Of a DNA stretch of 44,255 nucleotides, positions 1 through 44,255 are shown piece by piece (within the stretch, counting starts at the first letter, position 1; each line of letters begins with the position of its first letter). Source of the DNA: Microcaldota archaeon (lineage in GTDB: Archaea > Micrarchaeota > Micrarchaeia > Norongarragalinales > UBA97). The position numbers were made by a program, and so were the translations under genes. Where the stretch lies: positions 69,448 to 113,702 of the forward strand of contig JACQBR010000012.1 in assembly GCA_016194335.1 (NCBI GenBank), read 5' to 3'. The notes under the pieces were generated by a model. That model searched no databases. It had not been told where the DNA came from and saw only the letters and a program-made list of their open reading frames with translations.

Positions 1-1
1 G

Positions 2-640
2 ACGCCGACCACTCTGGTGGTGCAGGACTTCTTCTCCCACGAGGGGCTTTCGGTCGAGAAGACGCTGCGCCGCGCGCACCTGCTTGCAAGCGGGATGTGC
101 GAAGACCTTCTTGGGGCGCTCTCAAGCGGGGACCGCCGCGCCGCCGCCGTGGTCATCGCGCGGGACGACGAGGTGGACCGGCTGCGCTTCCTCCTCCTCC
201 GCCAGCTCAACCTCGCGCTCAACGACTCCGCCCTGCTTGCCGCGCTCAACCTCAACACGCGGCAGTGCGTGAACTACGCCACGGTCGTCATCGACCTCGA
301 GAGGGTGGCGGACAAAATCACCAAAATCGCGAAGTACTACGCCGAACTGCCGTCAAAGGAGAGCGAGGCGACCAAAGAGCTGTTCAAGAAGCTGCTTGAG
401 CTCAACAGGAAGGTCTACGCCCTCTATTCCAACGCGGTCAAGGCGTTCCTCGGCAGGGACGCCGCGCTTGCCAACGCAGTCATCAGGGAAAAGGACGGGC
501 TGTTCTTCGCGCGCGTGGAGTTCGACAAGGGCTTCGCCGCCCATAAGGCGCCATACCAGTACAGCGTAATGCTGGATTCGCTGATGGAAATCGCCGAGCA
601 CTGCGCGGAAATCTCCGAAATCGCCATTGACGAAAGTTAA
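2..640 (+). CDS. PhoU-domain phosphate-uptake regulator, C-terminal part
   Basis: The reading frame is open to the left edge and has no convincing start, so the gene is cut by the window; the first GTG at 17 is probably internal. The visible 212 residues are almost wholly helical, with two PhoU-like three-helix segments and the acidic/aliphatic pattern LERVADKITKIAKYY typical of PhoU repeats. In archaea such domains usually follow an N-terminal AbrB-like DNA-binding domain and act as regulators of phosphate uptake; that domain would lie outside the window. The 3' end is followed by a NUDIX gene with its own promoter-like TATA box, so the two need not be co-transcribed. Family assignment is fairly secure; the role in phosphate control is inferred from family. 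Confidence 0.75.
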   Translation, partial: TPTTLVVQDFFSHEGLSVEKTLRRAHLLASGMCEDLLGALSSGDRRAAAVVIARDDEVDRLRFLLLRQLNLALNDSALLAALNLNTRQCVNYATVVIDLERVADKITKIAKYYAELPSKESEATKELFKKLLELNRKVYALYSNAVKAFLGRDAALANAVIREKDGLFFARVEFDKGFAAHKAPYQYSVMLDSLMEIAEHCAEISEIAIDES

Positions 641-751
641 CAGCCCTTTCTTCGCAAGCTCTTTAGCCTCGTCGGCCTGTTGGCCTCCTGCGGCACTCGC
701 TTGCTCGAAAGCCCTGGGGGAAAACGCTGGCGGAAATTATCAACTAACTGA

Positions 752-759
752 TTTTAACT
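752..759 (+). promoter_or_regulatory. BoxA/TATA for NUDIX gene
   Basis: TTTTAACT lies 24-31 nt before the ATG at 783, the spacing expected for a leaderless archaeal transcript. It supports 783 as the real start rather than upstream starts in the same frame. Confidence 0.45.
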
Positions 760-782
760 ACTTGCGCGCTAATTTCTCTCTC

Positions 783-1226
783 ATGCCATCCGAAAAATCC
801 GTCGGGATAATCCTGTTCAGCGTGAAGGGGGCAAAACCTGAGTTCCTCATCCTCCACTACAGGGCGGGCCACTGGAGCCTGCCTAAGGGCCACGCTGAGA
901 AAGGCGAGGGGGAGAGGCAGACTGCCCTGCGCGAGCTTAAGGAAGAGACGGGCATTTCAGGGGGGCAGATTGAATTTGCGGAGGGGTTCAGGGAGGGAAT
1001 AACCTATTCTTTCAAGAAGGGGGACGCAACCGTGCACAAGACGGCGGTTTTCTTCCTCGGCCGGCTCAAGAATCCCTCGGACGCGGCCAATGTGAAATTG
1101 AGCTCCGAGCACCAGGGGTTCGAATGGCTGCCCCTGCGGCAGGCGGAAAAAAGGCTCACTTACCAGACGGACCGGGAAGTGGTGGGGAAGGCGGCGGATG
1201 CAATCGAAGGGGCTACTTTCTCGTGA
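783..1226 (+). CDS. NUDIX hydrolase, Ap4A-hydrolase-like
   Basis: A 147-residue protein with a complete NUDIX box: Gly, five residues, Glu, then the RELKEETGI core (canonical REUxEExGU). The early segment WSLPKGHAEKGE resembles diadenosine tetraphosphate (Ap4A) and related dinucleoside polyphosphate hydrolases. Such enzymes split nucleoside diphosphates linked to another moiety, using metal ions bound by the box glutamates. The frame is open upstream to 627, but the ATG at 783 fits the family N-terminus and has a TATA element at the right distance. The gene ends inside the 3' end of the convergent unknown gene, with a 14-nt overlap. Substrate is not determinable from sequence. Confidence 0.85.
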   Translation: MPSEKSVGIILFSVKGAKPEFLILHYRAGHWSLPKGHAEKGEGERQTALRELKEETGISGGQIEFAEGFREGITYSFKKGDATVHKTAVFFLGRLKNPSDAANVKLSSEHQGFEWLPLRQAEKRLTYQTDREVVGKAADAIEGATFS

Positions 1227-2076
1227 TGACCAGGACGTCGGCCTCGTGCCTCGCCCCATCCACAATCCGCCTCTCGATTGAAACGTGAAAATCCGTGCCG
1301 TCCTCCCATTTCTTGAGGAGCTCGAATTTAGAATCCCAACTGCGCAATTTTTCAATTGCCTCTTCGGCACCCCCATTGTGAAGCGTTGCAAGCCTTCTCG
1401 AAATAGCAAACCGCTCGTGAAGGTTATGGAGCGCGATTTTCGCCTCTGGCGGCCGCATCGTGTGCTCCCCGACTACCATCTCCCCGCCACTCTCGAGAGT
1501 TTCAAAGTAGTGGTTGAGATTGTCACCTATTTCCCTAAGCATGGCGCGCCGCTTCGCCTGCGGTCTTTCGCCAATGGCGCGGGCGACTTTTTCGCCAAAA
1601 ACGTTGAAAACCATCAAGTGGCGAATTGTTTGGGGCTTGAAGGGAAGCTCGTGTTCCATCGCGCCAACCTCGTAAACGTGGTGCCCCTGGTAGCGAAGGC
1701 CGTCGGTCCAGGGAAATCTTTTTACCACCGCGCCCTTGCCTAGCGTCTGGAAATACTGGTCGCGAAGGATTGACCTCAGCTCTTCCGGAAGGTGCTGTTC
1801 TACAGCTGCGCGCCCCCTAGTTGATTGGAGCAGCGCGGGGTTCGTGGGGATGTAAAAATGCGCGTCGGGATTCGCGCTCTTGTTGCGCTCAGCCAACCAT
1901 ACCGGATAATAAGTCATATTGGAATACTTCGGATTGGCCCGGAGTTCCACCGTGTAAACGCGCCGCTCGCCCGATGGTTTTGAAGCCGCCACAATGTCCC
2001 CCCTGCCAACAAGTGGGACGCCGCGGCATTTTAAGCCTTTGCAAGTGAGCGGCCGCTGCTGGTTGCAAAGAAGCAA
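1213..2076 (-). CDS. Hypothetical protein, possible nuclease-like N-terminus
   Basis: I do not recognise this family. The frame gives 287 residues from a TTG start. An Asp in GRGDIVAA followed by VELRAN about 17 residues later loosely resembles the acidic residue and E-x-K/R pattern of PD-(D/E)XK nucleases, but this is weak. A short Cys pair lies at the N-terminus, in a part that may not be translated. The middle is rich in His, Arg and aromatic residues (RYQGHHVYEVGAMEHE). Single gene, convergent with the NUDIX gene. The start is uncertain, and a later GTG could be used. Coding is supported by length and by protein-like composition with no repeats. Confidence 0.6.
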   Translation of the reverse strand: MLLCNQQRPLTCKGLKCRGVPLVGRGDIVAASKPSGERRVYTVELRANPKYSNMTYYPVWLAERNKSANPDAHFYIPTNPALLQSTRGRAAVEQHLPEELRSILRDQYFQTLGKGAVVKRFPWTDGLRYQGHHVYEVGAMEHELPFKPQTIRHLMVFNVFGEKVARAIGERPQAKRRAMLREIGDNLNHYFETLESGGEMVVGEHTMRPPEAKIALHNLHERFAISRRLATLHNGGAEEAIEKLRSWDSKFELLKKWEDGTDFHVSIERRIVDGARHEADVLVITRK

Positions 2077-2223
2077 AATCAGAAGCTACCTTGCTCTTCA
2101 CCGCCTCTCGGCTCAGGCTGGGGCAACCTCATCACGAAAGTAGTATTGGCAGGGAGTTTCTTAAAAGCCCCCATGTCCCGAAGGGACTTTGGCCTTGGCC
2201 CCGCCCTGCCTCCCCCCTTACCG

Positions 2224-2232
2224 TTTTAATAA
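2224..2232 (+). promoter_or_regulatory. BoxA/TATA for moxR1
   Basis: TTTTAATAA sits 23-31 nt before the ATG at 2255, which argues for that ATG and a leaderless message. Confidence 0.45.
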
Positions 2233-2254
2233 TTCCGTTTCCCTAATTCCGCAC

Positions 2255-3241
2255 ATGGTTGATGAGGCCCTCGTTGCGCGCGCGTATTATTCGCTTTTGA
2301 ACAAGGCGCGGGTGGAAGCGGGAAAGGTCGTAGTCGGGCAGCAGGACGTGATTGACAAGCTCCTAGTTGCGCTTTTGGCCAACGGCCACGTTCTCGTCGA
2401 GGGAGTGCCGGGAATCGCCAAGACGCTGATGGTCCGCACGCTCGCAAGGATTTCAGGCTGCGACTTCAAGAGAATCCAGTTCACCCCCGACCTGCTTCCA
2501 AGCGACGTTCTCGGCGTGTCGATGTTCTCTCCCGACCGCGGCGCATACACGGTCAAGGGGCCGATTTTCGGAAATTTCGTGCTTGCCGACGAAATCAACC
2601 GCGCCTCGCCAAAGGTGCAGACCGCACTGCTGGAGGCCATGCAGGAAAGGCAGGTGACCATTGCGGGAGAGACGATGCCGCTGCCCAAGCCCTTCCTCGT
2701 GATGGCCACGCAAAACCCGCTCGAGCAGTTGGGCACCTACCCCCTGCCTTACGCCGAGCTGGACCGCTTCCTCTTCAAGATTCTCGTCAACTACACGGGC
2801 GTGGAGGACGAGCAGAAAATCCTGCACAAGAACGTATCCCTCGCGGGCTTTGAGGAATTCGGAGTCGAACCCGTCCTCAGCGCGGAAAAGATACTTTCGA
2901 TGCAGGAAATCGTCTCGCAAGTGAGGACCCCGCCCGCCGTGATGGCGTACATCACCTCAATCGTGGACATCACCAGGAAGCCGAAGGGAAGCGGGCTTAA
3001 ATTCTCAACCTACGTCGATTACGGCGTTTCCACGCGCGCCACCCTCGCCCTCTACCGCGCGAGCAAGGCCAAGGCATTCATCGAGGCGAAGACCGAAGTG
3101 GGCGTGGAGCACGTGAGGGCCGTGGCGCACGACGTGCTGCGCCACAGGCTCAACCTCAACTACCAGGGGCAGGTGGAAAAAATCGACATCCGGCAGGTGA
3201 TTGGCGACGTGATTTCCAAGGCCGAGTCGAGGGCGGGATGA
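2255..3241 (+). CDS. MoxR-family AAA+ ATPase (intact)
   Basis: A 328-residue MoxR AAA+ ATPase. Walker A is GVPGIAKT (residues 50-57), Walker B is FVLADEIN with the catalytic DE at 112-113, and sensor 1 lies in FLVMATQNP. The C-terminal lid domain with the GVSTRATLAL segment is complete. MoxR proteins form hexameric rings that act as chaperones in maturing metal-dependent or von Willebrand A-domain protein complexes. The start at 2255 fits the family length and the TATA box; an upstream in-frame start at 2189 would add 22 non-conserved residues. Only 25 nt separate it from a second, degenerate MoxR gene, so the two are probably one operon and may form a mixed ring. No VWA or DUF58 partner gene follows, which is the common context elsewhere. 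Confidence 0.92.
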   Translation: MVDEALVARAYYSLLNKARVEAGKVVVGQQDVIDKLLVALLANGHVLVEGVPGIAKTLMVRTLARISGCDFKRIQFTPDLLPSDVLGVSMFSPDRGAYTVKGPIFGNFVLADEINRASPKVQTALLEAMQERQVTIAGETMPLPKPFLVMATQNPLEQLGTYPLPYAELDRFLFKILVNYTGVEDEQKILHKNVSLAGFEEFGVEPVLSAEKILSMQEIVSQVRTPPAVMAYITSIVDITRKPKGSGLKFSTYVDYGVSTRATLALYRASKAKAFIEAKTEVGVEHVRAVAHDVLRHRLNLNYQGQVEKIDIRQVIGDVISKAESRAG

Positions 3242-3266
3242 AAAACCGGGGGAAGCCGGGAATTCC

Positions 3267-4346
3267 ATGATGGTTAAAGAAATGCCCGAACTTTTTTCGC
3301 AGAACGCGGGGAGCGGCGCCGTTGCGGCCTCGGTGCAGGAGGCAAAGCCCTCCGCCACGGCTGGGGAAAACGACCCGAAGGAGCTTTTCGCCCGCGCGGT
3401 GAGGCTGGTGAGCTCCGTGCGCAAGGAGGCGGAACGGGCCATCGTGAACCAGAAGAACGTGGTGGACGGCATCCTCATGGCCCTCGCCTGCGACGGCCAC
3501 GTGCTCGTCGAGGGAATGCCGGGGGAGGGGAAGGTGTTCATCGCCAAGACCCTCAGCAGGATTTCGGGATGCGGCTTCAAGAGAATCCAGTTCACCCCCG
3601 ACTTGCTGCCCACCGACCTCATCGGCATCACGACCTACCAGAAGGAAAAAGGATTCTATTTCGTCCCCGGCCCCATTTTCGCAAACGTCGTCCTTGCAAA
3701 CGGGATCAACCGCGCGCCGCAGAAGGTGCAGAGCGCGCTGCTCGAGGCGATGCAGGAGAGGCAGGTGACCGTGGGGCTGGAGACTCACATGCTTCCAAGC
3801 CCGTTCTTCGTCGTCGCGACGCAAAACCCCGTCGAATCTCTGGGGAGCTACCCGCTTCCCGAAGCGCAGCTCGACCGCTTCATCTTCAAAATCATCGCGG
3901 AGTACAACGACGAGGAGAACGAGCGGAAGATTCTGGACATGTTCGAAAGCGATTCGGTGGTGCCGCTTGAGGAAATCCGGCCGGTGCTCAACGCGCAGAA
4001 AATCCTCGAGTTGCAGACTGCGGTGAAGGGCATCACCATCAACGAGGCGACGGAGAAGTACATCGTCTCCCTCATCGACGCCACCCGCAACCCGGGGCGC
4101 TACGGGCTCAAAAGCGCCAGTTTCATCCAGTGGGGCGCCTCCCCCCGCGCGAGCATCGCCCTTTACATCGGCGCGAAGGCCGACGCGCTCTTCCACGGGA
4201 AGAACTACGCCACGCCCCAGAACGTGAAGAACGTCGCGCAACACGCACTTCGCCACCGCATCCTCCTCAATTACGAGGGCCAGGCGGCGAAGGCGACGCC
4301 GGAAGGCGTCATCGAAGAGCTCATAGCGAGGATTCCCATACCGTAG
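3267..4346 (+). CDS. MoxR-family paralogue lacking ATPase residues
   Basis: A 359-residue paralogue of the preceding gene, closely similar along the AAA+ core (for example FKRIQFTPDLLP in both). The Walker A threonine is lost: GMPGEGKV (83-90) instead of GxPGxAKT. The Walker B acidic pair is lost too: VVLANGIN, where Asn145-Gly146 replace Asp-Glu. An extra N-terminal stretch of about 40 residues rich in Ala, Glu and Ser precedes the domain. The rest of the fold, including the sensor segment VVATQNP and the lid, is intact and the frame is unbroken, so this looks like a maintained, non-hydrolysing subunit rather than a decaying gene. A structural or regulatory partner of MoxR1 is inference. Tandem ATG codons (3267, 3270) leave the exact start open. 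Confidence 0.88.
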   Translation: MMVKEMPELFSQNAGSGAVAASVQEAKPSATAGENDPKELFARAVRLVSSVRKEAERAIVNQKNVVDGILMALACDGHVLVEGMPGEGKVFIAKTLSRISGCGFKRIQFTPDLLPTDLIGITTYQKEKGFYFVPGPIFANVVLANGINRAPQKVQSALLEAMQERQVTVGLETHMLPSPFFVVATQNPVESLGSYPLPEAQLDRFIFKIIAEYNDEENERKILDMFESDSVVPLEEIRPVLNAQKILELQTAVKGITINEATEKYIVSLIDATRNPGRYGLKSASFIQWGASPRASIALYIGAKADALFHGKNYATPQNVKNVAQHALRHRILLNYEGQAAKATPEGVIEELIARIPIP

Positions 4347-4441
4347 GGCTGGGGGCACTACCGAAAAACTCACTGCAGAAATTCCCGCACCGTAGGTTGG
4401 GCATTGCCGAAGAGCTCATAACAAGGATTCCCACGCCGTAA
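4313..4441 (+). repeat. Three degenerate copies of the moxR2 3' end
   Basis: The last 34 nt of the second MoxR gene (4313-4346, including the stop) recur in diverged form at 4362-4395 and 4408-4441, each copy again ending in an in-phase TAG or TAA. Spacers GGCTGGGGGCACTAC and GTTGGGCATTGC are also related, giving a unit of about 46-49 bp. This is a small tandem duplication of a gene tail. Confidence 0.8.
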
Positions 4442-5608
<1,167 letters not shown>

Positions 5609-5702
5609 GCACCTCCCCCATTCACTTGCCAAAGCCCTCCTGAAGTCTTCAAACCTCCAAAAAGGCGGACAAAAAGCACCCGCCCTCCCCGCTGCAAAGC
5701 CG

Positions 5703-5710
5703 ATAAATAT
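5703..5710 (+). promoter_or_regulatory. BoxA/TATA for pgk
   Basis: ATAAATAT lies 33-40 nt before the ATG at 5743, implying a very short leader and an independent transcript from the upstream GAPDH gene. Confidence 0.45.
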
Positions 5711-5742
5711 CCGTCTGCCCATAATAATTGGTGGCCGGAAAA

Positions 5743-6999
5743 ATGGCAGAGTTGATATCGCTGGAACAATTTCCCAACGTGAGGGGCAAGACCGTGCTAT
5801 TGCGGCTTGACGTCAATACCAGCGTTGACCCCGTTACGAAAAAGCCCCAGGGCAGCCCGAGGCTCGAGGCCGCCGCGTCCAACATCAAGCTGCTCGCGGG
5901 CAAGGGCGCCAAGGTAGTCGCCTGCGGCCACCAGGGGCAGGCGGGAAAGCCCGATTTCACCTCGCTTAAAGAGCACGCCGCAATCCTCGGCAGGCTTTCG
6001 GGAATCAAAATCAGGTTCGCAAACGACCCGAAAGTGGTGTCGCCAAAGACGCTTGACGAGGTCAGGAGCCTCAGGCAGGGTGAGGTGCTTCTGCTGGAAA
6101 ACCTGCGGTTCAATCCCGACGAGGCGGTCGTGAAGCCGATGGCCGAGCATGCGAAGGGCGAGTTGGTCAAGGCGCTCGCGCCCCTGGCCGACATTTACGT
6201 CAACGACGCTTTTTCAGTCTCCCACCGCTCGCACGCCTCAATCGTGGGATTTCCCGCGCTCCTCCCTTCCGCAATGGGCCCGCTGTTCGAGAAGGAATAC
6301 GGCAACGCAACCAAGGCCGTGAGCAAGACCGTCCACCCCGTCTTCTACTACCTCGGCGGCGCGAAGGCCGAGGATTACGTCGGGGTGATGCGCAACGCGC
6401 TTGAAAAGCAGGTTGTGGACAAGATTTACACCAGCGGCATCATCGGCAACCTCTGCCTCATAGCGCGGGGGAACAAGCTGCCCGAGCCGACGATGAGATA
6501 CCTGCGCGAGAAGGGATACCTCGACAAGCTCCTCCTACCCATACGCGACCTCATCGCGCAGTACAACGAGTTCATCGAAACGCCCTTCGACTTCGCCTAC
6601 GAGGAGAACGGCGTCCGCAAGGAAGTGATGCTGAGTGCCCTCCCTGCCATCAACGCCGAAATCGGCGACGTGGGGATGAAGACGGCGCGCAAGTATTCCA
6701 ACGCGATGATGAAGGCGAACACGGTCTTCCTCAAGGGCCCGCCGGGGGTTTACGAAAAGCCCGCTTTCGAGCACGGGACGCGGACGATGTTCGCCGCGCT
6801 TGCAAACACCAAGGCATTCACGCTCCTCGGCGGCGGAAACTCCACCGACGCCTTCGCGCGCTTCGGCATCGACGCGGCCAGGGTGAAGGCCATCTCCCTC
6901 TCGGGAGGCGCGCTGCTCGAGTTCATGCAGGGAAAGGAACTGCCCGGAATCGCCGCGCTTGCCTACGCGTCGAAAAAATTCGGGAACAGGATGAATTAG
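5743..6999 (+). CDS. pgk: Phosphoglycerate kinase
   Basis: Transfers phosphate between 1,3-bisphosphoglycerate and ADP. The 418-residue protein carries the N-terminal substrate-domain motif LLRLDVNT, the archaeal-style GHQGQAGKPDF segment, LLLENLRFNP, the NDAFSVSHRSHASIVGF signature and the C-terminal nucleotide-domain glycine-rich LLGGGNSTDAF. Length is normal. The FYYLGGAKAEDY stretch matches the usual VLGGAKxxDK region but with altered residues. It lies 134 nt after GAPDH in the same direction with its own TATA box. In-frame GTG 5728 is an alternative start, but ATG 5743 matches the family better. Confidence 0.95.
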   Translation: MAELISLEQFPNVRGKTVLLRLDVNTSVDPVTKKPQGSPRLEAAASNIKLLAGKGAKVVACGHQGQAGKPDFTSLKEHAAILGRLSGIKIRFANDPKVVSPKTLDEVRSLRQGEVLLLENLRFNPDEAVVKPMAEHAKGELVKALAPLADIYVNDAFSVSHRSHASIVGFPALLPSAMGPLFEKEYGNATKAVSKTVHPVFYYLGGAKAEDYVGVMRNALEKQVVDKIYTSGIIGNLCLIARGNKLPEPTMRYLREKGYLDKLLLPIRDLIAQYNEFIETPFDFAYEENGVRKEVMLSALPAINAEIGDVGMKTARKYSNAMMKANTVFLKGPPGVYEKPAFEHGTRTMFAALANTKAFTLLGGGNSTDAFARFGIDAARVKAISLSGGALLEFMQGKELPGIAALAYASKKFGNRMN

Positions 7000-7028
7000 G
7001 AGGATTACGGAAGAAGCCCTTCCCCCCG

Positions 7029-7835
7029 TCAACGCAGGTGCGGCTTGTTTCTCCTCTCTTTCCCGAGAATCTCGGCAATCCTTCCCGCAACCTTCCCTCT
7101 GGGAATGCCTCTCCCCAACGCCCGCCTTTTCAACTCCCACAGCCTCTTGGCGAGCTGTCCCCTCTCGGAAAGCATTGCGTCCGTGGAGTTTATCTGCTCC
7201 TGCTGATGAATCCTCCCCTTCCGATAGGCCTTCAACGATTCGAACCACACGCCAGGGACATCGTGGCTGAGGAGGTGGTTCAATGCGGTTTCAGCCCCGA
7301 ACTGCTGCATCAGCGCCTCAATCTTCTCCGCCTTCCTGCCGCCCTTGAAAAGCGGGTGCAACGCCGCCAATCGGATTGCGCGCTCGCCGTTGAGGCTGGG
7401 AATGGCGACCATGCCCCCCTCGATTTTGCGTCCAATCGCCATATTCGACTTGCAGCCTGATGGAAACACGTGTTGCAGGCTCTCCACCAGCCCGTTGATG
7501 CGGCCGGGCGTCAAGTTCACCACGTCAGCGTCAATGGTGACTGCAACCTCCGCCCCTTTCCCGTGCGCGTGGCGAAAACCCGCAATGAGGGCGGCGCCCT
7601 TGCCGGCATTTTGGCCGGAGGGATGCGAGTTGATTATTTGGAAGCCTTCGCGCATGACGTGATCCTCGCCGCCGTCTTTGCTCCCGTCATTGACGAAAAC
7701 GACGCTCCTGTTGGCGGAATCCTCGGCAGTCCAGTTCTTGAGGGCCTTGAAAAAACCCGTCTTGCGGGAATTTCCAAAGCACTTGCGCTCGTTGAAGAAA
7801 GGGACGATTACCTCCGTTTTCAGGCCGGATGGCAT
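7029..7835 (-). CDS. Family 2 glycosyltransferase
   Basis: GT-A fold transferase: the N-terminal strand EVIVPFFNER, then VVFVNDGSKDG for nucleotide-sugar binding, a GKGAAL segment, and the metal-binding DxD-type motif TIDADV. The C-terminal third is basic and has no obvious membrane segment, so it is probably cytosolic or membrane-associated. Likely transfers a sugar to a lipid or surface acceptor; donor and acceptor are unknown. The start lies one base after the stop of the ZIP transporter on the same strand, so the two are almost surely co-transcribed, an unexpected pairing. Confidence 0.85.
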   Translation of the reverse strand: MPSGLKTEVIVPFFNERKCFGNSRKTGFFKALKNWTAEDSANRSVVFVNDGSKDGGEDHVMREGFQIINSHPSGQNAGKGAALIAGFRHAHGKGAEVAVTIDADVVNLTPGRINGLVESLQHVFPSGCKSNMAIGRKIEGGMVAIPSLNGERAIRLAALHPLFKGGRKAEKIEALMQQFGAETALNHLLSHDVPGVWFESLKAYRKGRIHQQEQINSTDAMLSERGQLAKRLWELKRRALGRGIPRGKVAGRIAEILGKERRNKPHLR

Positions 7836-7836
7836 A

Positions 7837-8547
7837 TTACAGCTTCACCAGCACTTCAATTGCGTAGAACGTAATTGCGCCGAGCAGCACGCTCGCGACT
7901 ACCTGGAGGTTGAAGCGCTTGTGCGCCTCGGGAAGAAGGTCGCTGGCCGCGATGTAGAGGAAGTCGCCGGCGACGAACGCCAGGAGGGGTGTCTTAAGCT
8001 CGGGAGGGAGGAGGAAAGCGAGCGCCGCGCCGATGGGATAGAGCGCCGCCTGCGCGCCGAGGGCCAAGAAAGTTTTTCTCCTGCCGAACTTCCCCTTGGC
8101 CATGAGGATGGCGGTGGTGATGCCCTGGGGAATCTCGTGGAGGATCACCGCGAGGGTGATGAGCACGCCCGTAAGCGGGTTGAGGACATAGCCCGCGGCA
8201 ATGCCCGCGCCGTCGACGATGTTGTCCGAGCTCATCCCGAATACCGCGACCCAACCGACGGCGTGGGAGTCGCACTCCTTCTCCCCGCACGAGTGGATCA
8301 TAATCAGCTTTTCCATCAGGTAGAACGAGAAGAAACCCAGCGCGAGCAGGGGGAAATTGGCCTCGACGCGTATTTCGGGAAGGATTTCGGCAAACACCAC
8401 AGCGAGCATCGCACCGGCGGAAAAGCCGATTATGTAGCGCGTGTCCACGTTGCGCACGCGGGTGTAGAGGGGGAGAAGGCCGCTGATGAAGTTGGATAGG
8501 CCCGCGGCAAGGGCGAGAAACACCTCTGCGAACGGAAGGAAGGCCAT
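7837..8547 (-). CDS. ZIP-family divalent metal transporter
   Basis: A 236-residue membrane protein with about eight hydrophobic segments. Diagnostic ZIP motifs are present: SSDNIVDGAGIAAG in the fourth helix, and ILHEIPQG in the fifth with the conserved His-Glu. A cytosolic-loop-like segment has Cys and His residues (HSCGEKECDSH), possibly metal-sensing. ZIP proteins bring Zn, Fe or Mn into the cytoplasm. The frame is open well upstream to 8727, but ATG 8547 gives the normal N-terminus; the upstream part is low-complexity intergenic DNA. First gene of a probable operon with the glycosyltransferase. Confidence 0.88.
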   Translation of the reverse strand: MAFLPFAEVFLALAAGLSNFISGLLPLYTRVRNVDTRYIIGFSAGAMLAVVFAEILPEIRVEANFPLLALGFFSFYLMEKLIMIHSCGEKECDSHAVGWVAVFGMSSDNIVDGAGIAAGYVLNPLTGVLITLAVILHEIPQGITTAILMAKGKFGRRKTFLALGAQAALYPIGAALAFLLPPELKTPLLAFVAGDFLYIAASDLLPEAHKRFNLQVVASVLLGAITFYAIEVLVKL

Positions 8548-8861
8548 CGGCTCGAGTAGATTAAGCCTGATTACCCATAATAAATAATCGGAATTGGGCC
8601 CGCGGGAAAAGGCGGGTGAAGAGGGAAGAAAAATGCCCGGGCGGGCACGGGACCCCTGCATCCGCCCTCGGGAGAGAGAAAAAGAAACAAGACAAGAGCC
8701 ACAGCCCGGAAGACGGTTCATAAACATCTGCCCGAAAAAAAAAACGGAAATATCTGCAAACCCGAAAAAAAGAACGGAACAAGCATCACTCCGGAAGAAA
8801 GAACGGAATCACCACAACCGCACGCGCTGATTGAAATGTCGCTCAGGCCCATCGCCGGCAC
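8548..8861. other. Gene-free, purine-rich intergenic stretch
   Basis: No credible gene. The + strand is strongly purine-biased from about 8605 to 8815. A short unit, an A-run followed by ACGGAA, recurs three times between about 8733 and 8807. Open frames here have simple Arg/Lys/Glu/Pro composition and are not convincing proteins. Confidence 0.6.
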
Positions 8862-9407
8862 GGGGACTTCAAGCACGACGTGGCCGGCTTTGAAGAGCGG
8901 GAAAAGAAAGTCGTGAGGGAATTCCTTTCAACGCTTGCAATGCCCGTGACGGTGGTGAAGGGAAACCACGACAGCATGCTTGAAAACTCCCCTCAACTCG
9001 CCCTCGCGCCTGCCGAAGGCCTCATCCTCAGGGATGGGAGAACAAGGTACGGGCTGTTCCACGGCCACGCGTGGCCCGCTCCCGCGCTTTTCAAAACGTC
9101 CGCGCTTCTTCTGGGAAACCTGCATCCAGTTTTCGAATTCCGCGACGGGATGGGAGGGGTCTACCGCGAGAAAGTCTGGCTTTCCGGAAAGATTGCATTG
9201 GGCGCGAGAAACAGGCAAATTGCCGAGCTGAAAGGCGTGAGAAAAGGGCAGAAGTTCGTGGTTTTTCCCGCCTATTCCAACCTCGTCGGCGGCGCGGCGG
9301 TGAACAATTGGGAGGAACCCCGGCAAATCGGCCCGCTGTTCCGCCACGGGCTGATAGATTTGGAAAAGACGGGCGTCACACTGCTCAACGGGGTGAAGGT
9401 GAAGTAA
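8862..9407 (+). pseudogene. Archaeal metallophosphoesterase (SbcD/Mre11-related), N-terminus lost
   Basis: Matches the archaeal phosphoesterase family linked with DNA processing: the GDFKH motif (just before the only usable start, GTG 8880), KGNHDSML with the GNHD metal site, and LFHGHAWP. The first conserved block, with the D-x-H metal ligands, is absent: the frame closes at a TGA at 8832 and the DNA upstream is low-complexity. The later GHxHP-type site reads GNLHP, so a metal-binding His is also changed. A protein from GTG 8880 would lack two metal ligands. Best read as a decaying gene whose 5' third was replaced by purine-rich DNA, although the remaining 180 codons are undisturbed. Confidence 0.75.
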
Positions 9408-9414
9408 AGCCTAA

Positions 9415-9855
9415 TTATTTCCTGAAATCCCTCGCAAACCATTCCCTGAATTGCCTCGCGCCGTCGGCAAACCCCCCGTTTTTCATCCGGCCTTGCAACT
9501 CTGCCACCGGCACCCATTCGAATGCAGAGTGCTCGTAAGAAATTACCGGCTCGCCGGAAAGCCAGCGGGCGTGGAAGCCGACGAGAAAAACTTTCAGCTT
9601 GCGTTCGGGCTTGTGGATGCGGAAGGCCGCGACGGGAAGAAGGGGATGGGAAAGCCCGTACTTGAAACCGGGGCCGAGCTCTTCCTTGACCTCCATTGCA
9701 ATTATTCTTTCAAAAGGCGCGAGCAGCTCGTCGCCGTTGATGCGCCCGCCGGGCAGGTCGAGATTGCCGCTTTCCGGGTCGGTAAGCCCCAGCACCGTGT
9801 CGCCCCTGGTGATGAAGAGCTTGAGGCCCACGTTGTACCAATCGGGTTGGGGCAT
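9415..9855 (-). CDS. NUDIX hydrolase with atypical NUDIX box
   Basis: A 146-residue NUDIX fold protein. LDLPGGRINGDE and MEVKEELG form the NUDIX helix-loop-helix, but the spacing between the conserved Glu and the EExG core is two residues longer than the canonical seven, and Met replaces the usual Arg. An FEWVPVAEL segment near the end is typical of the family. Catalytic glutamates are kept, so activity is possible. Substrate unknown. It is convergent with the truncated phosphoesterase and divergent from the eS26 gene; a palindrome overlaps its TATA region. Confidence 0.8.
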   Translation of the reverse strand: MPQPDWYNVGLKLFITRGDTVLGLTDPESGNLDLPGGRINGDELLAPFERIIAMEVKEELGPGFKYGLSHPLLPVAAFRIHKPERKLKVFLVGFHARWLSGEPVISYEHSAFEWVPVAELQGRMKNGGFADGARQFREWFARDFRK

Positions 9856-9875
9856 ATTCGCAAGTCGCGCTTTTT

Positions 9876-9888
9876 GGGTTAATAACCC
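9876..9888 (-). promoter_or_regulatory. Palindrome over TATA region of NUDIX gene
   Basis: GGGTTAATAACCC is a perfect 13-nt palindrome about the central base. It lies 21-33 nt upstream of the ATG at 9855 and contains the TATA-like core, so a bound repressor could block TBP. Function is inferred from position only. Confidence 0.4.
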
Positions 9889-9940
9889 GTCTTAACGTTT
9901 AAAACCTTTGGGAGGGCTTAATATTATTTGTCGGAGCTAG

Positions 9941-9948
9941 TTTAATTT
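9941..9948 (+). promoter_or_regulatory. BoxA/TATA for eS26 gene
   Basis: TTTAATTT lies 27-34 nt before ATG 9975, standard spacing for a leaderless archaeal gene. Confidence 0.45.
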
Positions 9949-9974
9949 CACGCTTTCGAGGTGCAGTCTTTACT

Positions 9975-10406
9975 ATGGGACACAAGGGAAGGGGCGCGGA
10001 AGGGCAGGTCCGCTGCGAAAAGTGCGGCAGGCTTACCAGGCGCGACAAGGCGGTTTACATCGACAAGGTCATGCTTTCAAACCCGCTTGACCGCAACCAG
10101 GTGCAGGACCCGGCTTACAAACGCGTTTTCTCACGCGAAGTGGCCTACTGCCCCTCGTGCGGCAAGCACGGTAGGATTTACGACAAGAAAATCAAGCAGA
10201 TGGAGCGCGAACGCGCCTTTGCCGAAGAGAGGGCGAGCAGGCCGCGGCAGAGGTATGGGGACAGGAATTCCTACGGAAACGCGCCCGTGAGGCCCGCGCC
10301 TTCAGCCAAACCTGCGGCCCCGGCGGCGCCAGCACCGGCAGCGCCCGCTTCGGAAGAGAGCGAAATCGCGCCCGAATCGCGGGAAAACCCCCAAGAGCAG
10401 CAATAA
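9975..10406 (+). CDS. rps26e: Small-subunit ribosomal protein eS26-like
   Basis: The N-terminal 75 residues match the zinc-ribbon protein eS26: a basic GHKGRG start, VRCEKCGRL, a KAV segment, and YCPSCGKHGRIY, giving two CxxC pairs for one zinc. In the ribosome eS26 sits near the mRNA exit channel on the small subunit. The last 60 residues form an Ala/Pro-rich, then Glu-rich tail beyond the usual C-terminus. Single gene with its own TATA box, followed by a T-rich terminator-like tract and a tRNA. Family call is good from the Cys spacing and length; another zinc-ribbon protein remains possible. Confidence 0.75.
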   Translation: MGHKGRGAEGQVRCEKCGRLTRRDKAVYIDKVMLSNPLDRNQVQDPAYKRVFSREVAYCPSCGKHGRIYDKKIKQMERERAFAEERASRPRQRYGDRNSYGNAPVRPAPSAKPAAPAAPAPAAPASEESEIAPESRENPQEQQ

Positions 10407-10420
10407 TGGCCTTGGGACTT

Positions 10421-10433
10421 GTTTTTATTTTCC
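10421..10433 (+). terminator. T-rich tract after eS26 gene
   Basis: GTTTTTATTTTCC follows the eS26 stop by 14 nt. Runs of T in the coding strand are the usual archaeal termination signal. Confidence 0.4.
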
Positions 10434-10550
10434 CTCATTGCAACTAGTAGTTGGTTGCGGAGAAGAGAAATGGTTCTTTCTTTTCCGTCAACGCTTTCCT
10501 TTCTTCACGCGACGAGCCAAGAGGCGAGGAGCTGAAGAAAGAAAAGGGTT

Positions 10551-10623
10551 GGGCCCGTAGTCGAATGGTCAAGACGCCAGTCTCACACACTGGAGATCCG
10601 GAGTCCGATTCTCCGCGGGCCCA
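10551..10623 (+). tRNA. tRNA-Val (anticodon CAC)
   Basis: A 73-nt cloverleaf: acceptor GGGCCCG pairs with CGGGCCC, followed by discriminator A. The D stem is GTC/GAC; the anticodon stem CCAGT/ACTGG closes the loop CTCACAC, giving anticodon CAC (valine); the T stem is CGGAG/CTCCG. The T loop reads TCCGATT, with C at the position normally T (55). The 3' CCA is not encoded. There is no intron. It lies between the eS26 and dCTP deaminase genes. Confidence 0.92.
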
Positions 10624-10640
10624 CCTCTCAAACCGCATTC

Positions 10641-10648
10641 TTTTATTA
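10641..10648 (+). promoter_or_regulatory. BoxA/TATA for dcd
   Basis: TTTTATTA lies 31-38 nt before ATG 10679 and just after the tRNA, supporting separate transcription of the two. Confidence 0.4.
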
Positions 10649-10678
10649 GCCCCGGCCTTCTCTTATTTCTGGTTGAAA

Positions 10679-11197
10679 ATGAAGCTCGCTGCAAGCGCCA
10701 TAATCAAGGCTGAGAAGAGGGGGGAGATTGCCATCACGCCGTTTATTGAAAGGAACGTGAACGGCTGCACGGTGGACCTTCGCCTCTCGGCCAACTTCAG
10801 GAGGTACGAACTGAAGGGCGGCAGGCCGCTTGAGTTGCGCGAGGACTTCGATTACGCCAAGTTCACAAGGCCGTTTACGGTCGATGGGAAGCGGGGGATT
10901 GAAATCCCGCCAGGCGGGACCGTCCTGGCCCAGACGATTGAGCGCGTCACCCTGCCCCGAAACATTGCGGGAACGATTGAGGGGAGGAGCAGGTTTGCCC
11001 GCGCGTTTCTCGAGGTGCACTCCACCGCATCCACAATCCACCCCGGAAGCGACAACGTGCAGGTGCTTGAAATCATCAACAACAACCGCGTTCCGGTCAT
11101 CCTCTACCCCGGCCACCGCATCTGCCAGGTGAGCTTCCAAAGGCTTGAGGGCGCGGGGAATTACCGCGGCGACTTCAAGCGGCAGAAAAGAGTCTAG
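10679..11197 (+). CDS. dcd: dCTP deaminase family protein
   Basis: A 172-residue trimeric dUTPase/dCTP-deaminase fold. Seen: EGRSRFARAFLEVHSTA (substrate-binding Arg/Ser region followed by the conserved His), IHPG, and VQVLEIIN, whose Glu matches the catalytic glutamate of dCTP deaminases. These enzymes make dUTP from dCTP; some archaeal members also hydrolyse dUTP to dUMP. Which applies here cannot be told. ATG 10679 is chosen because the frame upstream runs through the tRNA gene. Nineteen nt separate it from the following GTPase gene. Confidence 0.88.
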   Translation: MKLAASAIIKAEKRGEIAITPFIERNVNGCTVDLRLSANFRRYELKGGRPLELREDFDYAKFTRPFTVDGKRGIEIPPGGTVLAQTIERVTLPRNIAGTIEGRSRFARAFLEVHSTASTIHPGSDNVQVLEIINNNRVPVILYPGHRICQVSFQRLEGAGNYRGDFKRQKRV

Positions 11198-11215
11198 GCG
11201 GCTGATTCTTTCACG

Positions 11216-12301
11216 ATGGGAATTCCTGAGAAGATTGCGGAGCTAGAGGCGGAGTACGCAAAGACGCAGAAGAACAAGCACACCGAGGCGCACCTCGGCC
11301 TTCTCAAGGCGAAGATGGCGCGGCTGCGGCGCGATTACGAGGCGTCGGGAAAATCCGGGGGCGGCGGCGGGGGAGGGTTTGACGTAAAGAAGGCGGGCAA
11401 CTCCACCGTGGTCTTCATCGGGCTGCCTTCGGTGGGAAAGTCCTCCCTCCTCAACGCCCTCACGGGGACGAAATCGAAAACCGCGGCATACGCGTTCACC
11501 ACCACGACGGTAATCCCGGGGATGCTCAATTACAAGGGCGCGCAAATCCAGCTGCTGGACCTGCCGGGAATCATCGCGGGCGCGGCCGAAGGCCGGGGAC
11601 GGGGGCGCGAGGTGATTGCCGTTGCGCGCAATGCCGACCTGGTGCTTTTCATCCTCGACGTTTTCGACCCGTTCTACCTGCCCAAATTGCGGGAGACGCT
11701 TGAGAAAATCGGCATCCGCCTCGATTGCGAACCCCCGGCCATCAACATCCACCGCACGGAAAAGGGAGGGATAGACCTTTTTTTCGACGCAAAGCAAAGC
11801 CAGCTTAACGGGAAGATAGTCACGGCCATCCTCAACGAATACGGCATCTTCTCCGCCAACGTCACCATACGCGAGAATGCAACTATCGACCAGCTCATCG
11901 ACGTGCTCACCGGAAACCGAAAGTACGCACCTTCCCTCGCGGTGGTGAACAAGATTGACCTGGTAAAGCCCGAGTTCCTCAGGAAAATCAACTTGGAGCA
12001 CATTCCGATTTCGGCGGAAAAAAACCAGAACATCGAAACGCTCAAGGAGGCGATTTTCAAGAAGCTCAGGCTCATCCGGGTCCATACGCGCTCGCGGTTT
12101 GAGGCCGCCGACAGGAACGCGCCGCTAATCGTGCGCGAAGGGACGACCGTAAAATCTGCTGCGGAAAAACTGCACCGGGAGATGAAGGAGGAATTCAAGT
12201 CCGCGAGGGTGTGGGGCCCTTCCGCAAAGCACCCGGGACAGCGGGTAGGCGGGGACCACGCGCTCAAGGACGGCGACGAGTTCTTGGTGGAGAAGAAGTA
12301 G
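11216..12301 (+). CDS. DRG-family GTP-binding protein with TGS domain
   Basis: A 361-residue Obg/DRG GTPase. An N-terminal helical segment (about 1-45) and a poly-Gly linker precede the G domain: G1 GLPSVGKSS, G3 DLPGI, G4 NKID, and a G5-like ISAEK. An inserted helical DRG segment lies between G3 and G4. The C-terminal 70 residues (from about RNAPLIVREG) form a TGS domain ending HALKDGDEF. DRG proteins are conserved in archaea and eukaryotes and associate with translating ribosomes. It follows dcd closely in the same direction and is followed by a T-tract. Confidence 0.93.
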   Translation: MGIPEKIAELEAEYAKTQKNKHTEAHLGLLKAKMARLRRDYEASGKSGGGGGGGFDVKKAGNSTVVFIGLPSVGKSSLLNALTGTKSKTAAYAFTTTTVIPGMLNYKGAQIQLLDLPGIIAGAAEGRGRGREVIAVARNADLVLFILDVFDPFYLPKLRETLEKIGIRLDCEPPAINIHRTEKGGIDLFFDAKQSQLNGKIVTAILNEYGIFSANVTIRENATIDQLIDVLTGNRKYAPSLAVVNKIDLVKPEFLRKINLEHIPISAEKNQNIETLKEAIFKKLRLIRVHTRSRFEAADRNAPLIVREGTTVKSAAEKLHREMKEEFKSARVWGPSAKHPGQRVGGDHALKDGDEFLVEKK

Positions 12302-12309
12302 CGAAAAAC

Positions 12310-12316
12310 TTTTTTT
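12310..12316 (+). terminator. T7 tract after DRG GTPase
   Basis: A run of seven T begins 9 nt after the stop codon, typical of archaeal termination. Confidence 0.4.
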
Positions 12317-12349
12317 GCCCCACTTGGAAAGAAGCGGTAAACTTTTTTC

Positions 12350-13894
12350 TCATCCCGCCCTCAAAGTCGGGTCGCCGTTGAGGATGAACTGCACTATCGT
12401 AAGCCGGTCAAGCGCGTCGGCCGCGTCGAGTCTGACTCTCGCGGCGTTAAGCGCGTCGCCCTGCCTCTTCCCCTCGGAAATCCCCCTTGCCGCGTAATAG
12501 AGGAGGGCGTTGCTCACCCCGAGCGAGCCCGCCTGCGAATCCGACGCTGTCCTCAGCGCGTCGGAGTTTGAAAACGAGCTTGTGGTCGAGCCGATGAAAC
12601 CGAGCGCCCCGCGCGAAAGGAGGGCGACGGGAATGCTCTCTTCCGCCGTGCGCATCGGGGTTGCGCCGTAGCAGGAGTCTGCGAGGAAGAACTTGTTTTC
12701 AACCGCGCCTTTCTTCGCAAGGGCGGCGGTAATCACGGCGTAATTCGCGTCGTTCTCCCTCCCTGCGAAAAGCTGGCTCTCACCGGGGTCGTTGCCGTGA
12801 AGCGAGAGGTAGGCAATCCTGCCCGTCCCGATGAGGGCGATGACCTTCCCCGCGTCGCCGTCGGTGGAAGGCGGTGAGAGGGCGTAGTAGAACAGCGGCG
12901 GGGAAACGGCCGCTTTCCGCGGGGATTTTTGGGTGGAGAACATCTCGTCCAGGTACGGGCCGTAATTGTCCGCGGAGATTATCTTCTCCAGGCTGGTCTC
13001 CGGAATTTGCGCGGCGTGCGCCTTGATTGCATAGTCGAGCATTGGAAGAATCGCCGGGCTGCTGCCGGCCTTGGAATCGCTCCCGTCGTGAATCCTTCCC
13101 ACCGCGACCTTCCCTCCCCTCGCGTAGGGATAATCGCTGGGCACTTCGGAATCCTGCTTTGCAATGAATGCGAAAACGGCCACGTCCTGCTTTGCGAGGA
13201 GCGGGTTGGCAACCTGCTGGAAGGGAACGATGGAATCCCCGCCCACGATGAGCAAGTAACGCGCCCGCGATTCCGCAAGAAGGAAGTTGATTTGGGAGAG
13301 CGCGGACTTCCCGTCCCGGGCAGAGATGAACTCAACTCTTGACGAGAGGCCGTCGTTATCCCTCGCGGCTTTGGCGAGGTTGGCGAGCTTCCCTTCAATC
13401 GCCCTCCCGTTTTCAGTCCCGTACTTGCCGGCGAGCGCCTCGCGGTTGGAAACGATGAGGAAATCCGCCTTGGCCGAGGAATTGGCGGCGGGGGTTGGGA
13501 CGGGATGGAGCAAAACCGAAAACAAGCCTCTGGAGGGGAACGCAAGGGTTTGGCTGAAATTCTCGTAGCCGTATTTGGCAACCTCAACGGTTAGGGGACC
13601 TGAATTGGGGATTCCCGCAAACCTCGCGACCCCGCCTTGCGAAACGGAGGCGAATGCCGAATTTCCGGAGGCGACTTTCACGGCCGCGCCGTCGATATTC
13701 TCCAGCGAGACCGCGTCGGCAACTCGCACCTCAATGGGGGAATTGCGGAAAAAGAGGAGATATGCCGCAACGGCGATTACCACTGCCGCTATGGCGAGTG
13801 CGAAAAACAGTTCTGAAACCTTGAAATCCCGCAATTCCATTTCCGACGCTCTTGACAATTCACGCTTCCTGCGCCCGGCTTCCCGCCCCATCAA
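12350..13894 (-). CDS. Membrane-anchored clan CD (C25/gingipain-like) cysteine peptidase
   Basis: A 514-residue protein. The order is a short basic N-terminus, one membrane helix (about residues 28-48), a small beta-rich domain with VRVADAVSLENIDGAAVKV and VEVAKYGYENFSQTL (carboxypeptidase-regulatory/PEGA-like), then a caspase-fold catalytic region. Catalytic candidates are His366 in YLSLHGND and Cys408 in FFLADSCYG. DYPYARGGKVAVGRI and the C-terminal FILNGDPTL are typical of the C25 family. The active domain should face outside the cell. An internal ATG at 13840 is an alternative start placing the helix nearer the N-terminus. The upstream secreted protein on the same strand could be a substrate or partner (inference). 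Target sequence unknown. Confidence 0.82.
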   Translation of the reverse strand: MMGREAGRRKRELSRASEMELRDFKVSELFFALAIAAVVIAVAAYLLFFRNSPIEVRVADAVSLENIDGAAVKVASGNSAFASVSQGGVARFAGIPNSGPLTVEVAKYGYENFSQTLAFPSRGLFSVLLHPVPTPAANSSAKADFLIVSNREALAGKYGTENGRAIEGKLANLAKAARDNDGLSSRVEFISARDGKSALSQINFLLAESRARYLLIVGGDSIVPFQQVANPLLAKQDVAVFAFIAKQDSEVPSDYPYARGGKVAVGRIHDGSDSKAGSSPAILPMLDYAIKAHAAQIPETSLEKIISADNYGPYLDEMFSTQKSPRKAAVSPPLFYYALSPPSTDGDAGKVIALIGTGRIAYLSLHGNDPGESQLFAGRENDANYAVITAALAKKGAVENKFFLADSCYGATPMRTAEESIPVALLSRGALGFIGSTTSSFSNSDALRTASDSQAGSLGVSNALLYYAARGISEGKRQGDALNAARVRLDAADALDRLTIVQFILNGDPTLRAG

Positions 13895-13981
13895 ACTCCA
13901 CGCTCTCCTTCAACCCGATAAGCCCTAACCCCCCACGCGCCCAACATCCCGCCCCGCTGCATTCTCCGCCCGCCCCCTTAC

Positions 13982-14890
13982 TCAATTGACGCTCCACGCG
14001 CCCAGCTTCCTGCCGGTCTTGTCATAGACCTCCACGTAGCCGGTGGTGAAATGCGCGACCTGCTTCCCTCTGGAAGGGCCCCCCGCCGCAGCCGCCCCAT
14101 TTCCCTCGCTCGCCTGCCTTCCTCCAGTCACTTTCCCTGCCGCGGCAGCTTCCTTTCCCCCCGCCGCCTGCTCAACCGCGGGCGCTTCCGTCTCCGCTGG
14201 GATTCCGCCAGAAATTTCATACGAGGCCTTGCCGAACCTCGATGCGTAAAGGCACGGCCCCGGCAGTTTGTGCGGGCAGGTTGAGATGTCCACTTGGAAT
14301 TTCACGCTTTCCCCTGAAGCGGCTGGCCGTCTTGACGCAATGGAGGCAAGCAATTTCTCCTTCAAAACCAGAATGGGGCTGGCCGGGGCGGACGGGAGGG
14401 CGTTGGCAATTGCATTTGGGGATGGTGCAGGCGATACTGAAGACATAGGGCTTGCCGAAGTCCCGTCTGCAGGGGGAGTGGGGGAAACCTGACCCGAAGC
14501 GGACGGGAATGAGACTGAAAACGCCCCCTCAAGCCTCCCGTCTGCCGATGGGCTGGCGCCAAGGAAGGACACCGAGGAGGTGGAAAGGAAGGCCGTTTGC
14601 CCTTTGGAAAGCCGTGCGAGGGAAAGCGAAGGGGCGTTGCCCCGCGAGGCGATTGAGAACTGAAGCGTTGCCGAATTGCCGTCGGTTGAAAACCCGATGA
14701 CGCTGAAGCTGTCGCCCCCCGCGATTGCGTAATTGTCCCCGGCAAAAAGCGCGACCTGCGCCTGCGACTGGCCTCCCGCGGACGGGATGAGCGCGACTGG
14801 GAGGGCGGCGAGGAAAACTGCCGCAATAAAAATTCTTTGGAACGGATGCGCCAAGGCAATCGACCCACAAATCCTTCGAAACTGATTCAT
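13982..14890 (-). CDS. Secreted low-complexity protein, unknown function
   Basis: A 302-residue protein with a signal-type hydrophobic segment near the N-terminus (IAAVFLAALPVALIPSAGG). A possible beta domain follows, then a Pro/Ser/Ala linker, a segment with two cysteines (STCPHKLPGPCLY), and a long Ala/Gly/Glu-rich stretch. It ends with a short beta-like segment (TTGYVEVYDKTGRKLGAW). No family recognised. It lies 87 nt upstream of the clan CD peptidase on the same strand, so the two may form a surface protein unit. Composition is typical of extracellular proteins. Confidence 0.65.
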   Translation of the reverse strand: MNQFRRICGSIALAHPFQRIFIAAVFLAALPVALIPSAGGQSQAQVALFAGDNYAIAGGDSFSVIGFSTDGNSATLQFSIASRGNAPSLSLARLSKGQTAFLSTSSVSFLGASPSADGRLEGAFSVSFPSASGQVSPTPPADGTSASPMSSVSPAPSPNAIANALPSAPASPILVLKEKLLASIASRRPAASGESVKFQVDISTCPHKLPGPCLYASRFGKASYEISGGIPAETEAPAVEQAAGGKEAAAAGKVTGGRQASEGNGAAAAGGPSRGKQVAHFTTGYVEVYDKTGRKLGAWSVN

Positions 14891-15108
14891 CTGTGCAATA
14901 GGCCCATAAGAACGGGCGCCGATGGCGCCTCAGGCAAAATCCTTTGGAACTGGCGTGCCAAGCATCATTAGGCCCCAAGCCGCATTTAAGCAATTGCCCC
15001 AGAAGGCCCTAACGCTTGAAACGTCAGGCTTTTCAATCAGGCTCTCCAAATTAAGTTCGAAAGGGCAAATATGGAGAATATGGAAAAAAAAAGGTTGAAT
15101 GAAACTTC
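14891..15108. other. Divergent intergenic region with small hairpin
   Basis: Separates a minus-strand secreted-protein gene from a plus-strand membrane-protein gene. GGCGCCGATGGCGCC at 14918-14932 is a 6-bp perfect hairpin. No gene seen. Confidence 0.4.
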
Positions 15109-15789
15109 ATGGAACAAAAGATAGGTTCGCGCCCCGGGAATGCCATCGGGAAAATCCTACTCCTCTGGCCTCTCGTGTTCATTCCCATCACGCTTTACGC
15201 CGTGACGCAATTCGGCAACCCGGCGGGAAACGCCGTTCTCGGCGCGCTTTTTCTCTACCTGCTTGCATTCAAGTCGGGCTTGCGGGCGAGAAGGCTGATG
15301 GTGGCCCTCGCGGTTCTCGGGATGATTTTCGAAACGGCCAACGTCGCGGCGGGAATTTACAAATACTCCGGGACGATTGGCGCGCCGGTGTGGATTGCCC
15401 TCGGCTGGGCGATTCTGGGATGGTGGGTGAGCGAACTGATGCCCCAATTTTCAAAAATCGGCTTCAAGCCCGCCTTTGTTGCGGCAAGCGCGGCGCTGGT
15501 GGCCTTCCCTTTTCTCAACCACACCCTCGGGCTGAGCACCCCCATTGCGATTGCGGGCCTCTATGCCCTTAGCCTAAGCTCGCAAATGCCCTTCGCCGCC
15601 TTCGCATTCACCTCCCTCTTTGCGATGCTGGCGGAATATTCCGGAACGGCATTCGGCGCGTGGAAATACTTCGACCTTTCCGGAAGCGGCGTGGCGGTGC
15701 CGCCGGACCTTGCGGGCCTTGCGATGGGCTACTCGGTAGTCATGGCATTCTGCTTCTGGATTTCGGGCTACGAGAAGGGCGTGCAGTAG
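15109..15789 (+). CDS. Polytopic membrane protein with internal duplication
   Basis: 226 residues with about seven hydrophobic segments. Two similar motifs recur about 120 residues apart: FETANVAAGIYKYSGT and LAEYSGTAFGAWKYFD, each an acidic residue followed by small residues and an aromatic-Lys-Tyr, at the end of a hydrophobic segment. This suggests an internally duplicated membrane protein. Some resemblance to DUF2878/carotenoid-biosynthesis-type membrane families, but I cannot assign it firmly. ATG 15109 begins a good N-terminus. Single gene. Confidence 0.6.
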   Translation: MEQKIGSRPGNAIGKILLLWPLVFIPITLYAVTQFGNPAGNAVLGALFLYLLAFKSGLRARRLMVALAVLGMIFETANVAAGIYKYSGTIGAPVWIALGWAILGWWVSELMPQFSKIGFKPAFVAASAALVAFPFLNHTLGLSTPIAIAGLYALSLSSQMPFAAFAFTSLFAMLAEYSGTAFGAWKYFDLSGSGVAVPPDLAGLAMGYSVVMAFCFWISGYEKGVQ

Positions 15790-15919
15790 GGAGAATGCCG
15801 GGTGTTGGGGGCAGGGGAGGGGGTGGCTGAACCGGCCAGAGGTTGCGAAACTCTTTAATTCCGATGGTGCCCACAATAATCGATTACGGTGTAATAATCG
15901 CGAGGGAGGCGTCCAAGCG

Positions 15920-16840
15920 GTGAGTGGCTTAGAGTCGGGCATGCTTGTCGGAATCGGCGCGAGGCCGGTGAGGCACAGCCTTACGCCCGTGGCGTGGAAC
16001 GCGGCTTTCAACTACTTGGGGATGAACTTCCGGTACGAGTCGTGGAGCGCACCCACTCTTGAAGAATTGGAGGACAAGCTCAAGGCAATCCGCACCGACA
16101 GTTCCATAAGGGGGTTCAACGTCACGCTCCCGTGGAAGGAAGAGGTTGCCAAGCGCTGTGAACTGGCGGACCACACTTCCAAAGCCGTGGGCGCGGTGAA
16201 CACCGTGCACAACACGCCCGCAGGATTCGAGGGCTTCAACACCGACGGCTGGGGGGCGGTAATGGCGCTTGCGCAAGCCGGGGCGGATATTGACGGCGGC
16301 ACTGCCGTCATTGCAGGGGCGGGGGGCGCCGCGCGCTCGATTGCCTACGAGCTTGCCAAGGCGGGCGCGAAAGTGTTCGTGCTCAACCGCACTCCCGAAC
16401 GCGCCAGCGTGCTCTGTGACGTCATCAACCAGTCGCTTGAGAACAAGATGGTCTGCCAAGGGCTTGACGAAATGAAATACGCCCTTCCCAAGGCGACCGT
16501 TTTCGTCAACACCACGCCACTGGGGGGGAATGAAAGGCCCGGCGAGTCGATACTCTCGTTGGAGGAAGTGCTTTCCACGCCGGAGGAATGCGTGTTTCTC
16601 GACGCGGTTTACAACCCTTCCCAAACGCCGTTGCTGGGGCACGCGGCGAAGGCGGGAAGGGCCGTGGTGCCCGGAAGCGAGATGCTCATCATGCAGGCCG
16701 TGAAGGGATTTGAAATCTTTTTCACAACCCCGCCAAGCGGCCCTGCAGTCGAGAAAATGCGCGGCGCGCTCGAGCAGGCGCTTGAAGAGCACGAAAAGGC
16801 GCGGGAAAGAGAAGGAACGCACGGAAGCCAAAGCGCTTGA
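15920..16840 (+). CDS. aroE: Shikimate dehydrogenase
   Basis: Reduces 3-dehydroshikimate to shikimate with NADPH in the aromatic pathway. Seen: HSLTPVAWNAAFN (shikimate site), GFNVTLPWKE with catalytic Lys73, GAVNTV, NTDGWG with catalytic Asp109, the dinucleotide motif GAGGAARSIAYEL, and NRTPERA, whose Asn-Arg-Thr usually indicates NADP. The C-terminal GSEMLIMQAVKGFEIF is also typical. GTG 15920 lies 10 nt after a GGAGG-like site; ATG 15941 is an alternative. The last 20 residues are a charged extension. No other aromatic-pathway gene is nearby. Confidence 0.93.
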   Translation: MSGLESGMLVGIGARPVRHSLTPVAWNAAFNYLGMNFRYESWSAPTLEELEDKLKAIRTDSSIRGFNVTLPWKEEVAKRCELADHTSKAVGAVNTVHNTPAGFEGFNTDGWGAVMALAQAGADIDGGTAVIAGAGGAARSIAYELAKAGAKVFVLNRTPERASVLCDVINQSLENKMVCQGLDEMKYALPKATVFVNTTPLGGNERPGESILSLEEVLSTPEECVFLDAVYNPSQTPLLGHAAKAGRAVVPGSEMLIMQAVKGFEIFFTTPPSGPAVEKMRGALEQALEEHEKAREREGTHGSQSA

Positions 16841-17050
16841 AAATAGCACGAAAGGGCGGAAATAGGAGAGACACATCGAACGGGCAAAAGCATCAAGAAA
16901 ACGAAAAGTCTGGGAAAGGAAATGAACGGACAAAAGAACAAATTGCCCAACCTCCTTCACCACCAACCCGGCGAACTGATTTTATAGGGCGGGATTCCTC
17001 CTGAATTTCTTATATGCAGGCTCCCTTCTGAATTACGGACTGGTCGTGAA
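16841..17050. other. Purine-rich intergenic stretch with TATA box
   Basis: The + strand is A/G-rich from about 16843 to 16935, resembling the stretches at 8605-8815 and 40690-41060. A TATA-like TTATATG at 17010-17016 lies 35-41 nt before the next start. No gene seen. Confidence 0.45.
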
Positions 17051-17353
17051 ATGGTTTACCTCAAATACCTCGCGCTGCTTCTCATTCCCGAGGCGCTCTA
17101 CTCCATTGCGTTCAGCCACGACCAGATAGAGCTCTTCCAATTGGGGCGGTTGCTCCGCCTGATTCTCGGCGCCTTGATAGTAGGCGGCATCATCAGGCCG
17201 AGGCACTACCGCATCGTGGGGCCGTACATCACCCTCGAGGCAATCGGCTCCTGGCTCGTCTCGCCAAACAAGGGCGAATTTCCCTTCGAGCTCGGCTGGG
17301 CGTTTAGGATGGCGTACGGAATCGCGCTTTCCTTTGCGGCGAGGGGGGATTAG
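17051..17353 (+). CDS. Small membrane protein, unknown
   Basis: 100 residues with three or four short hydrophobic segments (LALLLIPEALYSIAF, LILGALIVGGII, YITLEAIGSWLV, FRMAYGIALSFAA). No cysteine pairs or catalytic motifs. A TATA-like element precedes the start at archaeal spacing, which supports expression. Convergent with the DUF2283 gene. No family recognised. Confidence 0.55.
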   Translation: MVYLKYLALLLIPEALYSIAFSHDQIELFQLGRLLRLILGALIVGGIIRPRHYRIVGPYITLEAIGSWLVSPNKGEFPFELGWAFRMAYGIALSFAARGD

Positions 17354-17364
17354 GGAAATAAGCC

Positions 17365-17589
17365 CTACTCCGGCAATGGCAACGGTTGCGGCTTGGCTTT
17401 GGATGACAGGATAACGCGAAGAATCTCACTCGCAGTAACGCTCGCGTCGAGAAATTCTATTTCCACGGGCTTGAAGCCCTTTCCATAGTGCGTAATGACG
17501 TTGCCCTCCCGCTCTCCAAACTCCGGCTTTCCAATCCTGAGCTTGAGCACGAGAACATCCGCATCGGAATCGTATTCATAATCCCATAT
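17365..17589 (-). CDS. DUF2283-family small protein, apparent ATA start
   Basis: The protein matches DUF2283: an acidic DYEYDSDADVLVLKL N-terminus, then GKGFKPVEIEFLDAS. The conserved part extends 13 codons upstream of the first usual start (GTG 17548-17550) to a TAG at 17590-17592, and no ATG, GTG or TTG occurs in between. The codon at the expected family start is ATA (17587-17589). A TATA box 29-36 nt before the ATA fits leaderless expression from that codon. Either ATA is used, the start was lost by an ATG-to-ATA change, or a shortened protein starts at GTG. DUF2283 proteins often accompany DUF4258 toxin-like proteins; no such partner is next to this one. Confidence 0.7.
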   Translation of the reverse strand: MWDYEYDSDADVLVLKLRIGKPEFGEREGNVITHYGKGFKPVEIEFLDASVTASEILRVILSSKAKPQPLPLPE

Positions 17590-17617
17590 CTATCCGCCCG
17601 TCGCCTCAAATGGCAGA

Positions 17618-17625
17618 TTATAATA
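17618..17625 (-). promoter_or_regulatory. TATA box for DUF2283 gene
   Basis: ATTATAAT is self-complementary and lies 29-36 nt from the ATA codon at 17589 on the minus strand, predicting a leader of only a few nt. Confidence 0.45.
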
Positions 17626-17725
17626 GTCAGAGGTAGAAGTTTGACGTTGGTTGCTTGCCGTAAATATTCTCCCTCGTAAAATCCATTCGACAATCCACGA
17701 TTATAAAGTGCCCAAATGCATTCCT

Positions 17726-18037
17726 TCACTTCGTCTGCCCCTCCACCCACTCTTCGTATTCCTTGGTCGCCTTCACGACCTGCCAGCAGATGCAGGGAAC
17801 TTCGTAATCGTGAATTTGCCTGATGCGCGCGACAAGCCGGGGCAATTTCTTTTTTGACGTCTTGAACACTATTGGAACTTCCGAATTGCTTTGCCTCTTT
17901 CCCTGCCAGTAAAAGACGCTCGTGCAGGGCGCGAGGATGTTGGCGCAAGCTGCGAGATGCTCCTTCACCATAGTGGTGGCGATTTTCTTGGCCGAAGCGG
18001 GCGACGGGGCGATGACGCAGAGGGAAATGACGGGCAT
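17726..18037 (-). CDS. cutA: CutA1 divalent-ion tolerance protein
   Basis: A 103-residue CutA1 family protein: KEHLAACANILAPCTSVFYWQGK is the family signature region (stated here as one motif), followed by EVPIVFKT and HDYEVPCIC near the C-terminus. CutA1 forms very stable trimers in the cytoplasm and has been linked to copper and other metal tolerance, but its biochemical role is unclear. Three cysteines are seen, including one after the YEVP motif. Single gene between the DUF2283 gene and the beta-CASP nuclease, same strand. Confidence 0.9.
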   Translation of the reverse strand: MPVISLCVIAPSPASAKKIATTMVKEHLAACANILAPCTSVFYWQGKRQSNSEVPIVFKTSKKKLPRLVARIRQIHDYEVPCICWQVVKATKEYEEWVEGQTK

Positions 18038-18078
18038 GGGAACCGGAGGGATTAGGGGGAATTGCGCATATTAATTCT

Positions 18079-19077
18079 TCAGAAGCCCAGCCGCATCTGC
18101 CCTTCCTTGAGCTTTTCTCCATTTCCGGCGTGGATGCCTTTCTTGCGCAGCTCGTAGGCAAACTCGTTTGCAAAGCCGTGGACGCACCACACTTTCTTCG
18201 CGCCCGTCGCCTCGACAAAGCGCAGGAGGGAGGGGAAGTCGGCGTGGTCGCTTAGCGCGAATGCCTCGTCCACGCCCGCCACCATGCCGTTGAGAGCCCA
18301 GCCGGTTGCCACCGCGGTGCGAACGGGCCTGCCGTACTGGCGCTCGAGGGCCGATGAAAGCTGCGGCGAGACGGTGTGGATGGGGACGACTGCGACGAAT
18401 CCCTTTGCCATATCGTCGCCCGCCTGCTCGATGCTGGCAAAGTCGAGCTTCACGCCGTGCCTGCAATAGACCTTGCACACTTCCGCAGTCTTTCCCTCCA
18501 CGACGGGAGTGATGCCGCAGTACTGGTTGAGAATCGCGATGAGCTCCTGGGCCTTGCCAAGCGAATAGCCGCCCAAAACGCACGACTGTCCCTCCTCAAC
18601 GCACGCCTCAACCCAGCCCTTCACCTGGCCATAGACGCTCTCGCGCGATGGGAAGACCCAGCGGGGGTTGCCGTAAGTGCATTCCACCACCAGCTCGTCG
18701 CACTGCGGAACTTGCGCCTTGGGGCAGGTGAGGGTCGCGTGGGGATTGAAATCGCCGGTGTAGGCAAACGCCGTGCCGTCCGCGTCCTTGATTACCAGCT
18801 GCCTCGCGCCAAGCACGTGGCCCGCGTCAATCATTTCAAGCTCCGCGCCGTCCAGCTTGGGATAGTTCTCAAGCATATTCACCCTGCGCGAGTGTCCCCG
18901 CGCCTTCATCAGTTCTATGCTCTGCTCACTCGCAATGATTGAATGGCTCTCGCGCACGAAGCTAGAGTGGTCGGAGTGGGCGTGGGAGACGAAGCTGATG
19001 CCCCCCGGGCGGTCGAGGAAAATCCTCGTGCCACAGGCTAGGCTGACGCTGAAGGACGGGGAATCGAAGGCGGGCAT
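18079..19077 (-). CDS. MBL-fold beta-CASP exonuclease-like protein
   Basis: 332 residues with the metallo-beta-lactamase metal motifs: FVSHAHSDH (His32, His34, Asp36, His37), DAGHVLGA and YTGDFNP, then the beta-CASP features LSDHADF and VHGFANEFAYEL. It lacks the KH domains of archaeal CPSF-like nucleases. It most resembles the short MBL exonucleases of RNA/DNA processing, including those found with DNA ligases in bacteria. A ligase gene lies 16 kb away, so no operon link is shown. ATG 19077 fits the family start and has a TTAAAG-like TATA 25-31 nt upstream; longer in-frame starts add Pro-rich sequence without homology. Confidence 0.85.
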   Translation of the reverse strand: MPAFDSPSFSVSLACGTRIFLDRPGGISFVSHAHSDHSSFVRESHSIIASEQSIELMKARGHSRRVNMLENYPKLDGAELEMIDAGHVLGARQLVIKDADGTAFAYTGDFNPHATLTCPKAQVPQCDELVVECTYGNPRWVFPSRESVYGQVKGWVEACVEEGQSCVLGGYSLGKAQELIAILNQYCGITPVVEGKTAEVCKVYCRHGVKLDFASIEQAGDDMAKGFVAVVPIHTVSPQLSSALERQYGRPVRTAVATGWALNGMVAGVDEAFALSDHADFPSLLRFVEATGAKKVWCVHGFANEFAYELRKKGIHAGNGEKLKEGQMRLGF

Positions 19078-19437
19078 TGCGATGCAGTAGGGAAGGGGAG
19101 GCTTTAAGGATTGCGCTGGGGGCAGGATTGCTCTGGTGGGCGGCAGGAGTTGGGGGAACCTGCAGACTGCCAGACGCGGGGAAAAGAACAAGGCTTCAAC
19201 GATTGGGGAGGGCGACACTTCATAATGGCTGTAACCTGGCTGGCGGGAACTTCAAGGATTGCTCGGGGGGGCATTTCCGAATGGCTGGAATCTTGCAGGA
19301 AAAACGGCAGGGGTTGCGCAGGAAGAGAAAGAACAGACTATGATATGGCGCATGGGGGAGTAACTCTGGGGAAGCTTTGGATTTTCTCCGCCTAACGCAC
19401 TCCATACTGTATTGCCTTATGCCTCTGGCTAATCTTG
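19078..19437. other. Gene-free intergenic region
   Basis: CTTTAAG at 19102-19108 is the probable TATA (minus strand) of the beta-CASP gene. Two loosely similar stretches (AAGGATTGC followed by G-runs, near 19105 and 19256) suggest an old duplication. No gene or clear structure otherwise. Confidence 0.4.
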
Positions 19438-19857
19438 CTAGAGCTTATTTCCGGCGAGGAACTGCTCGGGCGTTAGAATTGGAATTCCTTCAAAGGCCTT
19501 GAACTTGAGCAAGTGCCGGTCTTGGGTGATGATGCACTGCGCCTTGGCCGCGAGAGCTGCATCCAAGACCTTGTCATCGTCTGGGTCTTCTTTCACTACC
19601 TTTACTCGAACTTTCGGTTCGACAATGGTTGCGTTGAGCAAGAGCTTGTGCACTGCGGCGAGACCCGCGTCGTATTGTTCTCCGCTTGTTTTTCCGAGAA
19701 TCTCCCCGTCCTGCAAGACCTTCAAGTACTCCTTGAGAATTGACGGTGAAATGAAGAGCTTGAGCTTGCCCTTGTCCACCAGCTGGAGCACGCGAAAGGA
19801 GGCTCCCGCCCAAAAGGTGCCCGACACGATGACGTTCGTGTCAAGAATTACCTTCAT
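19438..19857 (-). CDS. PIN-domain toxin (VapC-like)
   Basis: A 139-residue PIN RNase fold: the N-terminal LDTNVIVSG with the first acidic residue, a mid-protein Glu, DPDDDKVLDAAL with two acidic ligands, and IITQDRHLL near the end. Such toxins cleave RNA using Mg or Mn. The ORF belongs to the PIN group usually paired with AbrB-type antitoxins. It overlaps the antitoxin stop by 4 nt (19854-19857), the classic coupled arrangement. RNA target unknown. Confidence 0.9.
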   Translation of the reverse strand: MKVILDTNVIVSGTFWAGASFRVLQLVDKGKLKLFISPSILKEYLKVLQDGEILGKTSGEQYDAGLAAVHKLLLNATIVEPKVRVKVVKEDPDDDKVLDAALAAKAQCIITQDRHLLKFKAFEGIPILTPEQFLAGNKL

Positions 19858-20105
19858 GCTCTCGCCTTGCGCAAGCTGTGAATCAACCCGACGACGTCAG
19901 CCTCGCCAATCTTCTTTCTCGCCTCGCGCAGAGGTTTGGTAATGTCCTGCCACGACAGCGAACTGACGCGCTTGACAAGTAGCGAGTCTCCCTCAAGCAA
20001 GAAAAGCACTTTTTCACCCTCCTTCAAGCGCATCTTGTCCCGAATGTCCGTCGGAATAGCCACTTGGCCTCTCGCGCTAATCGTTCCAACGCTCACTTCG
20101 ACCAT
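19854..20105 (-). CDS. AbrB-family antitoxin
   Basis: An 83-residue protein with an N-terminal swapped-hairpin AbrB domain (VGTISARGQVAIPTDIRDKM, then EGEKVLFLLEGDSLLV). A helical C-terminal part likely binds the PIN toxin. It is first in the operon and expected to bind its own promoter. A palindrome over the TATA box upstream is the likely operator. Confidence 0.9.
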   Translation of the reverse strand: MVEVSVGTISARGQVAIPTDIRDKMRLKEGEKVLFLLEGDSLLVKRVSSLSWQDITKPLREARKKIGEADVVGLIHSLRKARA

Positions 20106-20131
20106 GACCCATCACCTACCAAGAGTAAGAC

Positions 20132-20151
20132 AAATCTTGTTTATAAGATTT
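20132..20151 (-). promoter_or_regulatory. Promoter/operator palindrome of AbrB-PIN module
   Basis: AAATCTT and AAGATTT form a perfect 7-bp inverted repeat around GTTTAT, and the TATA core (TTATAAAC on the minus strand) lies within it, 27-46 nt before the antitoxin start. This is an ideal site for autorepression by a dimeric AbrB antitoxin. Confidence 0.65.
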
Positions 20152-20354
20152 ACATTGCACGGCCTAGGCGCGCAACGGAATTGATTGGGGAGATTGACGA
20201 GGAGGCATGCCGCAGGCTATAGGAAGATTCAAGGTGCAGGGGGGAGTGCTTTCCCTCGAAAGGGGCAGGTGGTATTAATAGGTTTGACGGGGTGCAATAT
20301 TTGTGCCGAAAGGCGGCCGTTTTACTTTCAAAAATAAGGAAAGGTGTTCTGCTT

Positions 20355-20642
20355 ATGGCTGAAAAAAAATTCTCCAAGCTCGCCAATGCCTCAAATGACG
20401 AGGGAGTGGTGTTCTACTCCATTCCCAACAACCCCCTCTGCACCCAGCTGCGAAACGGGCTGGCGCGCGGGAAGGTCAAGTTCGTCGAGAAGGACATCAC
20501 CACCAACCCGGCGGCATTCCGCGAGCTGGTCGAGAAGACGCAGGGCGCGCCCACCGTGCCGCTAGTTTCCGACGGGTTGAGGATGCTCAAAATCGCCTCG
20601 AGCGCGGACGTGGACGGCGCAATCAACCGCCTCAAGGGATAG
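20355..20642 (+). CDS. Glutaredoxin-like protein with one active-site Cys
   Basis: A 95-residue thioredoxin-fold domain: VVFYSIPNNPLC aligns with the glutaredoxin CPxC strand, followed by VKFVEKDITTNP, GAPTVP with the cis-proline, and a helical end. The usual first Cys is Asn (NPLC), leaving only the second Cys, so classic dithiol or monothiol exchange through the N-terminal Cys is impossible. It may be a binding or regulatory variant. ATG 20355 has a TTTTACTT element about 30 nt upstream. The next gene starts 31 nt later in the same direction. Confidence 0.72.
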   Translation: MAEKKFSKLANASNDEGVVFYSIPNNPLCTQLRNGLARGKVKFVEKDITTNPAAFRELVEKTQGAPTVPLVSDGLRMLKIASSADVDGAINRLKG

Positions 20643-20673
20643 GGGGCCGAAGGCGTTTTGGGTGCTTTGGCTT

Positions 20674-21168
20674 ATGACGGGAAGAACACTTTCAACTCAC
20701 GCTGCGCCTTTTTCCAACTCGATGCGCGGATGGCATTACGCCAAGAATCCGCTGCGGCTTTTTTTCAACGTAACCATCCTCCTCCTCTGCTACTGGATGC
20801 CCTCGCTCAAGCTCAAGAACGCCCTTTACCGGCTGATGGGCGCCAAAATTGCTCCCGACGCCAGCATCGCCGCCTGCGTCACGCTCGACTTTTTCTTTCC
20901 CGAACTCATAGAGATTGGCGACGATTCGGTAATCGGGTTTGGCAGCACCATCCTTGCGCACGAGTTCCTCGTTGGCGAGTGGAGGACGGGAAGGACTTCA
21001 ATAGGGAAGAGGACGCTGGTCGGGGCGAACAGCACGGTCCTCGCGGGAGTGGAAATTGGAAACGGGTGCGTAATCAACGCAATGACGCTGGTGAACAAAA
21101 ACGTCCCCGACAAGTCCTACGCCGAGGGAGTGCCGTGCAGGATCGGCAGGAAAAGAAAAGGGAAGTGA
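20674..21168 (+). CDS. Hexapeptide-repeat acyltransferase-like protein
   Basis: The N-terminus contains a hydrophobic segment (LRLFFNVTILLLCYW) suggesting membrane association, followed by left-handed beta-helix turns: IAPDASI, IEIGDDSVIGFGS, TSIGKRTLVGANSTVLAGVEIGNGCVINAMTL (several hexapeptide units), and a terminal VPCRIGRKRKGK tail. Such proteins are usually acyl- or acetyltransferases for sugars or lipids. The catalytic His typical of acetyltransferases may be the one in ILAHEF. TTG/ATG choices between 20662 and 20674 are open. Confidence 0.8.
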   Translation: MTGRTLSTHAAPFSNSMRGWHYAKNPLRLFFNVTILLLCYWMPSLKLKNALYRLMGAKIAPDASIAACVTLDFFFPELIEIGDDSVIGFGSTILAHEFLVGEWRTGRTSIGKRTLVGANSTVLAGVEIGNGCVINAMTLVNKNVPDKSYAEGVPCRIGRKRKGK

Positions 21169-21206
21169 AGGTCGGGGGGGATTAGGGAACGGGCCCTAAG
21201 GCAGTA

Positions 21207-21836
21207 ATGAAGAAGGAGAGAAATACCGTGAGAGCCCCCTGGCTCAAAGCCCTTTTTGCCGTCAACGCAGTCGGATTTGCCTACGGCATTTACTACTACT
21301 GGCCGCAGCTGCAATCAACCCCGCCTGCATTGTGGCCGTTCGTTCTTGACTCGCCCCTCCCGCTGCTGTTTGCCAACGCAAGCATCCTCCTTGCCCTTGC
21401 GGGAAAGAAGCCAAGCGCATTGCTCGACCTTCTGGCAAGCGCGGGGATGCTCAAGTTCGGCATCTGGAGCGTGTTCGCAATCGCCTTCTACAACGAATAC
21501 TTCCTCGCGCCCGCGGTTGCGGGATGGTTTGCAACCCTCCTTCTCTTGCATGTGGGCGAGGCGCTCGAGGGGATTTTCTTCGCCTACAGGCGCAGCTTCC
21601 GATGGGGCGCGGTGGCTGTTGCAATCGCGTGGCTCCTTCTGGGCGACTACTTCGACTACTTCTCGCCCTGGCAGACGCACCCTGCCATCCCCATCGACGG
21701 CAGGCTGGCGTTCAACATCGCGGCCGTGGCGGTTTTGAGCCTTGCCATCCCGCCTTTCGCCAAGCTCGTTGGGGAGAAAACAAGTCGCGGGGGAATCACG
21801 ATAAGCGCCTTCGATTCCATCGTGGCAAAGGGTTAA
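21207..21836 (+). CDS. DUF1405-family membrane protein
   Basis: 209 residues, about six membrane helices. The early NAVGFAYGIYYYWPQL, a TPPALWPFVLDSPLP segment, MLKFGIWSVF and HVGEALEG match the DUF1405 (YpjA-like) pattern, with conserved Asp, Lys and His-Glu inside or near helices. The biochemical role is not known. The C-terminal 25 residues are cytosolic-looking and unconserved. It follows the acyltransferase in the same direction. Confidence 0.8.
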   Translation: MKKERNTVRAPWLKALFAVNAVGFAYGIYYYWPQLQSTPPALWPFVLDSPLPLLFANASILLALAGKKPSALLDLLASAGMLKFGIWSVFAIAFYNEYFLAPAVAGWFATLLLLHVGEALEGIFFAYRRSFRWGAVAVAIAWLLLGDYFDYFSPWQTHPAIPIDGRLAFNIAAVAVLSLAIPPFAKLVGEKTSRGGITISAFDSIVAKG

Positions 21837-21886
21837 AACGCGCCGAGCACCTAATAGGGAATTGAATCGAGATTGAGGCCAACGCC

Positions 21887-22702
21887 ATGCTGGGCCGCAC
21901 GCACGTGCTTCTTGCAATCCTGTTTTTCTCCCCGCTTCTCTATGCCTACCACGCCGAGGGGGCCGTCGACAAGTACGGGGCGCTGCTCATCCTCACCGGC
22001 ATTGCAATCGGCGTCCTCCTTCCCGACGTGGACTCGGACGAATCGCTATTGAACCGCGGGGGGAGGAACGCGGCGCGCGCCGCGGCGTCAGGCTTCGGAA
22101 TCGTGACCAAGGTGTTTTTCTTCTATCCCCTCGTGGGGGTGCTTTACCTCGCGGGTGAGAGGAAGGCGCTTAGGCACCGGGGGGTGTTCCACTCCATTGC
22201 CGGCGTTTTTCTCGCCTCCCTCTTCTGGGCGGCCGTCTTCCACGCGCTGGATTACGTGCGGGCGGTTCCGGCGCAATATTCGATGCTCCTGGTGGAGGGG
22301 ATGTTTCTCGGCGCGCTTCTCCACCTCTACCACGACTCGCTGACCAAGGCGGGAATCGAATGGCTCTACCCCCGCCCGGGGCGGTTTTCGGGAAGGATTA
22401 CAACCGGCCTTCGGGGGGTGGCCGGAATGCTCAATTTCTTCCAGTCGCATGAATTCGTGGAAGTGCTTTTCATCCTCCTCGCGGCGGCTGTTGCCAGCCT
22501 CGTGGTGTTCGCGGGCGCGAGCGCGCTTGCCGCGGCGATTGCGTCGGCCTTCGGCCTGCTCCTCATTGCCGCCTTGTGCGGGGTGGAGGGGGACGAAATT
22601 CCCCGGGATTACGCCCCGCAAATGGGAAGGGGCAAATCGCATTACGGAAGGGACGGAAAATGGGATTTCAACGGGAGGGACGGGGGAATCTTCGACGCTT
22701 AG
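21887..22702 (+). CDS. YdjM-like (DUF457) membrane-bound metal-dependent hydrolase family
   Basis: 271 residues. Conserved: GRTHVLLA at the start, LLPDVDSDES after helix 2, RHRGVFHS, and LLHLYHDSLTKAGIEWLYP. Together they give the His/Asp set expected for a membrane metal-dependent hydrolase. About five membrane helices, then a charged tail of 40 residues. Substrate unknown for the family. It follows the DUF1405 gene by 50 nt. Confidence 0.85.
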   Translation: MLGRTHVLLAILFFSPLLYAYHAEGAVDKYGALLILTGIAIGVLLPDVDSDESLLNRGGRNAARAAASGFGIVTKVFFFYPLVGVLYLAGERKALRHRGVFHSIAGVFLASLFWAAVFHALDYVRAVPAQYSMLLVEGMFLGALLHLYHDSLTKAGIEWLYPRPGRFSGRITTGLRGVAGMLNFFQSHEFVEVLFILLAAAVASLVVFAGASALAAAIASAFGLLLIAALCGVEGDEIPRDYAPQMGRGKSHYGRDGKWDFNGRDGGIFDA

Positions 22703-22771
22703 GGAGAGAAGGAAGTCCCGCAAATTATTAGAGGCCATAGGAAAAGAAAAAAGTTCCTTAAAAGTTCGTGA

Positions 22772-23644
22772 TTGAATGCAAGAGAGATTTGGAATGCCAT
22801 GAACGGAATTGAGGTGCCCCGCGTGAAAAGCGCGACTGCAGGCCGGGCTGTTTACAGGCGCGTCTTCAGGGGGTTTGAAGGCCCGCTCGTGGTTTCAGTG
22901 GCGGGAAGAAGCGGCGTTGGGAAAAGCAAGCTGCTCTCCAACCTCCGCACTCTTGGAATCCCGGTTTTTGAAATTTCCTACAGGAAGCTTGGGACATTGG
23001 GGACGATTGCGAAAAAGGCACGGTCCGACCCGGGCATCGACTTCAAGATAGACGGGCTGGGAATCAAGGCCGCGCACGCAGCACTGCAAAACCGCGGGGT
23101 GGTCGTGATAAGCGGGCGGATGGCGGGGCATCTGGACAACCCCAAGGTGGTGCAAGCCATTTCAAAATCGCTTGGGACTAAAATAAGGCCGCCGGCCATC
23201 CACGCAAAAATCTTCCTGCACGCCGACCCCGCCGAGGCGGGCAGGCGGGTTTTCAAGCGCGAGGGCGACCTTGCCAAGCTGGCGGACGGCTTTCTCGCGC
23301 GGGCGTCACAATTGAAAAGAGCGGCCCGAAAACTCGCGAAGGGAGGGAAGGCAACCCAAGCTGCAGAATTGCGTGCAAATGCGGAAAAGCTCACTGCCGC
23401 CGCTGCCGCGGTGAAGTTCGAGCGCCATCCCGGCGTGCAGCACGCGGTGGAGCGCAATGTAGCGCGCGACGAGCGCGACCGCAGCCACTACCTCCGGCGT
23501 TACGGCGTGGACATTTTCGACACCAGAAATTACGGCGCGGTCATCGACACCACCAGGCTCACGCCGCGGCAGACGCTCAACGCGTTTCTCGCCAAAATGA
23601 GGAAGGCGGCGGTGCGTGAGAAGGGATGGTACGGGCGGCAGTGA
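22772..23644 (+). CDS. Cytidylate-kinase-like P-loop kinase
   Basis: A 290-residue P-loop protein. Walker A is AGRSGVGKS near residue 50, VVISGRMAGHL resembles the NMP-binding region of archaeal cytidylate kinases, and the C-terminal ERDRSHYLRRYGVDIFDT, AVIDTT and LTPRQTLNAF match the CMP kinase lid-to-end pattern. A helical, Lys/Ala-rich insert of about 55 residues sits around the lid. Function as CMP kinase is plausible, but the insert and length (usual about 180-220) suggest a specialised relative. Start is TTG 22772 or ATG 22799. The next gene begins 26 nt later. Confidence 0.7.
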   Translation: MNAREIWNAMNGIEVPRVKSATAGRAVYRRVFRGFEGPLVVSVAGRSGVGKSKLLSNLRTLGIPVFEISYRKLGTLGTIAKKARSDPGIDFKIDGLGIKAAHAALQNRGVVVISGRMAGHLDNPKVVQAISKSLGTKIRPPAIHAKIFLHADPAEAGRRVFKREGDLAKLADGFLARASQLKRAARKLAKGGKATQAAELRANAEKLTAAAAAVKFERHPGVQHAVERNVARDERDRSHYLRRYGVDIFDTRNYGAVIDTTRLTPRQTLNAFLAKMRKAAVREKGWYGRQ

Positions 23645-23670
23645 TGATTTGGGGGAGAGGATGGCCGCAT

Positions 23671-24495
23671 ATGAAAAACTCAGGGCAACGCGTACTTTTT
23701 CCAGCCGAAAGCGTCGAATGGCTCAAGGTTGACAAGAACTCACCTATCGTGCTCGGCGTGGGAAGGCAGGGGATAGTCTACAAGGGCAGGCTCAAGTTCA
23801 AAAACGGTAGGCCCAAGCAAGTGGCCGTGAAATTCTTTGACCAAACCACGAGAAAACAAATCAAGAACGGCGCATATGCCTACACAAGGAGCGAACCGCC
23901 ATATTCGAAAATGGATGGGCAACGCACCCGCAAGACGCTGAAAATCATACGAGACCTCTACGCCGCGGGAGTGAGGATGCCAAAGTTCGGCATTGTCAGC
24001 CACGAGGGTCAGAACGTGCTGGTAAGCAGCCTTTTTGGCAGGGGAGGCGAATCCAAAATAACGGAATTGGACGGTTGGTTTGGCGACTACGCGAAGGAAC
24101 GGGAACTTACCCTTGGGCTCTTGAGTGACGCTGCGAAAATCTTCAATGCCGGCTGGATGCCCAACAGGCTTGAGGACGTTTTTCACGTGGAGGAAACCCC
24201 GCGTGGAAAGACGCACCTTATCGGCGAGGTCGATCCCGTCCATTACAAACGGCTTGAATTCGAGAAACGGCGGCAAGGCGACAGGCGCATCTTGTACGCC
24301 ACGGCAGTCAGGGAATTCATGCACAAACTCGCCAGAGATAGGAATTTCTACAACAAGGCATTCAGGACTTTCTACATCGGGCTGGACAGGGCAAAAAGAA
24401 AACCCTTTCTGGAAGGATACCGAGACTGGTTCGGCCAAGACGAGGAAATTACTGTTTCAAAAGTCCTGCAACAGCTTGCAGAAAGAAACCTTTAG
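23671..24495 (+). CDS. Protein-kinase-like fold protein, catalytic loop degenerate
   Basis: 274 residues. The N-terminal part looks like a kinase N-lobe: GVGRQGIVYKG is a glycine-rich loop, and VAVKFFD carries the ATP-binding Lys. In the C-lobe the HxD..N catalytic loop is not found; the corresponding region reads GWMPNRLEDVFHV, and the DFG position may be GEVDPVHY. It may be a pseudokinase or a remote kinase/aminoglycoside-phosphotransferase-like protein. ATG 23671 follows a GGGGGAGAGG-like ribosome site. It lies just downstream of the CMP-kinase-like gene, suggesting an operon. Function not assignable. Confidence 0.6.
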   Translation: MKNSGQRVLFPAESVEWLKVDKNSPIVLGVGRQGIVYKGRLKFKNGRPKQVAVKFFDQTTRKQIKNGAYAYTRSEPPYSKMDGQRTRKTLKIIRDLYAAGVRMPKFGIVSHEGQNVLVSSLFGRGGESKITELDGWFGDYAKERELTLGLLSDAAKIFNAGWMPNRLEDVFHVEETPRGKTHLIGEVDPVHYKRLEFEKRRQGDRRILYATAVREFMHKLARDRNFYNKAFRTFYIGLDRAKRKPFLEGYRDWFGQDEEITVSKVLQQLAERNL

Positions 24496-24499
24496 GCTC

Positions 24500-25018
24500 T
24501 TAGCCGAACAATCCGCCCAACCCTCCGGTCCCGCCAGCCCCGCCGCCTCCCCCGCCTTGTGGCGCTGGCTCTTCCTCCTGGCCGGGAATGCCGAGGCTTT
24601 CGGCCGCTTCGGGCTCCTGCCGGGGGGAGAGCGAACCGCCGCCCACCGTGTTGAGGATGAGGTCGATTTCCGCCGAGAGCTTCTTCCCCGCGGCTTCCGC
24701 CAGGCCCGCGGGCGTGCGCCACTCGTCGTCGAAAACCACGGTGACGAAGGCGAACTTGTTCGTCTCCAGCTCCACGTCGATGAGCTTCTCGCGAATCAAG
24801 TCAAGCGAAGCCGCATCCTCCCCCGAGACGGTGAGGAAAACTAGCGCAACGTCCGCACCCTCGTTGAGCATCCGCTTGACCGAAAGAGGGACCTTGAGGA
24901 CCTCCGGCGCGGTGAACCTCGCTAGCCCCACGTCCGCAACCTTCTCCTGGCAGATTTGCGAAGCCATTTCCGAAGCGTCGAGCTTGTTGAGCGCGCAGTC
25001 GACAAAAGCGATTTTCAA
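24500..25018 (-). CDS. RibC-like (lumazine/riboflavin synthase superfamily) protein with Gly-rich tail
   Basis: The first 110 residues resemble archaeal riboflavin synthase, related to lumazine synthase: IAFVDCALNKLDAS, the ARFTAPEVLKVPLSVKRML segment, GADVALVFL, then a helix and TNKFAFVTVVFDDEW. The lumazine synthase superfamily forms oligomeric shells or rings. The C-terminus is unusual: a Glu/Pro/Gln-rich linker and a tail of almost pure glycine ending GGLGGLFG. No other riboflavin gene is nearby, so enzymatic identity is uncertain. The gene converges with the kinase-like gene, 4 nt between stops. Confidence 0.6.
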   Translation of the reverse strand: MKIAFVDCALNKLDASEMASQICQEKVADVGLARFTAPEVLKVPLSVKRMLNEGADVALVFLTVSGEDAASLDLIREKLIDVELETNKFAFVTVVFDDEWRTPAGLAEAAGKKLSAEIDLILNTVGGGSLSPRQEPEAAESLGIPGQEEEPAPQGGGGGGAGGTGGLGGLFG

Positions 25019-25060
25019 ATGCCAGCACCTCCCTAATCCCCGCAGGATTCAAATTCAGGC

Positions 25061-25183
25061 CTACAAGTTTCCAATTGCTTCCAGAAGCCGCCTGTGCCCT
25101 TCTACGAGCTTGCTGATTCTGGAGAAATCCTCCGAAATGACCTCAAGCCGTTCCTTTGCGCTTAACTTAATCAATCGTGCCAT
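25061..25183 (-). CDS. 40-aa ORF after Doc, possible antitoxin
   Basis: A short ATG-started frame of 40 codons overlapping the end of the Doc gene by 17 nt. The translation begins MARLIKLSAKERLEV and ends HRRLLEAIGNL: an amphipathic, charged helical peptide with heptad-like Leu/Ile spacing. Overlap with the toxin, opposite phase and protein-like composition suggest a coupled small protein, possibly the antitoxin in reversed (toxin-first) order. Family not recognised with certainty. Confidence 0.5.
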   Translation of the reverse strand: MARLIKLSAKERLEVISEDFSRISKLVEGHRRLLEAIGNL

Positions 25184-25556
25184 TCGAAATCCACTCCGCA
25201 ATTTCATGATCGGAATACCTTCCTTCCCGGATTCTCCTCAAAATCACGGCATAGTTGGGGTCGTCCGGTATTGAAAACCTTCCGCCGTTTTTAACCACGA
25301 AATACTTTCCCGCCAAGAAAGCGGTGCGTCGGTTGCCGCTTGCAAAAGCGTGCGCCCGAGACAGGCCGCGCATTAGCACCGCGGCTTTAAGGTAAATGCT
25401 GCCCTCGATGCTCCTGCATTCATCAATAACCGACGCTATCTTTGCCGTTGAGAGAATCTTGTGCGAATCCTTCTTTTTTACCCTTATGAGCCCAAGCACT
25501 AGGATATTAAGTTCGATAACTTCCTCCACTTCGGGATAGCCTAATCCGTTATGCAT
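25167..25556 (-). CDS. doc: Fic/Doc-family toxin
   Basis: 129 residues. Core motif HAFASGNRRTA (His69 to Arg77) matches HxFx(D/E)GNxR of Doc/Fic proteins, which transfer phosphate or AMP to target proteins; Doc phosphorylates elongation factor Tu. Ser replaces the usual acidic residue of the motif, which could weaken Mg binding. Helical segments before it (YLKAAVLMRGL) fit the fold. ATG 25556 is preferred; TTG 25598 is in frame upstream. No antitoxin precedes it; a 40-aa ORF overlaps its 3' end. Confidence 0.8.
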   Translation of the reverse strand: MHNGLGYPEVEEVIELNILVLGLIRVKKKDSHKILSTAKIASVIDECRSIEGSIYLKAAVLMRGLSRAHAFASGNRRTAFLAGKYFVVKNGGRFSIPDDPNYAVILRRIREGRYSDHEIAEWISNGTID

Positions 25557-25619
25557 AATTAGGATAATGTGAATCTTGCTTAATAACCGGAATTCCAAGC
25601 CGGTTTCCAGAGGCCTCTT

Positions 25620-26171
25620 CTACTCGCCTCCCTTCCACTCCTTCTCCCCCACCCACGCCTTCGCGTTGGCCTCGAGCGCGAGGACGAAAAGCAGGCTTGA
25701 GAGGCGGTTGAGGTATTGCAGCGCAAATGGATTGACCGACCCGTCACCCTCGGCGCGCAATAGCGTCACGCACTCGCGCTCTGCCCTCCTGCAGACACTG
25801 CGGCAGGCGTGGAGCAACGCCGCCTCCCGACACCCGCCGGGAAGGACGAAGTTGCGAAGCTCGGGAAGGTTTTTTTCGCGCGAGCCGATTTCGCCTTCAA
25901 GCCGCGCGACCATCCGCCCGTCCGCCCGCGGGACTTTAGTCTGGGGCAGGGGCGCGGCGAGGTCGCTGCCCAGAACGAACAGGTCCGATTGGATTGATCT
26001 GAGAAGCTGCCTGAGCGCATCGTCGGAGGAGAATGAAATTGCAACGCCCACAAGCGAGTTGAGTTCGTCGACAGTGCCGTACGCGCAGACGCGGCCGCTT
26101 CCCTTGTCCGCCCTCTTGCCGATGAGGTTTGTGTCGCCGCAGTCGCCCGCGCGGGTGTAGAATCGCGTCAT
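25620..26171 (-). CDS. ATP:cob(I)alamin adenosyltransferase, PduO type
   Basis: Makes adenosylcobalamin from cob(I)alamin and ATP. The 183-residue protein has the N-terminal ATP motif FYTRAGDCGDTNLIG, VDELNSLVGVA, the central FVLPGGCREAALLHACRSV, then CRRAERE and the late NRLSSLLFVLA: the full PduO/MMAB set. It implies use of an adenosylcobalamin-dependent enzyme (for example class II ribonucleotide reductase or a mutase), not encoded here. ATG 26171 lies 21-29 nt from a TATA element shared with the divergent glycosyltransferase stub. Confidence 0.93.
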   Translation of the reverse strand: MTRFYTRAGDCGDTNLIGKRADKGSGRVCAYGTVDELNSLVGVAISFSSDDALRQLLRSIQSDLFVLGSDLAAPLPQTKVPRADGRMVARLEGEIGSREKNLPELRNFVLPGGCREAALLHACRSVCRRAERECVTLLRAEGDGSVNPFALQYLNRLSSLLFVLALEANAKAWVGEKEWKGGE

Positions 26172-26193
26172 AATAAAGTTAGGAAACGGCAGG

Positions 26194-26200
26194 TATAAAG
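26194..26200. promoter_or_regulatory. Shared divergent TATA element
   Basis: TATAAAG on the + strand and CTTTATA on the minus strand. It lies at promoter distance from both the adenosyltransferase start (26171) and the glycosyltransferase stub start (26237). Confidence 0.4.
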
Positions 26201-26236
26201 CTGACTCTCCTGAAAGTTTTTTGGAGAGATGGCCGC

Positions 26237-26413
26237 ATGAGGCCCATTTCCATTGTAGTTGCCGCGCACAACGAGGAGGGGAGCATCGCCTCGACGCTTG
26301 ATGATTTGCTCCGACAAAAGGAGCGTAAAAAAAACCGCGTGGAAAATGAGCCTGCGCGGTATTCACTTTTTCAAGTTTCACTCCACCAGGTCAAAATACG
26401 CCACGCCGATTGA
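26237..26413 (+). pseudogene. N-terminal stub of a family 2 glycosyltransferase
   Basis: ATG 26237 follows a GGAGAG site. The first 24 residues read as a GT2 N-terminus (ISIVVAAHNEEGSIASTLDDL), and similarity fades after residue about 36 (LLRQKERKKNRVE). The DGS and DxD motifs are missing; the frame closes at 26411-26413 inside the convergent YbaK gene. The promoter and 5' end of a glycosyltransferase remain while the body is gone, so this is a deletion remnant. Confidence 0.75.
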
Positions 26414-26866
26414 GTCAAAGACTTTTTTCAGGCCCGCCGATGCCAAGTGGATTGAGCGCGTCTTGAGCCCGGCGTTGAATTCCGATTCCTGCTGCTCGAA
26501 AATCTTGGGGTCTGTCAAAATTGCCAGCTGGCGCGCGAACCCCAATGGCGGGACGCCCCCCGGCTCGCAGCCCGTCTGCCCGGCAACTTCGGCCTCGGAG
26601 GCAAAGCGCGCCTCGGATGCCTGGAGCACCTTCCTCATTTTCTTCCAGTCTAGCCGGCGGTCCGCCGGAATGTCGGCAATGCAGAAGAAAACCTTTCCCT
26701 TGCGGGAGAATTTCACAAGCAGCGCCTTCACGCCGATTGAGAGTCTTTGCCCCCGCACCGCCGCGGCCTCGGCGCTCGTGCGCACGGGCTCGTGCTCGAT
26801 GACCTCGAAAGGCACGCCTGCGGAAGTGAGGATGGAGGCGATTTTCTCAAACTCGGATTGGGACAT
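26378..26866 (-). CDS. YbaK/ProX-type aminoacyl-tRNA deacylase
   Basis: 162 residues of the YbaK/aa-tRNA editing fold: IEHEPVRTSAEAA near the start, VKALLVKFSRKGK with the conserved Lys, a DIPADRRLDWKK segment, GCEPGGVPPLGF (glycine-rich substrate loop), and FNAGLKTRSIHL. These free-standing editing proteins hydrolyse mischarged tRNAs such as Ala- or Cys-tRNA-Pro. Precise specificity cannot be told. The 3' end overlaps the glycosyltransferase remnant. Confidence 0.88.
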   Translation of the reverse strand: MSQSEFEKIASILTSAGVPFEVIEHEPVRTSAEAAAVRGQRLSIGVKALLVKFSRKGKVFFCIADIPADRRLDWKKMRKVLQASEARFASEAEVAGQTGCEPGGVPPLGFARQLAILTDPKIFEQQESEFNAGLKTRSIHLASAGLKKVFDSIGVAYFDLVE

Positions 26867-26942
26867 TTAGTTCATGCTCTTAGGGTTGGGCTTTGTAGAA
26901 ACCCTTATTTTTGGAGCTTGAGTTGGGTGGTTGCGAATATTA

Positions 26943-27039
26943 TTATAGCAAACCAAGAAAGTCTTGCGGCAATCTTATCTTGGTTTGCAACTAGCGGATT
27001 GCAATGTGGCATTCGCATTACTTTTTCAATCCGCTATAA
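26943..27039 (+). repeat. 97-nt two-hairpin element, copy 1
   Basis: Layout: outer arms TTATAGC and GCTATAA (26943-26949 and 27033-27039); hairpin A GCAAACCAAGA/TCTTGGTTTGC, a perfect 11-bp stem (26948-26958, 26978-26988) with a 19-nt loop; linker AACTA; hairpin B GCGGATTG/CAATCCGC (26994-27001, 27027-27034) with a 25-nt loop. It matches copy 2 (34201-34297) in length, order, outer arms, the loop motif AAGTCTTGCG and the ACTA linker, while stem bases differ with compensation. It sits between the YbaK gene and the P-type ATPase. Function unknown: structured RNA, mobile element or recombination site. Strand is arbitrary. Confidence 0.75.
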
Positions 27040-27066
27040 GCCCGCAAAACCGGGGAACTCCAAATC

Positions 27067-27074
27067 TTATTTAA
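27067..27074 (+). promoter_or_regulatory. BoxA/TATA for MgtA-like gene
   Basis: TTATTTAA lies 22-29 nt before the GTG at 27096, fitting a leaderless start. Confidence 0.4.
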
Positions 27075-27095
27075 TCGCAATTCCGTTCTGTTCTA

Positions 27096-29703
27096 GTGGA
27101 ATTCGGGCCTTTAGATTACTACTCGCGCCTCCCGGCGGACGGTGTCCTTAGGGAACTGCGCACGAGCGGGAATTTGGGCCTCACGGAAAGCGAGGCGCGC
27201 AGGAGGATTGCCCACTTCGGGAAGAACGAGGTCGAGGCGGAAAGCGAGGAGACGCCCCTATCGGAATTCCTACACACTTTCCGCAACCCCCTCGTTACCG
27301 TGCTGATTGTCGCGGCGGCCGTCTCGGCGCTTCTGGGGGAAGTTACCGAGCCCATCATCATCCTTACGATTGTGCTTGCGAGCTCGGCACTCGGCGTTTG
27401 GCAGGAGCATTCGGCCAACGACGCGGTGAAGAAGCTCAAGAGCCTCGTGGCGGTGACCGCCACGGTAATCCGCAACGGCGAGAGGAAGGAAATCCGAACG
27501 CCATCCATCACCGTCGGCGACGTCATCCTCCTTTCCGCCGGCGACCTTGTCCCGGCAGATTGCCGCGTGATTGAGGAGAACGATATTTACGTAAAGCAGT
27601 CGGCAATCACGGGCGAGCCGTTTCCGGTCGAGAAAACCGTCGGAGGGACGGGTGAGGAAAACCGCACGGCTGGAGATGTGCAGATGGCTGATTCTAAAGA
27701 AGAAACTGAGGGGAAGAAGGACAAGACTGGAAATTCGCAGGCGGCCGAAGGTGGGGAGGGAAACGCAGTTCGGGGCCATTGCCAAGGAAGTTGCGGTGGA
27801 GGCGCCGGAGTCGGCTTTCGAAATCGGCGTGCGGGGGCTGGGGATTTCCATCCTGAAAATCACGGTTTTCATCGTGCTCGTAATCTCGCTGCTGAACCTC
27901 TGGCTCCACCGCGGGTTTCTCGAGTCATTAGTGTTCGCAATCGCCGTTGCTGTGGGCCTCACGCCGGAACTGCTTCCAATCATCATGACCGTCACCATGG
28001 CCGCGGGCGCGAAGAACATTGCGGGAAAGGGCGCGATTGTGAAGAAACTGCCGTCCATCCCCAACTTCGGCAGCATGGACGTCCTGTGCACCGACAAGAC
28101 CGGGACGCTTACGGAAGGGAAAATCAGGCTGGTGAAATACATCGACGTAAACGGGGGCGAGAGCGGGGCGGTCTTGCGCCACGCGTTTCTCAACAGCTAC
28201 TTCCAGACGGGAATCAAGAACGCCCTTGACGAGGCGGTGGTCGAGCGGGGAGGCACGGCGGCGCAAGGCGCGGTGAAGGTGGGGGAAATCCCGTTCGACT
28301 TCTCGCGAAAGCGCATCGGAATCGGCGTGAAGCTGGAAGGGAGGCACTACCTCATCACCAAGGGCGCGCCGGAAGAGGTATTCAAAATCTCCACGCACTA
28401 CAGCGAGGGAAACGGGAAAAGCGGCGCTGGCGAGAGGGAAAGCGCGATTGTCGGGAGGGAGAGAAAGCCCCTCACTCCCGAGGCGGTTGAGAAATTCCAC
28501 TCGCTTTTTGAGAAATTGAGTTCAGAGGGCTACAAGGTCCTTGCAATTGCGGTGAAGGAATTGGAAGGGCCCCGCAAGGGAAGGGGCGAGGTCGGGTCGC
28601 TTTCCACGGCGGAAGAGAAGGGAATGGAACTGCTGGGGTTCATCGCGTTTTTCGACCCCCCCAAGCCGACCGCGCGGGCGGCCGTGAGGCGCATCATCGA
28701 GGCGGGGATAGAAATAAAGGTCATCACGGGAGACAACGAGCTCGTTGCGAAGAAGGTGTGCGACGAGGTGGGGCTGCCCGTGAAGGGAGTGATGCTGGGG
28801 AGGGAAATCGAGGGGCTCGGCATTGACGCGCTTGCAGTCAAGGCGCAGAACGCCACGATATTCGCACGCTTCTCCCCCGAGGAGAAACGCAGGGTGATTG
28901 AGGCGCTCAAAGGGGGGCGGGTGGTGGGATACCTCGGCGACGGGATTAACGACGCGCCGTCCCTGCGCGCGGCCGACGTGGGAATCTCGGTGAACAACGC
29001 CGGTGACGTCGCGAAGGAATCGGCGGACATCGTGCTCACGCACAAGAGCCTCTCGGTGCTCATCGACGGGGTTCTCGAGGGCAGGCGCACGTTTGCCAAC
29101 ACCCTCAAGTACGTCCTGACGGGCGTCTCCTCAAATTTCGGCAACATGCTAAGCTTCACCGGCGCTGTGGTGCTCGCGCCGTTCATCCCGATGCTGCCGG
29201 TGCAAATCCTCCTCAACAACCTGCTCTACGACTTTTCGCAGGTGAGCATCCCCTACGACAACGTGGACGGGGAGGACCTCAAAAAACCCAAGCGGTGGAA
29301 CCTCGATTTTGTCGAGAAGTTCATGATTGCCTTCGGCCTGGCAAGTTCCGTGTTCGACCTCATCACGTTCTTCGCCCTTCTCTATGTCTTCAACGCAGCT
29401 GCCCCGCAGTTCCAGACCGGGTGGTTCCTCGAATCGATTGCCACGCAGGCGCTGGTCATCCACGTGATTAGGACGAGAAAAACGCCCTTTGCGCAAAGCT
29501 CGCCCGGCAGGTTCCTGCTGGCCGCAACTGCCGCAGCCGTCGCGCTGGGCTGGCTCATCCCCTACTCCCCCCTCGCGCCGCTCATCGGCTTCACCCCGCT
29601 TCCGGCCCCCGCACTGGCCGCAATTGTGGCGATTACGGCTGCGTACCTCGTTGCCGTCGAGGGGGTGAAGGGATGGTTCTACGCGAGGTGGCCTGTTTAT
29701 TAG
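27096..29703 (+). pseudogene. MgtA-like Mg2+-transporting P-type ATPase, frameshifted
   Basis: A P-type ATPase in two frames. The 5' part (27096 to about 27655) has the N-terminal region, membrane helices 1-2 and the A domain with AITGEPFPVEK. The 3' part (recognisable from 27751 at VGRETQFG, to 29703) has the phosphorylation site CTDKTGTLT, KGAPEEVF, TGDNELVAKK, GDGINDAPSL and the C-terminal helices. FGSMDVLCTDKTG and LLNNLLYDFSQVSIPYDNVD are typical of MgtA-type Mg importers. Between the parts, 95 nt encode a Lys/Glu-rich stretch in any frame, in place of the FMGTxVxSG strand of the A domain, and the frame shifts. GTG 27096 has a TATA box. Likely non-functional unless the shift is a sequence error. 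Confidence 0.85.
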
Positions 29704-29765
29704 GAAAAAAGGAGGAATGGAAAAAAAAAGGCTTGCGCGTCATCAGCCTTTTTGCGCAACCAATT

Positions 29766-30569
29766 TCAGCTGTTGCACGATTCGGCTGGCAAGTCGAATC
29801 CAGCGGGCACGGGGCATTTTTCGGAATAGATGCAGGAGTAGTTGGTGATTGAGCCTTCCTGCCGCTTTATCTCGCCCTCGCTTTGGTACGCGCCTAGAGT
29901 GAGAAGAATCCTGTCGCCGTCCTGGGGCGAGTAGGAGCCCATCATGAAATTCTGGAGCTTCCTGCCATTCACGTAAAGTTCCAGGTGAGCGTCGTTGGGG
30001 TCGGGATGGCTCGTGCAGAAGCTTTCGTTCCGGTCCGACACGATGCAGCTTTCATTCAGCTTCCAGCCGATAGTCTTGAGGAAATAGGCAAACGTCACGC
30101 CGGTGGCGTGCTTGTGCATCACCGTCCCCACGCCGTCGTGAAGGTCCACGAGGCCGCTCTTGGGCACGCCGGTTTCGAGAGTCATGTACTTCTCCTGCGA
30201 AAAGTTCAGCTGCCTCCCGTCGATGAATACCGCGAAGTCCGCATGCTCGTGGATGCTTTCCGCGTTCCCAAAGCCGATGAGCTCGGGACGCAATGGGTAG
30301 CCGATGAAAAGGAAGAAAACCAGCGCCACTCCCGCCGCGAGGGCTCCGAAGGCGATGAGGGGTTTGCCTTTGCGCATCCAACCCAGGGCGAGAATGGCGA
30401 CGCCTGCAACGAACGCGAGCCCTTCTGCCGCCACTTCGGGAAGTTCCTTGTGGAACTCCCAAACCGCAGGCGCGCCGCACGACGATGACTTTTCGTCCGA
30501 ATGCGCGCTTACCCAAACTGCCGATGAGACGAGCAGCAGAAAAACTAATGCCCCCATGCCTGACTTCAT
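29766..30569 (-). CDS. Envelope protein with HADFAVFIDG-type domain
   Basis: 267 residues. A signal peptide (MGALVFLLLVSSAVWVSA), two membrane helices (LAFVAGVAILALGWM and LIAFGALAAGVALVFFLF), then an external domain rich in His and acidic residues: SIHEHADFAVFIDGRQ, LHDGVGTVMHKHATG, paired Cys (SCIVSDRNESFC) and SCIYSEKC. I recognise this as a conserved archaeal membrane domain of unknown role; His clusters hint at metal binding. It is divergent from a membrane thioredoxin-like gene 108 nt away, so an envelope redox or metal role is possible. ATG 30569 precedes the signal peptide; upstream in-frame start 30602 adds 11 residues. Confidence 0.65.
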   Translation of the reverse strand: MKSGMGALVFLLLVSSAVWVSAHSDEKSSSCGAPAVWEFHKELPEVAAEGLAFVAGVAILALGWMRKGKPLIAFGALAAGVALVFFLFIGYPLRPELIGFGNAESIHEHADFAVFIDGRQLNFSQEKYMTLETGVPKSGLVDLHDGVGTVMHKHATGVTFAYFLKTIGWKLNESCIVSDRNESFCTSHPDPNDAHLELYVNGRKLQNFMMGSYSPQDGDRILLTLGAYQSEGEIKRQEGSITNYSCIYSEKCPVPAGFDLPAESCNS

Positions 30570-30677
30570 TCCCAGTCCACCCTCCCCCCCCCGACTCTGC
30601 AAACCATTTTAATAATCAAGGGCCTTTATTGCATAGTCAATAGGAAGGCGTTGAATAAAAGAACTGACTGATGGGGA

Positions 30678-31049
30678 GTGGTGCTTTTGAAAAAGGTTTA
30701 CTTGGCCTTGGGCGCGCTTGCGGTCCTCATTGTCCTGCTTCTTGCGGCAAACGGCGGGCTGGCGGGGGGGAAGGCGGCTTACTTTGACGGGAAGTCTCCC
30801 GTGAAATATTTCTTCTCCGAACAGTGCAGCCACTGCCAGGCTATGAAGCCCATCCTCAACAGCCTCGCAAGGCAGGGCTACCGCGTCGCGCCGTTCGACG
30901 TGCTGGCGCACCCCAACTATTGGGACGACTACAAAATCACCGGCACGCCGACTTGGGTGGCGGCAAACGGCGAGAGGCTCGAGGGCGAGCAGACCGAAGC
31001 CGCGCTCGGCGCGTGGTTCGACTCCCACGGCGCGAGAATCGTGCAATAG
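30678..31049 (+). CDS. Membrane-anchored thioredoxin-fold protein
   Basis: 123 residues: an N-terminal membrane anchor (VYLALGALAVLIVLLLAA), then a thioredoxin-like domain with FFSEQCSHCQAMKP (CSHC active site) and ITGTPTWV with the cis-proline. The domain should face outside the membrane, suited to disulphide exchange in envelope proteins, several of which have paired cysteines in this window. GTG 30678 follows a GGGGAG site. Confidence 0.85.
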   Translation: MVLLKKVYLALGALAVLIVLLLAANGGLAGGKAAYFDGKSPVKYFFSEQCSHCQAMKPILNSLARQGYRVAPFDVLAHPNYWDDYKITGTPTWVAANGERLEGEQTEAALGAWFDSHGARIVQ

Positions 31050-31081
31050 GCAGAAAGGGTTGACAAACGGGGTGTTTCACA

Positions 31082-31576
31082 ATGGCTACGACCGTGATTC
31101 TGCAGACCACTGCAGGGGACATTGAGATTGAACTTGATGCGGCAAAGGCGCCGGTGACGGTGGAGAATTTCATCAGGTACGTCCGGGCGGGGCATTACGA
31201 CGGCACGGTATTCCACCGCGTGATGAAGGGGTTCATGATACAGGGCGGGGGCTTCACGCCCGACGGGAGGGAGAAGGAAACGCGCGGCCCTATCAAGCTG
31301 GAATCGGAAAACGGGCTGAAAAACGGATTGGGGACGGTTGCAATGGCGCGCACGAACGACCCCGACAGCGCAACGGCCCAGTTCTTCATCAACTGCACCG
31401 ACAACGGGTTTCTCGACTTTTCGTACGAGAACGACGGTTACGCCGTGTTCGGCAAGGTCGTGCGGGGGTTGGAAGCGGTGCGGAAAATCGAGGGAATGAA
31501 GACTGGAAGCCGCGGGCCGCACGACGACTGGCCGAAGCAGGACGTAGTAATCAACAAGGCGCTGGAGAAGAAGTGA
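31082..31576 (+). CDS. ppiB: Cyclophilin-type peptidyl-prolyl isomerase
   Basis: 164 residues, no signal peptide, so cytosolic. FHRVMKGFMIQGG (active-site Arg and Phe), the SATAQFFINCTDN segment, and YAVFGKVVRG are the cyclophilin core. It catalyses cis-trans isomerisation of Xaa-Pro bonds. It begins 32 nt after the thioredoxin-like gene, same direction, suggesting a small folding operon. Confidence 0.95.
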   Translation: MATTVILQTTAGDIEIELDAAKAPVTVENFIRYVRAGHYDGTVFHRVMKGFMIQGGGFTPDGREKETRGPIKLESENGLKNGLGTVAMARTNDPDSATAQFFINCTDNGFLDFSYENDGYAVFGKVVRGLEAVRKIEGMKTGSRGPHDDWPKQDVVINKALEKK

Positions 31577-31609
31577 CAAGAAAAAGAAAAAAAACCGGGA
31601 CTGCATATC

Positions 31610-32860
31610 GTGATAAAAAAAGTCGACAAAAGTCCGGAACTGATTTCCTCAAATGCGGCCAAGCGCGTTCTCATAGTGGGCGGGGGGTTTGCTGGCCTCA
31701 GCGCGGCGTGTAGGCTGCGCAGGCTTGCGCGCGGCGCCGAGATTATCCTGATTGACCCGCAGGACTGCTTCACGTTCTTCCCCGCAATCTACCGGCTTGC
31801 GGCAGGCGAGCTTCCCGAGTCGGCAGTGTGCACGCCCATCGCGCAGATTGCCAACAGGCGGGGGTTCACCTTCTTCCACGACGAGGTGGAGAAGATCGAC
31901 TGGAGGCGGAACTTCGCCCTCACGCAGAAGGGCGAGAGAATCCCGTTCGACTACTGCATCATCGCAGTGGGCGGCAGGACCAACTACTATGGAATTCCGG
32001 GGATGGAGGAATACGCCTTTGCTCTCAAGACCAAGGATGATGCCGAGCGTCTCGAGGAGCACGCCAGCGAGCTCGTGAGGAGGAAGGGCAGCGCGCGTTT
32101 CGTAGTCTGCGGCGGCGGCCTTTCGGGAGTGGAGTTCGCATCAGAGCTGCAGGGACATTTGAGTGGGAGATGCGGGCGGGAATGGGACGACAATTCCGCG
32201 CAGGAGCGCCTGAAAAGGGAAAACGCGCGGGAAGGAAACGGAAATTCAAGGCACAAGGTCACCGTCGTGCACGCCCTGCCGCGACTGGTTCCGGAACTGC
32301 CGCAGGCGGGGGGGATTGCCGAGGGAAGGCTGCGGGAAATCGGCGTGGAGCTCGTCCTCGATTCCCCGGTGGTGAGGGTGGGAAGGAATCTCGTGATGAC
32401 TGCAGGCGGCCGCAAGATAGGCGCGGACGTGATTGTGTGGGCCGGAGGGATGCGAACGCACGAACTCATAGGACGAAGCCGCTTTCCCACGGTGACGGGC
32501 GGCGTGGGGAAGGCGACGGCGGGCAGCGGCGCGGCGGTGAACAGGTTCCTCCAGACGACGGCCAACCCCCGCATTTTCGCAGTCGGCGACTGCATGGCGC
32601 CCGTTGACGCGGAATTGCGCAGGCAGGTAATAAAGACAGCATGGAACGCGGCGGCCGAAGGCGAGACTGCCGCGCATAACGTTGCGGCGCTGATGAATGG
32701 CGGGCCATTGCGGCCGTTCAACCCCACCGCCTGCCCCGTGCTGTTCACCATCGGGCGTGACTTCGGCGTTTTCCACTACCGGGGCTTGATGCTCGCAGGG
32801 AGGTGGGTCGTGTGGCTCAAGGGGCTTTTTGAAAAGATCTACGCGAGAAACTTCGCGTGA
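31610..32860 (+). CDS. NDH-2-like FAD-dependent NAD(P)H dehydrogenase
   Basis: 416 residues of the two-dinucleotide-domain flavoprotein family. FAD site: VLIVGGGFAGLSAACRL; substrate/quinone region FFPAIYRLAAGELP; NADH site: FVVCGGGLSGVEFASEL; late FAD motif IFAVGDCMAP. Type II NADH dehydrogenases pass electrons from NADH to quinone at the membrane without pumping. The C-terminus has an amphipathic, aromatic-basic stretch (MLAGRWVVWLKGLFEKIYARNF) suited to membrane association. A charged insert of about 25 residues follows the NADH motif. GTG start at 31610. Sulphide:quinone or ferredoxin-type activity cannot be excluded. Confidence 0.85.
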   Translation: MIKKVDKSPELISSNAAKRVLIVGGGFAGLSAACRLRRLARGAEIILIDPQDCFTFFPAIYRLAAGELPESAVCTPIAQIANRRGFTFFHDEVEKIDWRRNFALTQKGERIPFDYCIIAVGGRTNYYGIPGMEEYAFALKTKDDAERLEEHASELVRRKGSARFVVCGGGLSGVEFASELQGHLSGRCGREWDDNSAQERLKRENAREGNGNSRHKVTVVHALPRLVPELPQAGGIAEGRLREIGVELVLDSPVVRVGRNLVMTAGGRKIGADVIVWAGGMRTHELIGRSRFPTVTGGVGKATAGSGAAVNRFLQTTANPRIFAVGDCMAPVDAELRRQVIKTAWNAAAEGETAAHNVAALMNGGPLRPFNPTACPVLFTIGRDFGVFHYRGLMLAGRWVVWLKGLFEKIYARNFA

Positions 32861-32972
32861 TTGAGATTGTTCGGCGGAAAAACCGATGCAGCCCGGAGGG
32901 GGCGCGCCTGCAGACTGTTTGAAAATGGGGTTTTAAGAGGCGGCCGGCCGTAATTTGATTAAGGCCGCGGCT

Positions 32973-34178
32973 ATGGACTGGAATATGCTCCCTCTAATGC
33001 TGGTGCTCTTTGCGGCTCTTATTCTGCCCGGCGCTGCCCAGCAGAACGACTCCAACGGGACTGCCGTTTCCAGCGTGCCGCAAGCGCCTTTTGTCCTCAC
33101 GCTCAACGTCAACTACACTTCAACGGCAGTGACGGTGAGGTGGACTACGGACGTCCCGTCGGATTCGCAGGTGGAATACGGGACGGCCCCGGGCTACGGG
33201 CATTCAAGCGAGGCCGACGGCGCGATGGCGGCAAGCCACCTGCAGACGATATTCGGCCTGACGGCAAACGCTACGTATTACCTGCGGGTGAAATCCCGAG
33301 ACGCTTCGGGAAACGCGGGGTATTCCGATGCGATTGAATTTGCCACCCCGCCAAACGCCACGGCGACGGCGGTTCCCACGAGCGTGGGGCTCGACTCGTC
33401 GCTTGAATCGGCCATCGCTGCCGCAAAGCCCGGCGAGCCGGCAGTCCTCAGCGGCAGCATCTCCAACCGCGGCGCGGAGGAAGTTCTCAACCTCACGCTC
33501 AACGTGATTGGCCCCGCTGGGGGGATGAACATCTCCCTAATGCAGCCCATCGCGGCCATCCCGCCTTTCTCCTCAACGCAATTCAGGATTCGCGTCACCC
33601 TCGCGCCCGACGCTTCGGGAAGCACGGCAATTGGATTCTTTTTCGCAGGCAGCACGGCCTCCGGAATGCCCGCAAGCACCGCGAGGATGGGCGCAAGCAT
33701 CAACGCCATCACGCCGCAACCTCCGGCACCCGTCCCCGCGCCGGCGCCGACATTGCAGGAAGCCCCGCGCCCAACGGCGCCTCCCGCGGTTTCGAAACGG
33801 CCCGGCATCGACGCGCTGGAGAAAGCCGCGCTGGACGTGATGGCGCGCGCGGATGCCCTCAACCAGACTGAAATCTCCGCTTCAGTTCGCGAGGCCCTTG
33901 GGCTCCTCTCCACCACATCAAGCGACGCCGATGTCGAACGGGCGTCGTCGATAATCAGCCAGGGCCGCGCGAGGCTGGAGGCCGTCGAGAGGAAAAGGGC
34001 GTCAGGGGTGGCGCAGGAACCCGACGCGCTCCATTACGTCACGGCAATAGTGGTTGCACTCGCCGTGATTGCCGCGCTTTACTGGCAGTTCTCAAGGGGG
34101 AACGGACCCCGCAAGCCGGTCGGGCGCGAACCGCCACAGGCGCAACCCCCCCGCCCTACGGAAATAGCGTACGGATGA
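32973..34178 (+). CDS. Secreted FN3-domain surface protein with C-terminal membrane anchor
   Basis: About 401 residues. A signal peptide (MLPLMLVLFAALILPGAA), a fibronectin type III-like domain (VTVRWTTDVPSDSQVEYG to YYLRVKSRDASGNAGYS), a CARDB-like beta domain, a Pro-rich linker, a helical segment, then a membrane helix (YVTAIVVALAVIAALYW) and a short cytosolic Pro-rich tail. Several N-x-S/T sequons (NYTS, NATA, NLTL, NISL) indicate N-glycosylation outside. A GTTTTAAG element about 35 nt before ATG 32973 supports this start. Role probably structural or binding at the surface. Confidence 0.78.
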   Translation: MDWNMLPLMLVLFAALILPGAAQQNDSNGTAVSSVPQAPFVLTLNVNYTSTAVTVRWTTDVPSDSQVEYGTAPGYGHSSEADGAMAASHLQTIFGLTANATYYLRVKSRDASGNAGYSDAIEFATPPNATATAVPTSVGLDSSLESAIAAAKPGEPAVLSGSISNRGAEEVLNLTLNVIGPAGGMNISLMQPIAAIPPFSSTQFRIRVTLAPDASGSTAIGFFFAGSTASGMPASTARMGASINAITPQPPAPVPAPAPTLQEAPRPTAPPAVSKRPGIDALEKAALDVMARADALNQTEISASVREALGLLSTTSSDADVERASSIISQGRARLEAVERKRASGVAQEPDALHYVTAIVVALAVIAALYWQFSRGNGPRKPVGREPPQAQPPRPTEIAYG

Positions 34179-34200
34179 AACCGCTCTAATAGCAAATCGC

Positions 34201-34297
34201 TTACAGCAAAACAGGAAAGTCTTGCGAAAATGTAATTCCTGCTTTGCTACTAGCGGACTCGGCAAATCACCTGCACAACTTTCCGAGTCCGCTATAA
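34201..34297 (+). repeat. 97-nt two-hairpin element, copy 2
   Basis: Outer arms TTACAGC and GCTATAA (one mismatch to perfect pairing); hairpin A AGCAAAACAGGAA/TTCCTGCTTTGCT (34205-34217, 34236-34248; 12 of 13 pairs) with an 18-nt loop containing AGTCTTGCG; linker ACTA; hairpin B GCGGACTCGG/CCGAGTCCGC (34253-34262, 34283-34292). Same length and order as copy 1. Relative to copy 1, stem A has one A-T to G-C exchange and stem B has T-A to C-G and G-C to C-G exchanges, all compensated. Confidence 0.75.
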
Positions 34298-34317
34298 TTC
34301 TGGAACTTTAGAAGTGC

Positions 34318-34372
34318 GATTTGCAACTAGCGGATTGCTGGCAATGTTTCATTATTTATGCAATCCGATAAG
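34318..34372 (+). repeat. Two-hairpin element, partial copy 3
   Basis: Begins within the 3' arm of hairpin A (ATTTGCAACTAGCGG as in copy 1) and retains hairpin B (CGGATTGC at 34331-34338, GCAATCCG at 34360-34367). It ends in ATAAG; the CT of the outer arm is missing. It follows copy 2 by 20 nt. Confidence 0.65.
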
Positions 34373-34497
34373 TGCAGGTTTTCAAGCAAGCGAGTGCCGC
34401 AGGAGGGCCGCAGTCCGACGAGGCTATCGAGGGTTCCGAAGAACCCGAGACAAGTCAGACCGGCTGACTGTGACGAGCTTGCGAAGAGAAAGTGCAG
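34370..34497 (-). ncRNA. Possible structured RNA, unassigned
   Basis: A 120-nt segment between direct repeats AAGTGCAG (34370-34377, 34490-34497). Closing arms GCAAGC and GCTTGC enclose hairpins GGGTTC/GAACCC and AGTCAG/CTGACT. Read on the minus strand the first has a TTCG loop closed by C-G, the extra-stable cUUCGg tetraloop, which favours that strand. No known family recognised; no promoter identified. It lies downstream of hicA on the minus strand. Confidence 0.4.
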
Positions 34498-34511
34498 TGC
34501 TCCGATCGGGA
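34493..34511 (+). repeat. 19-bp direct repeat, left copy (att-like)
   Basis: TGCAGTGCTCCGATCGGGA, identical to 35110-35128. The right copy covers the acceptor/T-stem end of an orphan tRNA 3' half, so this resembles a duplicated integration site. The two copies flank hicBA. Confidence 0.6.
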
Positions 34512-34530
34512 GCTGAAAAGGTAATGCTGA

Positions 34531-34761
34531 TTAAACTATGAGCTTCTCAAAATCTTCCCGCGTCATCAGAAGGTCTTTCTTGATTATCCTGTTCAACAAG
34601 CCGGGGCCAATTTCCCCTACGGAATGGACTGGCACCGTGGTTTTCCTGCCATCGGGATGTGTAAATCGGACGTGGCTTCCCTTCTGGCGCGTCTTTTGAA
34701 AGCCGAGCTTCTCAAGAATCCTGACTAGCTCTTGCGGAGAAAGGAGTTTGAGCCTTGGCAA
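34531..34761 (-). CDS. hicA: HicA toxin
   Basis: A 76-residue double-stranded-RNA-binding-like HicA fold: LVRILEKLGF, KGSHVRFTHPDGR with the catalytic His, VPVHSVGEIGPGLLNRIIKK. HicA toxins bind and degrade mRNA. It starts 3 nt after the hicB stop, so the pair is co-translated. Antitoxin-first order, the less common arrangement for hic modules. Confidence 0.93.
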   Translation of the reverse strand: MPRLKLLSPQELVRILEKLGFQKTRQKGSHVRFTHPDGRKTTVPVHSVGEIGPGLLNRIIKKDLLMTREDFEKLIV

Positions 34762-34764
34762 GAC

Positions 34765-34977
34765 TTACACCTCGATGGTTTGCACGCCTACAAACTCAAG
34801 GGAAGGCTTGTACGACTTGCCTTGCTCTTCCAGGCACAAATCGATAACTTCCCGGGTGTTCTTGATCAACTCGTCAAGAGTCTTGCCTTGAGTGTGGCAC
34901 CCCTCAAGTTCCGGAACATCGGAAACCAGGAAGCCGGCCTCGTCGCGCTCAATGATAACCGTAAACTTTCTTGTCAT
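34765..34977 (-). CDS. hicB: HicB antitoxin
   Basis: 70 residues with the partial RNase H-like HicB fold: FTVIIERDEAGFLVSDVPELEGCHTQGKTLDEL, quoted here only as the family pattern around VPELEGC and TLDELIKN. There is no added DNA-binding domain, so repression may need the HicAB complex. It is the first gene of the module. Confidence 0.93.
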   Translation of the reverse strand: MTRKFTVIIERDEAGFLVSDVPELEGCHTQGKTLDELIKNTREVIDLCLEEQGKSYKPSLEFVGVQTIEV

Positions 34978-35109
34978 TGGACTTCACCCAGTGATCAATA
35001 TGGGAAAACCGCCTTTAAAGCGTTCCGAAGCTTCATGCCGGGATTAGGCCGCACGCAAAGATTGCAAGCGTCACCGCCGGACGGGCCACTTTGGGAATTT
35101 GGGCATATT

Positions 35110-35128
35110 TGCAGTGCTCCGATCGGGA
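35110..35128 (+). repeat. 19-bp direct repeat, right copy (att-like)
   Basis: Identical to 34493-34511. It extends five bases past the 3' end of the tRNA-like sequence and covers its acceptor arm and half the T stem. Confidence 0.6.
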
Positions 35129-35160
35129 TTTGAACCCGAGTTGCAGGATTGCGCCAACCA
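35115..35160 (-). tRNA. Orphan tRNA 3' half (no 5' half found)
   Basis: On the minus strand: T stem TCGGG/CCCGA with the canonical loop TTCAAAT, then acceptor strand TCGGAGC and discriminator A. A matching 5' strand GCTCCGA with D arm is not present within the following 240 nt, so this is not a complete gene with a short intron. The preceding ATCCT and GCAAC could be the anticodon 3' stem and variable loop, preceded by GC-rich CCTGGTTGGCGC. It may be a split-tRNA 3' half, an integration-site remnant or a degraded gene. No CCA encoded. Confidence 0.5.
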
Positions 35161-35270
35161 GGAATTTACGGAAACAAAGAAAAAATCGGGATGACTGGAA
35201 TCAGTTTCCTTCTTTCCCGTAAACGGCTTCTTTCTTTTCCGTAAACGCTTAGGGTGTGTGGGAAAAAGTC

Positions 35271-35279
35271 TTTTTATAG
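35271..35279 (-). promoter_or_regulatory. TATA box upstream of orphan tRNA half
   Basis: CTATAAAAA on the minus strand. A transcript starting about 26 nt later would run through the hairpins into the tRNA 3' half, about 135 nt in all. Confidence 0.45.
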
Positions 35280-35351
35280 TGCGGGTGGGGGCGCGGGGGG
35301 GCCGTGGGACTTTGGGCATTGCGAAGTGACGGGGCGCTGCCGGCTTGGGCT

Positions 35352-37466
35352 TCAGGCTCCGGCCTCGCTTTTCCTGTAGCTCTTCTGCATCTGGAACATC
35401 CCTATGATTTCCTCCTCGGTAGTGGCGTCCTGCGGGGCCTTGTCCTCGCGGATTGCTGTGAGGCGGGGGAAGCGCAGTGCGAGGCCCTCGCCCGCGTGGC
35501 CGCCTATTTCCCCGGAACCAATTGCGCAGGCGTGGATGGGCGAGCGGGTGATTTCGTCGGCGTTGAGCGTCACGACGAGCTGGGGCCTAACCCAAACGTC
35601 AGGCTCAAGGAGGGTTTCGACGTTTTGGGGCTTGGATGCAAGCGAGATTTTTTCCAACCGCTTCTGCAGTTCGGTCATTTCGGCTTCGGTGAAGCCCGTG
35701 CCCACCTTGGCGATTGACTTGAACTTGTTTTCCTTCCGGGAGTAAATGGCCGTGAGCATGCCGCCGAAGCCGAATTTCGTGCGCTTGCCCTTGCCGAGGT
35801 AATATCCTATCACCACGGCGTCAATTGTGTCGGCAAGCTTTCCGGAGTAGGAGCGCTTGAACTTTATCCACGCGAACTTGCGCGCGCCCGCCGTGTAGGG
35901 CGCGTTCCAGTCCTTGGCGATAATCCCCTCAAGGCCTTCCGAAACGCACTGGCCGAAAAACCTTTCCAAGTCCCCTGCGGCCCTGGCGTTGATGAGGCTG
36001 GCGCATTCGATGGGGCCCCCGGGCGAGACCGTCTTTTCAAGGAGCTCGCGCCTCTCCCTAAACGGCAGGCCAGTGAGGTCCTTCCCGTCGAGGTAGAGGA
36101 TTTCAAACGCGAAGAGCTTGAGCGGCAGCTCGCCGGCCTTTTCCTCAATGCCGTGCTTGCGCTTGCGCGTGATCGTCGCCTGGAAGGGGAGGAACGCGCC
36201 GGTGGCCGCGTCGTAAGCAAGCGCCTCGCCCTCCATTATGCATTCCCTTGCCTTAACGTGCTTGCGCACTGCCTGAACTATTTCGGGAAACATGTGCCCC
36301 ATCGGCTCCTGCCGCCGCGAGTAGATGCGAACCTCGCCGCCCTTCTTGTGGATGGCCAGGCGGAAGCCGTCGTACTTTCCCTCAACCGCGCACTCGCCCA
36401 GCTTCTCAAATATCGCCCCCGCGTTCTCAAGCCTCTCGGCAAGCGCGGGGCGGATGGGGTAGAAAACCTCGGGGGAAATCCTGCGGACCGCCTCAAGGCC
36501 TTCGTTCATGAAAAGCTCGGAGACCATCCCCAGGTCGCTGCGCAGGTTGTAGGCCCGGTCGAGAGACTCGCGCACGCGGCGCTTGGCGTCAAGAATGTCA
36601 AGCTGGAGAAAGACGCCTTCCGAATCGGGGCCTTGCGCAACCCGCGTGAGGGTGGCGGAGAAAAGCTCGGCGCCGCCTGCCGATGCAAAGGAAACGGGGG
36701 CGTTTTTTTCCTTGAGTGAAAGCAATTGCGGCGCTTGGCCCTGGCGGGGCGAGAGCCTCAGGATGAGGGAATTCACCCTATCCGCGGGCCTGAGCCTGGA
36801 GAATGCAGGCGGAAGTTCGCTCGCCTCCCTCCACACGACGGGAGAGAGGCTTGCGCCCGGGAGCAGAATTTTGCTGCCGGAGCCGATTGAAACTTCTTCG
36901 GCATGGGCTGTGGAGTTGCGAAGGTGGACGAGGGCAAGCCCGTCGAGAATCGTCGGTTCGCCGATGCCGAGGCGCAGGTTGCCCGTGACGAAGCGCACCA
37001 GCACCTTCGCCTCAAGCGGCGAGCCGGCGCTGAGCAGTTCGGAAAGCAGCTTTATCTTCTGCTCCTGGCTTCCGCCCCCGGAGAGCGAAGCGATTTTCTC
37101 GAGGTTGCCGTAAACCTTGCGCACGCCGAGGCCGCGGCTTGTTTCCGAAAGCGTCGTCTGGCGTTTTTGGCCCAAAAGCATTTCGGCGGCAGTCCCCAAG
37201 TCGCCGGTCTTGCGGTAGTGCGCCTCCACCTCGGCAACCCTGCACCCTGCAACCGCCGCGATTGCCTGTTCGGCCAGCTTGTCACCCAGCCCCAGCTCCA
37301 CGCCGGTGAATTCCGGCGAAAGCAGGCCCTGCAGGAGGTAGGCAAGAATGCGCGCCTCCGACCGGCCGGCTTCGGAAAAAAGGCCTGCGAGGTCCCCCGC
37401 AAGCGTGAGCCTGCTCGAAGTCGACTCGAGCGTGGAAAAGACCGATGCGAGGCGCGAGAATTCCAT
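35352..37466 (-). CDS. lig: ATP-dependent DNA ligase with extra insert
   Basis: A 704-residue archaeal-type ligase; usual length is about 560-600. The N-terminal DNA-binding domain is followed by the nucleotidyltransferase core: motif I VEGKYDGFRL with Lys364 adenylated by ATP, IMEGEALAYD, LFAFEILYLDG, EGIIAKDWNAPYTAG, KFAWIKFKRSY, and the OB-fold. Residues about 183-296 (36579-36920) interrupt the DNA-binding domain between LRLGIGEPTILDGLALVH and SLDRAYNLRSDLG, which are adjacent in typical archaeal ligases. The insert is beta-rich and unrecognised. ATG 37466 gives the normal N-terminus. The enzyme seals nicks in replication and repair. Ends in a short tail without an obvious PCNA-binding box. 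Confidence 0.92.
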   Translation of the reverse strand: MEFSRLASVFSTLESTSSRLTLAGDLAGLFSEAGRSEARILAYLLQGLLSPEFTGVELGLGDKLAEQAIAAVAGCRVAEVEAHYRKTGDLGTAAEMLLGQKRQTTLSETSRGLGVRKVYGNLEKIASLSGGGSQEQKIKLLSELLSAGSPLEAKVLVRFVTGNLRLGIGEPTILDGLALVHLRNSTAHAEEVSIGSGSKILLPGASLSPVVWREASELPPAFSRLRPADRVNSLILRLSPRQGQAPQLLSLKEKNAPVSFASAGGAELFSATLTRVAQGPDSEGVFLQLDILDAKRRVRESLDRAYNLRSDLGMVSELFMNEGLEAVRRISPEVFYPIRPALAERLENAGAIFEKLGECAVEGKYDGFRLAIHKKGGEVRIYSRRQEPMGHMFPEIVQAVRKHVKARECIMEGEALAYDAATGAFLPFQATITRKRKHGIEEKAGELPLKLFAFEILYLDGKDLTGLPFRERRELLEKTVSPGGPIECASLINARAAGDLERFFGQCVSEGLEGIIAKDWNAPYTAGARKFAWIKFKRSYSGKLADTIDAVVIGYYLGKGKRTKFGFGGMLTAIYSRKENKFKSIAKVGTGFTEAEMTELQKRLEKISLASKPQNVETLLEPDVWVRPQLVVTLNADEITRSPIHACAIGSGEIGGHAGEGLALRFPRLTAIREDKAPQDATTEEEIIGMFQMQKSYRKSEAGA

Positions 37467-37565
37467 ATTCGACGAAACAACCAAAACCCTGCAATTGGGC
37501 TGATGAAGCAAATTAGGGCCGAACTGGTATTTTAAAAGTCGGAAAGGGAAGAAAGGACACTCCCC

Positions 37566-37621
37566 CCTCCGGGGCGGCGTGCCTTGCGAAGCCCGCGCAA
37601 GCTGACTGCGCCGCCAAGGAG
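37566..37621 (+). repeat. 56-bp hairpin repeat, copy 1
   Basis: Identical over 56 bp to 38709-38764. It folds on itself: CTCC with GGAG, GGCGGCG with CGCCGCC, and inner CTTGCG with CGCAAG. With copy 2 it brackets the DUF4258/DUF2283-like gene pair in direct orientation. Confidence 0.9.
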
Positions 37622-37698
37622 CAATAACGAAACACGAATAGAAAAAGAACTACAGTAAGGGGAAGAACTCCCTTTACCAACCCCCTCCTAACAATGCA

Positions 37699-37739
37699 GG
37701 TCATCCATCCCCGCCCTGAAGGAGGGGAGTTCGATGACC
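37699..37739 (+). repeat. IS200/IS605-end-like hairpin
   Basis: GGTCATC at 37699-37705 pairs with GATGACC at 37733-37739, enclosing CCCC/GGGG and CCT/AGG stems. The CCCGCCCTGAAGG...GAGTTCGATGACC pattern resembles the ends of IS200/IS605 and TnpB elements. No transposase or TnpB gene is attached, so it would be a remnant. Confidence 0.4.
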
Positions 37740-37774
37740 CGCACCTACCAAGCGTCCGAATCGAATGTTGACGC

Positions 37775-38182
37775 TCAAGGACTTGCCAGGATTTTGAGCA
37801 TTTCTTCCTGGCTTTGAGCAGGAACTGGTAGGTTCAAGCGGCCTTCCAACGCCTGTTCGTCCACGTGAAAAGTAAAGGCGATGATGAACAGGTCGGCTGC
37901 CGTGTGCACGGAAACATTGGCTTTCTTGATGTGCGCAAGCACTTCGCTCTTCATCCGTTGAGGGGTTTCAAACATGTTCTTATGGCTAAGAACTAGGAAG
38001 GGGGGAAGAGAGCTGGTGGCGTTGAGGAATTCGAGTCCGACAACCCCGCCATCTTTCGCGAAATCAATGGCAAGATTGCCAAAGCTCACTGTAGCGGCTG
38101 CCTTCTCCTTTACCGAATGAAGGTAGAGGGTGTCGCTATCGTCATCGTAATCTGGAAGCAAAGCGTGCGTACTTATTTGCAT
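37775..38182 (-). CDS. DUF2283-containing protein
   Basis: 135 residues from ATG 38182. LLPDYDDDSDTLYL and DGGVVGLEFLNAT match the two ends of DUF2283; the second half (about 70 residues, helical) is extra. DUF2283 proteins commonly pair with DUF4258 proteins in toxin-antitoxin-like loci. The gene overlaps the upstream ORF by 41 nt, supporting coupled translation. In-frame codons upstream (to 38236) are less likely to be used. Confidence 0.7.
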   Translation of the reverse strand: MQISTHALLPDYDDDSDTLYLHSVKEKAAATVSFGNLAIDFAKDGGVVGLEFLNATSSLPPFLVLSHKNMFETPQRMKSEVLAHIKKANVSVHTAADLFIIAFTFHVDEQALEGRLNLPVPAQSQEEMLKILASP

Positions 38183-38498
38183 CCCTAACGGCCTCCGTTT
38201 GAATTCTTCGGTCAATAAGGTATGAGGTGACGACACTTAAAACGCTATCGTCAACGTCGACAACGACGAAAAGCAGCTTCCGCTTCGAGAAGGCGTAGTA
38301 TAACTTGAACCGTTGTTTCCCCCGGTTGCTTATTGATTCTTCGGCAAACACCAAGTCACTGCCATTATTGAGTATGCACTCTTCAACGAGCGTTGGCCCG
38401 ATATTCCGCGTGTCCTGCCGTGCCTTGAAATGACCGGTGAAAATGATTTTTGGCTCGCGAACGCTCACGAAATCAAGGAACGCATTTCGCCGATTCAT
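38142..38498 (-). CDS. DUF4258-like putative toxin
   Basis: 118 residues from ATG 38498. KIIFTGHFKARQDTRNIG resembles the DUF4258 start (strand, T-x-H, then basic helix), followed by a short strand pair (RFKLYYAF, LLFVVVDVDD) typical of RelE/BrnT-like small ribonuclease folds. Partnered with an overlapping DUF2283 gene, which is the common antitoxin-like companion. A toxin role is inference from this pairing. ATG 38573 is in frame upstream but adds unconserved residues. Confidence 0.55.
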   Translation of the reverse strand: MNRRNAFLDFVSVREPKIIFTGHFKARQDTRNIGPTLVEECILNNGSDLVFAEESISNRGKQRFKLYYAFSKRKLLFVVVDVDDSVLSVVTSYLIDRRIQTEAVRDANKYARFASRLR

Positions 38499-38877
38499 AA
38501 TAACCGCCGCATTTCCTATACACCTGAATAAACGGACGATTTTAGCGGCCCGTGAAATAATAAAGGGAACCACAACGGAAGCGTGAAGCGCTTTACTTTT
38601 TAAAAGCGTTTGAGTTTTTCTCGAGACGATTTCGACCGTTGCTTCATTTGATTCTTAAGTTCGGCTCTTTCCTGGCATCCCGCTGTTTCTTTCGGTCCCG
38701 ATGTTCCGCCTCCGGGGCGGCGTGCCTTGCGAAGCCCGCGCAAGCTGACTGCGCCGCCAAGGAGGCATGACTCCCCCCAAGCTCAAACGGGAAAACTGGG
38801 GCTGATTACCGGCGGAGTAAAATCCGCAGTCCCCCACAGCCCTACTCCCAAAAAGGATTTGGCTCAATCCAACAATT
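38499..38877. other. Intergenic region with 56-bp repeat copy 2
   Basis: A TTTATTATT element near 38558-38566 (minus strand) may be the promoter of the DUF4258-like gene. AGCGCTTT/AAAAGCG near 38586-38608 forms a small hairpin. The 56-bp repeat copy 2 lies at 38709-38764. No gene seen. Confidence 0.5.
38709..38764 (+). repeat. 56-bp hairpin repeat, copy 2
   Basis: Perfect direct copy of 37566-37621, 1143 bp away, with the same nested stems. Confidence 0.9.
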
Positions 38878-40566
38878 TCAGTAACCCACGATTTCCTTCG
38901 TGCCTCCTGGCGCCGCCCCGCCAGTCCCGCCACCGCCCCTTCCGCCTCCCCTCCTTCCCTTCCCGCCCAATAGGGAGAGGGAGAGGCGCGCGAGGCCGAG
39001 GCCGATTGCGATGAGGAACACGGCGGCTATCCACGGGCCGTAGCTTGCGGGGACGTAAGGCACGTAGGGCGAGAGCAGTTCCTTCTGCCTTCTCGTCTCC
39101 ACCCTACGGGTGAGCTCGTTGCACCCGTCAACCGCATTCTGCGCAAGCATGAGGGCCTTGTCGAACTTCCCGCCCTTAAGCGCGTTGTCCGCCTGGTCGA
39201 GCACCTGCGAAATGTCGCTGCACGCGCTCGAGCGCGCGACGATATCGCGCGAGGCGGTGAGCAGCCTCGAGACGGCGCGCGAGTCCTCAAGGTTGCGCGC
39301 GGGCTCGAGCACTTCGACAAGGAGCGTCTGGTAGGCGGAAAGCCGCGGGTCGTCGGAAGTGGCGGTGATCGTAACTTCGTACTTGCCGGGCGCGGCGTCG
39401 ACGGAAGTGAGGTTGAGGATGGCGTCGGCACGCTCGCCCACTGAAATGCCGGGAAGGAAGTTGAGGTTGACAAACGCGCGGATTTGCGGGGCGGATGTGT
39501 CGGTGGAAACCGCAATGCGGCGGATTGACGCCTGGCCGGAATTGTGCAGGGCAATCGCGATGGAGGCCGTTTCAGTCGGGTCGAGGGTGAAGTAAGGCGG
39601 GGCGATGATGTCCATGCTCGCCTGAACGGTGGCGATTACGGGAAGCTGGTTGGGCGCCGTCTGCAACGGCCCCTCGCCCCGGGTGATGGCCGGCGGCGGC
39701 GTGGGGATGGGCCCGCTTCCGCCCCCGCTCACTCCGGTATAGCCAACATCGATTCCGCCCGTCACCTGCTGCACCACCGTCGTGGTGGACGCGACGGTAA
39801 TCGTGGAGAGGGCGCTGGCGCCCCAGTTGTTCGAAGAGTCGTTGCCGAACACCATCCACTGGTAGACGCCCTTGGACTTGGGAGTGTATTTGGTGAATAT
39901 CGTGAAGGCCTGCTGGCCGCTGTTCACGCTCACGAACGTGTCGTTGGCCCAGGTTCCGCTGAAGTTGCTGGAAAAGATGTAGCCGCTGAAGTTCCTCGCG
40001 GCCGTCCAGAGGGCGAAGAACGTCACGAGCTCGTTGGAGTCGGGGAGCGTGGTGTTCACGGCCACGCTCTCCACGCGCACGAGATTGTTTGCAAGGACCG
40101 AAAGGGTGCCGGATGAGTTGCTGAACGAGACGTTCGTGCGGTCGACGAGGGTGAAGTTCACGCGGTAGCCCGTGCCTCCCGGCGTGTCGTTGTAGATGGC
40201 GTAGGTGCAGTTGGCCTTGCACGTGAGTAGCGAGCAGGAGTAGAGGGAAATGTTGTACGAGCGGGTGAGGACGCTTCCGGTGGAGTTGACCAGGTCGCAG
40301 TAGCTTGCCGTGAGGTTGAAGTTGAGGTAGCTGTTGTTGCTGGTGAGGTTGGCCGAGGAGTTGAAAGTGCGGTTGAGGTCTGGTGCGGCGAAAAGCTCGT
40401 TGCTCCCGGAATTGTACGGCGTCTCGTCGTTGTAGATTCTCACGTCACCCACCCCCCCGGTGCCGGGGACCGTGACGCTGGTGTTCGCGGCGGCCGCGTG
40501 GGAGAAGGCTGGAAGGATTAGAATGAGGAAGATGACGAAAAACGGGGGAAAAATCGCTTGGCGCAT
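38878..40566 (-). CDS. Large secreted, membrane-anchored surface glycoprotein
   Basis: 562 residues. A signal peptide (FVIFLILILPAFSHAAA), a Ser/Thr/Asn-rich beta region with over ten N-x-S/T sequons and Cys clusters (YCDLVN, SCSLLTCKANC), a Gly/Pro linker, a CARDB-like domain (LDPTETASIAIALHNSG to YEVTITATSDD), a helical segment with two Cys, a membrane helix (GPWIAAVFLIAIGLGLARL) and a cytosolic Gly/Arg-rich tail. Likely a glycosylated envelope or S-layer-associated protein. It heads the surface gene cluster's downstream end; the 500-nt purine-rich region lies upstream. Confidence 0.75.
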   Translation of the reverse strand: MRQAIFPPFFVIFLILILPAFSHAAAANTSVTVPGTGGVGDVRIYNDETPYNSGSNELFAAPDLNRTFNSSANLTSNNSYLNFNLTASYCDLVNSTGSVLTRSYNISLYSCSLLTCKANCTYAIYNDTPGGTGYRVNFTLVDRTNVSFSNSSGTLSVLANNLVRVESVAVNTTLPDSNELVTFFALWTAARNFSGYIFSSNFSGTWANDTFVSVNSGQQAFTIFTKYTPKSKGVYQWMVFGNDSSNNWGASALSTITVASTTTVVQQVTGGIDVGYTGVSGGGSGPIPTPPPAITRGEGPLQTAPNQLPVIATVQASMDIIAPPYFTLDPTETASIAIALHNSGQASIRRIAVSTDTSAPQIRAFVNLNFLPGISVGERADAILNLTSVDAAPGKYEVTITATSDDPRLSAYQTLLVEVLEPARNLEDSRAVSRLLTASRDIVARSSACSDISQVLDQADNALKGGKFDKALMLAQNAVDGCNELTRRVETRRQKELLSPYVPYVPASYGPWIAAVFLIAIGLGLARLSLSLLGGKGRRGGGRGGGGTGGAAPGGTKEIVGY

Positions 40567-41076
40567 ATTCTCTCAACGCATCCGCCGGAATTTCATTCGG
40601 GAAAAACCAAACCCATCTCGACTTACTGACAATTAGGAAGCGGCCTTATTTAAGCCTCTTCGGCCAGGCGGGAAAGACCGGACGATGCAATGGCAATTAG
40701 AGACGTAAGAGAAATGTACGAAGGGAGGAACGGACGGGAAGGAAAGAGGAAACAAAAGGACGGGGAAATCGAGCAGGTGGGAAAGTGAAAGCGGAAGAAA
40801 CCAACGGGAGAGAGAAAAGAAGGAAAAACGAGCGGGAGGAAAGGAAGGAAGAAACGCGAATGGCAAGAAGGGAAAAGCCGGGCAAAATAAGGGAAAGGTG
40901 CGTATAGCTCCAGAATGCATTGGCAAGAAAAAGGAAAACTACACAAGACGTCAGAAAACCTTGACCGGGCCGAATAAGGGAAAGTTGCAGATAATTTCAG
41001 AAAACCTTAACAAGAAAAAGAAAGTTACAGAAGGCCTCAAAAAACCCGAACGGAAAAAACAAGTCGCAACTGGTTT
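40567..41076. other. 510-nt gene-free, purine-rich region with tandem repeat
   Basis: The + strand is almost purine-only from about 40690 to 41060, with no credible ORF. Two imperfect copies of an 87-bp unit lie at 40878-40964 and 40965-41050. On the coding strand of the flanking minus-strand genes this is a long pyrimidine tract between two surface-protein genes. Confidence 0.7.
40878..41050 (+). repeat. Tandem 87-bp imperfect repeat (2 copies)
   Basis: Both copies begin CCGGGC, continue with AATAAGGGAAAG, TGC, ATA, TCAGAA or CCAGAA, then CAAGAAAAAG, TAC, AAG and TCA, and end near AAACC. Purine-rich; no hairpin evident. Confidence 0.7.
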
Positions 41077-42303
41077 TTACGCAACAGGGCCGCCGGGAGG
41101 CTGCTGGGCAGGCTGCGGCTTTTCCACCCTCACGATTGCGTCGGGCTTGGAACCCTTGTTCCTGGAGTGGAAGTAATACGCGATTGCCGCCAGGACGACG
41201 ATGATTGCGATTGCGTAAGTCGCAATGGTGGCGAGGTCGAAGGAACTCACTTCAACCACGGCCTGCTTCTCTTCCGAAACGCGCTTGGAGAAAATCACGT
41301 GCGCCTTGAGGCTGTAAGTGCCGGGCTTCTCCGGCTTGAAGAATGCCGTGAGGTTGGCCGAACGGTCCGCGCCGATGATAATCTCGTCCCCGGCGAAGGG
41401 CCCGGCGAGGGAGTCGCCAAGGTACGCCTCGCCAACGAGCTTTGCGTCAAGGCCGGCAGTGCCCGAATTCCTGAACTGGCCTATAATCTTCACCGTCTCT
41501 CCCGAAGACGCCTTCGCGGGGGCGTAAAGCGTTTCGAAAACGCCGGCCTTCCTCAGGCCCCCGACCTCCACCACGCTGAAATAGAGATTCCCCCCGCCTA
41601 TCTGCTGGCCACGCAGGAAGCCCTGCACGTGGGCGGTGTAATTGCCTATCCCCAGCCCCTTGCCTGGAACCGGGATGGGAACCTGCAGGGACACGGTGGG
41701 AAGCACTTCAATGCCGTCATTGCCGTAATCCGCCACGGTCTTGCCCGTCTGGTCGGTGATTGTCACCTTGAAGTTGGGAGAGACGCGGACGTTTCCCGTG
41801 TTGAGGATGGTGACGTAAATCGTGCCCGAGGAGAATTCCTCGAAATCGCCAAGCGCCATTGTCACCACGCCCGCGCGGATGATCTCCTGGTCGGTAACGG
41901 TGATGATGAGAAGCGGCTCGACGCCAACCGCCACGGCCGCCCCCACCGCGCCAGTCTGGTCCTGCACGGGAATGGAGACGATGCTGATGTAATCGCGGTA
42001 CTGGCCGTTGGCCGCGTCCCTCGGCGGCTTGACAACGACATGCAGGTCGTTGGAGGAATGGGGCTCGATGCGGATGGTGTTGGAGGGAGAAAACCCAATC
42101 CAGCTCGCCTGCGGCCCGGAAACTCTGGCGGCAAAAACAACCGGGAAGCCCTCGGTGTTGAAAACCTTGAAAGTGCCCTCGCCATATCCCCCCCTAAGGA
42201 GGTTATCCATGGACTGGCTGGCGGGAGAGACGCCAATGGCAAAGGCTGAAGGCAGCAGCAGCGCGCAAAGCGCGATGGCGAAAAGGCCGTGTTTGAAATC
42301 CAT
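41077..42303 (-). CDS. Secreted beta-domain protein with C-terminal anchor
   Basis: 408 residues. A signal peptide (GLFAIALCALLLPSAFA), then repeated Ig-like beta domains (VSPASQSMDNLLRGG, VTILNTGNVRVSPNFKVTI, IGQFRNSGTAGLDAKL), a membrane helix (LATIATYAIAIIVVLAAIAYYF) and a short basic-Pro tail. Architecture resembles archaeal COG1470-like membrane proteins. Few sequons compared with its neighbours. A CATTATAGG element about 20 nt upstream of the start may be its TATA box. Role likely structural, surface or trafficking-related. Confidence 0.75.
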   Translation of the reverse strand: MDFKHGLFAIALCALLLPSAFAIGVSPASQSMDNLLRGGYGEGTFKVFNTEGFPVVFAARVSGPQASWIGFSPSNTIRIEPHSSNDLHVVVKPPRDAANGQYRDYISIVSIPVQDQTGAVGAAVAVGVEPLLIITVTDQEIIRAGVVTMALGDFEEFSSGTIYVTILNTGNVRVSPNFKVTITDQTGKTVADYGNDGIEVLPTVSLQVPIPVPGKGLGIGNYTAHVQGFLRGQQIGGGNLYFSVVEVGGLRKAGVFETLYAPAKASSGETVKIIGQFRNSGTAGLDAKLVGEAYLGDSLAGPFAGDEIIIGADRSANLTAFFKPEKPGTYSLKAHVIFSKRVSEEKQAVVEVSSFDLATIATYAIAIIVVLAAIAYYFHSRNKGSKPDAIVRVEKPQPAQQPPGGPVA

Positions 42304-42569
42304 TTGCTGATTCTACCCTATAATGCCGTTGACGATTTCGGCTGCCAGCCTCAACGAACCCAAATGATTCAAGCGCACCGCCCTCTCCAAAGGCCGCAAC
42401 GCACCGCTTCCTATTTCAGATATTTCCTTGAGGCAAAAAAATGTCCAAGAGCCCCAAGCAGGCACCACACTCCCACTGCCCGAAACGCCAAACGCGCCGA
42501 ACAGCCGCTTGCCGACCCCAAAACGCGCCAAACCATCTTTTGGAGCTAAGGCGCGCCCCCCAGGACGGC

Positions 42570-43475
42570 TTATCTCCCGTCCGAGGCGGTTATTGTGATT
42601 ACTCCGGTGTAGGTGCCAGACGGCTGTCCTGAATCGATGGCGATGAGGAAGTATTGCGTCTTGTTCGCGCTTCCCGTCGTGCCGTCGTAGCTGAAGTTGA
42701 GGTTGTAGGACGCGTTGGCCACTCCAGTCGAGTTCGGAATGATGGCGAAGTCAAGATAGGTGCCGTTGTAATCGAAGCTGTACTGCTGGTTGGAGGCATT
42801 GATGTCCTTGTTGTTTGTAGACGTGAGGTTGGTCGCCTCGAACTTCGCGTCGACGATGATGTTGCCCCAGTTGGTCACGTTGTCGGGAACCGCGGAGGAG
42901 TTGCTTCCCGGCGAGACGCTGCCGTAATTGATGGTGGTGAGGTTGTTGGTGATGGCAAGGACGGTGGCGATGGTGAAGTTGGTGAGGTTGTTCGTGCTCG
43001 CGCTCTGGGTGTCGTTGAAATACATCCTGCACTGCCAAGTGCCCGGCGACGCGTAGTACTGCACGTCGAAACTGCAGTTGGCGTGGATGGTGTTGAGCGC
43101 GCCGTTGTAGGTCCTGCAGGAATTGTTAGTGTATTTGAAGAGGTTGCTTGCAGCGCCAGCCTCGCCGTAGGTGTAGTTGAAGATAGTCGCGTTCACCGCG
43201 GCGATGTCGCCAAAGCCGTTGGTGTCAACGACGGTGCAGTTGCACCAGAAGCGCGAAGTGCCCGGACCGCCAGCGAGAGAACTCGAAACATAACAGGGAC
43301 CCGCAGTAGGCCCGGCGTTGTTCACGCTTGCCTGCGAGGCGGGCGTCTGGGAAGAGGCGTATCCCGTGATGGATGCAACGTCCCTGCGGAGCGAAGGCGA
43401 GAGGAGGAAGGCTATGAAAACCACTGCGAGCACGAGGCCCAGCGCGACGAGATTGTTTGAAGAAGCGTTTTTCAT
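42570..43475 (-). CDS. Secreted Asn/Thr-rich glycoprotein-like protein
   Basis: 301 residues. An N-terminal hydrophobic segment (LVALGLVLAVVFIAFLL) acts as signal or anchor. The rest is beta-rich with about fifteen sequons (NATI, NYTY, NNSC, NLTN, NVTN and others) and paired cysteines (FWCNCTV, NCSF, WQCRM). No C-terminal anchor is seen. Composition fits a heavily N-glycosylated external protein. Function unknown. Upstream lie two copies of a CACTCGCAAT repeat and a minus-strand TTTAAATAC TATA-like element 156-164 nt away. Confidence 0.7.
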   Translation of the reverse strand: MKNASSNNLVALGLVLAVVFIAFLLSPSLRRDVASITGYASSQTPASQASVNNAGPTAGPCYVSSSLAGGPGTSRFWCNCTVVDTNGFGDIAAVNATIFNYTYGEAGAASNLFKYTNNSCRTYNGALNTIHANCSFDVQYYASPGTWQCRMYFNDTQSASTNNLTNFTIATVLAITNNLTTINYGSVSPGSNSSAVPDNVTNWGNIIVDAKFEATNLTSTNNKDINASNQQYSFDYNGTYLDFAIIPNSTGVANASYNLNFSYDGTTGSANKTQYFLIAIDSGQPSGTYTGVITITASDGR

Positions 43476-43503
43476 AATCCAAGACCTCCTGTTTTTTCCC
43501 AGA

Positions 43504-43560
43504 ACGAATGAAACACTCGCAATCCTTTTTTCACGAATAAAAAAAACACTCGCAATTCTT
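43504..43560 (+). repeat. Two short direct repeats upstream of secreted-protein gene
   Basis: AAACACTCGCAAT at 43511-43523 and 43544-43556, each preceded by ACGAAT and followed by a T-rich stretch; spacing 33 bp. Possible regulator sites in the leader of the minus-strand gene. Confidence 0.5.
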
Positions 43561-43662
43561 CAGATAGTTTTCCAAACCTCTCTCAAAATCCTTTTTTACG
43601 GATGAAACGCTGATGATTTTCTTTTTCCAACGTATTTAAACCTAACTGTATGACCCTTTTTT

Positions 43663-44061
43663 TCACTGCGACGGGCCGGCTGAAGGCGAAACCACCTGCA
43701 CTTGCGAATTAATCCGGTTTGAATCTGTCCCGATAATCTGCACTTGGGATTTCACCACCGCGGGATTGTATTTTGAGTAGGTTGGCGCAACCACCTGCAC
43801 CCGCGAGGTAATAACGGCGGGATTGAATGGAGACTCTCCCGGAGTGGCGCTTGCCTGCACCTCGCCGCCGGACGTGCCGGGCGCGGGCGCACCTACGGTG
43901 GGAGAAATGTCAAGCAAAAGAGTGGAATAAAGCGAATAGAGAACAAGTGCGATTGCGGCGAAAGAGGCCACGAGCCCCACTGCCGTTCTCGCATCCCAAT
44001 GCGACTGGCGGAAAGAACCGGATTTGTTCTGGCGGCGTGAAACCCTTTTTTTTCTGGCCAT
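43663..44061 (-). CDS. Small membrane protein with repeated SxVQV motifs
   Basis: 132 residues. A very basic N-terminus (ARKKRVSRRQNKS), one membrane helix (AVGLVASFAAIALVLYSLY), then an external tail with three repeats: ITSRVQVVAPT, VKSQVQIIGTD and INSQVQVVSPS, two of them preceded by NPAV. The repeats look like beta-strands for binding or assembly. Own TATA box at ideal distance. Family not recognised. Confidence 0.65.
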   Translation of the reverse strand: MARKKRVSRRQNKSGSFRQSHWDARTAVGLVASFAAIALVLYSLYSTLLLDISPTVGAPAPGTSGGEVQASATPGESPFNPAVITSRVQVVAPTYSKYNPAVVKSQVQIIGTDSNRINSQVQVVSPSAGPSQ

Positions 44062-44087
44062 CTGACAGAATCGTTACTCAACTTCAG

Positions 44088-44095
44088 TATATAAA
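44088..44095 (-). promoter_or_regulatory. TATA box for SxVQV membrane-protein gene
   Basis: TTTATATA on the minus strand, 27-34 nt from the ATG at 44061. Confidence 0.55.
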
Positions 44096-44140
44096 CCCAT
44101 TGTCGAATTGTCGTTGTGTTATCCCGTAATAAGTTCCTCT

Positions 44141-44255
44141 CTATGTTTTGATAGGCTTCTGGTACTTTAAGCCTTTTTCGATTTTGGAGGTCCACGCTTC
44201 TAATGGCGTGTGCCATTGGAGGCTCATGTGCAAGCGTTCTTCGTTGTACATTTTC
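44141..44255 (-). CDS. C-terminal end of a DDE (rve-type) transposase, partial
   Basis: An open frame runs off the right edge and stops at 44141. The visible 36-38 residues contain YNEERLHMSLQWHTPLEAW, the end of the integrase core (N-x-x-R-x-H...L...TP.E) seen in IS3/IS481-type transposases, where the Glu region completes the DDE site. The rest lies outside the window. It marks a likely insertion sequence adjoining the surface gene cluster. Confidence 0.75.
   Translation of the reverse strand, partial: KMYNEERLHMSLQWHTPLEAWTSKIEKGLKYQKPIKT

Follow-up and report, generated by a model that had tools for sequence, protein, structure and literature searches.

Two 97-nt sequences, at positions 26943-27039 and 34201-34297 of the window (the whole 44,255-nt stretch of DNA analysed here, from a Microcaldota archaeon), raise the question of what kind of element keeps its fold while its stems change. 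We confirmed that the two copies agree in length and in the arrangement of their parts and share a loop starting with AAAGTCTTGCG and an ACTA linker, and that the three compensated stem changes between them are real. A sequence-only reading of this DNA had proposed that structure rather than stem sequence is conserved here, as in a structured RNA, a recombination site or a non-autonomous mobile element. Both copies fold far beyond chance (z = -5.2 and -6.4, with 0 of 200 shuffles as good), about equally well on either strand. The outer arm of copy 2 has a C/A mismatch, and a fourth differing position, in stem A, is C-G in copy 1 and A-T in most other members of copy 2's family (F2 below), but an unpaired A/C in copy 2.

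The host genome (1.18 Mb in 28 contigs, 85% complete) holds three related families of these elements, F1, F2 and F3, of which copy 1 represents F1 and copy 2 represents F2. About five intact F1 copies, 96-100% identical, lie in unrelated sites, and seven F2 copies are 94-100% identical. F3 (TAGCAAATCGCA...TGCAATCCGCTA), 89 bp long, is the commonest of the three with more than 30 copies; its left end alone occurs 36 times in the genome at up to 3 mismatches, against 0 control hits. Blastn searches of the same genome gave 59 matches to F1 and 47 to F2 and F3 together. The ends of the dispersed copies are exact, and 13 of the 29 scored ungapped F3 copies equal the consensus over their full length though their surroundings are unrelated. 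F3 sites lie in long open frames in 11 of 27 cases, compared with 60% of random positions, a preference for intergenic sites that is only mild.

In the window itself one element interrupts another (Table 1). The first 11 bases of F3 precede copy 2, and an identical TAA lies outside both F3 ends, indicating that copy 2 jumped into an F3 element. The "third, partial copy" reported after copy 2 is therefore real as related sequence at 34295-34372, but it is the remainder of the F3 element that copy 2 split. The right terminus of this F3 is worn from CCGCTA to CCGA, and its right hairpin is matched by the single-end covariance model R2 at 34328-34370 on the minus strand with 22.1 bits. The site fits a clean TA duplication only with the loss of one extra base.

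Table 1. Elements and end hairpins in the window (R2, single-end covariance model)
Feature	Position	Strand	Evidence
F1 element (copy 1), 91-bp core TAGC...GCTA	26946..27036	+	TA on each side (26944-26945, 27037-27038)
F1 end hairpin A, left end	26944..26990	+	R2 55.7 bits, E 1.5e-14; sequence itself in the model alignment
F1 end hairpin B, right end	26992..27038	-	R2 39.7 bits, E 1.3e-9; near-identical sequence in the model alignment
F2 element (copy 2), 91-bp core CAGC...GCTA	34204..34294	+	TA-flanked; sits at TTAA of the F3 element
F2 end hairpin A	34202..34249	+	R2 41.8 bits, E 3e-10
F2 end hairpin B	34251..34296	-	R2 46.0 bits, E 1.5e-11
F3 left end (TAGCAAATCGC), cut off by F2	34190..34200	+	Sequence compared with the F3 consensus; TAA duplication 34187-34189
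Rest of the split F3	34295..34368	+	TAA duplication 34369-34371

Adjoining F1, the gene for a cation P-type ATPase (window 27096-29703) spans two frames, with ORF 27096-28229 as its start and ORF 27652-29703 as the rest, so that the gene is either frameshifted or affected by an assembly error.

The flanks of the copies bear directly on how the elements spread. Matching 3-bp flanks, all of the form TNA, surround 24 of 29 F3 copies; with the triplet usage of the flanks taken into account, so many matches have a chance probability of about 6e-10. F1 and F2 elements have TA on both sides, all of the intact F1 copies included; among two-ended elements in other genomes, 35 of 37 are bordered by TA on both sides and the other 2 by a matching TTA. 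At one locus (L072) an F3 element sits inside the loop of an F1 element, where ggcaatcTTAtcttgg has become TTA-F3-TTA. The empty site is here the intact F1 sequence, in which TTA stands once, compared with twice around the F3 insert; a second F3-in-F1 insertion was found at L067. Matching TA or TNA flanks, together with the duplicated TTA at the nested site, indicate transposition with a 2-3 bp stagger, and the suggestion of a recombination site is left unsupported, transposition being what these duplications favour. With near-identical copies dispersed, target sites duplicated and insertions nested, the non-autonomous mobile element has good support. The length of the duplication differs between families, TA for F1 and F2 versus TNA for F3, which counts against the single mechanism proposed below, and the flanking TA of F1- and F2-type copies could partly be the element's own sequence. 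Comparison between three genomes of one genus (65-81% identity) gave no clean empty site, one genome having another element in the same spacer and another an unrelated spacer. Three loci (L007, L008 and L069) hold F1/F3 hybrids (129-bp and inverted chimeras), indicating that copies recombined once one had inserted into another.

An element is built from two end modules in inverted orientation, with no gene between them. A module is composed of TA, TAGC, a variable arm of 6-8 nt, a GAAAGTNNTGCGAC-type loop motif, the complementary arm and GCTA. Since the arms are complementary within each module, each end can form its own hairpin, and since both ends are the same module in opposite orientation, R2 finds the two ends of each window copy on opposite strands. 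Hairpins have TATAGC at their foot, and for the majority of 70 distinct ends TAGC pairs with GCTA. Terminal inverted repeats are present as TAGC..GCTA and the inverted loop motif. The cores of 89-91 bp contain no coding sequence, and long variants of 152-214 nt are too short for a transposase.

The long variants at L213, L214, L217, L219, L220 and L221 (genomes G011 and G023) and at L145:1501-1714 (G027), 155-214 nt in length, carry 2-4 accessory hairpins in a loop and fold at -71 to -112 kcal/mol; between species the connecting bases are kept and the stems differ. When a 204-nt variant was compared between L213 and L220, stem A was found to be largely replaced but still paired, with most of the loop around AAGACGACGAAATAG kept. 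The variable number of accessory hairpins resembles the modular build of pneumococcal BOX elements, whose inner modules also vary in number (PMC3049150), but sequences and host differ, and boxB is present as tandem copies of one module whereas the accessory hairpins here differ from one another in their stems. Solo hairpins, about 47 nt long and bordered by TA at either end, also occur in G011 (L208, L211, L215 and L216), some of them with arms from two different families; they are perhaps deletion products or minimal elements. Chimeras with two non-matching arms are likewise present in related genomes.

The layout was recovered well beyond the host. The whole-element covariance model R1 matched 27 of 246 genomes taken as relatives, the host's own included (E <= 0.01), in a patchy distribution and often in many copies, with a best value of 2e-13 outside the host genome. 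Blastn with F3 against 60 relatives found the host genome only, so that a sequence search alone misses the family and a covariance model is needed. In 84,980 species genomes the exact end pattern was present in 13 stretches, all from MAGs named Micrarchaeota save one labelled 'ainarchaeum', which holds 2 of the 13; no match was obtained in IMG/VR, and the exact mid-element pattern TTTGCAACTAGCGGATTGC matched nothing in either collection. The element is accordingly repetitive in its own genome and present in others, so that the refuting condition set by the sequence-only reading, a lack of further copies or copies with unpaired stems, speaks against a refutation. No description of the family was found in the literature searched, where coverage was partial and the evidence is weak, which agrees with the earlier statement that no named family has this layout.

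Across families and genomes the stems are paired yet free in their letters, which strongly supports the view, first taken from the two window copies, that structure and not stem sequence is conserved. When 30 representative ends were aligned, pairing was seen in 95.2% of stem cells, versus 72.6% after shuffling and 30-42% with slid partners; 84 stem cells were doubly changed against 22 expected, and 10 of 12 pairs had double changes. These figures are descriptive and no strict test because the alignment, drawn from matches to the model, is biased towards the structure, and because related ends do not count as independent. The 70 distinct ends show 41 distinct stem cores. Departures from pairing among them comprise 16 G-U and 18 A-C with no clear strand bias, and therefore give no support for selection on RNA.

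Strong predicted folds and covariation are also what a dispersed structured non-coding RNA or cis-regulatory RNA would display, but such an RNA is highly improbable here. Folding is about equal on both strands, F3 copies sit in F1 elements (L072 and L067), and no common gene context was noted. Rfam gave no match to the elements at the gathering threshold or at E <= 1, its sole weak match (34392-34420) lying outside them. Moreover, stems decay after insertion without compensation: among the F3 stem changes 0 were compensated, 4 were wobbles and 11 were broken. The split window copy, with its left part out of register in the scoring, accounts for 7 of the 15, and without that copy the counts are 0, 3 and 5. 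Since no stem change in F3 was compensated, individual insertions are not preserved as folded RNAs; active or master copies are presumably kept folded.

The proposed step from compensated change to selection on folding is less secure than the changes themselves, since template switching can, in the absence of selection, produce stems as well as compensated changes of several bases (PMC8794818). Switching of the DNA polymerase between inverted-repeat arms would copy changes from one arm to the other and regenerate palindromes without the fold being used or selected, a possibility that we take seriously while doubting it somewhat. The similar numbers of G-U and A-C departures and the unclear strand bias are as expected from the copying of DNA arms, and the accessory hairpins of the long variants have entirely different stem tips. 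However, none of the 15 F3 stem changes is compensated, which argues that arm copying is not fast on the F3 time scale; TAGC/GCTA is also almost invariant, and some loop positions are better kept than the letters of the inner stem. Template switching contests fold recognition only, not the mobile-element reading, and the credence we give it is not exclusive of the explanation that we prefer.

That explanation, which we regard as very probable, is that the family consists of MITE-like non-autonomous transposons with folding ends, moved in trans by a putative TA/TNA-duplicating transposase. A transposase supplied in trans would cut at the outer TAGC/GCTA ends, and the cut element would then insert at a TA or TNA site and leave a duplication of 2-3 bp. 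The enzyme may read the outer TAGC, the loop motif and the folded stem (as a cruciform or single-stranded hairpin), in which case active copies must keep pairing and not stem sequence. More tentative, and on balance rather unlikely, is a new transposition class in which a TA/TNA-duplicating transposase recognises folded hairpins by their conserved loop and by a stem that pairs, whatever its sequence. If the ends must fold without keeping their stem letters yet duplicate the target, structure-based recognition (as in attC, IS608 and REP) would be combined with duplication-forming transposition; fold recognition, if true, would let end sequences diversify without loss of activity and build multi-hairpin elements. 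Descriptions of mobile DNA in DPANN archaea are few, a single paper in the literature searched mentioning Micrarchaeota together with transposable elements. In hairpin evolution, dozens of stems per genome offer a natural data set on selection for folding versus arm copying by template switching.

The ends might instead be recognised in single-stranded form, like those of REP/REPIN or IS200/IS605-derived elements, with an HUH (Y1) transposase as the mover, which we consider improbable. A mobile unit of two inverted hairpins whose stems pair but vary freely is the layout of REPINs and head-to-head REP dimers, and complementary stem changes and heterodimers of differing stems are common to both, as reported for these dimers (PMC3116915, PMC3733652). 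In contrast to them, the present elements have no unpaired GTAG/CGTC tag, carry a conserved GAAAGT.. motif in loops that are longer (about 20-48 nt for most ends), and show the TA/TNA duplication. Insertion of IS200/IS605 elements leaves the target unduplicated, and an IS200/IS605-derived element was rejected since TNA is duplicated, both in the 24 F3 copies with matching flanks and at the F3-in-F1 site.

By the features tested, the element is a MITE. It resembles prokaryotic MITEs such as RUP of Streptococcus pneumoniae, ERIC and the Correia elements in being short, gene-free and strongly folding, with inverted ends, a small duplication at the target and large numbers of dispersed, near-identical copies; it differs from them in that each end is an independent hairpin with a freely varying, paired stem, in its occurrence so far in Micrarchaeota only and in having no recognised parent IS. 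Duplications of TA and of 3-bp TNA are of the IS5/PIF type. The elements share them with the IS5 family (IS1031/IS427 groups) and the MITEs it mobilises, and a three-nucleotide site has been described for the IS1031 group (PMC2516522).

A transposase was sought in the families DDE_Tnp_1 and DDE_3. Three IS5-family transposases are encoded in the host genome; no R2 end hairpin lies near any of these three copies, and TATAGC..GAAAGT ends are absent from them. Assignment as an IS5-family-derived MITE was consequently not adopted, as the ends match none of the three. The DDE_3 search returned no match, and G011 gave 69 end-hairpin matches yet no DDE_Tnp_1 match. No autonomous element with these ends was found in the DDE_Tnp_1 and DDE_3 searches, the host genome being 85% complete. 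Candidate autonomous copies, namely two ends kilobases apart in fetched loci and solitary ends in G011, turned out to be solo hairpins, chimeras and long multi-hairpin variants without a transposase. One host locus (L089:1426-2643, contig C24 of G000) encodes a DDE_Tnp_1 transposase that also has a SWIM zinc finger, a pairing that seems unusual for an IS5-like protein.
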